Shown here: one piece after another, positions 1 through 64,000 of the stretch
How the letters are laid out: every line of letters starts with the position of its first letter
Position numbering within the stretch: the first letter of the stretch is position 1
From: Bacteroidales bacterium
Lineage (GTDB): Bacteria > Bacteroidota > Bacteroidia > Bacteroidales > TTA-H9
DNA length: 64,000 bases
Assembly (NCBI GenBank): GCA_030656615.1
Contig: JAUSOY010000078.1
Coordinates: 1 to 64,000 of the forward strand
Direction: 5' to 3'
Notes under the pieces: model-generated
Told to the model about the DNA's origin: nothing
Database searches by the model: none
What the model saw: the letters and a program-made list of their open reading frames with translations, nothing else
Position numbers and translations under genes: made by a program

Positions 1-214
1 AAGGCTTAGCACCGGCATTACTTTTCTTTTCCGTGTTTAACAACTTCTCTTCCAGTAGATTACGAAACACTTCAAAATCAATCACTGATGACATTCGTTC
101 TAATGGGTTACCTATTTCTGACAATTGTTCTGTCGCAAATAGCGTATCAAACAATCCTTGTTTCCCACTCGTTTTGTAAGACTGCTTTTTAATGCTTTTT
201 GTGTGCTTTTTCAT
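1..214 (-). CDS. IS5-family transposase, N-terminal part (cut by window edge)
   Basis: An open frame runs from an ATG at 214 off the left edge (71 codons). The N-terminus contains GNPLERMSSVIDFEVFR and ends with an NAGAKP-like stretch, the layout of the N-terminal domain of IS5-group transposases (dimerising region before the DDE domain). The DDE catalytic residues lie outside the window, so activity cannot be judged. A consensus promoter sits just upstream, and the element's presumed terminus lies about 56 bases upstream of the start. Family assignment is by recognition of the N-terminal pattern. Confidence 0.8.
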   Translation of the reverse strand, partial: MKKHTKSIKKQSYKTSGKQGLFDTLFATEQLSEIGNPLERMSSVIDFEVFRNLLEEKLLNTEKKSNAGAKP

Positions 215-217
215 ACA

Positions 218-247
218 CAAATATAGCTATATATATTTGAATTACAA
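218..247 (-). promoter_or_regulatory. Bacteroidota-type promoter of the IS transposase
   Basis: Read on the minus strand, TTG (245-247) is followed by 19 bases and then TATATTTG (218-225), matching the Bacteroidota consensus TTG-N19-TAnnTTTG. The -7 box ends only 3 bases before the transposase ATG, so the transcript would have almost no leader, or translation begins at a later codon. Confidence 0.65.
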
Positions 248-256
248 CAGTTTAAT

Positions 257-1195
257 TTATAGAACTCCCCTTAAATCAATTTTGGCGCAGGTCCAATCAC
301 GATAATTAATACCACCTAATGTCATAAAAAAGGGATTCGAAGCATCAGAAACAATATGTTCCATTGGCAAACTAGAAATGGGATCCAAGTATACCACATT
401 TGATATCGGATTTCCTAAATCGTCAAACACTTTAACCCAGAAGGAAGGATTATCTGTAGCTCCATGAGGCCCTTGAAGGACAAGAGCATAGCTAAATCGT
501 ATTATGCCGTTGCCACTTACAATAAATTTTTTGGATATCAAATCAACACCTTTACCATTCCAGGAATTGCCAATTCTAAATGAAAAATTACTTGAAGAAG
601 TGACGGTGGTTTGCAATAATGCCCCTAAAGTCGGATCATTTCCCGCAGAAATAATGCTATGGTGAATTACGCTTGAATTTAATGGATGATTAATTCCCGA
701 TAATGGCAAAAACCCTGAAAGGTACGTACCAACAGAGGGGTCGTTTAAACTACTTGTTAAATTTCCGTATGATCCCGACCATTCGGTAAGATCCAGATTT
801 CCGGATTCAAAATCTCCTTCTCCACACATGCTATTGATTGGGTTGTTCGCGATTACTGACCAAATGGGATCAATTCCGGCAACTTTCAGCTTCCTTAGAG
901 CCTTATAAACCGTTTTATAATATTTTTCTTTGGTTGATAATAATTCCCCTTTTTCGGAGATTGACTCGAGTGGCCACTGTAAATTGGCAATCTGTTCACT
1001 AAAATTTCGAGGTAACCTATCCGATTTATTATTAAACCAGCTTAAATATGGCTCACCTAACTGCGCCATATTCTTCTCCAATGATTGAGAGAACACACTG
1101 GGAATTTTCGTTTTGGTTGCATTTTGGGCGTATATAGCTACAAATCCCAGAGCAAACATAAATGTAAATAATGTCCTTACGCTAAATTGTTTCAT
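257..1195 (-). pseudogene. Secreted protein truncated by IS insertion
   Basis: A 312-codon frame with a signal peptide (residues 1-23, cleavage after IYAQ). The middle contains a CGEGDFESGNL motif followed by a beta-rich region resembling the jelly-roll ectodomains of large Bacteroidota surface proteins. It ends in DWTCAKIDL, a place where such proteins normally continue with an S-Y-I-G-Q type strand; here the last four residues and the stop come from the inserted IS. The C-terminal part, where a type IX secretion signal would be expected, is missing. The original function is unknown. Confidence 0.65.
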
Positions 1196-1864
1196 ATGGT
1201 ATAATTTTAAGCGGTGAAGAAAATTTAGTACTCAAGTAGGTGTAATGACCTTTTTATAGGCTAAAGATATAAAACTAATTAGGTGAAAAAACATTATAGA
1301 TTGTAAAATATTGAAAAAGAAAGTACTGTAACACTTAAAGCCTCACTACCATTAGCTTTTCCGATTTCATTTTTTTTGAATTTCAATATTGATATCGTTT
1401 TTACCAATATAATTATTGCTTTCGATTATCAATACATTAGTTTGAAGTTTACTCTATAAAAATGGGCTCTAAAAAGGCACAAATTGATTATGCTGCTGTT
1501 TCCTCAATTCCATGTAATAAGAAAATCAAAGAAAATTACATTTATTACAACTCTTGATATTCTTATTATTCGGCGAAATTCACTTCTTGTTGCCTAATCA
1601 AAGCAACATAAATTTCTTCTAAAACCGCTGATAAGTTCATAGAAATTTGTTCACTCCGCCAACTGGGAGGGCGCAACGCCGGGATTCCTGTTCTGATCTG
1701 GTTGCGTCTGGGTTGGAATATTATATCAGGCTTTACATGAATTATCATTTGTATGCCGGAATTGAAAGGATTTTTTATTGTGTGACTAGTTCTGTACTCT
1801 TCGAATGAAAGCAGGCATAAAATGATTCTACATTCAATTTGTACTTTATATTGCAGGTGATAAA
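1196..1864. other. Long intergenic stretch without recognised gene
   Basis: AT-rich DNA upstream of the truncated gene. On the minus strand a TATCTTTA box (1262-1269) may be the old promoter of that gene. A short GC-rich island (about 1654-1720) lies inside a 60-codon open frame whose product resembles nothing I recognise, and no promoter fits it. It could be remnant mobile DNA. Confidence 0.4.
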
Positions 1865-1898
1865 GAAAAAGCCTCTCACAAATTTCTTCGTAAGAGGC
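1865..1898 (-). terminator. Rho-independent terminator of tRNA-Arg
   Basis: On the minus strand GCCTCT and AGAGGC arms (1893-1898 and 1871-1876) form a hairpin directly followed by a T-run (1866-1870). It lies 8 bases downstream of the tRNA 3' end. Confidence 0.8.
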
Positions 1899-1906
1899 TG
1901 ATTATC

Positions 1907-1983
1907 TGGTGACTCCGATAGGATTCAAACCTATAACCTTCTGATCCGTAGTCAGATGCTCTATTCAATTGAGCTACGGAGCC
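1907..1983 (-). tRNA. tRNA-Arg (anticodon ACG)
   Basis: The 77-base sequence folds as a cloverleaf. Acceptor arms GGCTCCG/CGGAGTC pair with one G-T wobble, the D-arm begins AGCTCAATTGAATAGAGC, the anticodon stem TCTGA/TCAGA encloses loop CTACGGA with anticodon ACG, and the T-loop reads TTTGAATC. Discriminator A and an encoded CCA end follow. ACG is presumably converted to ICG by TadA to read CGN codons. Confidence 0.96.
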
Positions 1984-1993
1984 AATAAGACTG

Positions 1994-2023
1994 CAAAAGT
2001 AAATACTTTTTCTGTTTCTGCAA
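1994..2023 (-). promoter_or_regulatory. Consensus promoter of tRNA-Arg
   Basis: On the minus strand TTG (2021-2023), 19 bases, then TACTTTTG (1994-2001): an exact TTG-N19-TAnnTTTG match ending 10 bases before the mature tRNA 5' end. Confidence 0.85.
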
Positions 2024-2270
2024 GGCTTTCACCAAATTTTTATTGAAATATCGGGGCCGTTTTTCTCAATACATTAACACATAAGTAGTCGATCTTTACG
2101 AAAAGTTGTTCTATAAAATTAACTACTTCATGATAATGCGAACAACTTTATTTCCAGTGCTGCCGGATCTAAGCTTAAAATTTTATGCAATGGCTTATTA
2201 AATCCCAATTGGTTTCAAAAGCTAATCAGGCTAACGAAACGCATCAAATATCTATTAAACGCATTATGAA

Positions 2271-2292
2271 GCCCCGAAAGGGGCATTTTTTA
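2271..2292 (+). terminator. Orphan rho-independent terminator
   Basis: GCCCC, a GAAA tetraloop, GGGGC and ATTTTTT form a textbook plus-strand terminator. No plus-strand gene lies upstream within the window, so it must end an unrecognised transcript from roughly 2024-2270 or be a relic. I see no exact TAnnTTTG box on the plus strand in that stretch. Confidence 0.75.
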
Positions 2293-2335
2293 ATACAGTG
2301 AATTTGCAAACCTTATAAGATCAGTAAGCATAATG

Positions 2336-2343
2336 TATCTTTG
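2336..2343 (+). promoter_or_regulatory. Probable -7 box for the DUF3298 gene
   Basis: TATCTTTG matches TAnnTTTG and lies 17 bases before the ATG at 2361. No TTG is found at the ideal 19-base distance. Confidence 0.5.
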
Positions 2344-2360
2344 CATTCAAATCATTCATC

Positions 2361-3500
2361 ATGCATAAATCAATTATTTTTTGGGTACTTATTGGCCTGA
2401 GTATTCAGTCATATGCTCAACTCAACGAAAAATATACATATCAGCACTTTAGTGGTAGTATCGGGCAGCATACCAAAATCAATCTGCACCTTTGCCGATT
2501 TGGTAACGATCTTTCATCAACCTACGAAATAATTAATGGGGAAGGAGTGAAGGATGCACCCACTGAAATTTCCCTTAAAGGAGACTATAATATCGCCGGT
2601 AATCTTGTAAAGCTTTGGGCTGCTTCGGATTCTAAGAATAATTTGTTTACAGGAAAATATTCCGATTCTAAACATATAACAGGGGAGTGGTGCATCCGAG
2701 AAGGGGAGGAGAAGTTCAGTTTTAAACTTACTGAGGATTATTCAATGGGGCAAATTCCCTTTAAATATGAAGTATATGCTGATAAAATGCCACTTTTTGC
2801 GATGAAAGGCTCACCGGAAGGAAAAATCCTGATGCTTTTCCCTGTACCTCAGCAAAGAATGGGTCAGGATGCATTTGTAAGACATCTGAGTGGTGTGTTT
2901 TCGGGGAAGAAAGACATTTTGCCTTCAGAATTGAAAGAAGAATTAAAAGTTGCTGCGAATCAGTTTTTTACGGCATATCTCGATAATAATCGCGAAGCCT
3001 ATAATATTCGTTTTCCGAATTCTACATTTTGTTGGGAAAGAGAACAAACGGCAATTATTATATTGAATAAGAAAGACTTAGTAAGCATACGATATAAAAA
3101 CTTCGCATTTACCGGGGGTAAGGCAGGTTTGGAACAAAATAAAGTCTTTACATTTGATTTTAAAGGAATTGCACCAATAAGCCTACGCGATCTGTTTCAG
3201 GATGAAGACTTAAATGGACTCAGCGATGCAATTACAGAAACACTGATCGAAAATTTAGGCCTTACGTCCACGGAAACCTTAAAATCAAGAGGTTTCTATT
3301 CGGATAATATTTCCGCGGTGGAAAACTTTTACCTGGGAAATGAGGGAATCAGCTTCGTTTATAATCCGTATGAAATTGCTGGCGGTAGTCATGGAATTAC
3401 CGAAGTTTATATTGAATATTCTAAGATTCATGGACTTCTAAAGAGCAGGAGTGTGGTCGAGCGACTGATAAATCGTGATGCTACAGGTTTTGGCTTGTAA
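2361..3500 (+). CDS. Exported DUF3298 (RsiV-like) protein
   Basis: 379 residues with a signal peptide (cleavage after QSYAQ, about residue 19). The C-terminal half (about 200-370) has the DUF3298 pattern: an LRDLFQ stretch, then ENFYLGNEGISFVYNPYEIA and a short closing strand with HGLLKS. The domain is known from RsiV and from many envelope proteins that bind lysozyme or sugars. The N-terminal half (about 25-150) is a separate beta-rich region seen in Bacteroidota DUF3298 proteins. It is preceded by its own -7 box and stands alone. Periplasmic location is inferred; the ligand is unknown. Confidence 0.75.
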   Translation: MHKSIIFWVLIGLSIQSYAQLNEKYTYQHFSGSIGQHTKINLHLCRFGNDLSSTYEIINGEGVKDAPTEISLKGDYNIAGNLVKLWAASDSKNNLFTGKYSDSKHITGEWCIREGEEKFSFKLTEDYSMGQIPFKYEVYADKMPLFAMKGSPEGKILMLFPVPQQRMGQDAFVRHLSGVFSGKKDILPSELKEELKVAANQFFTAYLDNNREAYNIRFPNSTFCWEREQTAIIILNKKDLVSIRYKNFAFTGGKAGLEQNKVFTFDFKGIAPISLRDLFQDEDLNGLSDAITETLIENLGLTSTETLKSRGFYSDNISAVENFYLGNEGISFVYNPYEIAGGSHGITEVYIEYSKIHGLLKSRSVVERLINRDATGFGL

Positions 3501-3836
3501 GCTAATGAATGGAAACTAAAAGCTAAAAACTAAAAACTAAGAACTTAGAATTGAGTATTCCTGAATTCGTGTGATCGAGTAAAATGATCAATGCAATTCA
3601 GGTCTTGCCAGAATCTTGGAAACTTATAACCCAGATCTTTTATCATTAAGGAAATAGGTTAGGTAATAAAGGATTTGTCAATTCACCATTCATCAATCCA
3701 TATTACAATTAAAGAATCTCTACTTTCTATTTACTGTATCTAAAAGGGGATTATGCCAAATCCTTTTATTATTCACTTTAATGGGGGTTGTTTGAAATCC
3801 TATTTAACATAATATAAATTATAGGACAAATCAATT
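3501..3836. other. Intergenic DNA between convergent genes
   Basis: AT-rich stretch starting with a short run of degenerate CTAAAAA repeats (about 3515-3540). No gene, promoter or RNA is recognised. It separates the plus-strand DUF3298 gene from the terminator of the minus-strand pair. Confidence 0.4.
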
Positions 3837-3838
3837 AA

Positions 3839-3864
3839 ATAAAAAACGACTTGAATTAAGTCGC
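3839..3864 (-). terminator. Terminator of the DUF362/DUF6599 pair
   Basis: On the minus strand CGACTT, loop AATTC, AAGTCG and a T-run follow the stop codon at 3874 by about 10 bases. Confidence 0.75.
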
Positions 3865-3873
3865 TTTTCGAAA

Positions 3874-4677
3874 CTATCGTATCTCTATTACAAGCGTTGT
3901 ATTCATCATTTCAATGCTAATTTCTCTGGCCTGACGGTCGGAAAATGTTTTTTTTTGCGCTATAGACGATTCTACAGACTGAAACTTTGAAGCCTTCTCC
4001 ATTTTGCCAACAACATTTAAAAATGCAGATTCCGCAGATTGCTGATCCAAGTATCCCAACTGAACAGATATAATTCCTGATTCATAACTCTGACTGTAAT
4101 ACCCGTCAACAAATCCATCGGGACAACTTGCACCAAAAGAATACAAATTATTTAAGGCCAACGGACCTCTCAAATATCCACGGATCTGCTCCGTATTTAC
4201 TGATATAAATGGTTTAATTGCTGAATTGTTAAGTAACAGTTTAACAAAACTTTGACTAAAGCTATTTAAAGCTTCACGGGAGGCATTCCCACTAATTACG
4301 TAATAGGAAGATCCACTATGAATCATCCTGAAATCTTCCCCTATCGAAATATGACAATTATCAACATATTCTATACGATTCTTACCGGTCCTAAGAAAAT
4401 AGATTCCCCATGCCGCTAAAGAATCCTTCATTTTGTATTCTTCCAGATGAATTTTCATGCCATCATTATTGGAAAAATCACGGACCTCTACCCTATCAAA
4501 ACCATACTCCAGATACAGTTCGGCGCCTCCATCTATCAGAAAAAATAAATCTTCACCGGGGTATGTTTCAATAGAAAGCTGTTCCCAGCCACTTATTTGT
4601 AAATTCTGATCCTGAGATTTGGCAGAACTACAAAGCAACAGCGAGGTTAAAACCAACAAAACAAAAGCTTTAAGCAT
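3874..4677 (-). CDS. Exported DUF6599-like protein
   Basis: 267 residues with a signal peptide (cleavage near SAKSQ, residue 21). The body fits DUF6599: an EDLFFLIDGGAELYLEYGF stretch, then a segment about an active-looking DSLAAWGIYFLR strand and a long antiparallel region. The start codon shares one base with the stop of the upstream DUF362 gene (TGATG), so translation is coupled. Family members often sit next to DUF362 or Fe-S redox genes; their biochemical function is not established. Role inferred only from pairing. Confidence 0.6.
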   Translation of the reverse strand: MLKAFVLLVLTSLLLCSSAKSQDQNLQISGWEQLSIETYPGEDLFFLIDGGAELYLEYGFDRVEVRDFSNNDGMKIHLEEYKMKDSLAAWGIYFLRTGKNRIEYVDNCHISIGEDFRMIHSGSSYYVISGNASREALNSFSQSFVKLLLNNSAIKPFISVNTEQIRGYLRGPLALNNLYSFGASCPDGFVDGYYSQSYESGIISVQLGYLDQQSAESAFLNVVGKMEKASKFQSVESSIAQKKTFSDRQAREISIEMMNTTLVIEIR

Positions 4678-5582
4678 CAGAATTCTAATATTTTAACTTT
4701 ACTTAAATCAGGTTCGCCAAGTCCGTGTTCAGCAGCTTTCGCCGTTGTGTACACATCTTCAGGTTCAAATCCAATCAATTGAGTACAATAGGCATCCATA
4801 GCCACGAGATCAGTGCCAACCACTACCCTATCATGTTTGGCAATTTCGCCGGGTCCGCCAGGACCATTCGTAATAATTACCTCAGTAACATCGGTTACTA
4901 TCAAATCAGGTTTTCTTACAAGGTTTAAATCTGCAATACACTGGGCCAAAAAATCATGATCGTTTCTTTTAGGTCCTTTCAGATGCATTCCTACATTGGT
5001 AGCTCTTGTACAAACTCCCATCATATTTTTTACTGCACAGGTTAGCTTCGTGGTTGCATGATGCTTAGCAATAGGAACATTAATAAGCACATCCACTTCG
5101 AAAAGTGCTTTAACAATCTCAGGTTTTACTAAAGATTTAGCACCCATAATTGTATCAAGTCTTATGTAATCCGTTTCATTATATGTAGCAGGAAAAACAT
5201 TGGATTCCACCATTTTAACCTTTGCAAGTATGTCTTTAAATCGTTCGTACAAACTGCTGCGCTGCCAATACTCGTTTGTGATCATTTGCAGACCAATAAC
5301 TTCAGAAGCACCGGCTTCAAAACATTCTACCACGACAGCAATGGCAATATCCGGATTAACGTAGGCACCTTTTTCATCGAAGGCTGAATTAATCAGAATA
5401 CCAACCTTTTGACCCGGTTTAACAAATTGTGTCATACCACCAAGTTTCGAAATTCCGGTCTTCGCAGCATAGTAGAAATCAGTGCTTTTAACTGATACAA
5501 TGGTATTGCTCGCGGTTTGCGCCCAAGCCAGATTGACAAAAAGGCAAAAAATGGATACAAATAATAAAGCCTTGTTTTTCAT
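4677..5582 (-). CDS. Exported DUF362 domain protein
   Basis: About 301 residues from the ATG at 5582, chosen over one 27 bases upstream because it begins directly with a signal peptide (cleavage after NLAWA). The mature part matches DUF362: GMTQFVKPGQKVGIL near the N-terminus, VDVLINVPIAKHH and LTCAVKNMMGV in the middle, and a VVGTDLVAMDAYCTQLIG segment. The family is often fused to ferredoxin domains; no Fe-S motif is present here. Export is typical of Bacteroidota members. It forms an operon with the DUF6599 gene. Substrate unknown. Confidence 0.75.
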   Translation of the reverse strand: MKNKALLFVSIFCLFVNLAWAQTASNTIVSVKSTDFYYAAKTGISKLGGMTQFVKPGQKVGILINSAFDEKGAYVNPDIAIAVVVECFEAGASEVIGLQMITNEYWQRSSLYERFKDILAKVKMVESNVFPATYNETDYIRLDTIMGAKSLVKPEIVKALFEVDVLINVPIAKHHATTKLTCAVKNMMGVCTRATNVGMHLKGPKRNDHDFLAQCIADLNLVRKPDLIVTDVTEVIITNGPGGPGEIAKHDRVVVGTDLVAMDAYCTQLIGFEPEDVYTTAKAAEHGLGEPDLSKVKILEF

Positions 5583-5927
5583 AATATTATATTCTAATAA
5601 ATCAATCAATGTGCGTAAAAAACTACTTCAGCGATTCAATGATTCTCTTAAAAATCAAATCTCTGTTTACGAATGTAAATTAACAAACTTTTTGTTGATT
5701 CAACAAATTCAATTAAAGCATGTCTCACAAATTCAACTAAATATAGTTTCAATTGTATACTTTTGAATGTTACGGCGATAATTTTTGCAAGACAATCCAA
5801 TTTCTGATGAAATGATTGATTACTTCAGTCGTTCTTTACACCGTATACACTTGTTTAGTTCATAATTCATAATTTAGATAATTTGCATGCCGTGGTGTAT
5901 TATTATTTATAAACTCTGTTCACTCAT
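5583..5927. other. Divergent intergenic region
   Basis: AT-rich DNA between the DUF362 gene (minus) and the metallophosphoesterase gene (plus). It presumably carries both promoters. A TAATTTG-like box with short spacing lies near 5877-5884, but there is no exact match on the plus strand. Open frames here are low-complexity and not convincing. Confidence 0.35.
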
Positions 5928-7043
5928 ATGAAACAATCAGCCTTTTTAATATTTTTCAGCATCGTTTTAGTGATTTACGCACTCTTTAATACCTTCTTGT
6001 ATTATAGAACCAGTAGTATGTGGGGTCAAAAGTACGTTTGGTATGCTGCTGTTTTTACAATCTTGGCTCTGGCGTATCCTGTAGCAAGAATTCTGGAGCG
6101 TTCTTCCCCCGGCATTCTAAGTACAGCATTTCTATGGATAGGTTCGTTTTGGTTGGCCTTAATGGTATATATATTTCTGTTTGTTATTCTGTATGAGTTG
6201 CTTCGAATTCCTGGTATCCCCAACAAAATCAATAATTTTGGCAAGATATACTTTTTGGGGATGATGCTTATTTCCTTCATTGTTGTTATTGCCGGACATT
6301 TTAATGCTCGTAATCCACGGATTACAACCATAGAAATCCCTATGGCAGTTAGTAGACCATACACCCTTGTGATGGCCTCGGATTTGCATTTGGGAACCCT
6401 TGTTGGAAAGTATCGACTTGGAAAACTGGTCGATTTAATACAATCTCAAAATCCTGATATGGTGATTTTTGCCGGTGATGTTCTGGATGAAGATGTTGGA
6501 CCAGCCATTCGTCAAAATCTGGGTGGATTATTGTCTGAACTAAATCCACCACTCGGGAAATGGGCCATAACCGGAAATCATGAATATTATGGTGGTTTGG
6601 GAGAATCTCTTGACTTTTTGAAGGATAATGGCGTTCATGTATTAATGGATACTTTTAAACTTATTGATAATCAATTCATTATTCTTGGGCGCAAGGACAA
6701 GGAATCCAATCGCATTACAGGAAAAAACAGAAAGGAAATTCATGAACTTTTGGAAAATATTCCAGAGTATTTGCCCATCATATTATTGGATCATCAACCG
6801 TTCGGACTACAAGAAATTGCGGATGCTGGAATTCGGCTAAGTTTATCGGGGCATACACATCACGGGCAACTATGGCCATTTCAGTATCTTACAAAGAAAA
6901 TTTTTGAATTAAGCCATGGACTTCTTAAAAAGCAAGAAACCTATTTTTATGTTTCCTGTGGAGCTGGGACCTGGGGACCAGCTGTAAGAACCTCATCAAG
7001 ACCGGAAATTGTCCGGATTCAGATAATTCCTCAGATTTTCTAA
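5928..7043 (+). CDS. Membrane-anchored metallophosphoesterase (YkuE-like)
   Basis: 371 residues. Four hydrophobic segments (about 4-24, 38-56, 66-92, 105-125) precede a calcineurin-like phosphoesterase domain. All metal-binding motifs are present: SDLHLG (151-156), GDVLDE (183-188), GNHEYY (216-221), DHQP (288-291) and GHTHHGQ (308-314). This matches the YkuE/COG1408 family; related enzymes hydrolyse lipid-linked phosphates, but this substrate is unknown. The 3' end overlaps the convergent CotH-like gene by four bases (CTAA holding both stop codons). Confidence 0.85.
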   Translation: MKQSAFLIFFSIVLVIYALFNTFLYYRTSSMWGQKYVWYAAVFTILALAYPVARILERSSPGILSTAFLWIGSFWLALMVYIFLFVILYELLRIPGIPNKINNFGKIYFLGMMLISFIVVIAGHFNARNPRITTIEIPMAVSRPYTLVMASDLHLGTLVGKYRLGKLVDLIQSQNPDMVIFAGDVLDEDVGPAIRQNLGGLLSELNPPLGKWAITGNHEYYGGLGESLDFLKDNGVHVLMDTFKLIDNQFIILGRKDKESNRITGKNRKEIHELLENIPEYLPIILLDHQPFGLQEIADAGIRLSLSGHTHHGQLWPFQYLTKKIFELSHGLLKKQETYFYVSCGAGTWGPAVRTSSRPEIVRIQIIPQIF

Positions 7044-8056
7044 TTTTTCCGACAATGATTTAAGAAATATTCCTTGGCTTTTTCTTTGTCGGATAGCAAT
7101 TTATAGAAATCGTCGATGTATGCGATATTCTCTTTTTGGGTTTTGATGTTTTGCATTGGATAATCCACCATCAGTTTATATATGGCTGGCCTGGCTTTAT
7201 AAAACTCATTTATAGCCCATTGGATAATATATTCCTGCTGACAGTGGCCATTGTAATACCTCTGACGAACTTTGGTAATTGGCAGATGGGGAGCAGGAAT
7301 GGCATCCGGTGAATCGACAAAACCACTGAAATCAAAATCGTAAGGAATAGCTATTGGTGCTGATCCTGACTTAGTCATAAGTTCGATATTATGCAATGTC
7401 TTGACTGACCAATCTGTATTACCAGCCATAAACTGAAATATATTTATCAAAGTCATGCTACTATCAGCCGTAAAACCCGGGTGAATATTATGCACTTTGA
7501 GAATTTTTCCTCCAAAAGTTTCAGCCAAATCATCATCATCCATGATAGCAAACGCCAGAAATTCTTTATCGCTTCCTTGAATTTGTGTATCTGAGTAATG
7601 AATCCGTAATAATCGCACTTTAAAGCTATACGGATTGATCGATGAATACATTTTATATAAAAGAAACTCTTTAATCACTCGGTCATTAGCATCTTCAATA
7701 GCAGAATTGCAATGCGTCACCAATTTTAGTTTTTTTATACCATCGAATATGGTATTTTTTGATTGTTTCGCATTGATTTTAAGGCGAATCGGATAAAAAT
7801 TACAATGTTCGGCATTACTCCTAAAATTGCCTCTACGACTAACTTTGACATTTATCTCATGTATACTATCCTTCTCTTGAAAAACGAGCTTACCTCTGAA
7901 TTCTTGCGCCTCCCTCCTGCTTTCAAGGAATTCGGACATTGGAAATTGCAATTGCACATTCAATATCGAATCAGAGGTAAAAAGTTCCTGAGCATTAATA
8001 AAACCTGTGTTTAAAATGCACAAAAAGACAATAATTATCGAGTACAATTTTTTCAT
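7040..8056 (-). CDS. Exported CotH-like kinase homologue 1
   Basis: 338 residues with a signal peptide (cleavage after FINAQ, residue 23). It is a paralogue of the protein at 9843-10874. Kinase-like landmarks of the CotH family are visible: an N-terminal beta-sheet with KVSRRGNFR, KLKLVTHC and IKEFLLYKM, then GNTDWS (212-217) followed by HN (222-223), and YDFDFSG (239-245). These correspond to the N-x-D catalytic-loop and D-x-D metal-binding regions of CotH kinases, which phosphorylate spore coat proteins in Bacillus. It is last in a four-gene operon, 132 bases after the phosphatase. Assignment is by motif; the phosphorylated target is unknown. Confidence 0.6.
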   Translation of the reverse strand: MKKLYSIIIVFLCILNTGFINAQELFTSDSILNVQLQFPMSEFLESRREAQEFRGKLVFQEKDSIHEINVKVSRRGNFRSNAEHCNFYPIRLKINAKQSKNTIFDGIKKLKLVTHCNSAIEDANDRVIKEFLLYKMYSSINPYSFKVRLLRIHYSDTQIQGSDKEFLAFAIMDDDDLAETFGGKILKVHNIHPGFTADSSMTLINIFQFMAGNTDWSVKTLHNIELMTKSGSAPIAIPYDFDFSGFVDSPDAIPAPHLPITKVRQRYYNGHCQQEYIIQWAINEFYKARPAIYKLMVDYPMQNIKTQKENIAYIDDFYKLLSDKEKAKEYFLNHCRKN

Positions 8057-8188
8057 AAATCTGTAACTAAAAAGCGCTCAAAAAATTATTTTCAGGATTA
8101 CAAAATTATGTGGTGCTTAAAAACATTTCAGTAGAAACAGAAACTTATCGATCAGTATTGTGACAACCAAATAAGTCCGAATTCATTA

Positions 8189-9814
8189 TTAGCGATCACT
8201 TTGCTGTAAAACGGATTCAGTTGTTAGAAGCTCTTTTTCACTGGTTTTTGAAATTCGATAGAAATTGTTTTCTTCGATTAATAATAATTGCTCTTCGATG
8301 CCCTGCCTTCCGAAAGGAACATTTACAGCATAGAGTTTTCCTGAAAATCGTTGTAGAATGCTAAAAATTTCAGAATGACCGACTATGATAAATTTTGAAT
8401 TATACTGCATGAGAACTGTATCGACAAACGCTTCAGAAATAATATCCTGAGGGTCATATTCTTTAAGCATATTACGATACCAAAAAGGTCCTTTTTCAAG
8501 CAAAACAAGACTTTCGAGCGGTGTTACAGTCGATTGAAACGTGTTCAGGAAATTTCGTACCAAATCATTAATTTCATGGATCGGAAGATGCAACGAAAGT
8601 AATTCCGGGCTAATTCCTGCGTGAACAAATAGTATATCGTTAATTTTAAGCATTGTAACCTTGGATCTGAGCCATCTTCCCAGCTCGGTATCCTGATTAA
8701 ACAAACTTCCATAATTCAGGAAAAAATAATCACTGAGCATTTTATACTTTGGCGATAGATACGTATTATCACCTAATAATACCATAATTTCGTGATTTCC
8801 AAGGATAACATGAACTCCTCCACCGGCAAGAGCCGCCTGGTCTTCGAGATGACGGATAAACCAGAGTGTTTCCGTAACTTCTGGTCCTCTGTCAAAAATA
8901 TCGCCGATAAAAACAAGGTGGCCTTTTCCCCATTTCCAATTTTTGAGTGAATCAATAACTTTTGCGGCAATTAATACATCCGTCAGAGCTTTATATTTTC
9001 CGTGAATATCGCCGATAACCATAATGGGCTCATTCGTTTCAATTGAATCGGGAGCAGCTGGCCAATCTCGGTAAATCGTCACACCCATACGATGAAAAGT
9101 ATCCTGAAAATGATGTGGATATTTGATATCATTTATAAGCCTGTCGTGCATTCGCAATGCACAATTTCCGGTATCGTGTAAAAACCATTGCAACTGAACC
9201 GTACTATCATTTATATAACGGATATGTGGACCTTCGGCAAAAGATTCAAAAGGTTTGGCATCAAATTGCCGTGACATCATAATCTTTACATAATCAATAA
9301 GCTTAGGACTATTGGCCACCGTAAGTAAATCAAAGACTTTTTGTCCACGATTATTTGCCAGTAATAAACTTGCCCCATGATCAATCAGAAGTTTCATCAA
9401 TTCATAAGAATTTCTGAAAAGCGCATAAAATACAACAGTTTCGCCCTTATAATCCAGTAGGTTAACATCGGCACCATAGGAAATGAGAATTTCAGTCATT
9501 TTAAACTCACCTTTGCGTACTGCCCAATGCAATGCTGAGCGTCCTTCGGCAAGAATATCAGGATCTGCTCCCTTTTCGAGTAAAAAACTCAACATGGTAA
9601 TACTCCTGTTTGCCGCCGAGGATGTTAAAAGAGTATGCTTCTGGTGTTTATCCAAAAAAGAATTTACATTCAGCGTTCCTTCCTGTAATAGCGAATTGAT
9701 ATATGCCGTATCTCCTTGTTTAATGGCCTTACTTATATTTTTAGGGAGTTGATCGGCATTCACAGTAAAAGGTGTTATCAAATAAATAATAAAGATTAAA
9801 ATACGTATTCTCAT
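8189..9814 (-). CDS. Exported ankyrin-repeat PPP-family phosphatase
   Basis: 541 residues. A signal peptide (1-20) leads into three to four ankyrin repeats (about 25-165, with GRSALHWAVRKGEF and ISYGADVN). A linker follows, then a PPP-type phosphoesterase with GDIHG (268-272), GDIFDRG (304-310), GNHE (339-342), HAGIS (398-402) and a late VGHSE. The catalytic domain resembles Shewanella-like protein phosphatases. Ankyrin repeats normally bind proteins, so this looks like an exported phosphoprotein phosphatase with its own substrate-binding arm. It lies between two CotH-like kinase genes (28 bases after one), which supports an opposing role. Target unknown. Confidence 0.8.
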   Translation of the reverse strand: MRIRILIFIIYLITPFTVNADQLPKNISKAIKQGDTAYINSLLQEGTLNVNSFLDKHQKHTLLTSSAANRSITMLSFLLEKGADPDILAEGRSALHWAVRKGEFKMTEILISYGADVNLLDYKGETVVFYALFRNSYELMKLLIDHGASLLLANNRGQKVFDLLTVANSPKLIDYVKIMMSRQFDAKPFESFAEGPHIRYINDSTVQLQWFLHDTGNCALRMHDRLINDIKYPHHFQDTFHRMGVTIYRDWPAAPDSIETNEPIMVIGDIHGKYKALTDVLIAAKVIDSLKNWKWGKGHLVFIGDIFDRGPEVTETLWFIRHLEDQAALAGGGVHVILGNHEIMVLLGDNTYLSPKYKMLSDYFFLNYGSLFNQDTELGRWLRSKVTMLKINDILFVHAGISPELLSLHLPIHEINDLVRNFLNTFQSTVTPLESLVLLEKGPFWYRNMLKEYDPQDIISEAFVDTVLMQYNSKFIIVGHSEIFSILQRFSGKLYAVNVPFGRQGIEEQLLLIEENNFYRISKTSEKELLTTESVLQQSDR

Positions 9815-9842
9815 GCAATAATTTAAAATAGTTCATCGGTAA

Positions 9843-10874
9843 TTACTGAAGACATTCATGACTAAAAACACTTTCGTATCGCTTTTGGTTCTCAATGAGT
9901 TCAAAAAAATCATCAAAATACTTAATTAACTGACGTTTCCCCTTTGAACTCAGGTGTTGATCATCTTCAATCAGTGAATAGATTTGTGTTTTCAGTTGAT
10001 TGAATTTATATAAGTTTTTACGAATGTCGTTCATATTCCGGCAAAATCCCATATAATAGCGCTGGGTAACTGAACGCAAATTCAAATGAGGCTGAGGGCG
10101 GGCATAAAAGGCATTGACAGCCCCTGACCAGTCAAAATCGTATGGTACCGGAAAAGGAGGCTCAAACGGACTGGTACTCAAAATAATAATATTATGTGGT
10201 TCTGTAACTGACCAGTCGGTATTTCCAATCATGTACTGAAATATATCAATCATATTCATTGCAATACTATCAAATTCAGCGGCCCTGACGTTGGAAGCGT
10301 TTAAAATCTTTCCTTGATTTCTTTTCGCCATATCATCCGCATCTTCTAATAAAAAGCCTAAAAAAGTAATGCTGTCGTTTGGCTTTGCCGGATTAAGTAT
10401 ACAAATATCGACGATCCTCACTCTTAAACTATAGGGAGTCAGAAGGTTGAGAATTTTATACATAAGGAACTCCTTAATCAGATAATCCTGATATCTTGGA
10501 GAATTGATCCGACATGGATTAACCAATTTTATTTTGTTTTGATTGTTGAAAACCGATTTTTCAACTTCTTTGGATTTAAAATCAATTTTTATCGGAGGGA
10601 AGGAACAATTTTGAGGATCGCAACGAAATTTACCCCGCTTATTTACTTTAATATTGAAATTGTGATGACTCCCATCATAATAGCTTAATTGAGCTTTAAA
10701 GGTTTTAGGATTATTACAGTCTGATTTCTTCAAAGAATCAAGGGAAAATGAAAGTGTGATTTTCAGTGCTGAATCGGACTCAAATAAATTTTGAGCCTGT
10801 AACGTAACAATATAAAACGTCAGCATGAAGCAAACTGCCGGAATTTGAAGATGTTTAAAACTGACTTTTATCAT
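9843..10874 (-). CDS. Exported CotH-like kinase homologue 2
   Basis: 343 residues with an N-terminal signal sequence (cleavage near LQAQ, residue 28). Same architecture as the paralogue at 7040-8056: NKRGKFR (78-84), IKLVNPC, IKEFLMYK, GNTDWS (217-222), HN (227-228) and YDFDWSG (245-251). Its start overlaps the stop of the DUF4956 gene by four bases, so it is translationally coupled to that membrane protein. CotH domains and DUF4956 proteins are known to co-occur, usually with a VTC polyphosphate domain; none is seen here. Kinase activity is an inference. Confidence 0.6.
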   Translation of the reverse strand: MIKVSFKHLQIPAVCFMLTFYIVTLQAQNLFESDSALKITLSFSLDSLKKSDCNNPKTFKAQLSYYDGSHHNFNIKVNKRGKFRCDPQNCSFPPIKIDFKSKEVEKSVFNNQNKIKLVNPCRINSPRYQDYLIKEFLMYKILNLLTPYSLRVRIVDICILNPAKPNDSITFLGFLLEDADDMAKRNQGKILNASNVRAAEFDSIAMNMIDIFQYMIGNTDWSVTEPHNIIILSTSPFEPPFPVPYDFDWSGAVNAFYARPQPHLNLRSVTQRYYMGFCRNMNDIRKNLYKFNQLKTQIYSLIEDDQHLSSKGKRQLIKYFDDFFELIENQKRYESVFSHECLQ

Positions 10875-11533
10875 TTTATAGGGCCTGAATCAAAGGATTG
10901 TTGTTCGAGTAATCCGATTTTATATTTATCGTAAAAGTAATAGATGGTGATTTTTACATTGTTCTTGGCAAAATCAATTTGTTCTATTTCAACCCTTTTA
11001 ATCTTGAGACCGGTCCGACGTTCCAAATCCTCCAGAAAAAGCCTCTTGTTCTGAGGTTTGATGTAATCAAGATTATCATAATAAATAGTTTTACTCGATT
11101 CATGACGATACATCCAGAAATACTCACCAGACCAAACAATAGCTATCAAACAAAAATTGGTTAAAACTAATTCAGCAATGCTGATGCCAGATGTTAATGC
11201 ATTCATAATGGAAATACCTATAACGACAAAAAGATAGGTCATTTCTTTTATGGGCATGGTATCTGTCCGGTACCGGATAATCCCAAAAACGGCAAACAAA
11301 CCTAAAGCAAAACCCAGCTGAAGTTGAACATTTTCGAGTAAATAACTAAGAAAAAAAACAGTAGAACCAATGAGCATGTAAGTAAATAAGTAATTCTTCC
11401 GCCGCGCTGTGGAATAATAAATATACCTAACAACAATAAGAAGCATTAGAAAATTAAAGCTGCTGCGTACAATCAGCTCATACAAATTCTTTTCGTTGAT
11501 TAAAGGAATTCCGATAAATGTATATTCACTCAT
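10871..11533 (-). CDS. DUF4956 membrane protein
   Basis: 220 residues with four to five hydrophobic helices in the first 150. The family signature LGLFAVFGIIRYRTD and the following PIKEMTYLFVVIGI are clear. A cytoplasmic-looking C-terminal region (about 155-220) ends the protein with a ferredoxin-like alternation. DUF4956 proteins commonly neighbour CotH kinases and VTC proteins, where a partner role at the membrane is suspected. It is the first gene of the operon and overlaps the next gene by four bases. Confidence 0.85.
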   Translation of the reverse strand: MSEYTFIGIPLINEKNLYELIVRSSFNFLMLLIVVRYIYYSTARRKNYLFTYMLIGSTVFFLSYLLENVQLQLGFALGLFAVFGIIRYRTDTMPIKEMTYLFVVIGISIMNALTSGISIAELVLTNFCLIAIVWSGEYFWMYRHESSKTIYYDNLDYIKPQNKRLFLEDLERRTGLKIKRVEIEQIDFAKNNVKITIYYFYDKYKIGLLEQQSFDSGPIK

Positions 11534-11594
11534 AATTAATGTGTTCTGAAAGTCAGAATAAAGTTAGAATAATTTTAAAGAGTATCAAATATGC

Positions 11595-11622
11595 AAAAAA
11601 AAACCGGGGTTCGAAACCCCGG
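11595..11622 (-). terminator. Terminator of the SRPBCC/GyrI-like gene
   Basis: On the minus strand CCGGGG, TTTCGAA, CCCCGG is followed by nine T. It begins 9 bases after the stop codon at 11632 and separates this gene from the DUF4956 operon. Confidence 0.9.
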
Positions 11623-11631
11623 AGATATAAA

Positions 11632-12627
11632 TCATTTTATCGGATAATAAATTTCGGTTATCCATTTCGAAGTATCTGCTTCATGAATGGGATCGGTAAC
11701 ATATACTTCCCAAGGAAATCCCTCCCATTGGACATGATTTTGGTCGAAATACTTTTGAATAGCCATATGTGTTTCACCCGTTTTTTCATATGAACCAAAA
11801 TGTATGGCTTTTCCAACCTTTACTGGCGGAAGAACTCGGAAATTCAAACGACCTTTCTGATTAATCTTATGAATATTGGAGATAGGAATTCCGGCTTCCA
11901 TCACAAAAGGTTTCGTATCATCCCATGAGTAATAAATGGTGAATGGAGCACCCGCCATTTCAAGTTGATTTTTAAGTGTGTATTGAAATAATTCACCAAA
12001 CATTCCGCTCATGACGGAATCCATTTGATAAACCATTGCAGAGTCTTTAACTATAATGGCATAACGCTGAGGAAGATTCAAAATTTCGACTTCTATCGGC
12101 GGAATTGCTTCGGCAACTTTTGTCAGTTTTGCAAAACCAGAAGAATACATTTTCTGCATCATTCCATTCATAAATAAGCCCAGAAATCGGCCAAATGGAT
12201 AGGACAGTTCGATCATATCTGTACTCCAGGTAACTTTAGTACTATCACCTTCGCGGCTAAAAGTAAAGATACTTACCGCTTTACCCTGATCATAAAAATC
12301 AAGATCGGTCTTAATAAATGAATTTGGTATACTCTCCACAATCGTTTGCATTCCATTTCCACTTTTTTCGGAGGTCCATTTCATGATTGCTCCTATACCT
12401 GCTTCCGAACCTTCATACGTAGTAACTATGGTAGTATCCATTTCAGCAAATGGTGACCATGCTTCCCAGTTTCTGAAATTATTTACCTGTTCGAAAATAA
12501 CCTTCTCCGGAGCCTTAATAAATGTAGAACCCTCGGTATGAACATCCTTTGGGAGGAAAAGGCAAAGCAGAAGGAACAAGACAATTATTGCTAAGAGTAT
12601 AATACCAATAGTTTTCAATGCTTTCAT
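11632..12627 (-). CDS. SRPBCC (polyketide cyclase-like) plus GyrI-like domain protein
   Basis: 331 residues. One N-terminal membrane helix (about 5-25) ends in the FLPKDVH stretch typical of membrane-anchored SRPBCC proteins. An SRPBCC domain follows (about 30-170, with NFRNWEAWSPFAEMD), then a GyrI-like/AraC effector-binding domain (about 175-331, ending in a YVTDP strand and ITEIYYPIK). Both halves bind small hydrophobic ligands in other proteins; no DNA-binding domain is present. It is monocistronic, with a -7 box and its own terminator. Ligand unknown. Confidence 0.8.
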   Translation of the reverse strand: MKALKTIGIILLAIIVLFLLLCLFLPKDVHTEGSTFIKAPEKVIFEQVNNFRNWEAWSPFAEMDTTIVTTYEGSEAGIGAIMKWTSEKSGNGMQTIVESIPNSFIKTDLDFYDQGKAVSIFTFSREGDSTKVTWSTDMIELSYPFGRFLGLFMNGMMQKMYSSGFAKLTKVAEAIPPIEVEILNLPQRYAIIVKDSAMVYQMDSVMSGMFGELFQYTLKNQLEMAGAPFTIYYSWDDTKPFVMEAGIPISNIHKINQKGRLNFRVLPPVKVGKAIHFGSYEKTGETHMAIQKYFDQNHVQWEGFPWEVYVTDPIHEADTSKWITEIYYPIK

Positions 12628-12654
12628 GATTCTTATTTTGGTTATTGATTAAAG

Positions 12655-12662
12655 CAAAGATA
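12655..12662 (-). promoter_or_regulatory. -7 box of the SRPBCC/GyrI-like gene
   Basis: TATCTTTG on the minus strand, 27 bases before the ATG. There is a T-rich upstream stretch but no TTG at the ideal spacing. Confidence 0.55.
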
Positions 12663-12700
12663 GCACAAAAACAAAAAAAACCGATAGACATCAATCAGTG

Positions 12701-12928
12701 CTAAATACTAAAATAGTCCTGGCTGATTTTTTCAACAAAATCACGCAAAATTCCAGATCTTCTTTCGGAAGTATCCAATTTTTCTGGTTTGAGCTTGTTC
12801 TTACCTTTAGGCTGTTTAGATAGCTCAATTTCCTCGGTATGATTAATTACTATTGGAATAGGCCCCATAGTCAAATCATAAAAGCGCTCCCGGCTTTTTT
12901 CTATTTCTTTAAAGAATTCGCTTCTCAT
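12701..12928 (-). CDS. Small hypothetical protein
   Basis: 75 residues from the ATG at 12928 (MRSEFFKEIEKSRERFYD). The open frame extends 41 codons further upstream, but a consensus promoter lies inside that extension, so the short start is preferred. The product is charged and hydrophilic, with helical ends and a KQPKGKNKLKPEKL linker; no domain is recognised. It stands alone between the SRPBCC gene and a divergent gene. Confidence 0.5.
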   Translation of the reverse strand: MRSEFFKEIEKSRERFYDLTMGPIPIVINHTEEIELSKQPKGKNKLKPEKLDTSERRSGILRDFVEKISQDYFSI

Positions 12929-12976
12929 TGCACATAAGCCGGTTAAGTGAAAATTTATTGAATAAAAATGCTTCAC

Positions 12977-13006
12977 CAAAGATATAAAGACAGACAGGCT
13001 CAACAA
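12977..13006 (-). promoter_or_regulatory. Consensus promoter of the 75-residue protein gene
   Basis: On the minus strand TTG (13004-13006, within TTTTG), 19 bases, TATCTTTG (12977-12984). The predicted transcript start near 12970 leaves a leader of about 40 bases before the ATG at 12928. Confidence 0.75.
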
Positions 13007-13142
13007 AAGCGGATTAAGTTGTATTTTATTTAGCTTAAGCTGAAAGAACACTTAAAACAAATTGCTTAATTATATGAAATACTATACTTAATTGCTTAAT
13101 AAATTACTTATCTTTATCATCCGGAATCATAAGTTGTAATTC

Positions 13143-14321
13143 ATGAGCAAGGGCTTTATTTTCAGTATGCATTATATGGAAAACATGTTAAGGTTCGCCT
13201 TTTCCATGCTTCCAAATCTTCAGAAAGGTATTGCCGTATTCAGAAATGAAAAGGAAGGCGGCTTAAATGCTCTTTTGTTAGAAGCTACTCAGAGGCAACA
13301 TAATCCTGGATTTCTGGACGAAAGCCTTGAAATACTTAACATTAATCCGTATCAGAGTTATTTCAGTAAAAAACTGGAAGAAAAGACCGATCTAATGTGG
13401 CTGTCTACATCCGATCTTCCCTTTATTGTAACATCAACACAACGAAAAATTGATGTGTTTTCAGAACTTGAAAACACCATCTTACAAATCCGATTTCAAT
13501 CAGGAGACCAATCAGATCCTGGTTTATTATATCTGTTTTTTAATCCGAGAATGGCCAATTTGGGTCTGGCTCATGCTGAAAAACCATTGGGAGCCGATCA
13601 TAAAGCTCTGATTGAGCAAATGGTACAGCGAGCATTATATACTTATTCAAGCGTATTGCTTCATGAACAAAGCGTCTTTGATTCTATTTCTGCAAATACC
13701 CGGAATCTTATAAATGAACTGGTTGATACACGTTCAGAGATTAAAAAGACTCGTGAAGTATTCGGTACAAGTATTCTGACCTTATGTGAAGAATACCTCA
13801 ATCAATTTTCCATCGAAAAATCCATTCAAGCAGTTTATACTCCCGCAGCCCGCGACAAACTTAGTAATTATTCCGGCTCAATATCGAATCTTAAGCAAAT
13901 CATCTCTAAAGCATTTGTATTTGCACTCTTTGTTGCTGATAACCATCAAAGTACAAATAGGATTGCCATCGATGACTGGCACCTTGATTTAAGAGCAGAG
14001 ACCGTTGATATTCAAGACAAAACCATGAGTCCATCGGGTATTAGAAATCACAAAACGTTTCTTCTTTTGGATAAACTTGAGGGGGCAGCGGTAAATGTAT
14101 TAGCTTCCAGGTTGCCATTAACAGGCGATAATGTTGGAAAAGCATGTCCGCAACCAGTTTCAGCACCAGCCATCTCTGATTCTATTAAAAAGCATAAAAT
14201 AAGAATAATTCAACTTCTTGAGCTTCATCCGGATAAATGGCCTATAATCCGTCAGCAATTCAAGCCCATTACGAATATTCTTGTGCCGCTTTCTTCCGAA
14301 ACTTCATCAATGACAGGCTAA
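13143..14321 (+). CDS. Unknown protein, putative regulator with C-terminal DNA-binding-like segment
   Basis: 392 residues, no signal peptide or membrane helix. The first 180 residues look like a small alpha/beta sensory (GAF-like) fold, followed by helical DTRSEIKKTREVFG. The C-terminal 80 residues contain LEGAAVNVLASRLPLTGDNVG, PVSAPAISDSIKKHK and a final DKWPIIRQQFKPI. This could be a helix-turn-helix, but I cannot name the family. It overlaps the convergent radical SAM gene by four bases and faces a sigma-54 two-component operon. The regulatory function is a guess. Confidence 0.5.
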   Translation: MSKGFIFSMHYMENMLRFAFSMLPNLQKGIAVFRNEKEGGLNALLLEATQRQHNPGFLDESLEILNINPYQSYFSKKLEEKTDLMWLSTSDLPFIVTSTQRKIDVFSELENTILQIRFQSGDQSDPGLLYLFFNPRMANLGLAHAEKPLGADHKALIEQMVQRALYTYSSVLLHEQSVFDSISANTRNLINELVDTRSEIKKTREVFGTSILTLCEEYLNQFSIEKSIQAVYTPAARDKLSNYSGSISNLKQIISKAFVFALFVADNHQSTNRIAIDDWHLDLRAETVDIQDKTMSPSGIRNHKTFLLLDKLEGAAVNVLASRLPLTGDNVGKACPQPVSAPAISDSIKKHKIRIIQLLELHPDKWPIIRQQFKPITNILVPLSSETSSMTG

Positions 14322-15256
14322 TCAAAGGGTTGATTTTCTGTAAAATCAGGATTAAAATCAGCGAGACTGCTTAATTCCTGAATAAATCCTTTTCTGAACC
14401 CCAAATCGTTGAAAGCATCCGTTACCTGCTCATATTCTTCTTCAGAAATCGGTCTGTTCATCTGATGATAATCAATCCGGCAATAATCAGGATTATACTG
14501 CGACATCAGGCTCAAATGAACAGAAGTAGATATTTCATCCGCTATTGTACGAAGAACACCCAGGCTATTTTCAATTTCACCGGGTAGCACAAGATGACGA
14601 ATAATTATCCCATTTAATGCATGCCCATCATCATCACAATGTAAAACAGACCCTTTTTGTCTGTACATTTCCCGAATGGCATTTAATGCGGTAGTTTTAT
14701 AATGCCGGATTCCGGATAAATCAAAGGCAAGTTCATCATCAGAATACTTAAAATCAGGTAAATATACATCGATGTATGGCTCAAGTATGCGTAAACTATC
14801 AACCGTATCATAAGCATTTGTATTGTAAACAAAAACAGACGAATAGCCTTTCGAACGCAGATTTTCAATTACAGCAATCGTTTGTGGAATCATATGAGAG
14901 GCAGAAACAAAACCAACCGCTTTTGCGCCTTTTAGCAATTCCTGAATAATTCTTTCACTCAATTCATCCACCGACAATTTTTCTTCTACCGTAGGTGAAT
15001 TGTTATTACTGATCTGATAATTCTGACAATAAACACATTGCAGATTACAGTGGGTATAAAAAACATTGCAAATTCCGTATTCACCACTGATTGGCGGTTC
15101 TTCTCCCCTATGCAAACATACCGAGCCAACAGCATATGATGTTCCTGCTCTGCAAAAACCGGTAGAAGAATCCAAATACCGGTTGGCTGAACATTCATGC
15201 GGGCAAAAATGACATTCGGTAAGACAGTCAATACCTGTTTTAATAGAAGTATTCAT
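14318..15256 (-). CDS. PflA-like radical SAM protein (COG1313 type)
   Basis: 312 residues. The radical SAM cluster motif CNLQCVYC (Cys70, Cys74, Cys77) is intact. It is preceded by a CHFCPHECSANR and GFCRAG cysteine region characteristic of the COG1313 subgroup of pyruvate-formate-lyase-activating-enzyme-like proteins. The substrate of that subgroup is not generally known. It lies 6 bases after a response regulator gene and is the last gene of a two-component operon, an unusual setting that suggests its expression is tied to the same signal. Confidence 0.85.
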   Translation of the reverse strand: MNTSIKTGIDCLTECHFCPHECSANRYLDSSTGFCRAGTSYAVGSVCLHRGEEPPISGEYGICNVFYTHCNLQCVYCQNYQISNNNSPTVEEKLSVDELSERIIQELLKGAKAVGFVSASHMIPQTIAVIENLRSKGYSSVFVYNTNAYDTVDSLRILEPYIDVYLPDFKYSDDELAFDLSGIRHYKTTALNAIREMYRQKGSVLHCDDDGHALNGIIIRHLVLPGEIENSLGVLRTIADEISTSVHLSLMSQYNPDYCRIDYHQMNRPISEEEYEQVTDAFNDLGFRKGFIQELSSLADFNPDFTENQPFD

Positions 15257-15262
15257 CGGCCG

Positions 15263-15670
15263 TTATAAAATGACTTTAAGTTTTTTTAAAATTGCGGCCA
15301 GCTCAAAGGGTTTAAATGGTTTGGACAAGTAATCGTCGAAACCAGATTTGAAATAAACCTCACGGCTTGCCTTGTCAGAATGACTGGTTACTGCAATAAC
15401 AGGAATATGGCCGCCGTGTTCCGATTCGTAAAGTCTGATTTTTTCGAGTGCTTCGAGTCCATTCATCACGGGCATTTCAATATCCAATAATAAAGCTGAG
15501 TATGTATTTGTTGTGAATTTATGATATGCTTGCAGCCCGTCAGAGACTATATCGCATTCAATTTCAAAGGCTTTGCATATCGACAAAAGCAAAGTACGAT
15601 TGATAAGTTCGTCTTCGGCAACAAGAATTTTACTAAGAAAAGTTAACGAATTTTCAGATTTCGATTCCAT
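15263..15670 (-). CDS. Single-domain response regulator
   Basis: 135 residues consisting only of a receiver domain. The acidic patch (ILVAEDE), phospho-acceptor Asp in LLLDIEMPVMNGLEAL, Thr in AVTSHS and Lys in YLSKPFKPF are all present, so it should be phosphorylatable. With no output domain it probably acts by protein contact, as CheY or Spo0F do. It sits between the sigma-54 activator gene and the radical SAM gene and has its own -7 box. Confidence 0.9.
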   Translation of the reverse strand: MESKSENSLTFLSKILVAEDELINRTLLLSICKAFEIECDIVSDGLQAYHKFTTNTYSALLLDIEMPVMNGLEALEKIRLYESEHGGHIPVIAVTSHSDKASREVYFKSGFDDYLSKPFKPFELAAILKKLKVIL

Positions 15671-15685
15671 ATTATGCTTTTACGG

Positions 15686-15693
15686 CAAAAGTA
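15686..15693 (-). promoter_or_regulatory. Possible internal -7 box
   Basis: TACTTTTG on the minus strand, 15 bases before the single-domain response regulator ATG, in the 52-base gap after the sigma-54 activator gene. Confidence 0.45.
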
Positions 15694-15722
15694 TGGCATT
15701 TACTATACAATTTACATGTGTA

Positions 15723-17114
15723 TCAGCTTAGATGCTTTTCGAATTTTAGATCGAATTTTTTTATTCGTCGATCAAGAGACTGATATGTAATGCCTAAGAT
15801 TCTGGCAGCCGCCGATTTATTATAGGCCGATTTTCGTATTGCGCGGATGATGGTATTCTTTTCGATGAAATCGAGATCCAGATTATCGTCCTCATTCATA
15901 TCGTCCGAAACGACACTTTTTTCAATTCTGGATAATTGAAAATGTGATGTTTGCAAATGATCTCCATCACATAATATCACAGCCCTTTCCGCCATATTTC
16001 GCAATTCTCTGACATTACCCGGAAAACTATAACGACTCAGTAATTCGATAACGGAATCATCAACCCCTAAAATTTTCTTACTCAGTTTTTTCGCAAATTC
16101 ATCGGTAAAATAATACAACAATTGTGGAATATCTTCTTTGCGGTCGCGCAAAGCCGGAAGGTGAATTATAAAAGATGAAAGTCGGTGGTAAAGGTCCAGG
16201 CGAAACAAGCGTTGTTCGGTAAGTTTTTCGAGGTTTTGATTCGTTGCTGCTATTATCCTTACATCGATATCTATTTCTTTATGAGCTCCTACCCTGTTAA
16301 TTTTTCGTTCTTCGAGTACTCTAAGAAATTTTGTTTGAAGTCCCATAGGAAGATCTCCTATTTCGTCGAGGAAAAGGGTTCCTTTGTTTGATACTTCAAA
16401 CCAACCGGTCTTATTTTCTGATGCCCCGGTAAAAGAGCCTTTTGCATGTCCGAAAAACTCTGATTCGAATAGCGTTTCTGTAATTGCGGATGAATTTACG
16501 GCATAAAAATAGTTATCCTTTCGTGGGCTGAGATAATGTATTGCTTTAGCTATCAATTCTTTACCAGTTCCACTTTCTCCTATAATTAATACCGAAGTTG
16601 TGTCAGAGGCTGCTACTTTTGAAACGAGATCGGTAACCACTTTAATTGATTTACTATCTCCGATAATTCCATTCACCTGAATTTCGTTTAATTTTCTGGT
16701 AACCAATTGAAAATTACTTTCTACTTCCCGCAGGCGAATACTAATAGCAAGGAATCGTTTTGTACGTTCTATGGATGTAAGAACCTCATTCAGTTTAAAT
16801 GGTTTTGAGAAAAAATCTATTGCTCCCAGGCGCATCGCTTTAACAACGGATGGCATATCACCATGGCCTGAGATCATGATCACCTCAATTTGATGATAAT
16901 CTTTTTTAATGCGTTCTAACACCTCCAGACCATCCATTTCGGGCAAGCGAATATCGAGTATAACAATATCAATATCTTGATATTCAAGTATTTTAAATGC
17001 TTCAGAAGGACTTGATGCCGTAAATGCTTTAAAGTCATAATTTTCAAGAAATTCACAAAGTTCAGTACGATACGACTTCTCGTCATCAACAATGAGTATC
17101 TTAAGATTTTCCAT
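15723..17114 (-). CDS. Sigma-54-dependent response regulator (NtrC family)
   Basis: 463 residues: receiver domain (1-120, Asp54 in LDIRLPEMDGL), AAA+ domain (about 150-375) with Walker A GESGTGKE (179-186) and sigma-54 contact loop GSFTGA (226-231), and a Fis-type helix-turn-helix at the end (AAARILGITYQSLDRRIKKF). The key residues look functional. It follows the large histidine kinase gene by 68 bases and is presumably its partner. It should activate sigma-54 promoters upon phosphorylation; targets are unknown. Confidence 0.93.
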   Translation of the reverse strand: MENLKILIVDDEKSYRTELCEFLENYDFKAFTASSPSEAFKILEYQDIDIVILDIRLPEMDGLEVLERIKKDYHQIEVIMISGHGDMPSVVKAMRLGAIDFFSKPFKLNEVLTSIERTKRFLAISIRLREVESNFQLVTRKLNEIQVNGIIGDSKSIKVVTDLVSKVAASDTTSVLIIGESGTGKELIAKAIHYLSPRKDNYFYAVNSSAITETLFESEFFGHAKGSFTGASENKTGWFEVSNKGTLFLDEIGDLPMGLQTKFLRVLEERKINRVGAHKEIDIDVRIIAATNQNLEKLTEQRLFRLDLYHRLSSFIIHLPALRDRKEDIPQLLYYFTDEFAKKLSKKILGVDDSVIELLSRYSFPGNVRELRNMAERAVILCDGDHLQTSHFQLSRIEKSVVSDDMNEDDNLDLDFIEKNTIIRAIRKSAYNKSAAARILGITYQSLDRRIKKFDLKFEKHLS

Positions 17115-17147
17115 GATTAAATGCTATTGCCAAACTATTACACTATA

Positions 17148-17155
17148 CAAAGATA
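17148..17155 (-). promoter_or_regulatory. Possible -7 box of the sigma-54 activator gene
   Basis: TATCTTTG on the minus strand in the gap between the kinase gene and the activator gene, 33 bases before the ATG at 17114. No well-spaced TTG. Confidence 0.45.
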
Positions 17156-17182
17156 ATTAATTAGTTCTTAAAGAAATAATAC

Positions 17183-20164
17183 TTATTGAGATTCGTAATC
17201 AGGAAGACGGACAATAAAACGGGTACATTTTCCCAATTCAGTTTTAAAGTCGATTTTTCCGTTTAATTCATTCACAATTCCATATACGATAGATAATCCA
17301 AGGCCAGTGCCAACTGTAATTTCTTTGGTGGTAAAAAACGGCTCAAATATATTATCATGAATTTCAGTAGGAATGCCATTACCATTATCTTCTACTTCCA
17401 CATAATGGTATGACATAGAATGCCATGTATTAATAATAATGCGTGGTTCAAATCCGTGGTTTGTTAGCTTTCTTTCTTCCACTGCATCCTTTGCATTAGA
17501 TAAAAGATTCAATATAACCTGTTCAAGTTTATATTTATTCCCGAGGAAAAATAATTCGGTAGGCTGTTTATTGATTTGCAAATCGATTTGATGAGCACGG
17601 TACTGTAGTTCAACCAATTGCATAGCATTATCAACAGCTTCATTAATATCCACTTTTTCGAATAAAGTATTCTGTTGATCACGTGAGAAGGTGCGAATAT
17701 GATCGATGATAAGTTTTATTCGATTGATATTCTCAAAGAGGTGATACAATTTTTCCCTGAAATAGCTGTCCTCCAATTCATTTCTCGACCATTTAAATAA
17801 TATATTTTCGAGGCTCATCGAAATTCCACCCAATGGTTGATTTACTTCATGAGCAATTCCTGCCGCCAGTTTACCCAATGATTCCAATTTGGATTTTTGA
17901 ATGAGTAATTGTTGTTGTTGTTCTGTTTTCTTTAACTCGTCATAAACTCTTTGTTCCAGATGAAGATTTAACTCATATAGTTCTGATTGATACTTCTTTA
18001 ATTCCGAGATATCGATCATAATACAAATAATACCATCCAGATTACCATCAATATTATGAAAAATTGATTTATAAAAAAGCAGATCATGATCATCATGATC
18101 AGTGTACATCATTTTTTCTTCATACCGCTGAATCGTTTCTGTACTTAATAAGGTTTTGTCCTTTTCCGAATGAATATTAGACTTCGACAGTCGCTTAATG
18201 GAATATATGTTACGATTAAGGATGTTTTTCCTTTCGGTTCCGGTTGCTTTTAAAAATTCATTATTACAACCTAATAGTAAGCCAGTTACATCTGTATAAT
18301 AAACAGGACTGGGGATACTATTCAGCAATGATTGGAGAAACTGGAATTGATTACGAATAAGTTGTTGCGATTTAAATTGTTCTGTAATATCGCGCGACAT
18401 GATTGCAAGACGCGTAGCCTTTCCTTCTTCATTAAATACCGGATACAGCGTATGTTCATAATTTCTACCATTATAAATATCTTCAATATTCTGAATATCA
18501 CCAGATTTAATGACTTTATGAATTAATTTTTGTCGATTACTTGCTATCTCCTCTGGAAAAAATGTTAAGTAGAAAGCATTGATAATTTCTTCCGGAGTTT
18601 TTCCCAAAACCTCCATCGCTTGTGCGTTATAATCAAGTATCTGACCTTTATCAGTAAGCAGTAACATTGAATCTGCATTGGCATTTAAAAGCGTTTTTGC
18701 TTTTTTCTCGCTGATAATTAATTCGCGGCTAACATCTGCTCTGGCAATAGCGTTTAAAAAAACCTGGCCTACCATATTCAATAAGAAAATGACATTATCG
18801 GCAAACGACAATAATAATAGAGAATTATCGATTCCTATGGCTCCCTGGAGTTTACCATTGTAAAAAAGGGGTAATAGCAAAAGGGAATCCGTATTGTTTC
18901 TGCGTAATATTTCGGATTTTTTTGCAATATCATGATTTTTAACATCTTGAATCAAAATGTATTCATTTTCATGCAATTTACCCCACAATTCAAGATCTTT
19001 GGTAAAACGAAACTCAGGAGGAAGTACACTTGAAGGTTTCCAGTCTTTTTGCCACCAAACATAACGCTTTTGAATCGAAAAATCAGTGGAATTGAGTAGC
19101 CAAACAGCAGACCTTTTTGATTGAGTAATTAAAGCAATTTCCTGTAATGCAAAACGCACCTCCTGGTCAATATTTTCGTGGGTTACAGAAACAAAACGCG
19201 TTGAAATTCCCGAAACCACGGCATCAATTTTTGCTCTTTCTCTCAAAGTATTTTCTGCATGTTGCCTTATCGAAATTTCTTCCAATAATTTTTTGTTCGA
19301 ATCGTTTAGCTGTTTAGTTCGTTCATTGACCAGCAGTTCCAATTTGTTCTGATATTCCTTAATCGCTTTTTCATTGGATAATCTTTCGGCAATATCCGTG
19401 TAAAAACCCATCAGAACAACGTGATTACTGTGCCTGAAATACTTTTCTTTCGCTTCAACCGGAATTAGATTTCCGGAAGATGTTTTCAAGAACGCATTTG
19501 AAAAAAATTCCCCCGATTCGTTCGTAAGTTGTGAAATTGCAGGTTCGTTGAAATCCTGGTTATGAATTACAATATCCCGATAATTCATATTCATCAGCTC
19601 TGATAGGCTGTATCCGAGCAATTTAAGAGCTGTGATATTAGCATTTTGAATAAAACCATTATCCGGATTTATCAAAAAAACTGAGTCAGGAGCATAGTTA
19701 AAAAAAGTTTTAAATCTTTCTTCACTTTCCTTTAATGCCTCCTCTGCGAGTTGACGTTTTTCCTCTTCAATCTTCAGGGCTTTATCCCGTAGAATTGAAA
19801 TGGAAAGATCCTGAATGATATGTTGAAAAATCTTTCGGTCGAATGGTTTTAAAATAAAACGATCGACGCCAAGTTCAATGGCCTCCAAAAAGTAATCTGT
19901 TTCAGAATAACTGGTAGTGACAATGGTTCTGGCATCCGGATCAAAATCCTTAATTAATTTAATCATTCTCAAACCGTTCATCAATGGCATAGCGATATCC
20001 GTGATGACAAGATCCGGTTTGTGAAGTTTATAAAATTCGAGTCCTTGCTGACCATTGACGGCAATCAAATGCGTTTCAACCGTTTCAGCAAGAAATTCCG
20101 AATGTACACTTCGGAAAAGACTTTCGTCTTCTACGTATAATACTTTAATATTGACTTTTTCCAT
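17183..20164 (-). CDS. Cytoplasmic REC-PAS-GAF-PAS-PAS histidine kinase
   Basis: 993 residues without membrane helices. In order: a receiver domain (1-125, Asp56 in ITDIAMPLMNGL), a PAS domain (about 150-265, ERFKTFFNYAPDSVFLI), a coiled coil, a GAF domain (about 320-480), two further PAS domains (about 490-610 and 620-730), a HisKA domain with His772 (GIAHEVNQPLGG), and a HATPase domain (NAKDAVEE, DNGNGIP, GTGLGLSI). The N-terminal receiver means the kinase itself can be modulated by another phosphodonor. First gene of the operon with the NtrC-like regulator, so it probably phosphorylates that protein in response to a cytoplasmic signal. Confidence 0.92.
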   Translation of the reverse strand: MEKVNIKVLYVEDESLFRSVHSEFLAETVETHLIAVNGQQGLEFYKLHKPDLVITDIAMPLMNGLRMIKLIKDFDPDARTIVTTSYSETDYFLEAIELGVDRFILKPFDRKIFQHIIQDLSISILRDKALKIEEEKRQLAEEALKESEERFKTFFNYAPDSVFLINPDNGFIQNANITALKLLGYSLSELMNMNYRDIVIHNQDFNEPAISQLTNESGEFFSNAFLKTSSGNLIPVEAKEKYFRHSNHVVLMGFYTDIAERLSNEKAIKEYQNKLELLVNERTKQLNDSNKKLLEEISIRQHAENTLRERAKIDAVVSGISTRFVSVTHENIDQEVRFALQEIALITQSKRSAVWLLNSTDFSIQKRYVWWQKDWKPSSVLPPEFRFTKDLELWGKLHENEYILIQDVKNHDIAKKSEILRRNNTDSLLLLPLFYNGKLQGAIGIDNSLLLLSFADNVIFLLNMVGQVFLNAIARADVSRELIISEKKAKTLLNANADSMLLLTDKGQILDYNAQAMEVLGKTPEEIINAFYLTFFPEEIASNRQKLIHKVIKSGDIQNIEDIYNGRNYEHTLYPVFNEEGKATRLAIMSRDITEQFKSQQLIRNQFQFLQSLLNSIPSPVYYTDVTGLLLGCNNEFLKATGTERKNILNRNIYSIKRLSKSNIHSEKDKTLLSTETIQRYEEKMMYTDHDDHDLLFYKSIFHNIDGNLDGIICIMIDISELKKYQSELYELNLHLEQRVYDELKKTEQQQQLLIQKSKLESLGKLAAGIAHEVNQPLGGISMSLENILFKWSRNELEDSYFREKLYHLFENINRIKLIIDHIRTFSRDQQNTLFEKVDINEAVDNAMQLVELQYRAHQIDLQINKQPTELFFLGNKYKLEQVILNLLSNAKDAVEERKLTNHGFEPRIIINTWHSMSYHYVEVEDNGNGIPTEIHDNIFEPFFTTKEITVGTGLGLSIVYGIVNELNGKIDFKTELGKCTRFIVRLPDYESQ

Positions 20165-20210
20165 TAGTCATACTACATATAGCTGGTGCAGGGGGCTCAT
20201 CAAATATTTA

Positions 20211-20218
20211 TACTTTTG
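20211..20218 (+). promoter_or_regulatory. Probable -7 box of trmD
   Basis: TACTTTTG matches TAnnTTTG, 59 bases before the trmD ATG, in the divergent gap with the histidine kinase gene. No TTG at the ideal distance. Confidence 0.5.
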
Positions 20219-20277
20219 CAAGCCACTTCAAATGTACAAAAACATTAATAATCGGAAGTCAGAAACCATAAAATTGC

Positions 20278-20958
20278 ATGAGAATAGATATTTTGACATT
20301 GTTTCCAGAAATGTTTCAAGGGCCTTTTACTGAATCAATTATTAAAAGATCCGTTGCTAAAAACCTGGTAAATATTGTTTTACATGATATTAGAGATTAT
20401 TCTACTGGCAAGCATCACCGGGTTGATGATTATCCGTTTGGTGGTGGTGCCGGAATGGTAATGATGATAGAACCGATAGCGCGATGCATTGATGCGTTAA
20501 GGCTAGAACGTACATATGATGAAATTATTTATACAAGCCCGGATGGTAAATTACTCGATCAAAAATTGGCTAATCAGATGTCCGGTTTTGAGAATATTAT
20601 TATTCTGTGCGGCCATTATAAAGGCATAGATGAGCGCATCAGGGAGCATTATATAAGCATGGAAATAAGCATTGGTGATTATGTACTAACAGGTGGTGAA
20701 CTGGCTGCATGTGTAATAACAGATGCAATTGTAAGACTTATTCCCGGCGTATTGAACGACGAAACCTCTGCCCTCTCCGATTCCTTTCAGGATGATTTGA
20801 TTTCCCCGCCAGTCTATACAAGACCGTACGATTTTAACGGTTTACTTGTTCCCGATATCCTTCGCTCAGGAAATGAAAAAGAGATAAATCGCTGGCGTCA
20901 TGAAAAATCTGTAGAAAGAACCCGTAAGCGCAGACCAGGACTATTGGGGAATTACTAA
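20278..20958 (+). CDS. trmD: tRNA (guanine-N1-)-methyltransferase TrmD
   Basis: 226 residues, the normal TrmD length. It begins [13 protein letters not shown] and carries [13 protein letters not shown], the knot-forming [12 protein letters not shown] and [14 protein letters not shown], and a C-terminal RPGLL segment. TrmD uses S-adenosylmethionine to methylate G37 of tRNAs and prevents frameshifting; it acts as a dimer in the cytoplasm. It is not in the rpsP-rimM-trmD-rplS arrangement known from other bacteria, as often in Bacteroidota. Confidence 0.97.
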
Positions 20959-21120
20959 ACTATTTCACGAAACCGTTGTTGATACAATGAAGGAAGAACT
21001 TAATAATAATTCCTTGAAAATTCGTATAATTTATGATTCATTATCAATGCTTTCGAGGTGATTATCGAATCTGATGCTTGTCCAATATTTTCAAAAATGG
21101 ATCTTGGATGAAAAATTATA

Positions 21121-21128
21121 TAAATTTG
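21121..21128 (+). promoter_or_regulatory. Probable -7 box of the ZapB-like/zapA pair
   Basis: TAAATTTG matches TAnnTTTG, 32 bases before the ATG at 21161. Confidence 0.5.
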
Positions 21129-21160
21129 CAGTAGCCATTCTTTAAAATGAAAATGAATGT

Positions 21161-21448
21161 ATGGAGGAATTAAGCAGGATAATAATTTCGATTGAGGAGA
21201 AATTGAAAGGAATCATGTTTGAAAACCATGCATTAACGGTCCGAAACGCCGCCTTAATTCGCCAGATTAGTGAATTGCAGGAAAAAAACGGTGTTAAAGA
21301 AAATACAATTGACAGGATGGCCGAAAAATTGAAATTAATTACAATAACCAACACTGTAAGCAAAGGAAAAGAAACTGTTGACGCGAAGCAAAAAATCAAT
21401 GAGATAGTGCGGGAAATCGACAGGTGTATCCGGTTAATCAATTCTTAA
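21161..21448 (+). CDS. Coiled-coil protein, ZapB-like, upstream of zapA
   Basis: 95 residues, almost entirely predicted coiled coil (EEKLKGIMFENHALTVRNAA, ISELQEKNGVKENTIDRMAE). Bacteroidota often carry such a small coiled-coil gene directly before zapA. ZapB in Enterobacteria is a coiled-coil partner of ZapA at the Z-ring, so a division role is plausible from position and fold; sequence similarity to ZapB was not tested. The zapA start follows 31 bases after the stop. Confidence 0.65.
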   Translation: MEELSRIIISIEEKLKGIMFENHALTVRNAALIRQISELQEKNGVKENTIDRMAEKLKLITITNTVSKGKETVDAKQKINEIVREIDRCIRLINS

Positions 21449-21479
21449 AACCAGAGACTTCAATATATAAGACAAAGAA

Positions 21480-21764
21480 ATGAGCGAATTATCAATTTCA
21501 GTATTCGTAGCTGACAGACCATACAAGCTTAGTGTTACAAGTAATGAGGAAGAACTTGTACGTCAGGCTGCTGTTTCTGTTAATGAAAAAATGAAATCGT
21601 ATTCGGAATCATATGCTTTTAAGGATCAGCAAGATTTATTGGCCATGGTAGCATTAGAATTTGCTACACAGGCCCTGGTTCACATGAAGGACAAATCTGA
21701 GCAAATTGAAATTATTACAAACAGGCTCAAAAATGTGGAAGGAATATTAACCGTACCAAAATAA
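21480..21764 (+). CDS. zapA: Cell division protein ZapA
   Basis: 94 residues. The N-terminal half has the ZapA pattern: VFVADRPYKLSV, then EEELVRQAAVSVNEKMKSY. It is followed by a helical C-terminus (LLAMVALEFATQALVH). ZapA tetramers cross-link FtsZ filaments at midcell. It lies downstream of the coiled-coil gene and upstream of the 6S-like RNA and rny, a conserved neighbourhood in the phylum. Confidence 0.9.
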   Translation: MSELSISVFVADRPYKLSVTSNEEELVRQAAVSVNEKMKSYSESYAFKDQQDLLAMVALEFATQALVHMKDKSEQIEIITNRLKNVEGILTVPK

Positions 21765-21798
21765 TATACACCGTCGTCGTTCTTTGATTAAAATATAG

Positions 21799-21990
21799 TA
21801 CCCGCGTATATTCATGCAGTACGCAAACTCAACATTATAAAAATTAGAGCAATACGCTCAATGATTTGTAGGACAGGCCTCATTCCCGCTGGTCGGGAAT
21901 CTGAAAGGACGGTGGAAGTTCGAATTATCAGGCAGCTCTAACCATGTCTTTTGGGGTTTTGCGAAACTCCCGGATAACGCGGGTATTTTT
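21799..21990 (+). ncRNA. ssrS: 6S-like RNA (SsrS)
   Basis: The 244-base gap between zapA and rny holds a structured RNA. TACCCGCG near 21799-21806 pairs with CGCGGGTA at 21977-21984, which is followed by TTTTTT, so the terminal stem doubles as a terminator. Internal hairpins include GAGC-AATAC-GCTC and ATTCCCG-CTGGT-CGGGAAT at the apex, leaving a long bubble between terminal stem and apex as in 6S RNA. 6S RNA imitates an open promoter and sequesters RNA polymerase. The identification rests on architecture and on the zapA-rny position; the ends are approximate. Confidence 0.75.
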
Positions 21991-22028
21991 TAGTTTCTTT
22001 TCCATTATTGCAGCAAAAAAATGGGAAA

Positions 22029-23570
22029 ATGGATGTATTAGTAAGTATTACCGTAGGACTCAGTGGCCTAATTCTTGGGGTTTTTGGCGCCATGACCTAC
22101 ATCAGACGATCTTCGGAATCGAAGAGTAAGTTCATTATTAAGGAGGCGCAGGAAAAAGCAGAGGTGATGAAGAAAGAAAAAATCCTGCAAGCCAAAGAAA
22201 ATTTCCTTCAACTCAAAACGCTACACGAGCAGGATGTTAACGAAAGAAATCAACAAATTGCCCGTATTGAGAATAAACTAAAACAACGCGAGGGTCAAAT
22301 TTCGCAGCGTTTAGAAGAATTACAGCGGAAACAGAAGGAAGTAGACTCCATCAAGAATAACCTGAGTACTCAAATCGAACAGGTTACAAAAAAGGAAGCT
22401 GAACTCGAAAAATCAACCCGACAGCATATCGAAATGCTTGAAAAAATATCGGGAATGACTGCCGAAGAAGCAAAGTCTGACCTGATTGAAACCATGAAAG
22501 ACGAAGCTAAAACAGAAGCTTTAAGTTTTATTAAAGACATCGCTGATGAGGCTAAAATTACGGCTCAGTCTGAAGCCAAGAAAATTGTTATAGAAACAAT
22601 TCAACGAACTGCAGCTGAACACACCATCGAAAATACCGTTTCGGTATTCAATATTGAAAGTGACGAAATTAAAGGACGAATCATCGGCCGTGAGGGCAGA
22701 AATATCAGAACACTGGAATCTCTTACCGGAGTTGAAATCATCATTGACGATTCGCCCGATGCTATTATTCTTTCGAGCTTCGACCCTATCCGCCGCGAAG
22801 TTGCCCGCTTATCATTGCATAAATTGGTAACCGATGGTCGTATTCATCCTGCAAGAATTGAAGAAGTAGTTGCAAAAACTCAGAAGCAAGTTGAACAGGA
22901 AATTATTGAAACGGGTAAACGTACAACGATAGATTTGGGTATTCATGGTCTACACCACGAGCTGATCCGCTTAATCGGGAAAATGAAATACCGCTCAAGC
23001 TATGGTCAGAACCTTTTGCATCATTCTATTGAGGTATCACGCCTGTGCGCAAGTATGGCCGCTGAACTCGGACTGAATACCAAAAAGGCAAAACGTGCCG
23101 GATTGCTCCACGATATCGGAAAAGTTGCTGATAATGATGCCGACTTACCCCATGCAATTCTTGGAATGAAAGTGGCCGAAAAATTCAAGGAAAACATTGA
23201 AATTATCAATGCCATCGGTGCTCATCATGATGAAATTGAAATGACCTCTCTACTCGCGCCAATTGTTCAGGTATGTGATGCGATATCGGGTGCCAGACCA
23301 GGAGCACGACGAGAAGTAGTGGAAGCTTATATTCAAAGGCTTAACAAACTTGAAGAGCTTGCGCTCTCATATCCTGGTGTTGTTAAAACTTATGCTATTC
23401 AGGCTGGCCGTGAACTACGTGTAATTGTAGGCGCTGATAAAATAAGTGATACCGAAGCCAATAGAATTTCTTTCGACCTTTCGAAGAAAATTCAGGATGA
23501 AATGACTTATCCCGGACAAATTAAGATTACTGTTATCCGTGAAACCCGCGCGATAAGTTTTGCAAAATAA
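22029..23570 (+). CDS. rny: Ribonuclease Y
   Basis: 513 residues from the ATG at 22029; an upstream TTG in frame (22008) lies close to the 6S terminator and is less likely. An N-terminal membrane helix (about 3-25) is followed by a long coiled coil (30-195), a KH domain with [18 protein letters not shown], and an HD domain with [15 protein letters not shown] and [10 protein letters not shown]. RNase Y is a membrane-anchored endonuclease that starts mRNA decay. The gene ends with a strong terminator. Confidence 0.95.
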
Positions 23571-23593
23571 GACTTCACAAATATAAAACGAAC

Positions 23594-23632
23594 GCGGGAT
23601 GTTCTTTATAAGAACATCCCGCATTTTATTTT
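23594..23632 (+). terminator. Terminator of rny
   Basis: GCGGGATGTTCT and AGAACATCCCGC form a 12-base-pair hairpin with loop TTATA, followed by ATTTTATTTT. It lies 24 bases after the rny stop. Confidence 0.9.
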
Positions 23633-23641
23633 ACCATCCGA

Positions 23642-24544
23642 CTATTGTTTTAAAATCCAGGCAGCTTTATACTTTTGCGATAAATTTCGTCTCGCATCCT
23701 TGGCGGCTTCATTAGAACCAAAATCATCCAAAGAAACTCTGAATTTACCATCTGCTTCGAGTATCCTTACATTTGGAAAACCGTCTTTTTGAATTTTTGA
23801 TAAGCCATCTCTGGCCTGCTGAATATTATTAAAACTTCCGAATATCAAGTAAAAACGTTCCTGCCCGGCATAAACATTATCTTCCTGAACCAATACATTT
23901 TGCTTCTTAACTTCGATCTTTTTGTACGGTTTAGAGCTAATTACTGAGTCGGAATAACAAATACTTACCTTGTCTTCTACATCGGTATATTCACCAAACC
24001 AGACAGATGCATACCCTTTATAAATAGCTACACCCATTGTTTTCCAGCTATTTTTAGCGTATTTTCCGTAATTAAGCATCAAAGATGATGATGATTGGGT
24101 TGCCAACCAGGTATCCATTATTTCATCCGGGAAAGCAACCTGATTTGTCCAGTAAATCAGCTCAAATGCCTGACCGGGATAATGTGTTAATTCTTTCGGT
24201 TTATCCCATACCGATTTACGTCTTGTTTGATCTTTCGGATAACAAAATGAGCTCCAATTACCCTTATCTGACCAGGAATGCATATTACAATCTGCTGATT
24301 CCGGTCTGTTTATATATAGATCTCTGGTATGAGTTTGTGCAACAAAGCAAAGCGACTTCGAAAGCAATAATGGTACAAGCCCCTTCCCTATCCGTGCTTC
24401 ATTAATACGTGTAAACAGCTGAGCCTCTTCAGAATCAACACAAAAATCGGCCGGCACACCTTTCCCGGACTGTGCAGGAAGATGATTGGCGAAAAAAACC
24501 AGGGGTAAAACCAAACAAAGAATCCGAAATAGCTTTATATACAT
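23642..24544 (-). CDS. Exported CAP-domain protein with C-terminal SPOR domain
   Basis: 300 residues. A signal peptide (1-24) precedes a CAP/SCP-like domain (about 35-195): INEARIGKGLVPLLLSKSLCFVAQTHTRD at the start, HSWSDKGNW and a late WFGEYTD strand. A short linker leads to a SPOR domain (about 225-300) beginning RFYLIFGSFNNIQQARDG. SPOR domains bind denuded peptidoglycan at the division septum, so the CAP domain is probably held at the cell wall. CAP activity in bacteria is mostly undefined. Monocistronic with its own -7 box. Confidence 0.8.
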   Translation of the reverse strand: MYIKLFRILCLVLPLVFFANHLPAQSGKGVPADFCVDSEEAQLFTRINEARIGKGLVPLLLSKSLCFVAQTHTRDLYINRPESADCNMHSWSDKGNWSSFCYPKDQTRRKSVWDKPKELTHYPGQAFELIYWTNQVAFPDEIMDTWLATQSSSSLMLNYGKYAKNSWKTMGVAIYKGYASVWFGEYTDVEDKVSICYSDSVISSKPYKKIEVKKQNVLVQEDNVYAGQERFYLIFGSFNNIQQARDGLSKIQKDGFPNVRILEADGKFRVSLDDFGSNEAAKDARRNLSQKYKAAWILKQ

Positions 24545-24564
24545 AATTTTGGTTATTTGACATA

Positions 24565-24572
24565 CAAAAATA
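24565..24572 (-). promoter_or_regulatory. -7 box of the CAP-SPOR gene
   Basis: TATTTTTG on the minus strand, 20 bases before the ATG at 24544. Confidence 0.5.
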
Positions 24573-24608
24573 GATAAGAATTTAACACAAAAATGCTGCT
24601 TGGCTTTT

Positions 24609-25778
24609 TCATAGTAATTCTTTCAGTGAAGCACCGTCAGAAGTATGTACCGAATAAAATTCAGCCTGAAGACCCGTTTTATTGAAATAATGTTCGGTCA
24701 TGCTATGAATATATGGCTCTATATAGTTGCTTTCCAGCAAACTGATCATGCAACCACCAAAACCAGCCCCGGTCATCCGTGAACCTAAGACCCCTTCACA
24801 GGTCTGAGCTTTTTCAACCATTGTATCAAGCTCAAAACCAGTTACTTCATAATCAAGTTTTAAACTCTGATGAGACTGATTCATTAATTGTCCGAATTCG
24901 TACATGTTTCCATCCCCTAAATAATGAATTGATCGCCTGACACGTTCGTTTTCAAGTACAACGTGTCTGGTGCGTCGAAAAATAGTATCATTTTCGATCA
25001 TATGACCATATTTATCCAGATTCTCAAGACTGACTTCGGAAAGGCTTGAAAAAGAGTCTGCCTTCTTCAAAATTTCAAGAGCAATTCCACACTCACTGAC
25101 TCTTTCATTATATTTTGAATCTGCAAGTCCCCGTTTTTTCATAGAGTTTCCGATAACAAAGTGGTATCCTTCTCTTTCTGCTTCAACGTACTGGAAACTT
25201 AAATCACTACAATTAAGAGCTATGGCATATCCCGCTTTACCCATTCCAGAAGCAAACATATCCATGATTCCACAATTCAGGCTCACAAAATTATTTTCTG
25301 ACCATTGAGCCATTTTAACCAATTCAATTGTATCAAATTCTGATTGATACAATTGGTTTAATGCGACTGCTGTAACCATTTCTATGGAAGCAGATGAAGA
25401 AAGACCTGAAGCAGTAGGCAAATCGCCATAATACAACATATCGAATCCCTGACCGTCAAAACCGCTATTTTTAAACGCTTGAAAAATACCCAGTGGGTAT
25501 TTGTACCAAGCATTCCGGAAATCTGAATAATTTGCATTGGCAGGCACAGAAGTTTTTTCTTCAACATTAAGGCTTGTAAATCGTAAAATACCATGATTAT
25601 TTTTACTGATTATCAATACTGTACCTAATTGAATTGCGATTGGCATTACAAGTCCGAGTGTATAATCGGTATGCTCACCAATAAGATTTACCCTTCCAGG
25701 GGCAAAAAATGAAAAACTTGATGACTTATTTGACGCGTATATTTTATGAAATCTTTCAAACAACAGGTGGCGATCCAT
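24609..25778 (-). CDS. galK: Galactokinase
   Basis: 389 residues, normal GalK length. The GHMP-kinase signatures are intact: GRVNLIGEHTDYTLG near residue 28, GLSSSASIEMVTA with the ATP-binding serine-rich loop, and MTGAGFGGCMISL near the C-terminus. It phosphorylates galactose to galactose-1-phosphate in the cytoplasm (Leloir pathway). Its start lies 23 bases inside the preceding histidine kinase gene, so it is translated from the same message. No other Leloir gene is in the window, so here it is linked to glycogen metabolism and signalling by position only. Confidence 0.95.
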   Translation of the reverse strand: MDRHLLFERFHKIYASNKSSSFSFFAPGRVNLIGEHTDYTLGLVMPIAIQLGTVLIISKNNHGILRFTSLNVEEKTSVPANANYSDFRNAWYKYPLGIFQAFKNSGFDGQGFDMLYYGDLPTASGLSSSASIEMVTAVALNQLYQSEFDTIELVKMAQWSENNFVSLNCGIMDMFASGMGKAGYAIALNCSDLSFQYVEAEREGYHFVIGNSMKKRGLADSKYNERVSECGIALEILKKADSFSSLSEVSLENLDKYGHMIENDTIFRRTRHVVLENERVRRSIHYLGDGNMYEFGQLMNQSHQSLKLDYEVTGFELDTMVEKAQTCEGVLGSRMTGAGFGGCMISLLESNYIEPYIHSMTEHYFNKTGLQAEFYSVHTSDGASLKELL

Positions 25779-28296
25779 CCGGAAATTTTTTAAAATATTT
25801 ATCTATCAGAGAATATAAGTCATTTATTTGAACAGGTTTCAGTAAAAAATCGCTAAACGATTGATGATGAATTTCATCAATTTCGCTTCCCATGCCGGAG
25901 GCTGAAACCGCAATTACAGGGATATCAGCGGTCGGAGGATGATTCTTGATACGTATATTGGCTTCAATACCATTCAATACTGGCATTCGAACATCCATAA
26001 GAATGAGATCAGGCTGATGAATAAGTGCTTTTTCACAGGCTTCGATACCATTTGATGCCTCAATTATTTCAATTCCTGAGCCTTCAAGCATTCCACTAAT
26101 TAAATCACGATTCAATTTGATATCATCCACAGCCAATAATTTCTTGCCTCGATAAAAAATCATGGAAGACTGAAATTCAGAATTATTACTTTCCAATTCA
26201 TCAGAAAACTCATTCGAATATCGAATATTTCCAAAATGCAAGGAAAATGTACTACCAATTCCCTTTTGTGAATCAAGAATAATAGTACCACCCAGAATCT
26301 GAACGAGACGTTTGGTAATGCTTAATCCGAGTCCCGTCCCTTGCGAGCCCTTTACATTTGGATCGCTTCCGCGGTAAAATTTTTCAAATACTTTTTCTTT
26401 TTCAGATTCATCAATGCCCGGACCGGTATCAGAAATTGAAATAATCATCTGCATACGTTCATTATCAATAATATGAAAGGATGACCGAATTTCAACGAAG
26501 CCTTCTTTCGTATAATTAACGGCATTACCAATAAGATTAAACATTATTTGCCGAAAGCGAATTTCATCCATAAAAATGATTTTCGGGAAATCAGGATCGG
26601 TAATTATACTTAGTTTCAATGATTTTTCATTGGCTTTAGAACTGAAAATGGTGTATAAATCTTCTAATACCCGTTTAAAATTCATTTGTGAAATCAGTAT
26701 TTCAAGTTTTCCGGCCTCTACTCTTGCCAGGTCAAGAATATCATTGATAATTGTAAGTAAAATTTTTCCGCTGGATGTTATCGCAGAAACATATTTTACT
26801 CCTTTATCATCCAATGGACGGTTTTTAAGTATTTCAGAAAATCCGAGAATAGAATTTAAAGGTGTACGGATTTCGTGGCTCATATTTGCAAGAAATTCTG
26901 TTTTAGCCCGATTTGCATCCTGAGCTTTATCGCGTGCTATCACCAAATCGATGGCATGCTTTTGTAATTCATTTCTGGCTTCTTCAATTTCAGCGTTTTT
27001 CCGGGCTAAAATTTTTGCAGACTTTCTTTTATTGATATATCCAAGATATGCAAATAATCCTATAAGAAAAACAATAGCAATAGCCAACGAAAAAATCAAT
27101 CGCTGCCTTTGTATAATAAGCTTATTAAAATCATCGAGACTCTTCAGGAGTTCTATTTCTTTCCTGTTTTTCTCCGTTTCGTATACCGTTTGCATATTTG
27201 CAATTGAACGCTGACTATTTTCATTGATGATGCTGTCACGATAGATAAAAGCCGTTTCAGAATGACTTAAGGCCAAACGAAAATTTCCAAGGCTTTTAAA
27301 AACGAGACCAAGGGCTTTATGAGCCTCGTATATCTGCGATCGTGACCGAAGTTTATTATTGATTATCAATACTCTTTCGAGGTGAATGATAGCAGAATCA
27401 TACATTCGCATTTCTAAATACGCCTGAGCTATGTTTAGATGGCATTCGCCTATATAATGAACCTCATTGACTGTTTGGAATAATTTTAGAGATTCCTGAA
27501 AATGATCCAAAGCATTATTTGGTTCTTTTAGTTCGAGGAAAATCTTCCCGAGATCACTTAAGCAAATACCAATACCTTTATCACTCTTTATCAACGAATT
27601 ATACTCCAAAGATTCTCCATAATACTTAAGTGCGGAAACATAATCGCCCTTTGATTTATATACATTTCCTATATTATTTAAGTTAATGGCTATTCCTAAT
27701 TTACTGCCAATTTCCCTTTCGAGTTTAATGCTGTATTCGAAAGAGCGTTTTGCTTCCTCCAGATTTCCATTCAGGTAATGAATATTGCCTATACTATTCA
27801 AGGCAATAGCTGTACTGTGTTTATCATCCAAACTATCACTAATCCTGAGGGCTTTAACATGATAGGTCATTGCCTGTTTATAATCGTCCAGACGACGATA
27901 AACGGTACCAATATTATTCAATGAAATGGCCTCAAGGGATGGATTTTGAATATCTACAGATAATGCTAGTGCTTTTTGATGATAACGTATTGATTTGCCA
28001 TAATTACCAGATTTTCGAAAGTCCTCTCCAATTTGATTAAATAAGTCTATTAAATCTTTTTCTTTTCCCAGATCTTTAACCAATTGAATAATTTCAGGGA
28101 GGCTAGCATCCGGTAGAATTTGTTCAGCACTGTTTTCGTTTTTTTTTACTTCACTTAAAATCCGATGCAAAATAGCAGAGTCGGCTTTTGCCTTTGTTTG
28201 AGCATGGCTAAACGAATGCAATTCAAAAATTGACAGAATAATAAAGCAAATAATTAATCTCACGGGCAAACCGGCATGTGCATTCCTGGGGATCAT
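25756..28296 (-). CDS. TPR-containing hybrid histidine kinase
   Basis: 846 residues. A signal anchor (about 11-32) leads into seven or so tetratricopeptide repeats (about 85-365, e.g. AISLNNIGTVYRRLDDYKQA) in the periplasm, a membrane helix (400-420) and a coiled coil. HisKA follows with His474 (ANMSHEIRTPLNS), then HATPase (GNAVNYTKEG, GTGLGLSI), and a C-terminal receiver (about 700-835) with LMDVRMPVLNGIEA. It lies 19 bases after the sigma-54 regulator gene and overlaps galK. TPR histidine kinases are common in Bacteroidota; the ligand is unknown. Confidence 0.92.
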   Translation of the reverse strand: MIPRNAHAGLPVRLIICFIILSIFELHSFSHAQTKAKADSAILHRILSEVKKNENSAEQILPDASLPEIIQLVKDLGKEKDLIDLFNQIGEDFRKSGNYGKSIRYHQKALALSVDIQNPSLEAISLNNIGTVYRRLDDYKQAMTYHVKALRISDSLDDKHSTAIALNSIGNIHYLNGNLEEAKRSFEYSIKLEREIGSKLGIAINLNNIGNVYKSKGDYVSALKYYGESLEYNSLIKSDKGIGICLSDLGKIFLELKEPNNALDHFQESLKLFQTVNEVHYIGECHLNIAQAYLEMRMYDSAIIHLERVLIINNKLRSRSQIYEAHKALGLVFKSLGNFRLALSHSETAFIYRDSIINENSQRSIANMQTVYETEKNRKEIELLKSLDDFNKLIIQRQRLIFSLAIAIVFLIGLFAYLGYINKRKSAKILARKNAEIEEARNELQKHAIDLVIARDKAQDANRAKTEFLANMSHEIRTPLNSILGFSEILKNRPLDDKGVKYVSAITSSGKILLTIINDILDLARVEAGKLEILISQMNFKRVLEDLYTIFSSKANEKSLKLSIITDPDFPKIIFMDEIRFRQIMFNLIGNAVNYTKEGFVEIRSSFHIIDNERMQMIISISDTGPGIDESEKEKVFEKFYRGSDPNVKGSQGTGLGLSITKRLVQILGGTIILDSQKGIGSTFSLHFGNIRYSNEFSDELESNNSEFQSSMIFYRGKKLLAVDDIKLNRDLISGMLEGSGIEIIEASNGIEACEKALIHQPDLILMDVRMPVLNGIEANIRIKNHPPTADIPVIAVSASGMGSEIDEIHHQSFSDFLLKPVQINDLYSLIDKYFKKFPDGSPPVV

Positions 28297-28315
28297 TATC
28301 CGGGTTTCTTAGATA

Positions 28316-29662
28316 CTACTCAAGACCTTCGTCTTTAATCAGGTTATAAATACTTGACTTTCCAACATCAAGTACTTCGGCTACCTTAGACACTTTATTT
28401 CCATATTTTTTCAAATAATGCTTAATAATCTGAGTATGATATTCACGCATAGTCATTTCTTCATTCAGCATTGAGTCTATTTCACTGGTAGCATTAAAAA
28501 TAATGTGCTCCTTATCTATCACATCCTTATTGGTCATAATGGCTGCAAGTTCAACCACTGCTTTAAGTTCTCTGACGTTCCCAGGGAACGAATACTTTCT
28601 CAATTTTTCCTGAGCTTCAGAGGTCAGCTTAAGCTGTGGCATTTTGTTTTTTGAACAAAAGTCTTCGGCAAATGAGCGTGCAAGAATGATGATATCGTTA
28701 TCCCTTTCACGAATAGGTGGTAAAATTATAGGCAAACCCAATAATCGGTAATATAAATCTTCTCTGAAAAATCCTTTTTTGACTTCTTCTGCAAGGTTTT
28801 TATGTGTTGCCACAATCAAGCGGGTATCAAGTTTTACAGTATTATTGCCCCCGATACGGGTTACTTCTTCTTCTTGAATAACCCGAAGGAGTTTAGTTTG
28901 CATATTTAAATCCATATCACCTATTTCGTCAAAGAAAAGTGTACCACCATTGGCTTCTTCAAATTTCCCGGCTCTTCGGGTAGCGGCATCGGTATATGCT
29001 CCTTTCTCATGACCAAATAACTCGCTTTCAATTAATTCGCGAGGAATAGCCGAAACATTGACTGCAACAAAGGGGGCGTTTTTACGCGGACTATTGTAAT
29101 GAATGGCTTTAGCTACCAACTCTTTACCAGTTCCAGTTTCACCGGTGATGCTTACCGTAATATTTGTTTTAATGGCTTTGTCGATCAATCCAAAAACTCC
29201 AATAATTCCTTTACTTTGACCTTTAATCAGGTTCTCGTATTTAAATTTCTTACCAATTTCAAGTTCAAGTTCATTGATTTTCTTAATCATTGTAAGCTTT
29301 TCCTTGATGTCAGTCAATGCTTTCCATAACCTCTGGAATATATCTTCGTCCTTGATAATATAGTCGTAAGCACCTTCTTTTAAAAGGTCAACTGCGATTT
29401 TCATGTCATGCTGTGAAGAAACGATAATGATGGGTATATCTTTATCCATTTCCTTAATTTTCCGCATTACCTGCAAACCTGACATTCCTGGAAGATTATA
29501 ATCCAGACAAATAAGAGATGGATTTTTATACAGATTATCAAGGGTTTTCTTTCCATCAGGAAAAACCTCAACATCATAATCCGGATTAAGGGTTATATGA
29601 AACTTAAGTGTTTTCGCAAATAAAGGGTCATCATCAACAACAAATATTTTAAGAGGATCCAT
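28316..29662 (-). CDS. Sigma-54-type response regulator with altered GAFTGA loop
   Basis: 448 residues: receiver (1-120, Asp54 in LDYNLPGMSGL), AAA+ domain with Walker A GETGTGKE, and a C-terminal Fis-like helix-turn-helix (VSKVAEVLDVGKSSIYNLIK). The loop that contacts sigma-54 reads GAYTDA (221-226) rather than GAFTGA. The receiver's conserved Lys-Pro is Lys-Asp (IIKDED). Co-transcribed with the TPR kinase and galK, it may control the glycogen genes directly upstream; this is positional inference. Confidence 0.88.
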   Translation of the reverse strand: MDPLKIFVVDDDPLFAKTLKFHITLNPDYDVEVFPDGKKTLDNLYKNPSLICLDYNLPGMSGLQVMRKIKEMDKDIPIIIVSSQHDMKIAVDLLKEGAYDYIIKDEDIFQRLWKALTDIKEKLTMIKKINELELEIGKKFKYENLIKGQSKGIIGVFGLIDKAIKTNITVSITGETGTGKELVAKAIHYNSPRKNAPFVAVNVSAIPRELIESELFGHEKGAYTDAATRRAGKFEEANGGTLFFDEIGDMDLNMQTKLLRVIQEEEVTRIGGNNTVKLDTRLIVATHKNLAEEVKKGFFREDLYYRLLGLPIILPPIRERDNDIIILARSFAEDFCSKNKMPQLKLTSEAQEKLRKYSFPGNVRELKAVVELAAIMTNKDVIDKEHIIFNATSEIDSMLNEEMTMREYHTQIIKHYLKKYGNKVSKVAEVLDVGKSSIYNLIKDEGLE

Positions 29663-29759
29663 AGGTCATGAGTTTAGACAAATATACTACCAATATTAAT
29701 GCATTCCAATATTTGGACAGCATTTTTGTGTACGAATATTTCCAAATAAAGTTTCAGGT

Positions 29760-32700
29760 TTATAACCAACGTACCAATCTAAAATCTTGACGATGTGGTA
29801 ATAAAGGATGAACCGGATAAAGTCGGAATGCATAATCGTAAACGCCTGCGTTAGCAATGACTAAACTGCAGCCAAAACTTACCGTATTATCTGGTAATAA
29901 GGTCGGTTTCAAAGTTTCGGAAAATAGTATTTTCTCTACCTTTCCATTCACTTTACGACCAAATATAACTTCAATACCTATTTCGTTGTATTTAATTTCG
30001 CCCGTTTCAAGTATTAGTTCAGCTGTAAACTGGTCACCTTGCTTCATGGCCTTTCCTGCTGTTCCATGGGTGTTACTTTTGATCAAATGAATATCGTCCC
30101 AGGCTCTTACAATTTTACGTTTCCATGCAGCCAGCAAGCGGGCATTTTCAAAATCATTTGCTTGCAACAGCGCACCACGCTCGAAAAGCTTACTATAAAA
30201 CTGCTCATAGTAATCATCGATCATACGTTTCATTGTATAATTAGGAGCTATATGGGCAATAGTATTTTTAATATGGGCAATCCATTTACTGGATATACCA
30301 TTCCATGCTGTATCGTAATATGTTGGAACAATATCTTCTTCGAGCGTATTATATATAATTTCAGCATCTAACTCATCCTGAAACTGGTGATTTTCATACG
30401 TTTGTTGTTCTTTAAGAGCCCAACCGGCACCTGGTTTATAACCTTCGGCCCACCATCCGTCTAAAACACTAAAGTTTACAACTCCATTCATCACCGCTTT
30501 TTCACCACTTGTTCCTGATGCCTCTAAAGGACGGGTCGGTGTATTCAACCAAATATCCACGCCTCTTACAAGAAATTTTGCTAATTCCATATCATAGTTC
30601 TCAATAAACAGGATGCGGCCGATAAAATCGGGCATTTTGGCAATTTCCATGATGCGTTTTATTAAATCCTGACCGGCTTTATCGTGCGGATGTGCTTTAC
30701 CTGCAAATATAAATTGAACCGGATACCTGGGATTATTCACAATTTTTGCCAGTCTTTCTAAATTTGAAAATAATAGGTGTGCTCTTTTATAAGTGGCAAA
30801 ACGACGGGCAAAACCAATTGTTAATGCTTCAGAACGCAATCCATCGAGAGTTTTGAATATCATTTTAGGATTTTCCTGACGCCGGGTCATATCATCATTA
30901 ACTCTTTTTCTGATAAACTGGGTCAATTGTTGCTTTTGCTTGATACGCTCGGCCCAGATTTCATCATCGCTTACATTATAAATCTTTTTCCAGAAAGAAG
31001 TATTTGATTGGTCATTGATATACTCTGCACCAAAATGCAGTGCGTAAAACTGTTGCCAGCTTTTAGATGTCCAGGTTGGAAGATGTACGCCATTGGTTAC
31101 ATAACCAATGTGCAGTTCTTCAGCAAAATATCCTGGGAATAAATCGGCAAACATTTCGCGGGAAACTCTTCCATGGATTCGGCTAACCCCATTTACTTCC
31201 TGCGAAAGATTAATCGCCAATATACTTACTGAGAATTTCTCTGCAGTATTTCCTTCCTGCATTCGACCGAGATTCATAAATGTATCCCAGGTAATATTCA
31301 ATCGGTCAGCAAAATGTGGAATATATGCGCGTAATAAATCTTCACTAAAAGCATCATGACCCGCGGGCACTGGAGTATGCGTTGTAAACAAACTCGTTGA
31401 ACGAACTGCTTCTACTGCCTGGTAAAAAGATAATTTTTCATTCTGAACAAAATCCTTCAATCGCTCCAATGTGCTGAAAGCGGCATGGCCTTCATTCAGG
31501 TGATAAATATCCGGATTAATATTTAATTCATGAATTAAGCGGATTCCACCTATTCCAAGTAACAATTCCTGTTTTAACCTGTTTTCCCAATCTCCACCAT
31601 AAAGTTGGTGTGTAACACTGCGATCAGCATCATTATTTTCGTGGATATCCGTATCAAGCAGGAAAAGAGGAATTCGCCCAACATCAAGTCGCCACACTTT
31701 TGCGTACAATGTACGGCCGGGCAAAGCTATAGAGATCATAATCCACTTGCCTTGCTTATCCCGTACAGGCAAGAGTGGCATATGGGTAAATTTTTGAGGG
31801 ATAAGCTTCGCAAATTGATCACCAAAAGCAGAAATTTCCTGAGTAAAATACCCAAAACGATAAAGAAGTCCGATAGCTACCATGTTTTTATTTGTATCAG
31901 AAGCTTCTTTCAAATAATCGCCGGCCAACACTCCTAATCCACCCGAAAAAATCTTTACCGTATCATGAAGACCATATTCCATGCTAAAATATGCGACCCT
32001 TCCTCCTACCGGATTTACGGCTGCTGCCATATAATTATCGAACTTTTCCATCACGGCATCCAGCTTTTCAATGAATTCAGGATTCATTTCCAGGCTTTTT
32101 AATACATCGTATGGCAGAGCTTCAATCATGGCTATGGGATTGCTTTTCAACTCATACCATAATTCTTTATCAATGACCTCAAATAATTCGATGGCGTCGA
32201 AATTCCATGACCACCAAAGATTTTTTGAAAGGCGGAGAAGTCCGCTAATTCGTTCGGGTATGGCAGGATCGACAAATACTTTTCTCCATTCAGGTGCAAC
32301 ACTGACTTTTCGGGCAGCCATAGGAATAACTTCCACTGCTTTTTTATATCTGAACTGATCGCTGCGCGATTCTGCTTTCTCTAAGGCCGCATTATATGCC
32401 ATCCGGTAATATCCATCCATTTGCGACCAGGCAAAGCTATCAGCCGTTTTAAATGCCTTGTCGATTACCTTAATGGCGTCCGCCTTATTTTTAAGGACAC
32501 ACTCGGAAAGTGTTCGTGCGAGTGTGTCACTCAGTTCCCAATAATTTTCCTCTGTGCGACTTAAAACCCTTACTTCCTGTGTCTTATCACCGAAATGAGT
32601 TTTCATCCACATACCAAAACCCGCAAATGTTGTTGTAATGGTTGGTACTCCAAAGGCGATACTCTCGAGTGGTGTATAACCCCATGGCTCATAATATGAA

Positions 32701-34001
32701 GGAAAAACCGACAAATCGAAACCCGGAAGCAATTCATAATACGTTTTATTGAATAGGCCGTCGAAACCATCCAGAAATGCCGGTACAAAAATCAGTTTTA
32801 CACTCCCGGAGGAATTATCAAAGCCACTGGCTTTCAATCTGCTTAATATATGATCTTGTTCGGGTTCGAAGAGTCCATGTGTTAATATTCGATTATTCAT
32901 GGGAACTGCTTCGATTCCGGAAGATATTTTATCAAGCAGTTCTTTTCTGGGACCGGATTGATTAGCCGGAATCATTATCCATGCGATAAACTGACGGGGC
33001 CCATCGTATAATTTAGCTACTTTAAGAATGGTATCTACAAACAAATCAAGACCCTTATTTCTGAATTCATAGCGCCCACTAGTAACAACAAAAAAAGCAT
33101 CATCCTGAATTTTCTGACCTAATAATGCGGAAGAAACCGTTTGTAAAATTTCCCTGGAAGAATTTCGCGCCTCTTTATATGTGTCAATATTTAATATTTG
33201 CTGTTTATCAAAGCCATTGGGTGTTATAAAATCGACATCCCGACCAAAGAATTTTTTACATTCAGCAGCGGTAATTTCTGAAACAGTTGTAAGGATATCA
33301 GCCTGATGCGCTGCAATTTTTTCCAATGAAAACTTCGATGTTACACCCAAGTCGCGTGCCACCTGAGCCGGGATATATTGCTGTAAATCTTTATATAAAG
33401 CCCATCCGTTTCCTGCTGCACTCCTTCCCAAAACGGTTGCGTGGGTAGTAAAAACAGTACCAATCTGCGGTACTTTATCCCTAAGATATAATATTCCGGC
33501 CCCGGTCATCCATTCATGAAATTGAGCGAGAATCCGGTCGTGGCTGGTCAGATTGTGTTCGTAAAAACTTTCTATGACTTTTCCAGCAGCATACCCAAAT
33601 AATAAAGGTTCTAGGTAATCCCATTGTCCGGTCAGTGAATCCAATCCGTATTTTTCCCAGAAGGTGGCCAAAATGGTATCCTTTTGTGAAAAATACTGGG
33701 TAAAGTCAACCAATATTGCAATGCCGTCGGCGGCCGTTTTAAACCGGCCAACTCTGATTTTTAATCCTTCCTTGGCTGCACTTTCGACCCAGGTTTTAAA
33801 TAAGCTGTCGTCCTGCACAAAATAGGGATTTCGATGCGTTTCTTTCCATACATCCGGACCGATAAACAAATAATTATCGCCCATTTCATTAATGAATCCT
33901 GGTGCTTTTGTGCTAATAACAGTATATATACCACCTACTTTATTACATACTTCCCAGCTTACTTCAAAAACATAATCCGGGTTGATTATTTTCTTTGCCA
34001 T
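29760..34001 (-). CDS. Glycogen synthase (GT3-like) fused to alpha-glucan phosphorylase
   Basis: 1413 residues in two enzymes. Residues 1 to about 560 resemble GT3 glycogen synthases: VFEVSWEVCNKVGGIYTVIS at the start, FHEWMTGAGILYL, TTHATVLGRS, ITPNGFD and FPSYYEPWGYTPLESIAFG. From about 575 to the end it is a DUF3417-type alpha-glucan phosphorylase: LLRLSKNLWWSW, YFSMEYGLHD, HLNEGHAAF and the pyridoxal-phosphate lysine in EASGTSGEKAVMNG. One polypeptide thus carries a chain-building and a chain-degrading enzyme. It sits between GH57, GT4 and debranching genes upstream and a two-component pair downstream. The substrate is inferred to be glycogen. Confidence 0.92.
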   Translation of the reverse strand: MAKKIINPDYVFEVSWEVCNKVGGIYTVISTKAPGFINEMGDNYLFIGPDVWKETHRNPYFVQDDSLFKTWVESAAKEGLKIRVGRFKTAADGIAILVDFTQYFSQKDTILATFWEKYGLDSLTGQWDYLEPLLFGYAAGKVIESFYEHNLTSHDRILAQFHEWMTGAGILYLRDKVPQIGTVFTTHATVLGRSAAGNGWALYKDLQQYIPAQVARDLGVTSKFSLEKIAAHQADILTTVSEITAAECKKFFGRDVDFITPNGFDKQQILNIDTYKEARNSSREILQTVSSALLGQKIQDDAFFVVTSGRYEFRNKGLDLFVDTILKVAKLYDGPRQFIAWIMIPANQSGPRKELLDKISSGIEAVPMNNRILTHGLFEPEQDHILSRLKASGFDNSSGSVKLIFVPAFLDGFDGLFNKTYYELLPGFDLSVFPSYYEPWGYTPLESIAFGVPTITTTFAGFGMWMKTHFGDKTQEVRVLSRTEENYWELSDTLARTLSECVLKNKADAIKVIDKAFKTADSFAWSQMDGYYRMAYNAALEKAESRSDQFRYKKAVEVIPMAARKVSVAPEWRKVFVDPAIPERISGLLRLSKNLWWSWNFDAIELFEVIDKELWYELKSNPIAMIEALPYDVLKSLEMNPEFIEKLDAVMEKFDNYMAAAVNPVGGRVAYFSMEYGLHDTVKIFSGGLGVLAGDYLKEASDTNKNMVAIGLLYRFGYFTQEISAFGDQFAKLIPQKFTHMPLLPVRDKQGKWIMISIALPGRTLYAKVWRLDVGRIPLFLLDTDIHENNDADRSVTHQLYGGDWENRLKQELLLGIGGIRLIHELNINPDIYHLNEGHAAFSTLERLKDFVQNEKLSFYQAVEAVRSTSLFTTHTPVPAGHDAFSEDLLRAYIPHFADRLNITWDTFMNLGRMQEGNTAEKFSVSILAINLSQEVNGVSRIHGRVSREMFADLFPGYFAEELHIGYVTNGVHLPTWTSKSWQQFYALHFGAEYINDQSNTSFWKKIYNVSDDEIWAERIKQKQQLTQFIRKRVNDDMTRRQENPKMIFKTLDGLRSEALTIGFARRFATYKRAHLLFSNLERLAKIVNNPRYPVQFIFAGKAHPHDKAGQDLIKRIMEIAKMPDFIGRILFIENYDMELAKFLVRGVDIWLNTPTRPLEASGTSGEKAVMNGVVNFSVLDGWWAEGYKPGAGWALKEQQTYENHQFQDELDAEIIYNTLEEDIVPTYYDTAWNGISSKWIAHIKNTIAHIAPNYTMKRMIDDYYEQFYSKLFERGALLQANDFENARLLAAWKRKIVRAWDDIHLIKSNTHGTAGKAMKQGDQFTAELILETGEIKYNEIGIEVIFGRKVNGKVEKILFSETLKPTLLPDNTVSFGCSLVIANAGVYDYAFRLYPVHPLLPHRQDFRLVRWL

Positions 34002-34035
34002 AGTTTTATCAATTATTTCGATCTCGCAAATTTCT

Positions 34036-35559
34036 CTATTTTTCGCCTGTTAGTTTCTCTAAAACATACTTGACAGCAATCTTAACATCTGTTTTTGATG
34101 GTTTCTTTGCCTCAAGTTCCTGATTTATGCTTTTTTCCATTCTGATTCCCAGACTCTTGAAAATTTTATTTCTAAAATCCATTGAAAGATTTTGGATAGC
34201 ATGTGCCAATAATCGGGGTTCAACATCCTTTAATAACACTTTAATTCTTGCAACTGTCAAGATATCAATCCGTGCAATAAGAAGACTTTCGTCTCCGTGA
34301 ATTTTCTTGTTCCTTTTTATTGTTTGTAGCACGTTCGAATCCATAGCACTTTCAATACTCTCATTTTCTATTCGGCCCAATGATTTGCAACGCAATTCAA
34401 AATCTGACAATACATTCATATAGTTAATGAAGGCTTCATAGGGTGAAGCATATGGATTGAAGTACTTATGCACTTCGCCATCCGAGAACCATTTTGTGCA
34501 CATGTAATAAAAATGATCGGAAGTCTGAAGTCTGAGCCAGTCATTTTGAAGGTCTTCATCGGTGCAGTTTTTCATACATTCTGCCAATTGGTAAAGTTTT
34601 CCTGAAGCATTGTCCTGGAGTTCGTTTCCTAACCATGCCGTAATATCTCTTTCTTCATCGGCCCATGAATTTGGATAAGGAACCTGAATGCCACCCGCCG
34701 ACTGGTACAATTTAGTAACCTGTGAAGGGGTATTCATTTGAAAATCCTTATGAAGAATTATTTCGTTAATAAGCGATCGAATAAAATCAAAAATTCCGGT
34801 TTCCGCCCATTGGTGTTCGCCTATCGTCTCATAATCCATGAAGAGATTAATTACTTTTTGATCGGGGTCTGTTACCTCGAGCCAATGAATAAATTTATCT
34901 GCATCGAGTGGCCAATCAGCCCAACTTTGATTTGAAAAACGGAAAGCAATATCATCTGATAATCTGAAATTCCGTAAAAGTACTTTCAATCGGGGAGTCT
35001 GGGAGGAATGATATACATAGTTAGGACTTTTCCAGCCTAAAACATGTTTGGCACCTTCAGCAAGTATGGTATCAAAACCCATATCTGATACCATTTGTCC
35101 GATATCATCAGAAAATATTAACTCAGTATTTCGAAAAGCTTTCGTTTTGTAGCCAAATAAACGTTCAATTTCACCGGAATGCATTTTTACCTGACGCTCA
35201 AACTCCTCTTTGTTTTTTAAAGATGCCAGTGAATGAGAATATGTTTCTGCTAAAAACTCAACGCAGCCCGTATCTGCCAAACGCTTAAAGCTTGATATAA
35301 CTTCCGGTGCATAAAGCTGTAGTTGTTCAAGGGCTGAACCACTGATTGAAAACGCGATTCGGAATTTTTTCCCAAAATGCTTAATCATTTCCAGAAACAT
35401 ATCATTGGCCGGCAAATAGCATTTTTCGGCCACCCGCTGAATGATATGCCGGTTTTGATAGTCATCGTAATAATAATGATCGGCACCGATATCAAAAAAA
35501 CGGTATGTTCTCAGTCTGAAAGGCTGATGAATCTGAAAATATATACAAACTGATTTCAT
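34036..35559 (-). CDS. Glycoside hydrolase family 57 protein
   Basis: 507 residues. It begins with the GH57 opening CIYFQIHQPFRLR. EFLAETYSHSLASL follows, and FRNTELIFSDDIGQ carries the presumed catalytic glutamate. LFMDYETIGEHQW is the later conserved region. No signal peptide, so cytoplasmic. The last 110 residues are helical and end in a lysine-rich segment. GH57 includes alpha-amylases, 4-alpha-glucanotransferases and branching enzymes; in this glycogen operon either an amylase or a transferase role fits. It lies 34 bases before the fusion gene. Confidence 0.88.
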   Translation of the reverse strand: MKSVCIYFQIHQPFRLRTYRFFDIGADHYYYDDYQNRHIIQRVAEKCYLPANDMFLEMIKHFGKKFRIAFSISGSALEQLQLYAPEVISSFKRLADTGCVEFLAETYSHSLASLKNKEEFERQVKMHSGEIERLFGYKTKAFRNTELIFSDDIGQMVSDMGFDTILAEGAKHVLGWKSPNYVYHSSQTPRLKVLLRNFRLSDDIAFRFSNQSWADWPLDADKFIHWLEVTDPDQKVINLFMDYETIGEHQWAETGIFDFIRSLINEIILHKDFQMNTPSQVTKLYQSAGGIQVPYPNSWADEERDITAWLGNELQDNASGKLYQLAECMKNCTDEDLQNDWLRLQTSDHFYYMCTKWFSDGEVHKYFNPYASPYEAFINYMNVLSDFELRCKSLGRIENESIESAMDSNVLQTIKRNKKIHGDESLLIARIDILTVARIKVLLKDVEPRLLAHAIQNLSMDFRNKIFKSLGIRMEKSINQELEAKKPSKTDVKIAVKYVLEKLTGEK

Positions 35560-35680
35560 TATAAATCGTATTTAGGTTTTATATTGGACCGGCCGACCGG
35601 ATATACTCATTTGTTTTGTTGAGAAATACTCTTGTACATAACTATATTTCAGGCACATAAATATCGTTATTGATAAATAA

Positions 35681-36973
35681 TCACTCTGATTTTTGTTTGA
35701 TTGCCATACGATAAACTGCTGAAACCTTTCGGGCAGCATTTTCCCATTTCAAACTATCTACTTCTTCTTTTCCATATTTGATAAAGGTGGATGATAAGGC
35801 TTCATAATTGAGAAGGCCATAAATTGAATCAGCCATGGCATTAACGTCCCAAAAATCAACTTTTATAGCATGTTTTAATACTTCCGCAACGCCTGATTGC
35901 TTTGAAATGACTACAGGAACATTGGAACGCATAGCTTCCAGGGGCACAAGTCCAAAAGGTTCAGATACTGAAGGCATTACAAAAACATCACTCAGGGCAA
36001 ATAAGCGATCGATTTCATTTCCTTTTAAAAATCCGGTAAAATGAAAACGATTTCCCATTTTCAAACGGGCAACACGCCGGATAATTTTCTTCATCATATC
36101 CCCTGTGCCTGCCATAACGAATCGTACATCCGGATCGCGCTGTAAGACCTTATAGGCTGCCTCAACAAAATATTCAGGGCCTTTCTGATATGTAATTCGG
36201 CCTAAGAACGTAACTACTTTTTCCTGAATATGACGATGATAATCAACTACATCTTTATTTACCGGATCAATCGCATTGTGCACAGTAATAATTTTATCGG
36301 CTGGTATCCCGTAGCGGTCGATACATACATTTCGTGTGAAATTACTAACTGCAATAACGAGATCAGCCTCCATCATTCCACTTTTTTCAATTTCAAAAAT
36401 GCGGGTATCTACATTGTCGCCGGTACGGTCAAATTCGGTGGCATGAATGTGGCATACCAGCGGTTTTCCGCTTACACGTTTTGCAGCAATACCAGCCGCA
36501 TACGTTAACCAATCGTGCGCATGAATTACATCAAAATCGCGCGATGCGGCTACAGCAGAAGCAATAAGTGCATAACGTGAAACTTCTTCAAGAAGGTTAT
36601 CACCATATTTTCCTGAAAATTCATAGCGTTGGCCCAGAACGGATTGCGTATATTTATGCTGTTCCAGTTCATCCATTGTAGCCAGATGCTCAAATACTTC
36701 TGCACTAACATATGGAATAATATTAGAACCCACTTCCATGTACTCTACCCTTTTCCAGAAATCAGCATATTCAGAATTTTCAAGGTCAATCTGAACATCG
36801 CTGGCATTAACCAAACGTACATACGATTGATCTTCATCGCCATATGCTTTTGGAACTACAAAAATTACGTCTACATCATTTTTTACCAAACCACGGGTAA
36901 GTCCATAACAGGCAGTTCCAAGGCCACCTGTGATATGAGGAGGAAACTCCCATCCAAACATCAATACTTTCAT
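35681..36973 (-). CDS. GT4-family glycosyltransferase, glycogen-synthase-like
   Basis: 430 residues with the GT-B fold of family 4: MFGWEFPPHITGGLGTACYG at the start, VIHAHDWLTYAAG, VTFLGRITYQKGPE opening the C-terminal domain and MPSVSEPFGLVPLEAMRSN as the donor-binding EX7E motif. The glycine-rich GGLGT and HDWLT loops are typical of starch/glycogen synthase-like GT4 enzymes. It starts 12 bases downstream of the debranching gene. It probably makes or extends alpha-glucan, which would give the operon a second synthase besides the fused GT3. Confidence 0.88.
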   Translation of the reverse strand: MKVLMFGWEFPPHITGGLGTACYGLTRGLVKNDVDVIFVVPKAYGDEDQSYVRLVNASDVQIDLENSEYADFWKRVEYMEVGSNIIPYVSAEVFEHLATMDELEQHKYTQSVLGQRYEFSGKYGDNLLEEVSRYALIASAVAASRDFDVIHAHDWLTYAAGIAAKRVSGKPLVCHIHATEFDRTGDNVDTRIFEIEKSGMMEADLVIAVSNFTRNVCIDRYGIPADKIITVHNAIDPVNKDVVDYHRHIQEKVVTFLGRITYQKGPEYFVEAAYKVLQRDPDVRFVMAGTGDMMKKIIRRVARLKMGNRFHFTGFLKGNEIDRLFALSDVFVMPSVSEPFGLVPLEAMRSNVPVVISKQSGVAEVLKHAIKVDFWDVNAMADSIYGLLNYEALSSTFIKYGKEEVDSLKWENAARKVSAVYRMAIKQKSE

Positions 36974-36985
36974 TCGGGTTATGGT

Positions 36986-38944
36986 TTAAATTCGATTATT
37001 ATTTTCAAATTGTTCTATCATTTTTCCCATTCGTAATAATTCACCAATACTCCATGCCTGACTGATAGCACCAGCCGGGCGATGAGGTGGATCGCCATCA
37101 TATATTTCTGAAATGCTACCTAAGCCATGCTCCATAATTTCCTGTTCGAAGCCCAAAAAAAGCTTGCGGACAAAAGCAAGTCCTGAACGTCCGTGAATTT
37201 TGAGGTATCCCTCAGTAAAATGACCTAATAACCATGGAAATACACTTCCCTGATGGTAGGCCATATCTCTTTGATATGCATCGCCAAAGTAAACCCCGAT
37301 ATAGTCAGGAGATTGGGGTGACAAAGTCCGAAGACCACGGTCGGTTAATAATTCACGTTTTATGGCACTGATAACCGCCTTTCTCCGCTCTTCACTTAAA
37401 GGTGAATATTCGAGCGAGGTGGCGAATACCTGATTAGGGCGCATGGTAACATCTTTATAGTCATTATTCACATAATCAGCCAGGTACATCCTGTCATTTA
37501 ACCAAAAATTTTCGTTGAATGCAATTGCAATCTTTTCCGGAAGACTTTCCCACTGATTAACAAAATCATGATCACCAGCATCGGATGCTATTTCAAGCGC
37601 AAAACAAACGGCATTATACCAAAGGGCATTCACTTCAACGGGGCAACCCATGCGAGGTGTAACTGGTTTATTATCAATAATAGCATCCATCCATGTAAGA
37701 GCCTTATTTTCTCTTCCTCCGCTAATCAAGCCATTATCAAGCATATGTATCCCATAATGTGTACCATTTTTGTAGGATTCAAGAATAGAGATAAGCGCCG
37801 GTGAATAGTCATTCCACGATTTTGCCTTTTGACGGGTATAGGATGTCATTTGCTGTAATGTCCAAAAGAACCATAAGGGAGCATCTATGCTATTATATTC
37901 AGAACGGCTGTTTCCAAGAATATTTGGAAATAATCCATCTTTAAGCTCATTAATCATTGAGTTTATTACGGATTTACAGGTCTCAACTTTACCCTGCGAC
38001 AGGGTTAGCCCGGGTAAAGCAATAAGTGTATCGCGGCTGAATCGGCCAAAGTATGGATATCCGGCTACAACCTGTGTTTTTCCATCACGCTCCACAATGA
38101 GTTGATCGGCTGAATTACGCAGGCAATTTTCAAAATTATCCCTTGGGATTCTGTTTTTCATCTCACTCTGAAACATCTTTCCTAAACCAGCAGGAATTAT
38201 ATCTTCAGTAGATGCCGTAAAAATGATGCTTTCGCCTTTTTTTATTGACATTTCAAAATATCCCGGTACAAAAAGGTCTTCATGTGCTTCGTAACCACGA
38301 TCGATTTCTTTCTGATATTCAACCTGATAATACCAATCCGGAGCATGAACATACTCAGGTTCTTTCGAAAACTGCATAAATAAAGGCGTGTAACCTTTAT
38401 AAAGTCTCATCTTAATTCCATTTTTAACATTCTGGGCCGATGTATCGGCATCAAAATTTGCCATGGTCAGAAAATGAACGTTACGGAATGCTGTAAAAGG
38501 CTTAAATCGAATACGCGTAGGCGAATGCGCTTCTATTAATTTATACCGAATCATAATCCTGTCCTGGCGCGACGCGAATAAAATTTCCTTGGTTAAAATA
38601 ACCCCGCCAACCCGGTAGGTATACCTTGGTACAGCATCAATTTCATACATCCGGATATACTTATGCCCACGTGGATTATAAGTGCCACCTTTATACCTAC
38701 GGATACCCAGATTAAACTCTTCGTCATTCTGAATAATAGTTTCATCCAATCCACTCAGTAAAACGTGATTATCATCATCGATTCCTGGTTGGGGACATAC
38801 CAGTAAGCCATGGTATTTCCTAGTATTACAGCCTGCAATGGTTGTACAGGCATATGCACCCGCCCTGTTGGTTCTCAATTGCTCATGCAAAAGAGAAAAC
38901 TCAAGGTTAATCATCTGATTTTTATCAAAACTAATGTATGACAT
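36986..38944 (-). CDS. Glycogen debranching enzyme (amylo-alpha-1,6-glucosidase)
   Basis: About 652 residues from the ATG at 38944 (MSYISFDKNQM). A longer reading start exists, but a -7 box lies inside that extension, so the shorter start is used. An N-terminal GDE_N domain with NRAGAYACTTIAGCNTRKYHG is followed by a GH133-type catalytic domain: AGYPYFGRFSRDTLIALPG, an ALTWMDA segment, GCPVEVNALWYNA and DMAYHQGSVFPWLLG. It removes alpha-1,6 branches of glycogen in the cytoplasm. First gene of the glycogen run. Confidence 0.93.
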   Translation of the reverse strand: MSYISFDKNQMINLEFSLLHEQLRTNRAGAYACTTIAGCNTRKYHGLLVCPQPGIDDDNHVLLSGLDETIIQNDEEFNLGIRRYKGGTYNPRGHKYIRMYEIDAVPRYTYRVGGVILTKEILFASRQDRIMIRYKLIEAHSPTRIRFKPFTAFRNVHFLTMANFDADTSAQNVKNGIKMRLYKGYTPLFMQFSKEPEYVHAPDWYYQVEYQKEIDRGYEAHEDLFVPGYFEMSIKKGESIIFTASTEDIIPAGLGKMFQSEMKNRIPRDNFENCLRNSADQLIVERDGKTQVVAGYPYFGRFSRDTLIALPGLTLSQGKVETCKSVINSMINELKDGLFPNILGNSRSEYNSIDAPLWFFWTLQQMTSYTRQKAKSWNDYSPALISILESYKNGTHYGIHMLDNGLISGGRENKALTWMDAIIDNKPVTPRMGCPVEVNALWYNAVCFALEIASDAGDHDFVNQWESLPEKIAIAFNENFWLNDRMYLADYVNNDYKDVTMRPNQVFATSLEYSPLSEERRKAVISAIKRELLTDRGLRTLSPQSPDYIGVYFGDAYQRDMAYHQGSVFPWLLGHFTEGYLKIHGRSGLAFVRKLFLGFEQEIMEHGLGSISEIYDGDPPHRPAGAISQAWSIGELLRMGKMIEQFENNNRI

Positions 38945-38970
38945 ACACTTAATATTCCTGAAAATGATTA

Positions 38971-38978
38971 CAAAATTA
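38971..38978 (-). promoter_or_regulatory. -7 box of the glycogen operon
   Basis: TAATTTTG on the minus strand matches TAnnTTTG, 26 bases before the ATG at 38944. The TTG upstream is spaced 14 instead of 19 bases. Confidence 0.5.
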
Positions 38979-39285
38979 CGGCAAAATTGGACCAATTGCT
39001 TTATTACAATATTAAGTTAAAATAACGTAATTCCCTAAGAAAGGTTCGATAAAATAGTATTGTTTTTTACCGTGCTGGTCTGATTATATTTTATTTTCCA
39101 ATACAATTAAATGCAGCAATATAATATGTGAATAAAATACTACACCGAAATTTCTGTATATCCATTCACTGTAATGTATATTATTTCAACGTTTAATTCA
39201 TGAATTCACAGGTCCTAAAAAAGCCTTGAAATCTGATATTCCTAAAACTTCTTGTAATTTAGCATTTTTCCAAAACATCAAACCC
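38979..39285. other. Divergent control region
   Basis: AT-rich 300-base gap between the glycogen operon (minus) and the S9 peptidase gene (plus). A TAATTTAG box (39256-39263, one mismatch) lies before the peptidase gene. No RNA structure or sigma-54 site was recognised. Confidence 0.4.
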
Positions 39286-42090
39286 ATGTGGAAACGATTT
39301 TCAGGCCTGATGATTTTAGTCATCATAACAGCCACAGCAACAGCTCAGATTAATTCAAAAAAACCTTTACAAATTACGGATTACAATGTCTGGAAAGAGA
39401 TTAAAAATCAAGGCATTTCAAGCAATGCTAAATTTGTATTCTGGGAAGAAAATCCATTACGAGGTGATGGAATTTTAAAAATATACGATATACATTCAAA
39501 AGAAGTACAGACTTTCATTAATGGTGAAAAACTGGAAATATCTTCAAATGAACGATTTTTGATTTACCGGCAAAAAGTTCCCTTTGATACCTTGAGAAAA
39601 GCGAAATTAAAAAAACTTAAGGACGAAAAACTTCCGAAAGATTCAGCCATAATCATCGATCTGAAAAACAACGAACGATATGGACTGGCAGCTGTAAAAT
39701 CGATAAAAATGGCTGATAAAAAGCCCTGGGCAGTAGTCATGACTGAACCGGCAATCGAAAAAAAGGTCAATGATAGCGCTCAAATCAGTAAGAAAAAAAT
39801 TAAGCCAAAAAAGGGCAAAGACAAAACATCACTTACCGATCTGTACATTATTAATGATGCGTTTTCACGGGAAGCAGTTGCTAAAAATGTAACGGAATGT
39901 GAATTTTCATTTAAAGGTGATGCACTCGCTTATATATACCATAATTCCGACAGTATTGATTCCTGTTTTGTTTACCATAAACCCTTCAATAAAAAAGCAG
40001 AGCGAATCCTTGCACTTCCTGGTCAGGCTCAAAAGATCAATCTCAGTGAAGATGGTCATCAAATTGTTTTCCTGTATTCATCCGACACATCAAAAATAAA
40101 ATTCTACACCCTTTACTATTGGAATAGTGATTTCAAAAATGCCTTTCCTTTAAATCCCCGGAAGTCGGTAAACATTCCCGATGGATGGGAAACCAGTGCC
40201 AATTTTAAACCCTGGTTCTCAGAAGATGGTAACCGTATTTTTATTGGAACTGCGCCTAAAATCAAGGAATTACCAAAAGACACCTTACTTCCGGAAGAAA
40301 AAGCTGTTTTGGATATATGGAGTTGGAACGATCCGCTCATCATGCCCCAACAACTTAAAAACCTCGAAAAAGAAAAGAAAAGAAGCTACCTGGCGATGTA
40401 CGACTTAAAGAAAAATCATCTGGTTCAACTTTGTACCGAAACAATGCCTGATCTGATTCTCCCGCCAAAAGGATTGGGCCAGGCAGGTTTGGGTGTTTCT
40501 GATATTGATTATCAACAACTGCAAAGCTGGGATGGCCGATACGCCGACTATTATTACGTTGATTTAAACAATGGGAATCGAAAACTTCTATTAAATAAAT
40601 ATAGTTCAGGCGGAAGCCTTTCTCCCGATGGAAAATATCTGATTTATTATTCAGGAATCGATTCATCATGGAATGAATTAAACACTTCAAATCTGGAAAA
40701 AAGAAATCTGACATCCAATCTGAAGGTAAGTTTTACCGATGAGGAGCACGATACACCCGATGAAGCAAATTCGTACGGTTTGGCAGGATGGACCAATGCA
40801 GGAGAAATCCTGATTTACGACCGCTTTGATATCTGGAAATTGAAACCCGGCGAGCATAAAGAAATGATTTGCATCACCCGGGGATTTGGCAGAGAAAATC
40901 AGATAAGGCTAAAATATTTCAAAACGGATAAGGACGAAAAATGGATTTCGGATAGCAAGGTATTTTTTCTAAAAGGTTTTAATGAAAAAACAAAGGGTTC
41001 ATCCATTTATTCGCTTTTAAATCTAAAATCGGCCGCAGTCAATCTTCATATACATGGTGATTTCCGTTTATCAACACCCATTAAGGCGGAAAATTCAGAT
41101 CATTTTATTTTTACAAGAGAAACATTTAATGCGTTTCCGGATCTTTATTTAACGGCCACAAGTGATCTGACAAATGCACTCCGTTTGTCCGATGCTAACC
41201 CACAACAAACAGATTACAATTGGGGAAATGTTTCATTATATGAATGGACATCAACCTCCGGAATAAAGCTACAGGGCTTACTGTATCTACCTGAAAATCA
41301 TGTGGTGGATACACCCTTACCGTGTATTGTCTATTTTTATGAAAAATACAGTGATGGACTATTTGCTTATCATAGTCCTCGCCCGACGCGCTCTACAATA
41401 TCTTTCTCGTATTATGCTAGTAATGGCTATGCCGTTTTTGTTCCGGATATCGTATATCAGACCGGTACGCCGGGCGAAAATGCCTTCGACTGTATTGTTA
41501 GTGGTGTGGAATCCCTTATTTCAAAAGGAATTATTGATAAAAATCATATCGGAATTCAAGGACAAAGCTGGGGTGGTTATCAGGTAGCGTATCTGGTAAC
41601 GCGCACCAATTTATTTAAGGCTGCAATGGCTGGTGCTCCGGTTTCCAATATGACCAGCGCATATGGAGGTATACGCTGGGGATCGGGTATGAGCCGTATG
41701 TTTCAATACGAAAAAACCCAAAGTCGAATTGGTGCTACTTTATGGGAAAATCCAGAACTTTACATCAAAAATTCGCCCTTGTTTTTCGCTCCTCAAATCA
41801 ACACACCTTTGCTTATAATGTCAAACGATAACGATGGTGCTGTACCCTGGTATCAGGGCATTGAACTTTATACGGCCATGCGCAGACTTCAAAAACCTGC
41901 CTGGCTCTTAAACTATAACAATGACGAGCATAATTTAAAGGCCGAAAGCTGGGGTAACCGCATGGATTTATCAATCCGTATGCAGCAATTCTTTGACCAT
42001 TATTTAAAAAATGCTCCCGCTCCTATCTGGATGAAAGATGGCCTACCGGCTATCAATAAAGGATTTGAATTAAGACTCGAAACAGAATAA
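39286..42090 (+). CDS. Exported S9-family peptidase (prolyl oligopeptidase-like)
   Basis: 934 residues from the ATG at 39286, which starts a signal peptide (cleavage near ATATAQ). The 20-residue upstream extension has no such feature. The first two thirds form the beta-propeller region. The C-terminal hydrolase domain carries GQSWGGYQVAY with the nucleophile serine, SNDNDGAVPW with the aspartate and NDEHNLK with the histidine. Periplasmic or surface degradation of peptides is the likely role. It is followed after two bases by the thioesterase gene. Confidence 0.88.
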   Translation: MWKRFSGLMILVIITATATAQINSKKPLQITDYNVWKEIKNQGISSNAKFVFWEENPLRGDGILKIYDIHSKEVQTFINGEKLEISSNERFLIYRQKVPFDTLRKAKLKKLKDEKLPKDSAIIIDLKNNERYGLAAVKSIKMADKKPWAVVMTEPAIEKKVNDSAQISKKKIKPKKGKDKTSLTDLYIINDAFSREAVAKNVTECEFSFKGDALAYIYHNSDSIDSCFVYHKPFNKKAERILALPGQAQKINLSEDGHQIVFLYSSDTSKIKFYTLYYWNSDFKNAFPLNPRKSVNIPDGWETSANFKPWFSEDGNRIFIGTAPKIKELPKDTLLPEEKAVLDIWSWNDPLIMPQQLKNLEKEKKRSYLAMYDLKKNHLVQLCTETMPDLILPPKGLGQAGLGVSDIDYQQLQSWDGRYADYYYVDLNNGNRKLLLNKYSSGGSLSPDGKYLIYYSGIDSSWNELNTSNLEKRNLTSNLKVSFTDEEHDTPDEANSYGLAGWTNAGEILIYDRFDIWKLKPGEHKEMICITRGFGRENQIRLKYFKTDKDEKWISDSKVFFLKGFNEKTKGSSIYSLLNLKSAAVNLHIHGDFRLSTPIKAENSDHFIFTRETFNAFPDLYLTATSDLTNALRLSDANPQQTDYNWGNVSLYEWTSTSGIKLQGLLYLPENHVVDTPLPCIVYFYEKYSDGLFAYHSPRPTRSTISFSYYASNGYAVFVPDIVYQTGTPGENAFDCIVSGVESLISKGIIDKNHIGIQGQSWGGYQVAYLVTRTNLFKAAMAGAPVSNMTSAYGGIRWGSGMSRMFQYEKTQSRIGATLWENPELYIKNSPLFFAPQINTPLLIMSNDNDGAVPWYQGIELYTAMRRLQKPAWLLNYNNDEHNLKAESWGNRMDLSIRMQQFFDHYLKNAPAPIWMKDGLPAINKGFELRLETE

Positions 42091-42092
42091 AT

Positions 42093-42506
42093 ATGATGAA
42101 TTTTGAAACCACCCTGCGGGTTCGCTATGCCGAAACCGATAAAATGGGATACGTTTATTACGGCAATTATGCCATGTATTATGAAGTTGGTCGCGTAGAC
42201 ATGCTCCGCCAAATGGGAACAAGCTACAGGCAGCTCGAAGAATCGGGCGTAATGATGCCCGTGGTGCATATGGAGTGTAATTATAAACGTCCGGCAAAAT
42301 ATGACGATTTACTTACAATTAAAACAGAAGTCCTTCATTTCACAGGAACCCGAGTTGAATTTAAATATGAGGTGTCGAACGAATCCGGACAATTATTAAA
42401 TATTGGTCGTACGACCCTGGTTTTCATTGATTCCGAAACATATAAACCCTGCAAATCGCCCGATTGGTTTACAGAACTGATTTTAACTCACTTCCCAATG
42501 AATTGA
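42093..42506 (+). CDS. Acyl-CoA thioesterase, YbgC/4HBT family
   Basis: 137 residues with the hot-dog fold signature VRYAETDKMGYVYYGNYAMYYEVGR, including the catalytic-region aspartate, and MECNYKRPAKYDD in the centre. Length and sequence fit the YbgC/FadM-like 4-hydroxybenzoyl-CoA thioesterase family, which cleaves acyl-CoA thioesters. Starts two bases after the peptidase stop. Its substrate is not predictable. Confidence 0.88.
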   Translation: MMNFETTLRVRYAETDKMGYVYYGNYAMYYEVGRVDMLRQMGTSYRQLEESGVMMPVVHMECNYKRPAKYDDLLTIKTEVLHFTGTRVEFKYEVSNESGQLLNIGRTTLVFIDSETYKPCKSPDWFTELILTHFPMN

Positions 42507-42593
42507 TTTCTTCTGTAATGTGCCGCATGGATCATTGAAATCAATATTCCTTTGGGCAATTACATCGAAGAAAACACATACAAACCTTTTTGA

Positions 42594-45521
42594 ATGAATA
42601 GCGCAGAAAGTACGTTCATATCTGAATTAAAAAAAAGTCTGAACTCTGAAGTCCATACTGATGAGTGCAGGCGCTTGATATATTCTACCGACGCCTCGGC
42701 ATACAAAGAAATGCCTTTGGGGGTCGTTATTCCGGAAAATCAGGAAGAATTGAAAACCATTATTCAACTTTCTTCCAAACACAGAGTAGCTCTAATTCCC
42801 AGGGCTGCCGGTACTTCCCTGGCGGGTCAGGTAGTGGGAAATGGATTGGTGGTTGATATTTCGAGATTGAACAAGATTATTGAAATCAATTCAAATAAAG
42901 CATATGCCATCGTTGAACCAGGCGTAGTTCTGGATGAATTAAATCAGGAATTGTATCAGCACGGGCTGATGTTTGGTCCCGAAACATCCACTTCTAACCG
43001 ATGCATGATGGGTGGCATGGTTGGTAACAATTCTTGTGGTTCTCATTCACTTATATATAATAGTACGCGCGAGCACACATTATCGATGAAGGTTTGGCTG
43101 AGTGATGGCAGTCAGGCAGAGTTTAAATCCATTTCCACGCATGAATTTCAGGAAAAACTGAAAATCAATTCTCTAGAAGGAGAAATATACCGACAAATCC
43201 ACCGACAATTATCTGATCCAGCGGTTCGCCAAGAGATTTCCGATCAATTCCCTGATGCACGCCTCGAAAGACGGAATACCGGATATGCTGTTGATTTATT
43301 ATCGCATTCAAACTGTTTTGCAGAATCCGGTCCCGATTTTAACTTTTGTAAACTGCTGGCGGGCTCTGAGGGCACTCTGGCATTTTCTTATGAAATTAAA
43401 ATTGGTCTGGTTCCCCTTCCTCCGAAGCATTCAGCATTGCTCTGTGTACATCTCAACAGTGTAAAGGAGTCACTTCTGGCTAACCTGATAGCTCTAAAAC
43501 ATAAAGTAGTAAGTATAGAGCTGATGGACAGAGCCATCCTTGAACTTACCAAAGAAAATATTGAACAAAGGAAAAACCGCTTCTTTGTTGAAGGCGATCC
43601 GGGAGCCATTTTGATTGTCGAATTTTCGTTGGATAATCCGGACCATATTCAAACCGAATCAGAAAAACTTATCGAAGCCTTAAAAGAAAAATCGTTGGGT
43701 TATCATTTCCCGATGATTTATGGTGCTGACATGAAAAAAGTCTGGAACTTAAGAAAAGCCGGACTTGGAATTCTATCCAATATGCCCGGTGATGCCAAAC
43801 CAGTGCCTGTAATTGAAGATACTGCCGTTCATCCGGAACAGTTGCCGGACTATATTGCTGAATTCGACCAAATGTTGAAGACTTTGAATCTTTCCTGTGT
43901 TTATTATGCACATATAGCCACCGGAGAGCTTCACTTAAGGCCCGTACTGAATTTGAAACTCGAAGAAGATGTTATAAAATTCAGGAAGGTGGCCGACGAA
44001 ACAGCACAATTGATAAAGAAATACCGTGGAAGTTTCAGCGGAGAGCATGGCGATGGCCGTTTGCGGGGTGAGTTTATTCCTTTTCTTGTCGGAGAAAAAA
44101 ACTATCAGCTATTCAGAGAAATAAAACAAACCTGGGATCCTTATGGCATCTTTAATCCAGGTAAAATTGTAAATACGCCTCCCATGGATGGTCATTTACG
44201 GTATAAGCCCGGCCAAAAGACGCGGGAAATTAAGACCTATTTCAATTTTGATAAAGATCATGGAATTATTAGAGCGGTTGAACGTTGTAATGGATCAGCC
44301 GATTGCCGGAAAACGGAGAAAATTGGCGGCACCATGTGTCCGAGCTATATGGCTACCCGCGACGAAAAAAATACGACCCGGGCACGGGCTAATATTCTCC
44401 GGGAATTTCTAACGACTTCTAAAAAATCAAATCCTTTTGACCATCCGGAGATTTATGATGTGCTCGATTTATGCCTTTCGTGCAAAGCATGTAAATCAGA
44501 ATGTCCTTCCAATGTTGATATGGCCAAACTCAAAGCAGAGTTTTTACAACATTATTATAACGAACACGGAGTTCCCTTGCGTGCACAACTCATAGCAAAC
44601 ATTCATAAAACGTATAAATTAGGCAGTTACGTAAGGCCGCTGTACAATGCGGTGATGAAAAACCAATTTTTAACAAATGCTTTTAAACAGATTACAGGCT
44701 TTGCTGTAGAGCGTGGAATGCCTTTATTAAGTAAGCAGAACCTATACTCCTATTATAATACATATAAAAAGAACCGGCCATCCGGAAAGAAAGTTTATCT
44801 ATTTGCCGACGAATTCACGTCGTATACCGAAGCCCACATTGGAATTGCTATGATTACGCTTCTCGAAAAGCTGGGTTACGAGGTTCACATCCCCAAACAT
44901 GATATCAGTGGAAGAGCGTATATCTCGAAGGGACTATTGAAAAAAACAAAAAGGATAGCCGAAAACAATGTCGCTCTTTTAAAAGACATTATTACTGACA
45001 AAACACCGCTAATAGGTATTGAACCATCAGCCATTTTGAGCTTTCGTGATGAATACCCGGAATTGGTTGATGAAAGCATGACAAAAGATGCATACCTTTT
45101 AGGAAAGAATGCACTGATGCTCGAAGAATTTATTTGTCGCGAGATGGAAGCGGGCAATATCCTGCCTCAACAGTTTAATACGAAGAAATACAAATTTTGG
45201 TTACATGGCCATTGCCAGCAAAAAGCCATAGCCTCTACCCTGTCTACATTGAAAGCACTTAAAGCATCCGTTGAAGTGGAGGTAATCGAAATAGCCTCAG
45301 GTTGCTGTGGTATGGCCGGTTCCTTTGGTTTTGAAAAGGAACATTATGATATTTCTATGAAGGTTGGGGAGCTAAAATTATTTCCAGAAGTCCGAAAAAT
45401 GGAAAAAACCGGACTGTTGATTGCACCCGGTACTTCATGCCGTCACCATATTTTGGAAGGATCTGGTAAAAAATCGCTTCATACAGCGGAGGCTTTATTG
45501 TTGATTATTAAAGAATTATAA
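42594..45521 (+). CDS. FAD-binding and Fe-S oxidoreductase, D-lactate dehydrogenase-like
   Basis: 975 residues. The N-terminal FAD domain (PCMH type) shows PRAAGTSLAGQVVGNGLVVD and MVGNNSCGSHS. The FAD-oxidase C-domain ends at GSFSGEHGDGRLRG and DPYGIFNPGKI. A ferredoxin-like domain follows with CLSCKACKSECP, then cysteine-rich CCG domains (HGHCQQKA, SGCCGMAGSFG). This fusion of FAD subunit and Fe-S subunit is typical of membrane-associated D-lactate/2-hydroxyacid dehydrogenases (GlcD-GlpC type; YdiJ-like). The electron acceptor is presumably quinone. Confidence 0.88.
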   Translation: MNSAESTFISELKKSLNSEVHTDECRRLIYSTDASAYKEMPLGVVIPENQEELKTIIQLSSKHRVALIPRAAGTSLAGQVVGNGLVVDISRLNKIIEINSNKAYAIVEPGVVLDELNQELYQHGLMFGPETSTSNRCMMGGMVGNNSCGSHSLIYNSTREHTLSMKVWLSDGSQAEFKSISTHEFQEKLKINSLEGEIYRQIHRQLSDPAVRQEISDQFPDARLERRNTGYAVDLLSHSNCFAESGPDFNFCKLLAGSEGTLAFSYEIKIGLVPLPPKHSALLCVHLNSVKESLLANLIALKHKVVSIELMDRAILELTKENIEQRKNRFFVEGDPGAILIVEFSLDNPDHIQTESEKLIEALKEKSLGYHFPMIYGADMKKVWNLRKAGLGILSNMPGDAKPVPVIEDTAVHPEQLPDYIAEFDQMLKTLNLSCVYYAHIATGELHLRPVLNLKLEEDVIKFRKVADETAQLIKKYRGSFSGEHGDGRLRGEFIPFLVGEKNYQLFREIKQTWDPYGIFNPGKIVNTPPMDGHLRYKPGQKTREIKTYFNFDKDHGIIRAVERCNGSADCRKTEKIGGTMCPSYMATRDEKNTTRARANILREFLTTSKKSNPFDHPEIYDVLDLCLSCKACKSECPSNVDMAKLKAEFLQHYYNEHGVPLRAQLIANIHKTYKLGSYVRPLYNAVMKNQFLTNAFKQITGFAVERGMPLLSKQNLYSYYNTYKKNRPSGKKVYLFADEFTSYTEAHIGIAMITLLEKLGYEVHIPKHDISGRAYISKGLLKKTKRIAENNVALLKDIITDKTPLIGIEPSAILSFRDEYPELVDESMTKDAYLLGKNALMLEEFICREMEAGNILPQQFNTKKYKFWLHGHCQQKAIASTLSTLKALKASVEVEVIEIASGCCGMAGSFGFEKEHYDISMKVGELKLFPEVRKMEKTGLLIAPGTSCRHHILEGSGKKSLHTAEALLLIIKEL

Positions 45522-45710
45522 AACAAATATGACTCTCGGATATTTTGTTTTCCAAAATTTGGAATGGATTTTTTTAATTCTGTATCATTCGTCGATATAT
45601 CTATATTTATTTCATTGTTTTTCAGACCGTTATAATAACGGTACGCTTATTGTTCTATTGGAAATAGCTTAAAACAGTTAAATTGAATTTCACTTAAAAC
45701 ATTGAAGAAT

Positions 45711-47054
45711 ATGAAAAAACTACTCGGATTTCTGATCCTCGCAGGCGTACTTCTTGTCTCTTGTAGCAAGGAGGAGGCTCAGGTAAATCAAGGCAATTTT
45801 GATGATAAAGTTGTCGTAAATAATAACGCCGGAGATTTAAGTTCTATGTTCACCGTTGTTGATCAACCAATCGTTTTAAACACGAGCGGTTTAAAGGCAA
45901 CCAACAATCCTCCTATGCTCACCCTTAAAGGACGTTTTGATAGTCCTGTCGTTAATGGAGCAATCCTAAGTTCTTCGCACGTGTACTACAGTGCAAGTGA
46001 TCCAAACTACGTTTATGCAACTTTCCACGCTAGGGGTGAAGATTACGCCGGTGCTGTTGTTGTGTTTGATGTAAGCGGTCTTGGTGTTCCAACTCCAATT
46101 TCTATGATGACATTCACCAAAACTGATTTCAACGCTTTAACGATTGGAAGCATTGCTGGTCAAGACTATATTTTCCTTGCTGGTTCTAATAAAGCTTGGG
46201 GTGCCATTGTAATTAAAACCAAACTCATTGATGGTTACATCTCTCAGAATTTTGATGACATTACTTATACTAAATTAAACGAAGGTACTCTTAATCCTTA
46301 TGCTGCAACTAACGTAGCTTCAGCAAACAGCGTGTCTTTTGTTACTAGAACTGGTTTACCTCATTATGACGTATTCGTTGCAGCTGGCTTCACTAATGGT
46401 GCTGTTTACCGTTATGATGCAGCAACAATGATTCTGAGAGAAGCTCAGACAGTTATGCCTGGTGCCAAATTTACAACTGTAATTCCTGTTGATCCTCCAA
46501 AACTTCTTGCTCTTCAGTCAGGTGGAACGGCTAATGGTAAAGTTTATTGTTATGATTTCGATGATACTACCTGGACACTTCCTATGGTTCCAACTGCTAC
46601 ATGGCCTATGAATCTTGGATTTTCGATCAATCACCAATATGCCGCTGGTGCGTACGATGATGCAGGTAAAAATACTTTATTCCTCCGTGGAGACACAATG
46701 TATGTTGCTGCTGGTAAAAGTGGAATGAAAGCTTATGATGTAACCACTAAAGCATTGCTATATCAAGCACCATTTGATATGCTATCCCATGGTAATACCA
46801 ATGGTGTTAGTGCCGATACTGACTATGTTTACATGGCCAATGGCGAAGATGGACTTTATCTTGGAAAAGTTGAAACTTATGGTCCTTTGACAAGCGTACT
46901 GAGTATCGTTGGCTATTGGGACAACAGTAATGTAAATGGTCCCGCAGGTCAAATTGCTAGTGCCAATATGGTTACTTCAACTGGTACATACATTTTTGTT
47001 GCCAAAGGTGTAGAAGCTGGATTTGGTGGATTAGCAATTCTTGCCAAACCATAA
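45711..47054 (+). CDS. Beta-propeller-like lipoprotein (LVIVD-repeat type) 1
   Basis: 447 residues from the ATG at 45711 (an in-frame TTG 9 bases earlier is unlikely). It has a lipoprotein signal with lipobox LLVSC; the mature protein begins CSKEEAQ. The rest is beta-rich with repeated SxVxxxxVYYS, VVVFDVSG and DYVYMANGEDGL blades, as in LVIVD-type propellers of Bacteroidota. Many codons end in T or C in the style of highly expressed genes. It is paralogous to the protein at 47681-48919, sharing TFTKTD and IFLAGSN motifs. Function unknown; surface or periplasmic. Confidence 0.75.
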   Translation: MKKLLGFLILAGVLLVSCSKEEAQVNQGNFDDKVVVNNNAGDLSSMFTVVDQPIVLNTSGLKATNNPPMLTLKGRFDSPVVNGAILSSSHVYYSASDPNYVYATFHARGEDYAGAVVVFDVSGLGVPTPISMMTFTKTDFNALTIGSIAGQDYIFLAGSNKAWGAIVIKTKLIDGYISQNFDDITYTKLNEGTLNPYAATNVASANSVSFVTRTGLPHYDVFVAAGFTNGAVYRYDAATMILREAQTVMPGAKFTTVIPVDPPKLLALQSGGTANGKVYCYDFDDTTWTLPMVPTATWPMNLGFSINHQYAAGAYDDAGKNTLFLRGDTMYVAAGKSGMKAYDVTTKALLYQAPFDMLSHGNTNGVSADTDYVYMANGEDGLYLGKVETYGPLTSVLSIVGYWDNSNVNGPAGQIASANMVTSTGTYIFVAKGVEAGFGGLAILAKP

Positions 47055-47076
47055 TACCTAAGCTTTCTTACGATTT

Positions 47077-47106
47077 AAACCCGAACCCATTGTTCGGGTT
47101 TTTTTG
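47077..47106 (+). terminator. Terminator of lipoprotein gene 1
   Basis: AAACCCGAAC, loop CCATT, GTTCGGGTTT then a T-run (47099-47105), 22 bases after the stop. Confidence 0.9.
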
Positions 47107-47107
47107 T

Positions 47108-47512
47108 GCCTGGCTGCCCCCTACCCCTTCCCCTAATCCTGCCCCCATCCCTAACCCTTCCCCCACACGGGGGAAGGGAATAACCGTTATCCCCCTTGGA
47201 AAAAGGGGGGCAGGGGGGATTTGTCTTTATTTGCCTTATCAACTAAACGCTTTTTAAATTCGTCCGAGTAGTTGTTTACTTCTTTCATTTTAATCCTGTT
47301 TTAAGTTGACATTTATTATTGATTTTTGTCAACCTATTTCAGGACAAGTTCCTGCCCCCTTCCCTAACCCTTCCCCTGCCGATAGCTATCGGCAGGGGAA
47401 GGGAATAAATTTTGGTTACGGTCACACCCTTCCCCCAATTGGGGGAAGGGCCGGGGATGGGGGCTAAATCACCTTAGCCGATTGTCGTACGAAGGGCCGG
47501 GGATGGGGGACA
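47108..47512. repeat. GC-rich palindromic repeat cluster
   Basis: Several related units lie between the two lipoprotein genes. CCCTTCCCCC/GGGGGAAGGG arms occur at 47155-47178. A C-run/G-run hairpin spans about 47190-47220. A perfect 36-base palindrome (18-base arms around CCGATAGCTATCGG) is at 47368-47403. A perfect 24-base palindrome centred on AATT is at 47427-47450. A 19-base direct repeat GAAGGGCCGGGGATGGGGG stands at 47445-47463 and 47491-47509. The high GC content contrasts with the AT-rich surroundings. These look like dispersed intergenic palindromes; other copies are outside the window. Confidence 0.75.
47187..47288 (-). pseudogene. Possible transposase N-terminal remnant (IS3 OrfA-like)
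   Basis: A 33-codon minus-strand frame starts MKEVNNYSDEFKKRLVDKAN, like the opening of IS3-type OrfA helix-turn-helix proteins, then runs into KSPLPPFFQGG translated from the GC-rich repeat and stops. A GTTGACA/TGTCAAC inverted repeat (47304-47332) lies just upstream. The repeat may have cut an IS gene. Only 20 informative residues are left, so the assignment is weak. Confidence 0.3.
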
Positions 47513-47680
47513 GAAAAAAACCACTATAATTTCAGAATGGGGAAGCATTACATAGGCTGGAATACATATTTTCATATTGATTATTTATAAGTAACTAATT
47601 ACAAGCTTATTATGGTTTTGGTATAATCTTTGGCTAATGGTATGTAGAACATAGAATACTATCCAAATAATTATAATACC

Positions 47681-48919
47681 ATGAAAAAACTATTAGCTTT
47701 ATTTTTTGTCGCCAGTATATTCTTCGTCTCTTGTACCAAAGAGGAAGTTATACCGGAGCCAACCGTAAACCCCAACGATGAAGTTTATCAGGTTAACAAC
47801 AACGACCTGGAACTAAGTCAACGCTTGACTTTTATTAACGAACCCCTAAAATTAGACGGAATTCTCAAGTCGGGCAATCCTACTTTTACCCTGTTGGCCG
47901 AAGCTGCAAGCCCAACGGTTAATGGTGTAAAATTAAGTGCTTCCTTCGTTCTTAAAAGAGGCAATAACATTTACGTTTCATACCATGAAAGAGGAAATGG
48001 ATATGGCGGTGCTATCGTTGTTTACAACGTTTCCAATATCACCAACCCCACCATTATTTCTCAAATGACTTTTACAAAAACGGATATTAATGCTGTCGAT
48101 ATCAATCAGGAAGGTACTTTTATTTATCTGGCCGGTTCAAATCGCTCAAAAGGCGCTGTAGTTCTTAAAACCAGCCTTTTGAATACCGGAGCACTTTCTC
48201 AAAACTTCGGCAACATGAGCATTACCAAAGTTGGCGAAGCCTATTCAGCCAATGGTGTTATCCAGGGTGGTAACTGGGTGTATGTTTCAGCAGGCAACTC
48301 TGTTGGTGGTTTGTATATGTACAACAAAAATACCATGGCTTTCGAAGACGCTGATTATTACACAGGCGCAAAATATTCGACAGCAAACGGTCGGGCAAAC
48401 GGAAAGAATCACCTTTCATTTGAGGCTGGCCCCACTTCATCCTACTTACACGTTTACGTTATTGGTACCGATGATACGCAAGTTGAGCGTGTTTTCAGTG
48501 TTGGACCTACTACCCATCAGAATGTAGAACCAGAATTTGTAAATTTTGGTAAGAATGCCATGTTCATTAAACCAAACTCAGATATATGTTATATTGCCCG
48601 TGGAATGTACGGAATGAAAGCCTTTAAAATTACAAATGGTGCAATGGTTTACAAATCACCCGAAGGAATGATTACCAATGGAAATACCAATGGCGTAGGT
48701 GCTGATAATGATTTTGTATATATGGCGAATGGTGCACAGGGCTTGTTTATTGCGGCTCCTCCGGTAAATGGAAGCACACTAAATATTGTAGGTGTTTGGG
48801 ACGACCCCAATTACCCCGGTAGCGCCAATATGGTTTATTCGGATAACACACACATTTTTGTAGCCAAAGGACAGGAAGGTGGACTTAAAATTCTTTTGAA
48901 AACACTTTACCTTCCATAA
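47681..48919 (+). CDS. Beta-propeller-like lipoprotein (LVIVD-repeat type) 2
   Basis: 412 residues with lipobox FFVSC; the mature protein begins CTKEEVIPEP. Paralogue of the lipoprotein at 45711-47054: same order of motifs VVVYNVS, MTFTKTDINAV, YLAGSNRSKGAVVLKT, ARGMYGMKAF, NGNTNGVGAD and DFVYMANG. It presumably arose by tandem duplication, with the repeat cluster in between. Function unknown; outer-membrane or surface location inferred from the lipid anchor. Confidence 0.75.
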   Translation: MKKLLALFFVASIFFVSCTKEEVIPEPTVNPNDEVYQVNNNDLELSQRLTFINEPLKLDGILKSGNPTFTLLAEAASPTVNGVKLSASFVLKRGNNIYVSYHERGNGYGGAIVVYNVSNITNPTIISQMTFTKTDINAVDINQEGTFIYLAGSNRSKGAVVLKTSLLNTGALSQNFGNMSITKVGEAYSANGVIQGGNWVYVSAGNSVGGLYMYNKNTMAFEDADYYTGAKYSTANGRANGKNHLSFEAGPTSSYLHVYVIGTDDTQVERVFSVGPTTHQNVEPEFVNFGKNAMFIKPNSDICYIARGMYGMKAFKITNGAMVYKSPEGMITNGNTNGVGADNDFVYMANGAQGLFIAAPPVNGSTLNIVGVWDDPNYPGSANMVYSDNTHIFVAKGQEGGLKILLKTLYLP

Positions 48920-48974
48920 AGACAATGCGTTTTTAGAGATAAAAACGTTTTAAACCCTTGTTAAGCATGAAGCG

Positions 48975-49006
48975 GGCCGGTGAGAAATCATCGGCCTTTT
49001 CATTTT
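48975..49006 (+). terminator. Terminator of lipoprotein gene 2
   Basis: GGCCGGTG, loop AGAAAT, CATCGGCC then TTTTCATTTTT; eight base pairs including one G-T. Confidence 0.8.
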
Positions 49007-49091
49007 TAGGTCAATCGATTTCGTTAACGATTGCAACAAACAAAAAATTTAAAACGTACAGACCTCACTCCTATCCTGAAGTTTACCAGAA

Positions 49092-49715
49092 TCAATAAAG
49101 CAATTCTAATACGGTAAGATCAGCATCCGGGCATTTTTCGTGAAACATATCAAACACAAGCTCTTCATCAAGCAATCGAACATCTGCTATCACCAGGCAC
49201 TGCATTTCAAAAGTTGTATCAACAATTTTAACTTCCTTATCTTTTATAATCTTCATAACCGCATTCATCTGTTCATACGGATACGTTATTCGGAATCTTC
49301 GAAATATTGTCCGGATTTCTGGAGAACCCGCCTCAATCGCTTCTGAAGAGGCCGTTTTATAAGCATTAATAAGTCCGGGGACACCCAGTTTTGTTCCTCC
49401 AAAATACCTGACTACAATAATTAATGTATTCGTTAGCTGTTTTGACAATATTTGGCCATGAATCGGGCGAGCTGCCGAACCCGAAGGTTCTCCGTCATCA
49501 TTTAAGCGATATCGTACTCTATCCTGATCTAAAACCCAGGCATAACAATGATGTCTGGCATCATAATACTCATTTTTTATCCGATCAAGAACCGCTTTTA
49601 TCTCTTCCTCATTAAAAACCGGATTAGCAATCGCAATGAATTTACTGCCTCTGTCCTTAAATATACCTGTAGATTGGCCGGATAAGGTGATGTATTGATC
49701 AGATTCGATGGTCAT
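49092..49715 (-). CDS. IMPACT/YigZ-family protein
   Basis: About 207 residues from the ATG at 49715 (MTIESDQYITL); a -7 box lies inside the longer reading, so the 12-residue extension is rejected. The family core is clear: DARHHCYAWVLDQDRVRYRLNDDGEPSGSA split over the N-terminal domain, then VVRYFGGTKLGVPGLINAY. A C-terminal EF-G-V-like domain (about 135-207) completes it. YigZ/IMPACT proteins are linked to translation control in eukaryotes; the bacterial role is unclear. Monocistronic. Confidence 0.92.
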   Translation of the reverse strand: MTIESDQYITLSGQSTGIFKDRGSKFIAIANPVFNEEEIKAVLDRIKNEYYDARHHCYAWVLDQDRVRYRLNDDGEPSGSAARPIHGQILSKQLTNTLIIVVRYFGGTKLGVPGLINAYKTASSEAIEAGSPEIRTIFRRFRITYPYEQMNAVMKIIKDKEVKIVDTTFEMQCLVIADVRLLDEELVFDMFHEKCPDADLTVLELLY

Positions 49716-49719
49716 TCGA

Positions 49720-49727
49720 CAAAAATA
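49720..49727 (-). promoter_or_regulatory. -7 box next to the IMPACT-family start
   Basis: TATTTTTG on the minus strand ends 4 bases before the ATG at 49715. Transcription would begin at or next to the A of ATG, which suggests a leaderless message. Confidence 0.5.
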
Positions 49728-49751
49728 CAGAAAGCCCCCGAAAAACAGCAT

Positions 49752-50047
49752 ATAGATGATTGGAATTGATAATTACACTTTCTCAATTTTTCTCTCGTGT
49801 TATGATGGAATTACTTCCACAAATTTTTAAGAAATCAACAAAGAAACTGACTCTATGGACGAGAAATTTTTGTTTTTTAGACTTTTTTAAGCTGTATTTT
49901 AACAAATATAAATTAAAATCAAAAGAAATCATGAACATTGTATTCATTAAAATACTGATAATCAATTATTTAAAATTATAAAATTGTATTTTTTGAAAAA
50001 GTTAATAAGTTTCTTAAGAAATGTTAAAAAAAATATAGAAATCATAA
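49752..50047. other. AT-rich intergenic region
   Basis: Very AT-rich stretch between divergent genes; short frames on both strands are low-complexity and overlap each other. No gene or RNA recognised. Confidence 0.4.
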
Positions 50048-50077
50048 TTGGTACATTCAAAAAGGGTTGTATCTTTG
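50048..50077 (+). promoter_or_regulatory. Strong consensus promoter of the small lipoprotein gene
   Basis: TTG (50048-50050), 19 bases, TATCTTTG (50070-50077). It matches TTG-N19-TAnnTTTG exactly, 26 bases before the ATG at 50104, with an A-rich leader. Confidence 0.85.
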
Positions 50078-50103
50078 CGTCGTAATTAAAACTAAAAACC
50101 ATC

Positions 50104-50349
50104 ATGAAAAAGATCAATTTTTTCCTTATCGGTGCTGCTCTCGTTGCTTTCGTAGCTTGCGGTCCTAGCGCAAAAGAACTCGCTGAAAAAGCTCGTCAGG
50201 ATTCTATCCGTATTGCTGATTCAATCACTATGGTTGAGCAAGAACAAGCTATTGCTGATAGCATTGCTACCGCTGCTTTAGAGCAGGCTCGCCTCGATTC
50301 AATTGCTACTGCTGAAGCAGAAGCTGCCGCTAAAAAAGGTAAAAAATAA
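50104..50349 (+). CDS. Small coiled-coil lipoprotein, probably abundant
   Basis: 81 residues. Signal peptide with lipobox (VAFVACG, Cys20), then one continuous predicted helix with a heptad-like repeated DSIxxA element (ARQDSIRIADSI, IADSIATAALEQARLDSIATA) and a basic end KKGKK. Codon choice is strikingly uniform (GCT, CGT, GTT) compared with neighbours. Together with the perfect promoter and its own terminator this points to high expression. The layout recalls Braun's lipoprotein (lipid anchor, coiled coil, C-terminal lysine), but no homology is visible. Confidence 0.85.
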   Translation: MKKINFFLIGAALVAFVACGPSAKELAEKARQDSIRIADSITMVEQEQAIADSIATAALEQARLDSIATAEAEAAAKKGKK

Positions 50350-50373
50350 GAAATTACCAGACGTCTTTATTAA

Positions 50374-50399
50374 GGAGTGGCTTTGCCACTCCTTTTTTT
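50374..50399 (+). terminator. Terminator of the small lipoprotein gene
   Basis: GGAGTGGC, loop TTT, GCCACTCC then seven T. It lies 24 bases after the stop and 18 bases before the uvrB start. Confidence 0.93.
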
Positions 50400-50416
50400 A
50401 TTATAATTTTATCGGT

Positions 50417-52447
50417 ATGAATTTTAAACTCATTTCCGATTTTAGTCCTACCGGTGATCAGCCGGAAGCAATTCGACAGCTCACCGAAAGTATACAACGT
50501 GGAGAACATGCTCAGGTATTACTTGGTGTAACGGGTTCAGGAAAAACGTTTACGGTGGCCAATGTATTGGAAAAGCTGAACCGTCCAACGCTTATTCTCA
50601 GTCACAACAAAACACTCGCAGCACAGTTATACGGAGAGTTTAAGCAATTTTTCCCGGAGAATTCTGTTGAATTTTTCGTGTCGTATTATGATTATTATCA
50701 GCCTGAAGCTTACATTCCTACCACAAATACATATATTGAGAAGGATTTAAGCATCAATGAAGAGATCGAAAAGCTACGATTGAGCACGACTTCTGCATTG
50801 CTTTCCGGAAGAAGAGATATTATTGTTGTTTCATCGGTATCATGTATTTATGGTATCGGAAATCCGGACGATTTTTCTCAAAATATTATCCGCATGAATA
50901 TCGGAGACAAAATCCACAGAAACCGTTTTCTATTGGATATGGTTGCTGCATTGTACTCGAGAACGGAGGCAGAGTTTAAACGAGGAAATTTTCGTGTAAA
51001 AGGTGATACCGTTGATGTTTTTCCAGCCTATGCGGATTTTGCTTATCGTATTGTTTTTTGGGGTGATGAAGTGGAGGATCTTGAGGTTATCGATCCAATT
51101 TCCGGGCATAGAACGGAAACATTGACAAATATGACCATTTTCCCTGCCAATATTTTCGTAACTTCTCAGGACAGTATGAAAAATGCGGTCAAAGACATTC
51201 AGGACGATTTATTTAAACAAATCGAATATTTTAAACAAACGGGTAAACATCTTGAAGCCAAACGATTAGAAGACAGAGTAAATTACGATTTGGAGATGAT
51301 GAAAGAGCTGGGGTATTGTCCGGGAATTGAAAATTATTCGCGATACTTCGACGGCAGGAACCCTGGAAGCAGACCCTTTTGCCTTATCGACTATTTTCCT
51401 GACGATTTTCTCTTCGTCGTTGACGAAAGTCATGTCACCGTTCCACAAGTTCGTGGCATGTACGGAGGCGATCGAAGCAGAAAACTGAATTTGGTTGATT
51501 ATGGATTTCGCTTGCCCTCGGCTCTTGATAATCGTCCACTGAAATTTGATGAATTTGAAGGAATGATTAATCAGGTTATATATGTTAGTGCAACTCCTGC
51601 TGAGTATGAATTACAGCAAAGCGAAGGGATTGTCGTAGAACAAGTTATACGCCCGACAGGTTTACTTGATCCTCAAATAGAGGTCAGGCCAAGTTTAAAT
51701 CAGATAGATGATTTACTGGCAGAAATTGAATTAACGGTTAAGCGAAAAGAAAGGGTATTGGTAACCACGCTTACAAAGCGCATGGCAGAAGAATTGACGA
51801 AATATTTTGCCCGCATTGGCATAAAATGCCGGTATATTCATTCGGATATTGAAACGCTTGAAAGAGTTGAAATAATGCGTGATTTACGAATGGGTGTGTT
51901 TGATGTATTGGTAGGCGTAAATTTACTTCGTGAAGGACTTGATTTACCGGAGGTTTCGCTGGTAGCCATCCTTGATGCTGATAAAGAAGGTTTTTTACGT
52001 TCAGAACGCTCACTAACTCAAACGGCAGGCAGAGCTGCACGCAACATCAATTCTAAAGTAATTATGTATGCTGATAAAATAACCAACAGTATGCAGAAAA
52101 CAATGGACGAAACACTTCGCCGGCGGGATAAGCAAATGGAATACAATATAAAGAACGGAATAACTCCCACGCAAATCATTAAAAATACTCAATCTATTTT
52201 AGGTCAGACTGCCGTGGCCGATTCAAAAAAATATTCCAATAAAGCATATTACGATAAGGAAGAAATAAACATAGCAGCCGATCCATTGGTTGCCTATATG
52301 AATCCGGATCAAATAAAAGAAATGATTGATTCTTCCAAAAAAAACATGGAAAATGCTGTAAAGGAACTTGATTTCATTGCAGCAGCACGATTTCGTGATG
52401 AAATATCACAGTATAAAACACTTCTCGAATCCAGGTTAAATCATTAA
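50417..52447 (+). CDS. uvrB: Excinuclease ABC subunit UvrB
   Basis: 676 residues from the ATG at 50417 (MNFKLISDFSPTGDQPEAI); in-frame starts further upstream fall in the lipoprotein terminator. Walker A GVTGSGKTF, the beta-hairpin region VSYYDYYQPEAYIP, helicase motifs (LREGLDLPEVSLVAILDADK) and the C-terminal UVR coiled coil (AVKELDFIAAARFRDEI) are all present. UvrB verifies DNA damage together with UvrA and recruits UvrC. No other uvr gene is near, as is usual. Confidence 0.97.
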   Translation: MNFKLISDFSPTGDQPEAIRQLTESIQRGEHAQVLLGVTGSGKTFTVANVLEKLNRPTLILSHNKTLAAQLYGEFKQFFPENSVEFFVSYYDYYQPEAYIPTTNTYIEKDLSINEEIEKLRLSTTSALLSGRRDIIVVSSVSCIYGIGNPDDFSQNIIRMNIGDKIHRNRFLLDMVAALYSRTEAEFKRGNFRVKGDTVDVFPAYADFAYRIVFWGDEVEDLEVIDPISGHRTETLTNMTIFPANIFVTSQDSMKNAVKDIQDDLFKQIEYFKQTGKHLEAKRLEDRVNYDLEMMKELGYCPGIENYSRYFDGRNPGSRPFCLIDYFPDDFLFVVDESHVTVPQVRGMYGGDRSRKLNLVDYGFRLPSALDNRPLKFDEFEGMINQVIYVSATPAEYELQQSEGIVVEQVIRPTGLLDPQIEVRPSLNQIDDLLAEIELTVKRKERVLVTTLTKRMAEELTKYFARIGIKCRYIHSDIETLERVEIMRDLRMGVFDVLVGVNLLREGLDLPEVSLVAILDADKEGFLRSERSLTQTAGRAARNINSKVIMYADKITNSMQKTMDETLRRRDKQMEYNIKNGITPTQIIKNTQSILGQTAVADSKKYSNKAYYDKEEINIAADPLVAYMNPDQIKEMIDSSKKNMENAVKELDFIAAARFRDEISQYKTLLESRLNH

Positions 52448-52551
52448 TTTTCAATACAAATAATCAAAGAGCGAATTTATTTGTTTATAAGATTGTGAAT
52501 AAATATCCTTATTAAGAATTAATTTGTGGCAGTTAATTGCAGGCTCCATGC

Positions 52552-52559
52552 TATATTTG
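52552..52559 (+). promoter_or_regulatory. Probable -7 box of the exopolysaccharide operon
   Basis: TATATTTG matches TAnnTTTG, 34 bases before the ATG at 52594. It is the only such box I noticed ahead of the co-directional run to the window end. Confidence 0.5.
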
Positions 52560-52593
52560 TATGGGTCTAAATACTGTTGAAAACTATACTAAA

Positions 52594-52983
52594 ATGAAGA
52601 CGAAACGGATACTTGTTATTGATGATGAATTAAGCATCAGGCTTCTACTCGAAAACTATCTAAAAAAAACGTATGAGGTGGTCAGTCTGAATAATGGAGA
52701 AGAAGGACTTATCTGGCTACAAAAAAACATTCCCGAATTGATTATTTGCGATATTCAAATGCCATTAATGAATGGATATGACTTTATCAAAAACGTAAGA
52801 GCATCTGGTTTCTTAAAGCACACACCGATAATCATGTTATCAGGAGAAGAAAGTAGTGACAGCCGTGTAAAGTGCTATAAGCTTGGAGCTCAGGATTTTC
52901 TTTTAAAACCTTTCAACATACAGGAATTGGATCAAGTAATTTTAAAAAATATTAATCCCATCCATTACGCGATAGAATGGTAA
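52594..52983 (+). CDS. Stand-alone response regulator of the exopolysaccharide locus
   Basis: 129 residues from the ATG at 52594. All receiver residues are present: VIDDE, Asp53 in ICDIQMPLMNGYDF, Ser in MLSGEE and Lys-Pro in LLKPF. There is no output domain. It is the first gene of the run, 11 bases before a sugar transferase that carries a degenerate receiver of its own, which suggests the two proteins interact. Its cognate kinase is not in the neighbourhood. Confidence 0.92.
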   Translation: MKTKRILVIDDELSIRLLLENYLKKTYEVVSLNNGEEGLIWLQKNIPELIICDIQMPLMNGYDFIKNVRASGFLKHTPIIMLSGEESSDSRVKCYKLGAQDFLLKPFNIQELDQVILKNINPIHYAIEW

Positions 52984-52994
52984 ACCAAATCACA

Positions 52995-54188
52995 ATGAGT
53001 GAAATAGGAATAATTCATTTCTTATATATTGGTGAAAATCAAGTGGTTGTCGACATGCTCGCCTCTAAACCTGATTTGGTTTCTTTTCATCATGTTGAGA
53101 ATGCATTAGAAGCTGTTCAGTATATAAAATCTAATTCTAAAGTCAGGGCCATCCTATGTGAAGCCTGGTTACTTGGAGTAACAGGAATTAGTTTTTTTGA
53201 ATTTCTTAAAACAACACCAATTGCAGGTTCTCGCCAAATCCCTTTTTTCCTTCTTAATAAAGATTTTGATCAAAAACTATATAAAGAAGCCGTGTTGGCC
53301 GGTGTTGATGATTATTTCACACAACCATATAACCTTGATAATATTATTCTTCGCACAAATTTTTCGAATAAGTACTATCAACTATTTGTAAATCAGGATT
53401 TGGAAGGCAGGAAACCGGAAGAATTTAATATTGATTCCAAAAAGCGAATTTTCGACATTGTTGTTGCTGGTGGTATACTACTGTTCGCATCACCCTTTTT
53501 GGCAATTATTTGTTTTGCCATTTGGGCCGAATCAGGATTTAAAGGAAAAGTATATTATACTTCCAAGCGTTTCGGGAGATATCGGATTTTTGATTTTTAT
53601 AAGTTAAGAAGTATGTACCTCGATGCTGACAAAAGGTTAAAAGAAGTCAGACATCTTAACCAATATGCTTCTGCTGAAGTTGAAATGAACGATGATAATA
53701 TGGTTTGCCCTTTTTGCAGTAAACTGATTGAAGGCCAATATTGTTCTAATTTATTATACGACGGTGGGCAGCAGGTTTGTGAATATATTTTTCTTACAAC
53801 CAGAAAGAAAAAAGGTCAGGCTGCATTTCTGAAAATTAAAAATGACCCACGCGTAACCGTTGTTGGAAAATTCATTCGAAATACCAGTATTGATGAATTA
53901 CCACAATTAATTAATGTTTTAAAAGGAGATATGTCGATTGTTGGTAATCGTCCCCTACCCCTCTACGAAGCCTATTTACTTACATCCGATCAATACAGTG
54001 CCCGGTTTGGAGCACCAGCTGGTATAACGGGTTTATGGCAGGTTGAACTCAGAGGTAAAGGAGGCGTTATGAGTGAGGAAGAACGTAAAAGTCTGGACAA
54101 TATATATGCTGAAAATCATTCATTCTGGGGTGATATTAAACTGATTTTGAGAACTATACCTGCACTATTTCAAAAAGAAAACGTATAA
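52995..54188 (+). CDS. Pseudo-receiver fused to initiating sugar transferase
   Basis: 398 residues from the ATG at 52995. Residues 1-125 keep a receiver-like fold but lack its chemistry: YIGEN replaces the acidic pair, Glu56 stands at the phospho-acceptor site (LCEAWLLGVTG), and Gln110-Pro replaces Lys-Pro. A membrane helix (about 154-177) and a bacterial sugar transferase domain follow (RFGRYRIFDFYKLRSM, SIDELPQLINVLKGDMSIVG, GITGLWQVELRG). Inside it, a roughly 45-residue insert bears Cys238, Cys241, Cys250 and Cys262 (VCPFCSK), possibly a zinc site. The domain transfers a sugar phosphate to undecaprenyl phosphate to start polysaccharide assembly. Confidence 0.9.
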   Translation: MSEIGIIHFLYIGENQVVVDMLASKPDLVSFHHVENALEAVQYIKSNSKVRAILCEAWLLGVTGISFFEFLKTTPIAGSRQIPFFLLNKDFDQKLYKEAVLAGVDDYFTQPYNLDNIILRTNFSNKYYQLFVNQDLEGRKPEEFNIDSKKRIFDIVVAGGILLFASPFLAIICFAIWAESGFKGKVYYTSKRFGRYRIFDFYKLRSMYLDADKRLKEVRHLNQYASAEVEMNDDNMVCPFCSKLIEGQYCSNLLYDGGQQVCEYIFLTTRKKKGQAAFLKIKNDPRVTVVGKFIRNTSIDELPQLINVLKGDMSIVGNRPLPLYEAYLLTSDQYSARFGAPAGITGLWQVELRGKGGVMSEEERKSLDNIYAENHSFWGDIKLILRTIPALFQKENV

Positions 54189-54189
54189 T

Positions 54190-54939
54190 ATGATTAAAAA
54201 ACTCTTATTTTTTTTCATCCTCGCCTTTTCTTTTCATCATCTTGCCGCTCAAGAGAATGAGCAAGGGGTGTTTGATCCTATTACGGACGATATCACAAAA
54301 AAAATACCCCCATTAGAAGCCCTCATCGATTCAGCAATTGCTAATTCGCCTTATTTAAAATTCAGAGATGCACAAATTGTGATAAATCACTACAAATACC
54401 TCAATGATCGCTCGCAACTACTTCGTGATATTGGTTTTAGCATCGAGGCACGCTTTGGCAAATATGATAATTATTCGGAAAATAACACCACAGGCGTACC
54501 CATTTATACAGGCTCAGCCCGTAATGAGTGGAGGTATGGGGCTGGTGCATATATAAAAATTCCTCTTTACGATTTAACGAATCGCAAAACAACAATCAAC
54601 CTGGCGAAAAAAGAGGTTGAACAGGCCATAAATTATAGAAATACCCTTGCCTATGAGATTCGCCGTGATATCATCGTGATGTATAACGAATTAATTCTCA
54701 AGCAACGCTTGCTTAAAATAGCGAGTGATAATATGATTACGGCCGAATTACAAATGCAATTGGCCGAAAAACAATTTATGAGTGGTCAATTGCCACTGGG
54801 AGAATTGTCACGAATGACTGATTTACACGCCCGTGCAAAAATGTCGTATGAAGAAAATAAAATCGCTTTCCTTAACGCATATAAGCTGCTTGAAATTTTG
54901 GTGGGGGTAACTTTTAATTTAATGAATAGTATCCAGTAA
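54190..54939 (+). CDS. Half-length TolC-like outer membrane protein
   Basis: 249 residues with a signal peptide (cleavage after HHLAAQ). The sequence follows the OEP pattern (EALIDSAIANSPYLKFRDAQ, a beta-stretch with AYIKIPLYDLTNRKTTINLA, then long helices) but only once. TolC proteins of 430-490 residues have two such repeats. It begins one base after the sugar transferase stop. An outer-membrane export role in the locus is likely, possibly as a multimer of half-units. No Wza-type protein is seen nearby. Confidence 0.75.
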   Translation: MIKKLLFFFILAFSFHHLAAQENEQGVFDPITDDITKKIPPLEALIDSAIANSPYLKFRDAQIVINHYKYLNDRSQLLRDIGFSIEARFGKYDNYSENNTTGVPIYTGSARNEWRYGAGAYIKIPLYDLTNRKTTINLAKKEVEQAINYRNTLAYEIRRDIIVMYNELILKQRLLKIASDNMITAELQMQLAEKQFMSGQLPLGELSRMTDLHARAKMSYEENKIAFLNAYKLLEILVGVTFNLMNSIQ

Positions 54940-54941
54940 TT

Positions 54942-57545
54942 ATGGATGTATTAAAGATACTTAAAATACTGCAGAAGAATCTGTTTCTTATCATCATGGT
55001 TCCGGCCATTATGGTAGTTATAACGAAGTATCTTACCCGAAATGTAACTTTAAAGTATGAATCCGAAACGACAATTTATACTGGACTAGCCTCTGGTTAT
55101 TCACTCGATCAAAGTAAGGGCTTCAATTTATTTGCTACCAATAACCAGTTTGATAATCTTATCAATATAATAAAATCGCGCGAAGTAGCATCTGAAGTTG
55201 CCATCCGTTTGTTTACACGTAATTTAATGCTTAACTCCTATGATGTTACGTATATATCAAAAGAAAATTACAATACCATTCAAACCAAAACGCCCCAGTA
55301 TATAAAGGATCTGTTAATATACGAACACGCTGATACCCTTAACGGTATTATTCATAGTTCCGCTGGGCAAAGCGAAACTGATTCTGTCTTCCTTGAAAGT
55401 GGCGATTATATTGTTAATGATAAAATGTTTCATGTAGTTGATGAAGATGAGAGTATTTTCTCACTTTCAGCATCCTATGGAATTCCCGTTAGTGAACTAT
55501 TGAACGCTAATGAATTAGTATCACCGGTTTTAAGGCCAGGTCAGGTAATAATCGTTAAACAGGCGGGCATAGAAGATGAAGGTAGAAATGGTATGTATAA
55601 AGATACACTTCATGGTAAGATTGTGATGTCTCCTAAGACGGTGAGTTTATTTGAAAGAAATGTAAAACGACTAATGGCTTATGCCAACGAATCTGATACA
55701 AATTACATATACAAACTCCTGAATTCTTCAAATGCTTTCTATTCGGTATCGGCCATTTCTTCCATTAATGTTAGAAGAGTACAAAGCTCTGACCTTGTAA
55801 CTCTTAAATATACCACCTTTGATCCCGGAATCTGTCTTCAGACTTTAATTACTATAACAGATGTATTTATTCGTAAACATAAGAACATCAATGAAAATCA
55901 ATCAGATGCCGTTGTCAGGTACTTTATCAATGAAGTAAACAAATCAGCCTACCGTCTAAAAACAGCTGAAGACCGTTTACTGGAATTTAATAAGCAAAAT
56001 AATATTATTAACTATTACGAACAAAGTAAAGCAGTAGCCAATGTTAAAGAGGAACTCGACATGGCATATCAAAGTGAGCAGGTTCGTTTTGAATCGGCCG
56101 CTGCTGTAATTAAACGATTAGAAGATAAGCTGTCGCAACAACAACAGATCCAGCTAAAAACATCTGAAATGCTTAAGCTGCGGACGGAGCTTTCAGATGT
56201 TTCGACGAAGCTTACGATATCAGAGATTTTTCAGGAAACAGAGCCAAAAAATCGTATTAAAGTTGAAGACCTCAAAAAAGATAGCGACAAGCTGAAAAAA
56301 GATTTGCAATCACAATTGCAGCAACTATATAATTTATCGGCAACCACCGATGGTTTGGCTTATACGAATATACTTCAAAACTGGCTCGACAACGTCGTGA
56401 TTTTTGAAGAAAGCAAAGCAGCCATGAAAGTAATTTCGGCCCGTATCAGGGACTTTTATGAGTATTATAAGACTTTTGCCCCTCTGGGAGCTACACAAAA
56501 AAGGATTGAGCGCGAAATCAATGTTGCAGAACAGGAATATTTGTCATTATTACATAGTTTGAACCTGAGTAAATTAAAGCAACAAAACATCGAACTTTCG
56601 TCGAATATTAAAGCCGTTGACCTCCCATATTTCCCATTAAAAGCCCTCAAAGGAAAGGAAGGCCTTCTCGTGATAGCAGCCGGAATGTTTGGATTGTTAT
56701 TTGTATTATTCATCATTCTAGCCTTGGAATATCTTGATAATACCATTAAGACCCCTGAGCGTCTTGAACTATTGACCAAACTTCGCATTGCAGGTGTTTT
56801 TCCGAAAGTTATCCGAGCCAACAAAATTTACAACCTTTCCTTCATTTTTAACCGACTGATTGAATTATTGGTTCAGAATATCCATTTACAACAAAATCAG
56901 ATAGCCAGTCAGAGTTCTCCGTTTTTCGTTGTGGTAATAAGCCCTCTTCCCAAGGAAGGGAAAACATTCATTATTTCACGATTAGTAAATAAAATGCGTG
57001 AATTTGGCGATTCTGTTGCGTTTCTTACCGTTGAAGGTAAACCTTCGAATATTTCAAATTCGTCATCAGTAACAAAACCTACTCGCCGCAAACCAAGCAA
57101 ACTTTATACTCAATCTGAGCTAATTCCTTCTGTTGAATCATCACCTGATAATTTCTATTATAAGGCAGATTATGCCTTTGCAAGTGCCCGAACGCTAAAT
57201 GACTTGGAAATTTCCGGTGAAAAACCTTTTTGGAATTCCTATAAAGTGGTCTTTCTAGAATTGCCTTCGATTATCAATTTTAATTATCCGATTGAGTTAC
57301 TTAAAAAATCAGATGTAAGCATACTGTTAGTTCGTTCAAACCGCACCTGGCGTAAAAGTGATGGACTTGCATTAAATACAATTGTTAAATTATTGAAAGA
57401 GAAGCCATTTGCAATTCTTAACGGAGTTGAAATGGAGGTTATTGATACTGTACTTGGCGAATTACCAAGAAAGCGCACATGGATCCGGCGGAAATTCAAA
57501 CGCCTTATTTCCTTACAAGTTCATGAAAAACAAAATCTTAGTTAA
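54942..57545 (+). CDS. Wzz/GumC-type polysaccharide co-polymerase with LysM domain
   Basis: 867 residues. Wzz-like N-terminus with a membrane helix (about 14-32), an inserted LysM domain (about 163-206: HVVDEDESIFSLSASYG, then LLNAN and LRPGQVIIV), long periplasmic coiled coils (about 320-560), a second helix (about 590-612), and a C-terminal BY-kinase-like domain. That domain has Walker A-like SPLPKEGKTF (667-676), but the acidic Walker A-prime and B residues look replaced (FLTVEGK, VVFLELPS) and there is no C-terminal tyrosine cluster. It probably sets chain length and links the export machine to peptidoglycan. Kinase activity is doubtful. Confidence 0.85.
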   Translation: MDVLKILKILQKNLFLIIMVPAIMVVITKYLTRNVTLKYESETTIYTGLASGYSLDQSKGFNLFATNNQFDNLINIIKSREVASEVAIRLFTRNLMLNSYDVTYISKENYNTIQTKTPQYIKDLLIYEHADTLNGIIHSSAGQSETDSVFLESGDYIVNDKMFHVVDEDESIFSLSASYGIPVSELLNANELVSPVLRPGQVIIVKQAGIEDEGRNGMYKDTLHGKIVMSPKTVSLFERNVKRLMAYANESDTNYIYKLLNSSNAFYSVSAISSINVRRVQSSDLVTLKYTTFDPGICLQTLITITDVFIRKHKNINENQSDAVVRYFINEVNKSAYRLKTAEDRLLEFNKQNNIINYYEQSKAVANVKEELDMAYQSEQVRFESAAAVIKRLEDKLSQQQQIQLKTSEMLKLRTELSDVSTKLTISEIFQETEPKNRIKVEDLKKDSDKLKKDLQSQLQQLYNLSATTDGLAYTNILQNWLDNVVIFEESKAAMKVISARIRDFYEYYKTFAPLGATQKRIEREINVAEQEYLSLLHSLNLSKLKQQNIELSSNIKAVDLPYFPLKALKGKEGLLVIAAGMFGLLFVLFIILALEYLDNTIKTPERLELLTKLRIAGVFPKVIRANKIYNLSFIFNRLIELLVQNIHLQQNQIASQSSPFFVVVISPLPKEGKTFIISRLVNKMREFGDSVAFLTVEGKPSNISNSSSVTKPTRRKPSKLYTQSELIPSVESSPDNFYYKADYAFASARTLNDLEISGEKPFWNSYKVVFLELPSIINFNYPIELLKKSDVSILLVRSNRTWRKSDGLALNTIVKLLKEKPFAILNGVEMEVIDTVLGELPRKRTWIRRKFKRLISLQVHEKQNLS

Positions 57546-57550
57546 TCCGA

Positions 57551-58909
57551 ATGAAAAAATTATTTCATAATATTATTAAGGATAATAATTTTTTGTCGTT
57601 AACAGGAAATGTGGTTATGGCAGGCTTTGGCCTGGTTGTATTTGCTATGCTGGCGCGTTCTTTTGAAACTGAGATTTTTGGCGAATGGGTGATTTATCTG
57701 ACATCGGCCACTTTTGTTGAAATGTTTCGATTTGGACTGACCCGAACTGCTCTAATTCGATTTCTTTCCGGTGCAAATGGAGTGGATCGCCGGAGATTTA
57801 TAGGTTCCAATTATATGATTGGACTTATATCTACCATCATTATCATCATCATCATTTATTTTTTCTGGTTCCTCTTTAAAGAACCGATTACAGAAAAAGG
57901 TTATGCTTTGTTTTTTATCTGGTATCCGATTTTAGCCATAGCCAACTTACCTTTCAACAATGCCCTGACCATCATGCAAAGTGAAGAAAAGTTTAAAGAA
58001 ATTCTGGTTATCCGCCTAATAAATATGGTAAGTTTTGCCGGATTGCTTTGTTGGAATTATTTTGGTAATGTTGGATTATCTGTCGAAACTATTGTAATAT
58101 GGCATCTGGTAATAAATGCAGGAACATCAATAATATGTGTCGTTTTTAAATGGGATGGGATTTTCGATCTGTTTCATAGCACATGGGCCACGACTAAAAC
58201 TTTGTTGAATTTTGGAAAATATACTACATTAACCTTAATAGGCTCCAATTTATTGCGAAGTGCAGATACTTTTATATTAAGTATCAGTGTTTTAGGCCTT
58301 GGTTCAGTGGCGCAATATAGTATTCCTTTAAAGTTGACCGATTTGGTTCAAATACCATTACGAAGTTTTACAGCCACGGCCTTTCCCAGAATGTCGAAGG
58401 CCAGTATTTCTAATGATATTGAAAAAGTTAAGACATTGTTTTATCAATACGCCGGAGCTATAACGTATTTGTTTATTCCTATTACTATTTTTGGATACGT
58501 TTTTGCAGAATATTTTGTACTTGTTCTTGGTGGAAAACAGTTCTTAGGCATCGATCCGATTACCGGAGTAAGCACCGTTCTTATTTTTCAGGTATTCGCC
58601 TTATATGGCCTATTATTACCCATTGATAGGCTTACCGGTGTTGCACTTGATAGTATAAACCGTCCGAAGAAGAACTTTTATAAAATCATCTTTATGGTGG
58701 TGGCTAATGTAGTAGGCGACCTGATAGCTGTATTTGTTTTTGAAAGTCTTTTATGGGTAGCCCTGGTAACCGTATTATTTACAATTATCGGTGTAATTGT
58801 CGGTTATAAATATCTAAACGACGAAATAGGTATCAAATTTGGCCGTATTTTCACAGAAGGTTGGAAAATATTTCCAGAACTTATTCGAAACAAAGGAAAA
58901 TTCAACTAA
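57551..58909 (+). CDS. Polysaccharide flippase, Wzx-like (MATE/MVF clan)
   Basis: 452 residues with about twelve hydrophobic segments and the N-terminal pattern GNVVMAGFGLVVFAMLARSF of oligosaccharide flippases. It starts five bases after the co-polymerase stop, and its stop codon shares a base with the next start (TAATG). Wzx flips undecaprenyl-linked repeat units across the inner membrane. Exact substrate unknown. Confidence 0.88.
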   Translation: MKKLFHNIIKDNNFLSLTGNVVMAGFGLVVFAMLARSFETEIFGEWVIYLTSATFVEMFRFGLTRTALIRFLSGANGVDRRRFIGSNYMIGLISTIIIIIIIYFFWFLFKEPITEKGYALFFIWYPILAIANLPFNNALTIMQSEEKFKEILVIRLINMVSFAGLLCWNYFGNVGLSVETIVIWHLVINAGTSIICVVFKWDGIFDLFHSTWATTKTLLNFGKYTTLTLIGSNLLRSADTFILSISVLGLGSVAQYSIPLKLTDLVQIPLRSFTATAFPRMSKASISNDIEKVKTLFYQYAGAITYLFIPITIFGYVFAEYFVLVLGGKQFLGIDPITGVSTVLIFQVFALYGLLLPIDRLTGVALDSINRPKKNFYKIIFMVVANVVGDLIAVFVFESLLWVALVTVLFTIIGVIVGYKYLNDEIGIKFGRIFTEGWKIFPELIRNKGKFN

Positions 58910-60411
58910 TGTCTAATCCCTTTCAACATCGAACAGGATATCATCAACTACTAAGCCCGCGTGCCATTATATTGGTCTTAGCAAGTTCCGTTATTCTTTC
59001 TGTTTTGATGAGCTGGAAAGGATTGCCGGTTGCAGGAGCCTTAATTGTGTTACCGGTATTTCTGGTATATTTCACTTTATTAATTAATAAACCTCAACTG
59101 GGTTTATATTTTGCAATAGGTTTTGGATTTGTTATTTTAGGACTCACCCGATATATTACTTTCCCTTTTCCCATCGGTTTATTGATGGATGCCACCCTCC
59201 TGCTTACATTTTTTGCCTTATTTGTACAGAAATTTTCGACGAGAGTAGATTTTAAACCAGCAAACAAAGATATCACATGGTTATCCATCATTTGGCTGGC
59301 ATATTTATTAATACAGGTTGCAAATCCTGAAGCAAGAAGTATTGAGGCATGGTTTGCATCTTTCCGGCCTATGGGATTATATACCCTCCTTTTCGTTGTA
59401 TTAACGCTTTTGTTTATTCAGACTCCTGAACGATTAAAAACTATATTTCTTATTTGGGGAATATTCTCAATTTTGGCCACTATTAAAGGAATCATTCAGT
59501 TATATATTGGAGTTGATCCGTTTGAAAAAGCATGGCTCGATGGAGGGGGAAGTCTTACTCATATTCTATTTGGAAAGCTTCGCATTTTCTCATTTTATAG
59601 TGATGCAGGGCAATTTGGTGCAAATCAAGGATATACAGGGGTTGTTTTTTCAATATTAGCTTTTGCAACAAAAAATCGTCGTCAGAAAATTTTCTACATT
59701 ATTGTCGCTTTATTAGGTTTTTATGGAATGCTTATTTCCGGAACCCGGGGTGCTATTGCCGTTCCTTTTGCCGGATTTGCCTTATACATAGTCCATCGTA
59801 AAAACCTCGCCATTATGATGACCGGTTTCATTTTTGCCTTGATCATATTTGCCTTTTTTAAGTTTACCAGTATTGGAAACGGCGTATATATGATAAACCG
59901 AATGCGAACGGCATTTAATCCGGAAGATGCCTCATTGATGGTTCGTCTTGAAAATCAACGAAAATTATCCGTTTACATGGCAACACGCCCAATAGGCGGT
60001 GGCCTGGGGCATGGAGGAATTAAAGCGCAAAAATATCTTCCAAATGCGCTCCTTTCTAATATTGCAACCGACTCATGGTATGTGTTGATATGGGTCGAAT
60101 TAGGAATCGTTGGATTAATTATGCATTTGTTTATCCAATTCTATATTCTGATCAAGGGTTCGTATTATTTAATGTTTCAACTGCGTGATCCGGTATTAAT
60201 TAGTCAGGCAAGTGCTTTCACGGCCGGAATGATGGGAATTATGCTGGCATCATATGCCAATGCAGTTATTGGCCAATACCCTACGAGTCCACTTATATAC
60301 ATTGGTATGGCAATAATACTAAGTACACCTACTATTGATAAAAATATCAGGGTCAAGAAACGTAAGGAGTCTTTTGCCAGAAAATACCGAAAGTCAATCC
60401 TCCAGAATTAA
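58909..60411 (+). CDS. O-antigen polymerase/ligase-like membrane protein (Wzy/WaaL)
   Basis: 500 residues from the ATG at 58909. About eleven transmembrane helices with a large extracytoplasmic loop and the family core SGTRGAIAVPFAGFALY; a conserved GGGLGHGG stretch lies in the long loop. Wzy-C family proteins polymerise or ligate lipid-linked polysaccharide units in the periplasm. Overlaps the flippase stop by one base. Polymerase is favoured because the locus has Wzx and Wzz partners. Confidence 0.85.
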   Translation: MSNPFQHRTGYHQLLSPRAIILVLASSVILSVLMSWKGLPVAGALIVLPVFLVYFTLLINKPQLGLYFAIGFGFVILGLTRYITFPFPIGLLMDATLLLTFFALFVQKFSTRVDFKPANKDITWLSIIWLAYLLIQVANPEARSIEAWFASFRPMGLYTLLFVVLTLLFIQTPERLKTIFLIWGIFSILATIKGIIQLYIGVDPFEKAWLDGGGSLTHILFGKLRIFSFYSDAGQFGANQGYTGVVFSILAFATKNRRQKIFYIIVALLGFYGMLISGTRGAIAVPFAGFALYIVHRKNLAIMMTGFIFALIIFAFFKFTSIGNGVYMINRMRTAFNPEDASLMVRLENQRKLSVYMATRPIGGGLGHGGIKAQKYLPNALLSNIATDSWYVLIWVELGIVGLIMHLFIQFYILIKGSYYLMFQLRDPVLISQASAFTAGMMGIMLASYANAVIGQYPTSPLIYIGMAIILSTPTIDKNIRVKKRKESFARKYRKSILQN

Positions 60412-60427
60412 TCATAAAAAAGTGAAT

Positions 60428-61264
60428 ATGAATTCTTTTACCGAAGATTCTTCTTGGATATATTATGCAATACGGTCAGCTATTTTTGCTGGTGATGCAA
60501 TACTTAATGTATATAATCAGGAATTCGATGTTCATATCAAAGAAGATAACAGTCCTTTAACTCAGGCTGATCTCGAATCTGATAAAATTATCAGTAAGTA
60601 TCTAAAAACCACACCATTTCCATTTATCAGCGAAGAAACCGCAGCTACTCCATATCATGAACGAAAAAAATGGAAGAAATTCTGGCTGGTTGATCCATTA
60701 GACGGAACAAAAGAATTCGTTGGGAAAAATGGTGAATTTACCGTTAACATCGCCTTGATTGACTCAAATTACCCGATAGCAGGAATTATATATATACCTG
60801 TAGTGGATGAATTGTATTACTCTTATAAGGGTATGGGTGTATTCAAAAGCAGTGGAAGACAATTTCTTGATTTTACGATGGAAGACTTTATAGCAGACGA
60901 AATCAAGATCAAGAGCACACCATTAAACGAAGGCTTTATAAGAGCCTATGGAAGTCGATCACATCAAAATAAAAACACAATTGACTTTCTTGAAAAACTA
61001 GCATTGAAAAGAAACGAAAAACTTGATTTGAAAAGTGTCGGCAGCTCAATAAAATTTTGTTATCTTGCTGAGCATTGTGCTCATGTTTACCCGCGTTTTT
61101 CACCAACAATGGAATGGGATACAGCTGCCGGGCAGGCCATTCTGGAAGAATCTGGCGGAAAGCTTACTATTGCATACAGTAATGAAAGACTGACATATAA
61201 CAAAGAAATACTTTTGAACCCTTCTTTTGTTGCTTTTGCGGCATTGGTTGACTATCTTTATTGA
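60428..61264 (+). CDS. CysQ-like 3'(2'),5'-bisphosphate nucleotidase (inositol monophosphatase fold)
   Basis: 278 residues from the ATG at 60428; earlier in-frame starts lie inside the polymerase gene. It carries the lithium-sensitive phosphatase motifs: FISEETAATP, WLVDPLDGTKEFVGKNGEF and MEWDTAAGQAILEESGG. The DPLDGTKEF form is that of CysQ, which recycles PAP from sulfate transfer. In an exopolysaccharide operon this may serve polysaccharide sulfation; a general inositol-phosphatase role is the alternative. No sulfotransferase is visible. Confidence 0.82.
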   Translation: MNSFTEDSSWIYYAIRSAIFAGDAILNVYNQEFDVHIKEDNSPLTQADLESDKIISKYLKTTPFPFISEETAATPYHERKKWKKFWLVDPLDGTKEFVGKNGEFTVNIALIDSNYPIAGIIYIPVVDELYYSYKGMGVFKSSGRQFLDFTMEDFIADEIKIKSTPLNEGFIRAYGSRSHQNKNTIDFLEKLALKRNEKLDLKSVGSSIKFCYLAEHCAHVYPRFSPTMEWDTAAGQAILEESGGKLTIAYSNERLTYNKEILLNPSFVAFAALVDYLY

Positions 61265-61267
61265 TAA

Positions 61268-62206
61268 ATGGAAAATACGATGACAATACTAAATGAATAT
61301 CCGCTGGTTAGCATTATCACAGTAAATTATGATCATCCGGAAGTTACATGCCAGATGCTGGATTCGATGCGCAAAATCACATATCCTAACATCGAAATTA
61401 TTGTCGTTGATAACGCCTCTCCCAACGATGATCCTTCAATAATTCCTAAAAACTATCCGGAGGTCCAATTTTTTCAACTCGACAAAAATCTGGGATTTGC
61501 CGGAGGAAATAATTTTGGAATTCATAAAGCAAAAGGCGATTATTTTCTTCTGTTAAATAATGATACTGAAGTTATGCCTGATTTTTTAGAACCTTTGGTC
61601 ACTAAATTTCAGGAAGATCCTACTGTAGGGGCTGTAAGTCCAAAAATCCGCTTTCATCATACACCCGATATGATTCAGTTTGCCGGAATCACACCAATTC
61701 ATCTGCTTACAATGCGGAGTAAAGGTCTGGGATATGGACAAACAGATATTGGTCAGTTTGAAAATGATACAATAACTGCTTATGCGCATGGCGCTGCAAT
61801 GATGGTTAGCCGGAAAGCAGCAGAAAATGTTGGACTAATGTCGGAAGTGTATTTTCTGTATTATGAAGAATTAGACTGGGGATACCGAATAACAAATGCG
61901 GGCTATAAAATTTATTATGTACACAATTCATTGATTTATCATAAAGAATCTATCAGTACTGGTAAACAAAGCCCTACAAAAATTTATTATATGAATCGCG
62001 CCCGTCTCATTTACCTTAGAAGGAATGTAAAAGGAATTAAATTATTCTTGGCAATTCTTTACCAATTACTGATTGCTATTCCTAAAAATGCCAGTATGTT
62101 TATTATCAAGGGCCGTTTTGATCTCGCCAGTGCTTATCATAAAGCCGTTATTTGGATATTAAAGAATTTTTATCAAAGTGAACTGTTTGAAAACCCTAAA
62201 CTATAA
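61268..62206 (+). CDS. GT2 glycosyltransferase A
   Basis: 312 residues. GT-A fold of family 2: VSIITVNYDHPEVTCQML, VVDNASPND, LLLNNDTEVMPDFLEPL as metal/donor site, then AVSPKIRF, AHGAAMMVSR and YYEELDWGYR as acceptor and base region. The rhamnosyltransferase-like subgroup is typical for repeat-unit assembly. Closely similar to the enzyme at 62991-63929, with the same length. Starts three bases after the phosphatase stop. Confidence 0.92.
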   Translation: MENTMTILNEYPLVSIITVNYDHPEVTCQMLDSMRKITYPNIEIIVVDNASPNDDPSIIPKNYPEVQFFQLDKNLGFAGGNNFGIHKAKGDYFLLLNNDTEVMPDFLEPLVTKFQEDPTVGAVSPKIRFHHTPDMIQFAGITPIHLLTMRSKGLGYGQTDIGQFENDTITAYAHGAAMMVSRKAAENVGLMSEVYFLYYEELDWGYRITNAGYKIYYVHNSLIYHKESISTGKQSPTKIYYMNRARLIYLRRNVKGIKLFLAILYQLLIAIPKNASMFIIKGRFDLASAYHKAVIWILKNFYQSELFENPKL

Positions 62207-62214
62207 TCTACGCT

Positions 62215-62985
62215 ATGAATTTTATCAATTATTCGCATTACACCCAGCCCGAGGACTTGAAAAGGCTAGGATTTGTTATGGAATCGATTAAAGAAACCGG
62301 TATAATGAATGCAAAAGTTTTGGATATTGGCTGTGGTAATGGAAATATTTCATACCAACTTGCAAAAAGTGGCTATACTGTTACCGGTATCGATATTAGT
62401 TCTGAAGCCATTGAATATGCCAATAAACATTTTACTCATCCCAATGCCACATTTACAGTACACTCTGTTTATGATATTAAAACACCCAATGCCTTCGATG
62501 TAATCATTTGTAGCGAAGTGCTTGAGCATTTGCCTGTTCCGGGTAATATGCTTGCAACGATGAAAAAACTTCTCACTCCTCAGGGTATTTGTATTATTAC
62601 AGTACCTAATGGAAAAGGCCCTCGTGAAGTTTTAGTTACAAAACCAGTACAAAAGATTAAGAATTCCAAGGGTATATCATTTAAAATCATGATGGGAATA
62701 AAAAAACTTCTTGGTTATAAACAAACAACGATTCAATCCTCAGCCATATATCTTGATCATATCCAATTTTTCTCCCTATCTGATTTAAAAAAATTGTATT
62801 CGGAAAATGGATTTGAAATGGTAAAGATTCAAGGGGGTAATTTCCTTGAAAAAGCGTTCCCTGTATCAATTGTTGCCCGATTTATTAGGCCTCTTCAAAA
62901 ATTAGACTGCTGGCTTGCTGATAAAATTCCAATCAACTGGGTAAGTGGATTTTTTACCGTTGTAAAACCTATCAATAAATCTTAA
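62215..62985 (+). CDS. Class I SAM-dependent methyltransferase
   Basis: 256 residues. Motif I VLDIGCGNGNISYQLA, motif II region GIDISSEAIEYANKHF, ICSEVLEHLP and ITVPNGKGPREV fit the Methyltransf_11/UbiG-like fold. Placed between the two paralogous glycosyltransferases, it probably methylates a sugar or chain end of the polysaccharide. Alternatively it modifies a lipid-linked intermediate. Confidence 0.9.
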   Translation: MNFINYSHYTQPEDLKRLGFVMESIKETGIMNAKVLDIGCGNGNISYQLAKSGYTVTGIDISSEAIEYANKHFTHPNATFTVHSVYDIKTPNAFDVIICSEVLEHLPVPGNMLATMKKLLTPQGICIITVPNGKGPREVLVTKPVQKIKNSKGISFKIMMGIKKLLGYKQTTIQSSAIYLDHIQFFSLSDLKKLYSENGFEMVKIQGGNFLEKAFPVSIVARFIRPLQKLDCWLADKIPINWVSGFFTVVKPINKS

Positions 62986-62990
62986 AATAA

Positions 62991-63929
62991 ATGCCTGAAG
63001 AATCCTTAAAACTTCATTCATACCCCTTAGTTAGCATCATTACGGTTAATTACAACCATACCGATACGACCATTGAGCTAATAGAGTCATTAAATCATGC
63101 TACTTATCCAAACGTAGAAGTAATTGTGGTTGATAATAACTCAGTTACACGCGATCAATTCAAAATTCTTGAAAAACATCCCAGCATTCGATTGGTTGAA
63201 AGTCCTGTAAACTATGGTTTCGCTGCAGGAAGTAATTATGGAATCATGCTCGCCCGTGGGAAATACATTTTTTTACTAAACAATGATTGTATTGTAACTC
63301 CCGGATTTCTTGAACCCTTGGTAGAATTTATGGAAGAACATCCTGAATCTGGTGCTGTTAGTCCAAAAATTAAATATTGTGACCACCCAGATATCATACA
63401 GTTTGCTGGTTTTACAGCCATTCATCCGATAACATCAAGAAATTATTGTATAGGGCATCAGGAAAAGGATCTCGGTCAATATGACCAGATTCGGGAAACA
63501 GCTTTTACCCATGGCGCTGCCATGATGGTCCCGATGAATGTAATTTTAAAAGCCGGGATGATGTCTTATGCGTATTTTCTTTATTACGAAGAAGCCGACT
63601 GGTGTGAAAGAATAAGACGGGCAGGCTATAAAATGCATGTAATTCCTCAATCCTGCATTTATCATAAAGAATCAATGTCTACCGGAAAATATAGCACTTT
63701 AAAGCTGTATTATCTGAGTAGAAACAGAATAATGTACATCCGGCGCAATTTTGTGGGAATGAACTTTATTGTTGCAATGTTGTATCAATTATTTGTAGCG
63801 ATTCCTAAGAATACGTTTATACACATTATTAGTGGAAAACCTAAATCAGTGATAACCTATTTCAAGGGAATCGGTTGGCATCTGCTTAATATCTCTAATA
63901 CTGAAATTCACGAGAACCCAAGCTTGTAA
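62991..63929 (+). CDS. GT2 glycosyltransferase B
   Basis: 312 residues, paralogue of glycosyltransferase A: VSIITVNYNHTDTTIELIES, VVDNNSV, FLLNNDCIVTPGFLEPL, AVSPKIKY, THGAAMMVPM and YYEEADWCERIRRAGY. Both end in a similar IPKN...ENPxL segment, so they arose by duplication. It starts five bases after the methyltransferase stop. Each probably adds a different sugar of the repeat unit. Confidence 0.92.
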   Translation: MPEESLKLHSYPLVSIITVNYNHTDTTIELIESLNHATYPNVEVIVVDNNSVTRDQFKILEKHPSIRLVESPVNYGFAAGSNYGIMLARGKYIFLLNNDCIVTPGFLEPLVEFMEEHPESGAVSPKIKYCDHPDIIQFAGFTAIHPITSRNYCIGHQEKDLGQYDQIRETAFTHGAAMMVPMNVILKAGMMSYAYFLYYEEADWCERIRRAGYKMHVIPQSCIYHKESMSTGKYSTLKLYYLSRNRIMYIRRNFVGMNFIVAMLYQLFVAIPKNTFIHIISGKPKSVITYFKGIGWHLLNISNTEIHENPSL

Positions 63930-63943
63930 TAAAATTTGCTAAT

Positions 63944-64000
63944 ATGAATATATTCTTACTTCTACTCGACGCCATTCAAATTGTTATACTCATATATTTG
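63944..64000 (+). CDS. Start of a further gene (cut by window end)
   Basis: ATG at 63944, 14 bases after the previous stop, then 19 hydrophobic codons (MNIFLLLLDAIQIVILIYL) to the window edge. It looks like a membrane segment at the N-terminus, as in membrane glycosyltransferases. Identity unknown. Confidence 0.5.
   Translation, partial: MNIFLLLLDAIQIVILIYL

Follow-up and report, generated by a model that had tools for sequence, protein, structure and literature searches.

The spore-coat kinase CotH of Bacillus (structures 5jd9 and 5jda; Pfam family PF08757) is among the described systems closest to the one considered here; it acts in the spore coat and phosphorylates spore-coat proteins (PMC7821199). 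In streptococci and clostridia, genes for CotH, the polyphosphate polymerase VTC and DUF4956 lie beside Pel polysaccharide genes, and this accessory set is not reported to include a phosphatase (PMC7112168). A second point of comparison is the secretory-pathway kinase pair Fam20A/Fam20C, in which the pseudokinase Fam20A supports Fam20C (PMC4421793), and a third is provided by the Shewanella-like PPP phosphatases (Shelphs; structures 1v73 and 2z72). Phosphate switching outside the cytoplasm is almost unstudied in bacteria, and a single search combining phrases for reversible phosphorylation outside the bacterial cytoplasm found no paper in the literature library covered.

The window, a 64,000-nucleotide stretch of a Bacteroidales contig, carries at 7040-11533 four close minus-strand genes that share features with each of these systems (Table 1). 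An initial sequence-only reading had proposed this arrangement, and all four ORFs were confirmed, the spacings in transcription order being -4 (an overlap of DUF4956 and CotH-like A), 28 and 132 bp. The motifs that it listed are likewise present, GNTDWS in both kinases and GDIHG and GNHE in the phosphatase, while its YDFD is found within PYDFD in A and B. The signal peptides claimed for A, B and the phosphatase reappeared as signal-peptide-like N-termini, called solely by hydropathy and an A-x-A heuristic. The locus and the Pel accessory set have in common a CotH-type kinase adjoining DUF4956, but the window has two kinases, the phosphatase is its own feature, and no Pel genes were noticed nearby.

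Table 1. Genes of the four-gene locus, in transcription order
Feature	Coordinates	Strand	Description
DUF4956 protein	10871..11533	-	First gene, 220 aa; PF16316, E 1.6e-50
CotH-like A	9843..10874	-	Second gene, 343 aa; "CotH-like 2" of the sequence-only reading
Ankyrin-PPP phosphatase	8189..9814	-	Third gene, 541 aa; Pfam Ank_2 1e-16, Metallophos 3.8e-15
CotH-like B	7040..8056	-	Fourth gene, 338 aa; "CotH-like 1" of the sequence-only reading

The assignment of the two kinases to CotH finds no backing in family models: a Pfam/NCBIfam search gave no match for A or B, PF08757 had zero matches in the whole genome, A and B included, and a solved-structure library searched by sequence with A and by family profiles returned nothing. 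The assignment holds at the level of fold. The AlphaFold2 model of A (pLDDT 93.7) has as its top solved structure CotH 5jd9 (Z 21.8 over 268 residues at 2.9 A; next fold 12.9), so that the structural comparison proposed at the outset places CotH far above all else; Golgi casein kinase comes second after CotH in a Foldseek search, and the lipid kinases PI4K and PI3K are among the structural matches, with Z about 12. Profile-profile comparison of the A family with CotH gave E 1e-4, with the catalytic stretch aligned. As modelled, A has the CotH fold and catalytic Asp positions equivalent to those of CotH, in that D220 of A corresponds to D228 of CotH and D246 to D251. It differs from CotH in its signal-peptide-like N-terminus, its identity of about 15% and its phosphatase gene partner. 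Because the PF08757 cut-off is not reached, A and B are filed as CotH-like by fold and not as members of that family. At least 566 relatives of the family were confirmed, and the best matches among these belong to Bacteroidota, Gemmatimonadota and Gammaproteobacteria; since the family is this large and A and B match no Pfam model, similar systems may go unannotated. The A family is tied to CotH by predicted structure and profile-profile comparison only.

The catalytic positions of A are D220, N228, D246 and D248, and in 85 aligned sequences D220 is conserved in 83 and each of the other three in all 85. In B, which is 35% identical to A, the corresponding positions D215, N223, D240 and D242 are all present in the window copy; a tree and motif table shows their loss in two relatives only, genomes G006 and G007, where the gene is intact. 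Because these two relatives keep an intact B that is without catalytic residues, B probably works with A, much as the pseudokinase Fam20A supports Fam20C. The likeness, exported atypical kinase paralogues of which one is catalytically dead in some lineages, is one of analogy only, as both window copies keep their catalytic residues.

The phosphatase comprises ankyrin repeats at about residues 28-165 and a PPP domain at 255-531. Its nearest solved relatives are the Shewanella PPP structures 1v73 and 2z72 (E 1e-57; for 2z72, 1.4e-57 over residues 255-531), and the PPP domain is alike over 277 residues, with metal-site motifs in common. The window copy carries GDIHG, GDIFDRG, GNHE, HAG and GHSE, and across the family GDxHG, GDxxDRG, GNH and both later His residues are found in all eight aligned rows, with GNHD in G007. 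Judged by its sequence, the enzyme is a Shewanella-like PPP phosphatase set behind an ankyrin part; unlike the Shelphs, it has N-terminal ankyrin repeats and shares an operon with kinase genes.

The pairing of kinase and phosphatase is not peculiar to the window. Among 198 Bacteroidales genomes, the kinase is present in 22 of the 24 that have this phosphatase (Fisher p 6e-20), and the two genes are adjacent in 15 genomes from 12 families. More PPP-kinase pairs were found in Cytophagales and in Gammaproteobacteria, including Woeseiaceae. Cultivable Bacteroidota such as strains of Marinifilum or Labilibaculum carry the kinase, phosphatase and DUF4956 genes. The PPP gene may lie downstream or upstream of the kinase gene, or be convergent or divergent with it, and occurs with or without ankyrins; elsewhere, other phosphohydrolases adjoin the kinase, a purple-acid-type phosphatase at 3 loci and a type I phosphodiesterase at 5. 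Related genomes have the four genes in the same order, DUF4956-A-PPP-B, and a second kinase flanking PPP was seen only in the window genome's own family. When partners near the kinase were recounted with profiles of the Pfam-identified genes, 35 of 80 kinase relatives, these being best matches and not an independent sample, had no tested partner within 2.5 kb; the kinase can therefore work without a linked phosphatase. The expectation that the gene set would recur was borne out, both in the window genome's own family and beyond it. The unit that recurs widely is kinase plus phosphatase, DUF4956 being frequent yet optional.

Because the kinase-phosphatase pairing recurs in unrelated bacteria, the locus probably encodes a module that adds and removes phosphate outside the cytoplasm, its kinases belonging to a CotH-like family that the Pfam model does not cover. 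A and B, being apparently exported and having the CotH fold and catalytic residues, would most likely phosphorylate targets that are secreted or lie in the envelope, the acceptor probably being protein Ser/Thr, as for CotH. The exported ankyrin-PPP phosphatase would take phosphate off the same target, its ankyrin repeats probably docking the target or a partner, and DUF4956 would be an inner-membrane component. Reversible protein phosphorylation outside the cytoplasm had been proposed from the first and is partly supported: the CotH fold and the gene recurrence speak for it, while enzymatic activity, a protein substrate, a common target and extracytoplasmic action are inferred. A conserved exported kinase-phosphatase pair, if true, would make extracytoplasmic phosphorylation genetically testable.

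Most PPP phosphatases work on proteins, but enzymes of this type can also act on other substrates. The target could be an envelope glycan, a lipid or another small molecule that the CotH-like enzymes phosphorylate and from which the phosphatase reverses or trims the modification. This is rather unlikely: the fold is common to the lipid kinases PI4K and PI3K, some kinase relatives have as neighbours type I phosphodiesterases, whose substrates are small phosphoesters, and the Pel-associated set places CotH, VTC and DUF4956 beside polysaccharide genes, but CotH, by far the nearest structure, phosphorylates proteins, and the main activity of PPP enzymes points the same way, as does the closest relative of the phosphatase, reported to be Tyr-specific (PMC535813).

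The protein phosphorylation module would require a phosphate donor, and it is here that DUF4956 is informative. Its model shows five helices followed by a small alpha/beta domain (pLDDT 75.9, moderate), and a search of the model for a channel or transporter fold gave no match above Z 6.7, a value within the background for helical models. In Bacteroidales genomes DUF4956 stands beside 103 of 109 VTC genes; two genomes have VTC, DUF4956, a CotH-like kinase and PPP in a single run, and at two loci in Gemmatimonadota DUF4956-PPK1 fusions adjoin the kinase. Because DUF4956 elsewhere adjoins or is fused to polyphosphate-making enzymes, it is probably tied to phosphate-donor supply, and these links offer a concrete handle on the phosphate source of such kinases. 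The periplasm is normally taken to be without ATP, a point against the module. That polyphosphate fuels extracytoplasmic CotH-like kinases, DUF4956 and a synthase (VTC in some phyla, PPK1 fused to DUF4956 in others) providing the donor and the phosphatase resetting the target, is an unlikely extension of the module.

The same associations could instead reflect extracytoplasmic polyphosphate handling with no reversible protein signalling, DUF4956 and a synthase making or moving the polymer, the CotH-like enzymes using or attaching it and the phosphatase degrading it. This is quite improbable, given that of the 9 DUF4956 genes linked to the kinase only 2 are accompanied by VTC, that a PF09359 profile search found no VTC match anywhere in the window genome, in line with the absence of the domain noted earlier from the operon, that no PPK1 was found in G006, an incomplete genome with the full four-gene set, and that many kinase-PPP pairs are without DUF4956.

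In preference to either alternative, protein phosphorylation by a linked kinase and phosphatase is retained, and it is most improbable that inherited synteny alone holds together genes with no common function: the seemingly unrelated DUF362/DUF6599 and the gene at 13143-14321 are also kept in some genomes, but the pair is found in 12 Bacteroidales families and in a second phylum, its orientation and the presence of ankyrins vary, and at other loci the kinase adjoins phosphohydrolases of different fold. One cluster of neighbours in high-GC Gemmatimonadota was dropped before the recount of partners, since it seemed to contain antisense shadow ORFs of the kinase gene. Several further neighbours of the pair were considered as substrates or partners, namely a rhomboid gene in three genomes, a TPR-SpoIIE gene, an S51 peptidase and bactofilin/ATP synthase genes; these were discarded, as their presence looks like local synteny that the genomes share.

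Reversible extracytoplasmic phosphorylation is the best-supported reading of the four-gene module: the CotH-like kinases would phosphorylate extracytoplasmic targets, probably proteins, and the phosphatase would reverse the modification. Fold, active-site residues and recurrent gene linkage were computed. The minus-strand gene set described in the sequence-only reading is present in full, with spacings of −4, 28 and 132 bp in order of transcription. Of the two CotH-like proteins, A is the one called CotH-like 2 in that reading and B the one called CotH-like 1. The N-termini of A, B and the ankyrin-PPP phosphatase each carry positive charge, then a hydrophobic stretch, then an A-x-A-like site; signal peptides having been judged by this heuristic and not by dedicated prediction, we infer export of all three from the pattern.

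Features of the operon, its surroundings and related loci (positions without a locus prefix are those of the window)
Feature	Position	Strand	Remark
DUF4956	10871–11533	-	first of four in transcription order; domain match E 1.6e-50, certain
CotH-like A	9843–10874	-	second
Ankyrin–PPP phosphatase	8189–9814	-	third; ankyrin and Metallophos domains certain
CotH-like B	7040–8056	-	fourth
SRPBCC + GyrI-like protein	11632–12627	-	hydrophobic stretch at the N-terminus; same strand as DUF4956 and 98 bp upstream of it
Membrane metallophosphoesterase (LpxG/YaeI-like)	5928–7043	+	convergent with CotH-like B; 4-bp overlap at B's end
DUF362 + DUF6599 genes	3874–5609	-	after CotH-like B; both with signal-peptide-like N-termini
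392-aa protein	13143–14321	+	no convincing Pfam match
Second kinase gene, catalytic motifs lost (G006)	L011:1276-2343		intact open frame
Second kinase gene, catalytic motifs lost (G007)	L012:1465-2424		intact open frame
DUF4956–PPK1 fusion adjoining kinase (Gemmatimonadota)	L069:4777-7512	+	kinase then fusion
DUF4956–PPK1 fusion adjoining kinase (Gemmatimonadota)	L087:8960-11773	+	kinase then fusion

Neither A nor B was matched in Pfam and NCBIfam searches, nor did the Pfam CotH model (PF08757) match anywhere in the window's genome. Predicted structure supports the CotH-like label. An AlphaFold2 model of A built from an alignment of 85 sequences (mean pLDDT 93.7) found Bacillus CotH as its best Foldseek match among solved structures (E 7e-9). 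In structural alignment CotH scored Z 21.8 (268 residues, 2.9 Å), versus Z 12.9 for the next fold, H. pylori CtkA, and about 12 for HipA, PI4K and PI3K kinases. Profile–profile comparison with canonical CotH of the same order (E 1e-4) aligned the catalytic stretch, and the canonical profile itself aligns to the Bacillus CotH structure 5jd9.

Through these alignments D220 and D246 in A are the counterparts of D228 and D251 in CotH, mutants of which are inactive (PMC7821199). CotH retains the positions of PKA D166, N171 and D184, and its ATP is stacked on aromatic residues including Trp245 (reviewed in PMC12189002). Among the 85 CotH-like sequences D220 is conserved in 83, the other two having Glu; N228, D246 and D248 occur in all, as does Tyr or Phe preceding D246. 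R80, R84, E135, Y139, C90 and C121 are also invariant in the family; C90 and C121 may form a disulfide, which would fit an exported protein. Equivalents of all the conserved residues are present in B, and both homologues keep the catalytic motifs ascribed to them from sequence.

For the PPP domain of the phosphatase (residues 255–531), whose motifs are conserved across its family, the nearest relative is the psychrophilic phosphatase of Shewanella (1v73/2z72/2zbm, E 1e-56 to 1e-57), an enzyme of the Shewanella-like group reported to be Tyr-specific (PMC535813). The ankyrin part of the profile is unmatched in the partners from Marinifilaceae, Flammeovirgaceae and Woeseiaceae, and ankyrins are thus not essential to the kinase partnership.

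Linkage of kinase and phosphatase recurs well beyond the window. The CotH-like family occurs in 31 of 198 genomes of the order and a match covering the PPP domain, by our reading of the match rows, in 24. The two occur together in 22 genomes (Fisher p 6e-20). The neighbourhood survey places the two genes within 600 bp of each other in 15 of the 198 genomes, from 12 families, and finds the complete four-gene order in the window genome's own family. Scanning genome contigs yielded 566 confirmed CotH-like relatives, and partner profiles were run over all ORFs of the best 80 loci, which are not independent, so the figures are counts and not rates. PPP genes adjoin the kinase at 21 of these 80, DUF4956 at 25, type I phosphodiesterase (PF01663) at 5 (L070, L098, L099, L104, L116), purple-acid-type phosphatase at 3 (L054, L100, L110), PPK1 at 6 and the polyphosphate polymerase VTC at 1; at 35 none of these six is near the kinase. 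Representatives of the partner classes were confirmed by Pfam. The PPP partner may lie upstream, downstream, convergent (G104) or divergent (Woeseiaceae L107, L113). PF01663 or purple-acid-type genes stand beside the kinase in place of a PPP gene. In our view nothing argues more strongly for joint kinase–phosphatase function than the finding that other phosphohydrolase folds fill the position next to this kinase.

Within the family, G003, G004 and G006 keep the whole DUF4956–A–PPP–B order, and what G007 carries on two contigs agrees with it; in G008, DUF4956–A lies close to the end of a contig. All A proteins cluster in the tree (support 0.94), as do all B proteins (0.85), so the A/B duplication is older than the divergence of these genomes. 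The B proteins of G006 and G007 have lost the RGxFR, GNTD and PYDFD residues and sit on long branches. Judged by sequence they are likely pseudokinases and, by analogy, would resemble the pseudokinase Fam20A, an activator of Fam20C (PMC4421793).

Genes for cotH, polyphosphate polymerase and DUF4956 have been reported adjoining Pel genes (PMC7112168). Of the 109 VTC genes in the order, 103 have a DUF4956 gene no more than 2.5 kb away, but VTC stands beside just two of the nine DUF4956 genes linked to CotH-like kinases. These two loci (G080, G104) read VTC–DUF4956–CotH-like, then PPP, an arrangement that makes the window's set look like a derived, VTC-less form, the direction of change being our inference. 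The absence of VTC held in a search of the entire window genome, which has one PPK1, unlinked to the operon; no PPK1 was found in G006, an incomplete genome. Besides the fusions tabulated, Gemmatimonadota loci have the kinase followed by a PPK1 extended at its N-terminus (L055, L101, L102), or genes for DUF4956 and CYTH–PPK1 divergent from the kinase (L077). Since VTC and PPK1 are unrelated polyphosphate synthases and both lie near DUF4956 and CotH-type kinases, we speculate that polyphosphate, or a donor related to it, is important for these kinases. The predicted DUF4956 structure matched no fold among solved structures.

In a search mostly of papers outside subscription journals, few mention DUF4956. 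In the papers found, the CotH–phosphatase pair is not described, nor is any system of the module's composition, in line with the sequence-only reading. No description was found of the CotH-like family or of the combination; the enzyme classes themselves are known.

Several neighbouring genes recur as well. The SRPBCC + GyrI-like gene may belong to the operon as its fifth member; in G082 and G185 a homologue of it adjoins the PPP gene. Homologues of the LpxG/YaeI-like metallophosphoesterase hold the same position in G006 and G007, and the DUF362/DUF6599 pair lies beside B in G003 too; in G110 roughly 5 kb separates it from the PPP gene. Of the 21 regions that were compared, at least 6 have a homologue of the 392-aa protein near the kinase, PPP or DUF4956 genes, some of them in genomes of other families.

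Follow-up and report, generated by a model that had tools for sequence, protein, structure and literature searches.

Few cases are known in which the first committed step of polysaccharide synthesis is controlled post-translationally. One is EpsZ, an initiating transferase of M. xanthus that is stimulated after translation by the phosphorylated single-domain regulator EpsW (PMC12802240, mBio 2025); the authors of that study also mention fusions of receiver domains to small transferases and suggest that the principle may extend further. Fusions of a receiver with a small monotopic phosphoglycosyl transferase are in print (O'Toole 2021, as cited in PMC12802240). PleD of Caulobacter combines a receiver, a pseudo-receiver, and a diguanylate cyclase, and phosphorylation alters the contacts between receiver and pseudo-receiver; the 2025 review that describes it calls the mechanisms of pseudo-receivers a mystery and treats their role as an open question (PMC12632262). 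Against this background, we analyzed a sugar transferase gene from a Bacteroidales bacterium and the regulator gene in front of it, located in a 64,000-nucleotide stretch of contig JAUSOY010000078.1, hereafter the window.

The transferase, its N-terminal domain, and the surrounding locus

The features of the window that bear on the argument are as follows.

52594..52983, + strand: single-domain response regulator (SDRR), 129 aa, with an intact phosphorylation set (from its residues) and a KPFN..EL motif; PF00072, 97 bits
52977-54188, + strand: sugar transferase ORF; translation from the ATG at 52995 gives 397 aa
52995..53393, + strand: predicted degenerate (pseudo-)receiver domain, residues 1-133 of the transferase, from an AlphaFold2 model, PDB receivers, and alignment
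53160..53162, + strand: codon of Glu56, the phospho-acceptor position in alignments
53442..54170, + strand: catalytic domain (PF02397) of a small monotopic phosphoglycosyl transferase, Asp300-Glu301 kept, from Pfam and homologue alignments
53706..53783, + strand: four-Cys insert (CPFC...C...C) within the catalytic domain, read from the sequence
54190..54939, + strand: short outer-membrane efflux protein (OEP), the conserved next gene; PF02321, 58 bits
54942..57545, + strand: Wzc/Wzz-like chain-length protein with a LysM domain; PF02706, PF01476
57551..60411, + strand: Wzx-like flippase and Wzy-type polymerase/ligase genes; PF13440, PF04932

The C-terminal part of the transferase is a Bac_transf domain (PF02397, 174 bits in Pfam), and its Asp-Glu pair (D300-E301), which we take to be the functional mark of this catalytic domain, is invariant in alignments of 14 and of 18 homologues. 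The PDB entries that match this part in sequence are those of WbaP and of N,N'-diacetylbacillosaminyl-1-phosphate transferase. The traits of the large members, an N-terminal four-helix membrane bundle and a DUF, are absent, since a soluble receiver fold directly precedes the catalytic domain, and full-length large-member profiles score far under their cut-offs. Judged from its sequence, with PF02397 and the Asp-Glu pair and without the bundle or DUF, the protein is a small monotopic phosphoglycosyl transferase. The four-Cys insert lies just ahead of a conserved DPR segment; most relatives keep it and others have a Cys-free stretch instead. A metal or redox site close to the active site is one possible role.

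Downstream of the transferase, the OEP gene and the Wzc/Wzz-like gene recur in 76 and 79, respectively, of 98 loci with the N-terminal domain, and the flippase and polymerase genes of the window are followed by genes for a CysQ-like phosphatase, a methyltransferase, and glycosyltransferases. By this gene content, the locus is assigned to the Wzx/Wzy-type exopolysaccharide loci. At about 250 aa, the OEP corresponds to roughly one OEP repeat, and nearly all homologous loci likewise encode a short form, mostly of 240-300 aa. On the other side of the pair, uvrB (50417-52447) lies directly upstream, as it does in many other genomes of the order, and two further ORFs (45702-47054, 450 aa, and 47681-48919, 412 aa) gave no Pfam match at 1e-5.

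About 150 extra residues precede the PF02397 part of the transferase, and the first-pass annotation had read the N-terminal 125 residues as a receiver in which the phosphorylated Asp is Glu56, Lys-Pro is Gln-Pro, and the acidic pair is lost. In Pfam, this N-domain is a sub-threshold match to PF00072 (20.5 bits against a cut-off of 30.2; E = 5e-4), and 15 of 19 homologous N-domains match the same family at E ≤ 0.1, the best at 9e-12. AlphaFold2, given the N-domain alone with 19 aligned homologues, returned a model with a pLDDT of 90.6, a pTM of 0.81, and a strict (beta-alpha)5 order. The solved chains nearest to this model are receivers or receiver-containing proteins, both by Foldseek (E = 8e-8) and by VIA (Z up to 17.6; rmsd 1.9 over 119 residues). 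The structure prediction that had been called for thus confirmed, at the level of a model, that the domain folds as a receiver. Alignment with the upstream regulator upheld the two substitutions, Glu56 and Gln-Pro, and further placed Asn at the Ser/Thr site and Gly13-Glu14 at the acidic pair, so that one acid remains where the pair had been called lost. A receiver fold and missing key phosphotransfer residues are the marks of a pseudo-receiver, and the N-domain appears, from its sequence and predicted fold, to have both.

The regulator encoded immediately upstream is intact, as had been proposed. It runs from an ATG at 52594 to a stop at 52981-52983, aligns with D-D, D, S, and K-P at the phosphorylation positions, and carries no output domain in Pfam. 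The two reading frames overlap or abut, an ATG at 52977 lying within the last codons of the regulator. The regulator scores 215 bits against a profile of its own family, compared with 90 bits for the next receiver of the window genome, and on these scores it belongs to a distinct family. Its C-terminal tail, like NPIHYAIEW, is common to some relatives, including those of Flavobacterium, and missing in others.

Phosphorylation-site loss and gene pairing across Bacteroidota

An N-domain search of 99 genomes found fusion proteins in several families; a scan of genome contigs with a single protein as query gave no match. To survey the N-domain more widely, we built a profile from 14 fusions and searched 393 genomes of the order, 395 of the phylum, and a named-genome collection, which yielded homologues in Flavobacterium, Allomuricauda, Mucilaginibacter, Cyclobacterium, Sediminibacterium, Hymenobacter, Rufibacter, a Prevotella MAG, and others. 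Three duplicate records were dropped (L128, L138, and L222, identical to L037, L044, and L062), a frameshifted locus (L043) was retained in the counts, and eight named loci (L051, L055, L057, L060, and L063-L066) were left out by a profile-start filter; in all eight of the latter, the catalytic part is preceded by 154-200 residues and a receiver ORF lies adjacent. The regulator gene of L138 (G047:C94) is split into two pieces with about 2 kb between them, as an insertion would leave it.

None of the 99 aligned Bacteroidota N-domains keeps the full phosphorylation set. The residue at the phospho-site is Glu in 65, Asp in 10, Gln in 7, Ser in 5, Asn in 4, Tyr in 3, Ala in 3, Lys in 1, and Thr in 1, and the switch Lys is retained in 14; for the most divergent N-domains, gaps in the shared loop make the alignment columns uncertain. 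Among the 61 rows with a conserved Gly after the site, Glu accounts for 39, Asp for 6, and Gln for 5. Glu occupies the site in 13 of the 14 relatives aligned first, which include the nearest to the window, and other residues occur elsewhere; the alignment therefore suggests that Glu is favored but replaceable in this part of the tree.

These counts bear on the earlier proposal that Glu mimics phospho-Asp and locks the domain in an active-like state, in which case the transferase would be constitutively active and independent of the regulator. The prevalence of Glu, near-invariant in the closest relatives, speaks for this proposal, as does the partial activation of many receivers by Glu substitution (PMC12632262). 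Against it, eight other residues fill the site in 34 of the 99 N-domains, Ser/Thr and Lys are both kept in only 4 of the 65 Glu domains and neither is kept in the domain of the window, and the same source states that the idea was disproved in some pseudo-receivers. We consider a Glu lock improbable for the transferase of the window, and reject a conserved phospho-mimic as the common principle of the family, given the non-Glu sites; as a general mechanism, the earlier claim found no support.

Of 96 N-domain transferases with 450 nt or more of upstream sequence, 94 are directly preceded by a short intact receiver gene; of three further rows with less, one shows the regulator and two do not. In contrast, among related transferases that lack the N-domain, 8 of 28 have an adjacent regulator (first scored as 9 of 29, before removal of L227, in which a frameshift has separated the N-domain from the transferase, so that it was scored as a "regulator"). 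Fisher's test gives p = 1e-14, only a guide in view of the relatedness of the rows. The complete phosphorylation set is present in 97 of 103 partners without L227 (97 of 104 as scored); the site is Asp in 100 of 103, every scored row has Lys and Pro, and 96 of 104 contain a KPFNP motif. Two partners that stand beside divergent fusions (L193 and L194) themselves carry Glu at the site.

The pairing also holds in the reciprocal direction. In the 393 genomes of the order, 45 of 48 regulator matches of at least 150 bits lie just upstream of an N-domain transferase, and the other three comprise a contig end beside a truncated N-domain (G092), a contig end (G209), and an unlinked regulator (G084), the N-domain transferase of that genome being on a different contig without an adjacent partner. 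The pairing thins below 150 bits, to 62 of 76 at 118 bits. Tandem fusions in two genomes have one regulator per transferase. Chance neighborhood can be rejected on the two counts, 94 of 96 and 45 of 48.

In a quick tree of 127 catalytic domains, supported by SH-aLRT only, 13 short transferases with neither N-domain nor adjacent partner form one clade (support 100) nested among paired fusions, as would be expected if domain and partner had been lost together or if the gene had been copied without both. The eight short transferases that do have an adjacent regulator include three genomes of one family (f140), and for five more short transferases, a receiver bearing the KPFNP motif is encoded 2-2.5 kb upstream. 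A gene of about 680-700 aa, which reads like an exported lipoprotein, lies between the regulator and the short transferase in four of these five loci (L062, L214, L221, and L224). Conversely, one genome (G736) encodes an N-domain transferase and no regulator of the partner family; there, the genes in front of the fusion encode a histidine kinase and a FIST protein. Since short transferases can have the regulator, while the N-domain almost always does, the domain predicts the partner and not the reverse, and the notion that the two always occur together holds one way only.

A further alternative is that the pseudo-receiver competes with the regulator for a kinase or phosphatase, in which case the transferase would feed back on signaling rather than be controlled by it. 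Binding competitors of this kind are discussed for pseudo-receivers in PMC12632262, and three loci, from Allomuricauda or other members of the class, have kinase genes upstream of or close to the pair, with FIST genes in two of them and LytTR and STAS genes in one; the locus of G736, with kinases and without the regulator, would also fit. Yet Pfam found no histidine kinase gene adjoining the pair in the window, although the genome as a whole contains 56 HisKA matches over the cut-off, and we consider such competition at least as improbable as a Glu lock.

The pseudo-receiver as a putative docking adaptor

A domain that has uniformly lost its phosphorylation set and is kept in many families beside a phosphorylatable partner is best read as an adaptor. 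We think it somewhat probable that the phosphorylated partner docks on the degenerate receiver and, by way of this adaptor, controls the small transferase. Five observations form the basis of this reading: the predicted fold, the loss of the phosphorylation set, the intact partner, the phylum-wide pairing, and the joint absence of domain and partner in one clade. The reciprocal count, the tandem fusions with a regulator each, and the kinase genes upstream in three loci of Allomuricauda or its kin also speak for it, with EpsW/EpsZ and PleD as precedents. In the proposed sequence of events, the transferase would start exopolysaccharide synthesis by transferring a sugar-1-phosphate onto undecaprenyl phosphate, a kinase encoded elsewhere would phosphorylate the upstream regulator on its Asp, and the phosphorylated regulator would bind the N-terminal receiver, which, having lost phosphotransfer, would act as the docking adaptor. 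Binding, which we presume to depend on phosphate, would then raise or permit, rather than inhibit, transferase activity at the membrane.

Several observations count against the adaptor. Transferases without the domain have 8 adjacent and 5 more distant regulators, so that linkage of the regulator to the locus does not require an adaptor. The N-domain is poorly conserved: its mean pair identity is 21%, whereas the regulator reaches 46% and the catalytic part 55%. Such low conservation is unusual for a surface that binds a specific partner. The domain of G736 occurs without a regulator of the partner family, and no kinase stands beside the window pair. Apart from these points, partial correlations of distance matrices, 0.46 between regulator and N-domain given the catalytic part and 0.34 between regulator and catalytic part given the N-domain, are only weak evidence, since they still contain lineage effects.

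The first-pass annotation had offered, as an alternative to a Glu lock, that the domain is a docking platform for the adjacent regulator. This part of the proposal gained support from comparative genomics, through the contrast between fusions and short transferases and the 13-member clade, and none from modeling: an artificial read-through of regulator and transferase (L038) gave mostly well-folded domains with a pTM of 0.50 and no interface. Its superposition on PleD (2v0n and 2wb4) aligned 254-256 residues only at an rmsd of 15 Å, a domain-by-domain match from which no arrangement can be read.

Part of the evidence against the adaptor favors another explanation, in which the target of the regulator would be the catalytic domain, Wzc, or transcription, and the N-domain would be an inert or structural module, for example a dimerization piece that replaces the cytoplasmic DUF of large transferases. 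The regulators found near 13 of the 28 short transferases (8 adjacent and 5 about 2 kb away) and the low conservation of the N-domain would agree with it, and EpsW was modeled touching both the DUF and the catalytic domain of EpsZ (PMC12802240). This explanation leaves open why the domain is almost never without the regulator and why it should be a receiver and not any other fold. We regard it as unlikely, less so than a Glu lock or competition for a kinase.

Relation to EpsW/EpsZ, PleD, and other pseudo-receivers

EpsW/EpsZ already provides a known case of a receiver controlling an initiating transferase (PMC12802240), and fusions with the same domain combination as in the window are described there second-hand, from O'Toole 2021. 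The phylum-wide pairing with an intact regulator, together with the uniform loss of the phosphorylation set, was not found in searches of open-licence PMC text. Other bacterial pseudo-receivers and aspartate-less receivers likewise have a receiver fold without phosphotransfer residues, Glu being the commonest replacement; in contrast to the window system, neither a transferase output nor an obligate intact partner is named for them in the accessible parts of that literature (PMC12632262, PMC4395418). If the docking adaptor is real, a large family of pseudo-receivers gains a defined job in trans, and the pairing suggests a signal-dependent on/off switch for the synthesis of surface sugars. The two-gene module occurs in many Bacteroidota families, and natural relatives without the domain could serve as controls.

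With PleD, the window system shares a receiver, a pseudo-receiver, and an output enzyme. Its receiver, however, is a protein of its own, and its output enzyme is a membrane phosphoglycosyl transferase. The proposed mechanism would thus amount to a PleD-like arrangement in which the receiver is supplied by a separate gene. That such a split switch gates exopolysaccharide initiation across Bacteroidota, with a phosphorylated receiver docking on a transferase-fused pseudo-receiver, is a broader proposal that we put forward tentatively, as possible rather than probable.

With EpsW/EpsZ, the shared element is an intact single-domain response regulator as partner. EpsZ belongs to the large transferases and has four TM helices and a DUF, whereas the window transferase is small and carries a degenerate receiver; it therefore falls outside the EpsW/EpsZ type, in which a large transferase lacks the DUF beta-hairpin. 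A further difference is that the Bacteroidota transferase and regulator form a tight gene pair. By analogy, the best reading of the window system is as a cousin of the myxobacterial EpsW/EpsZ switch.
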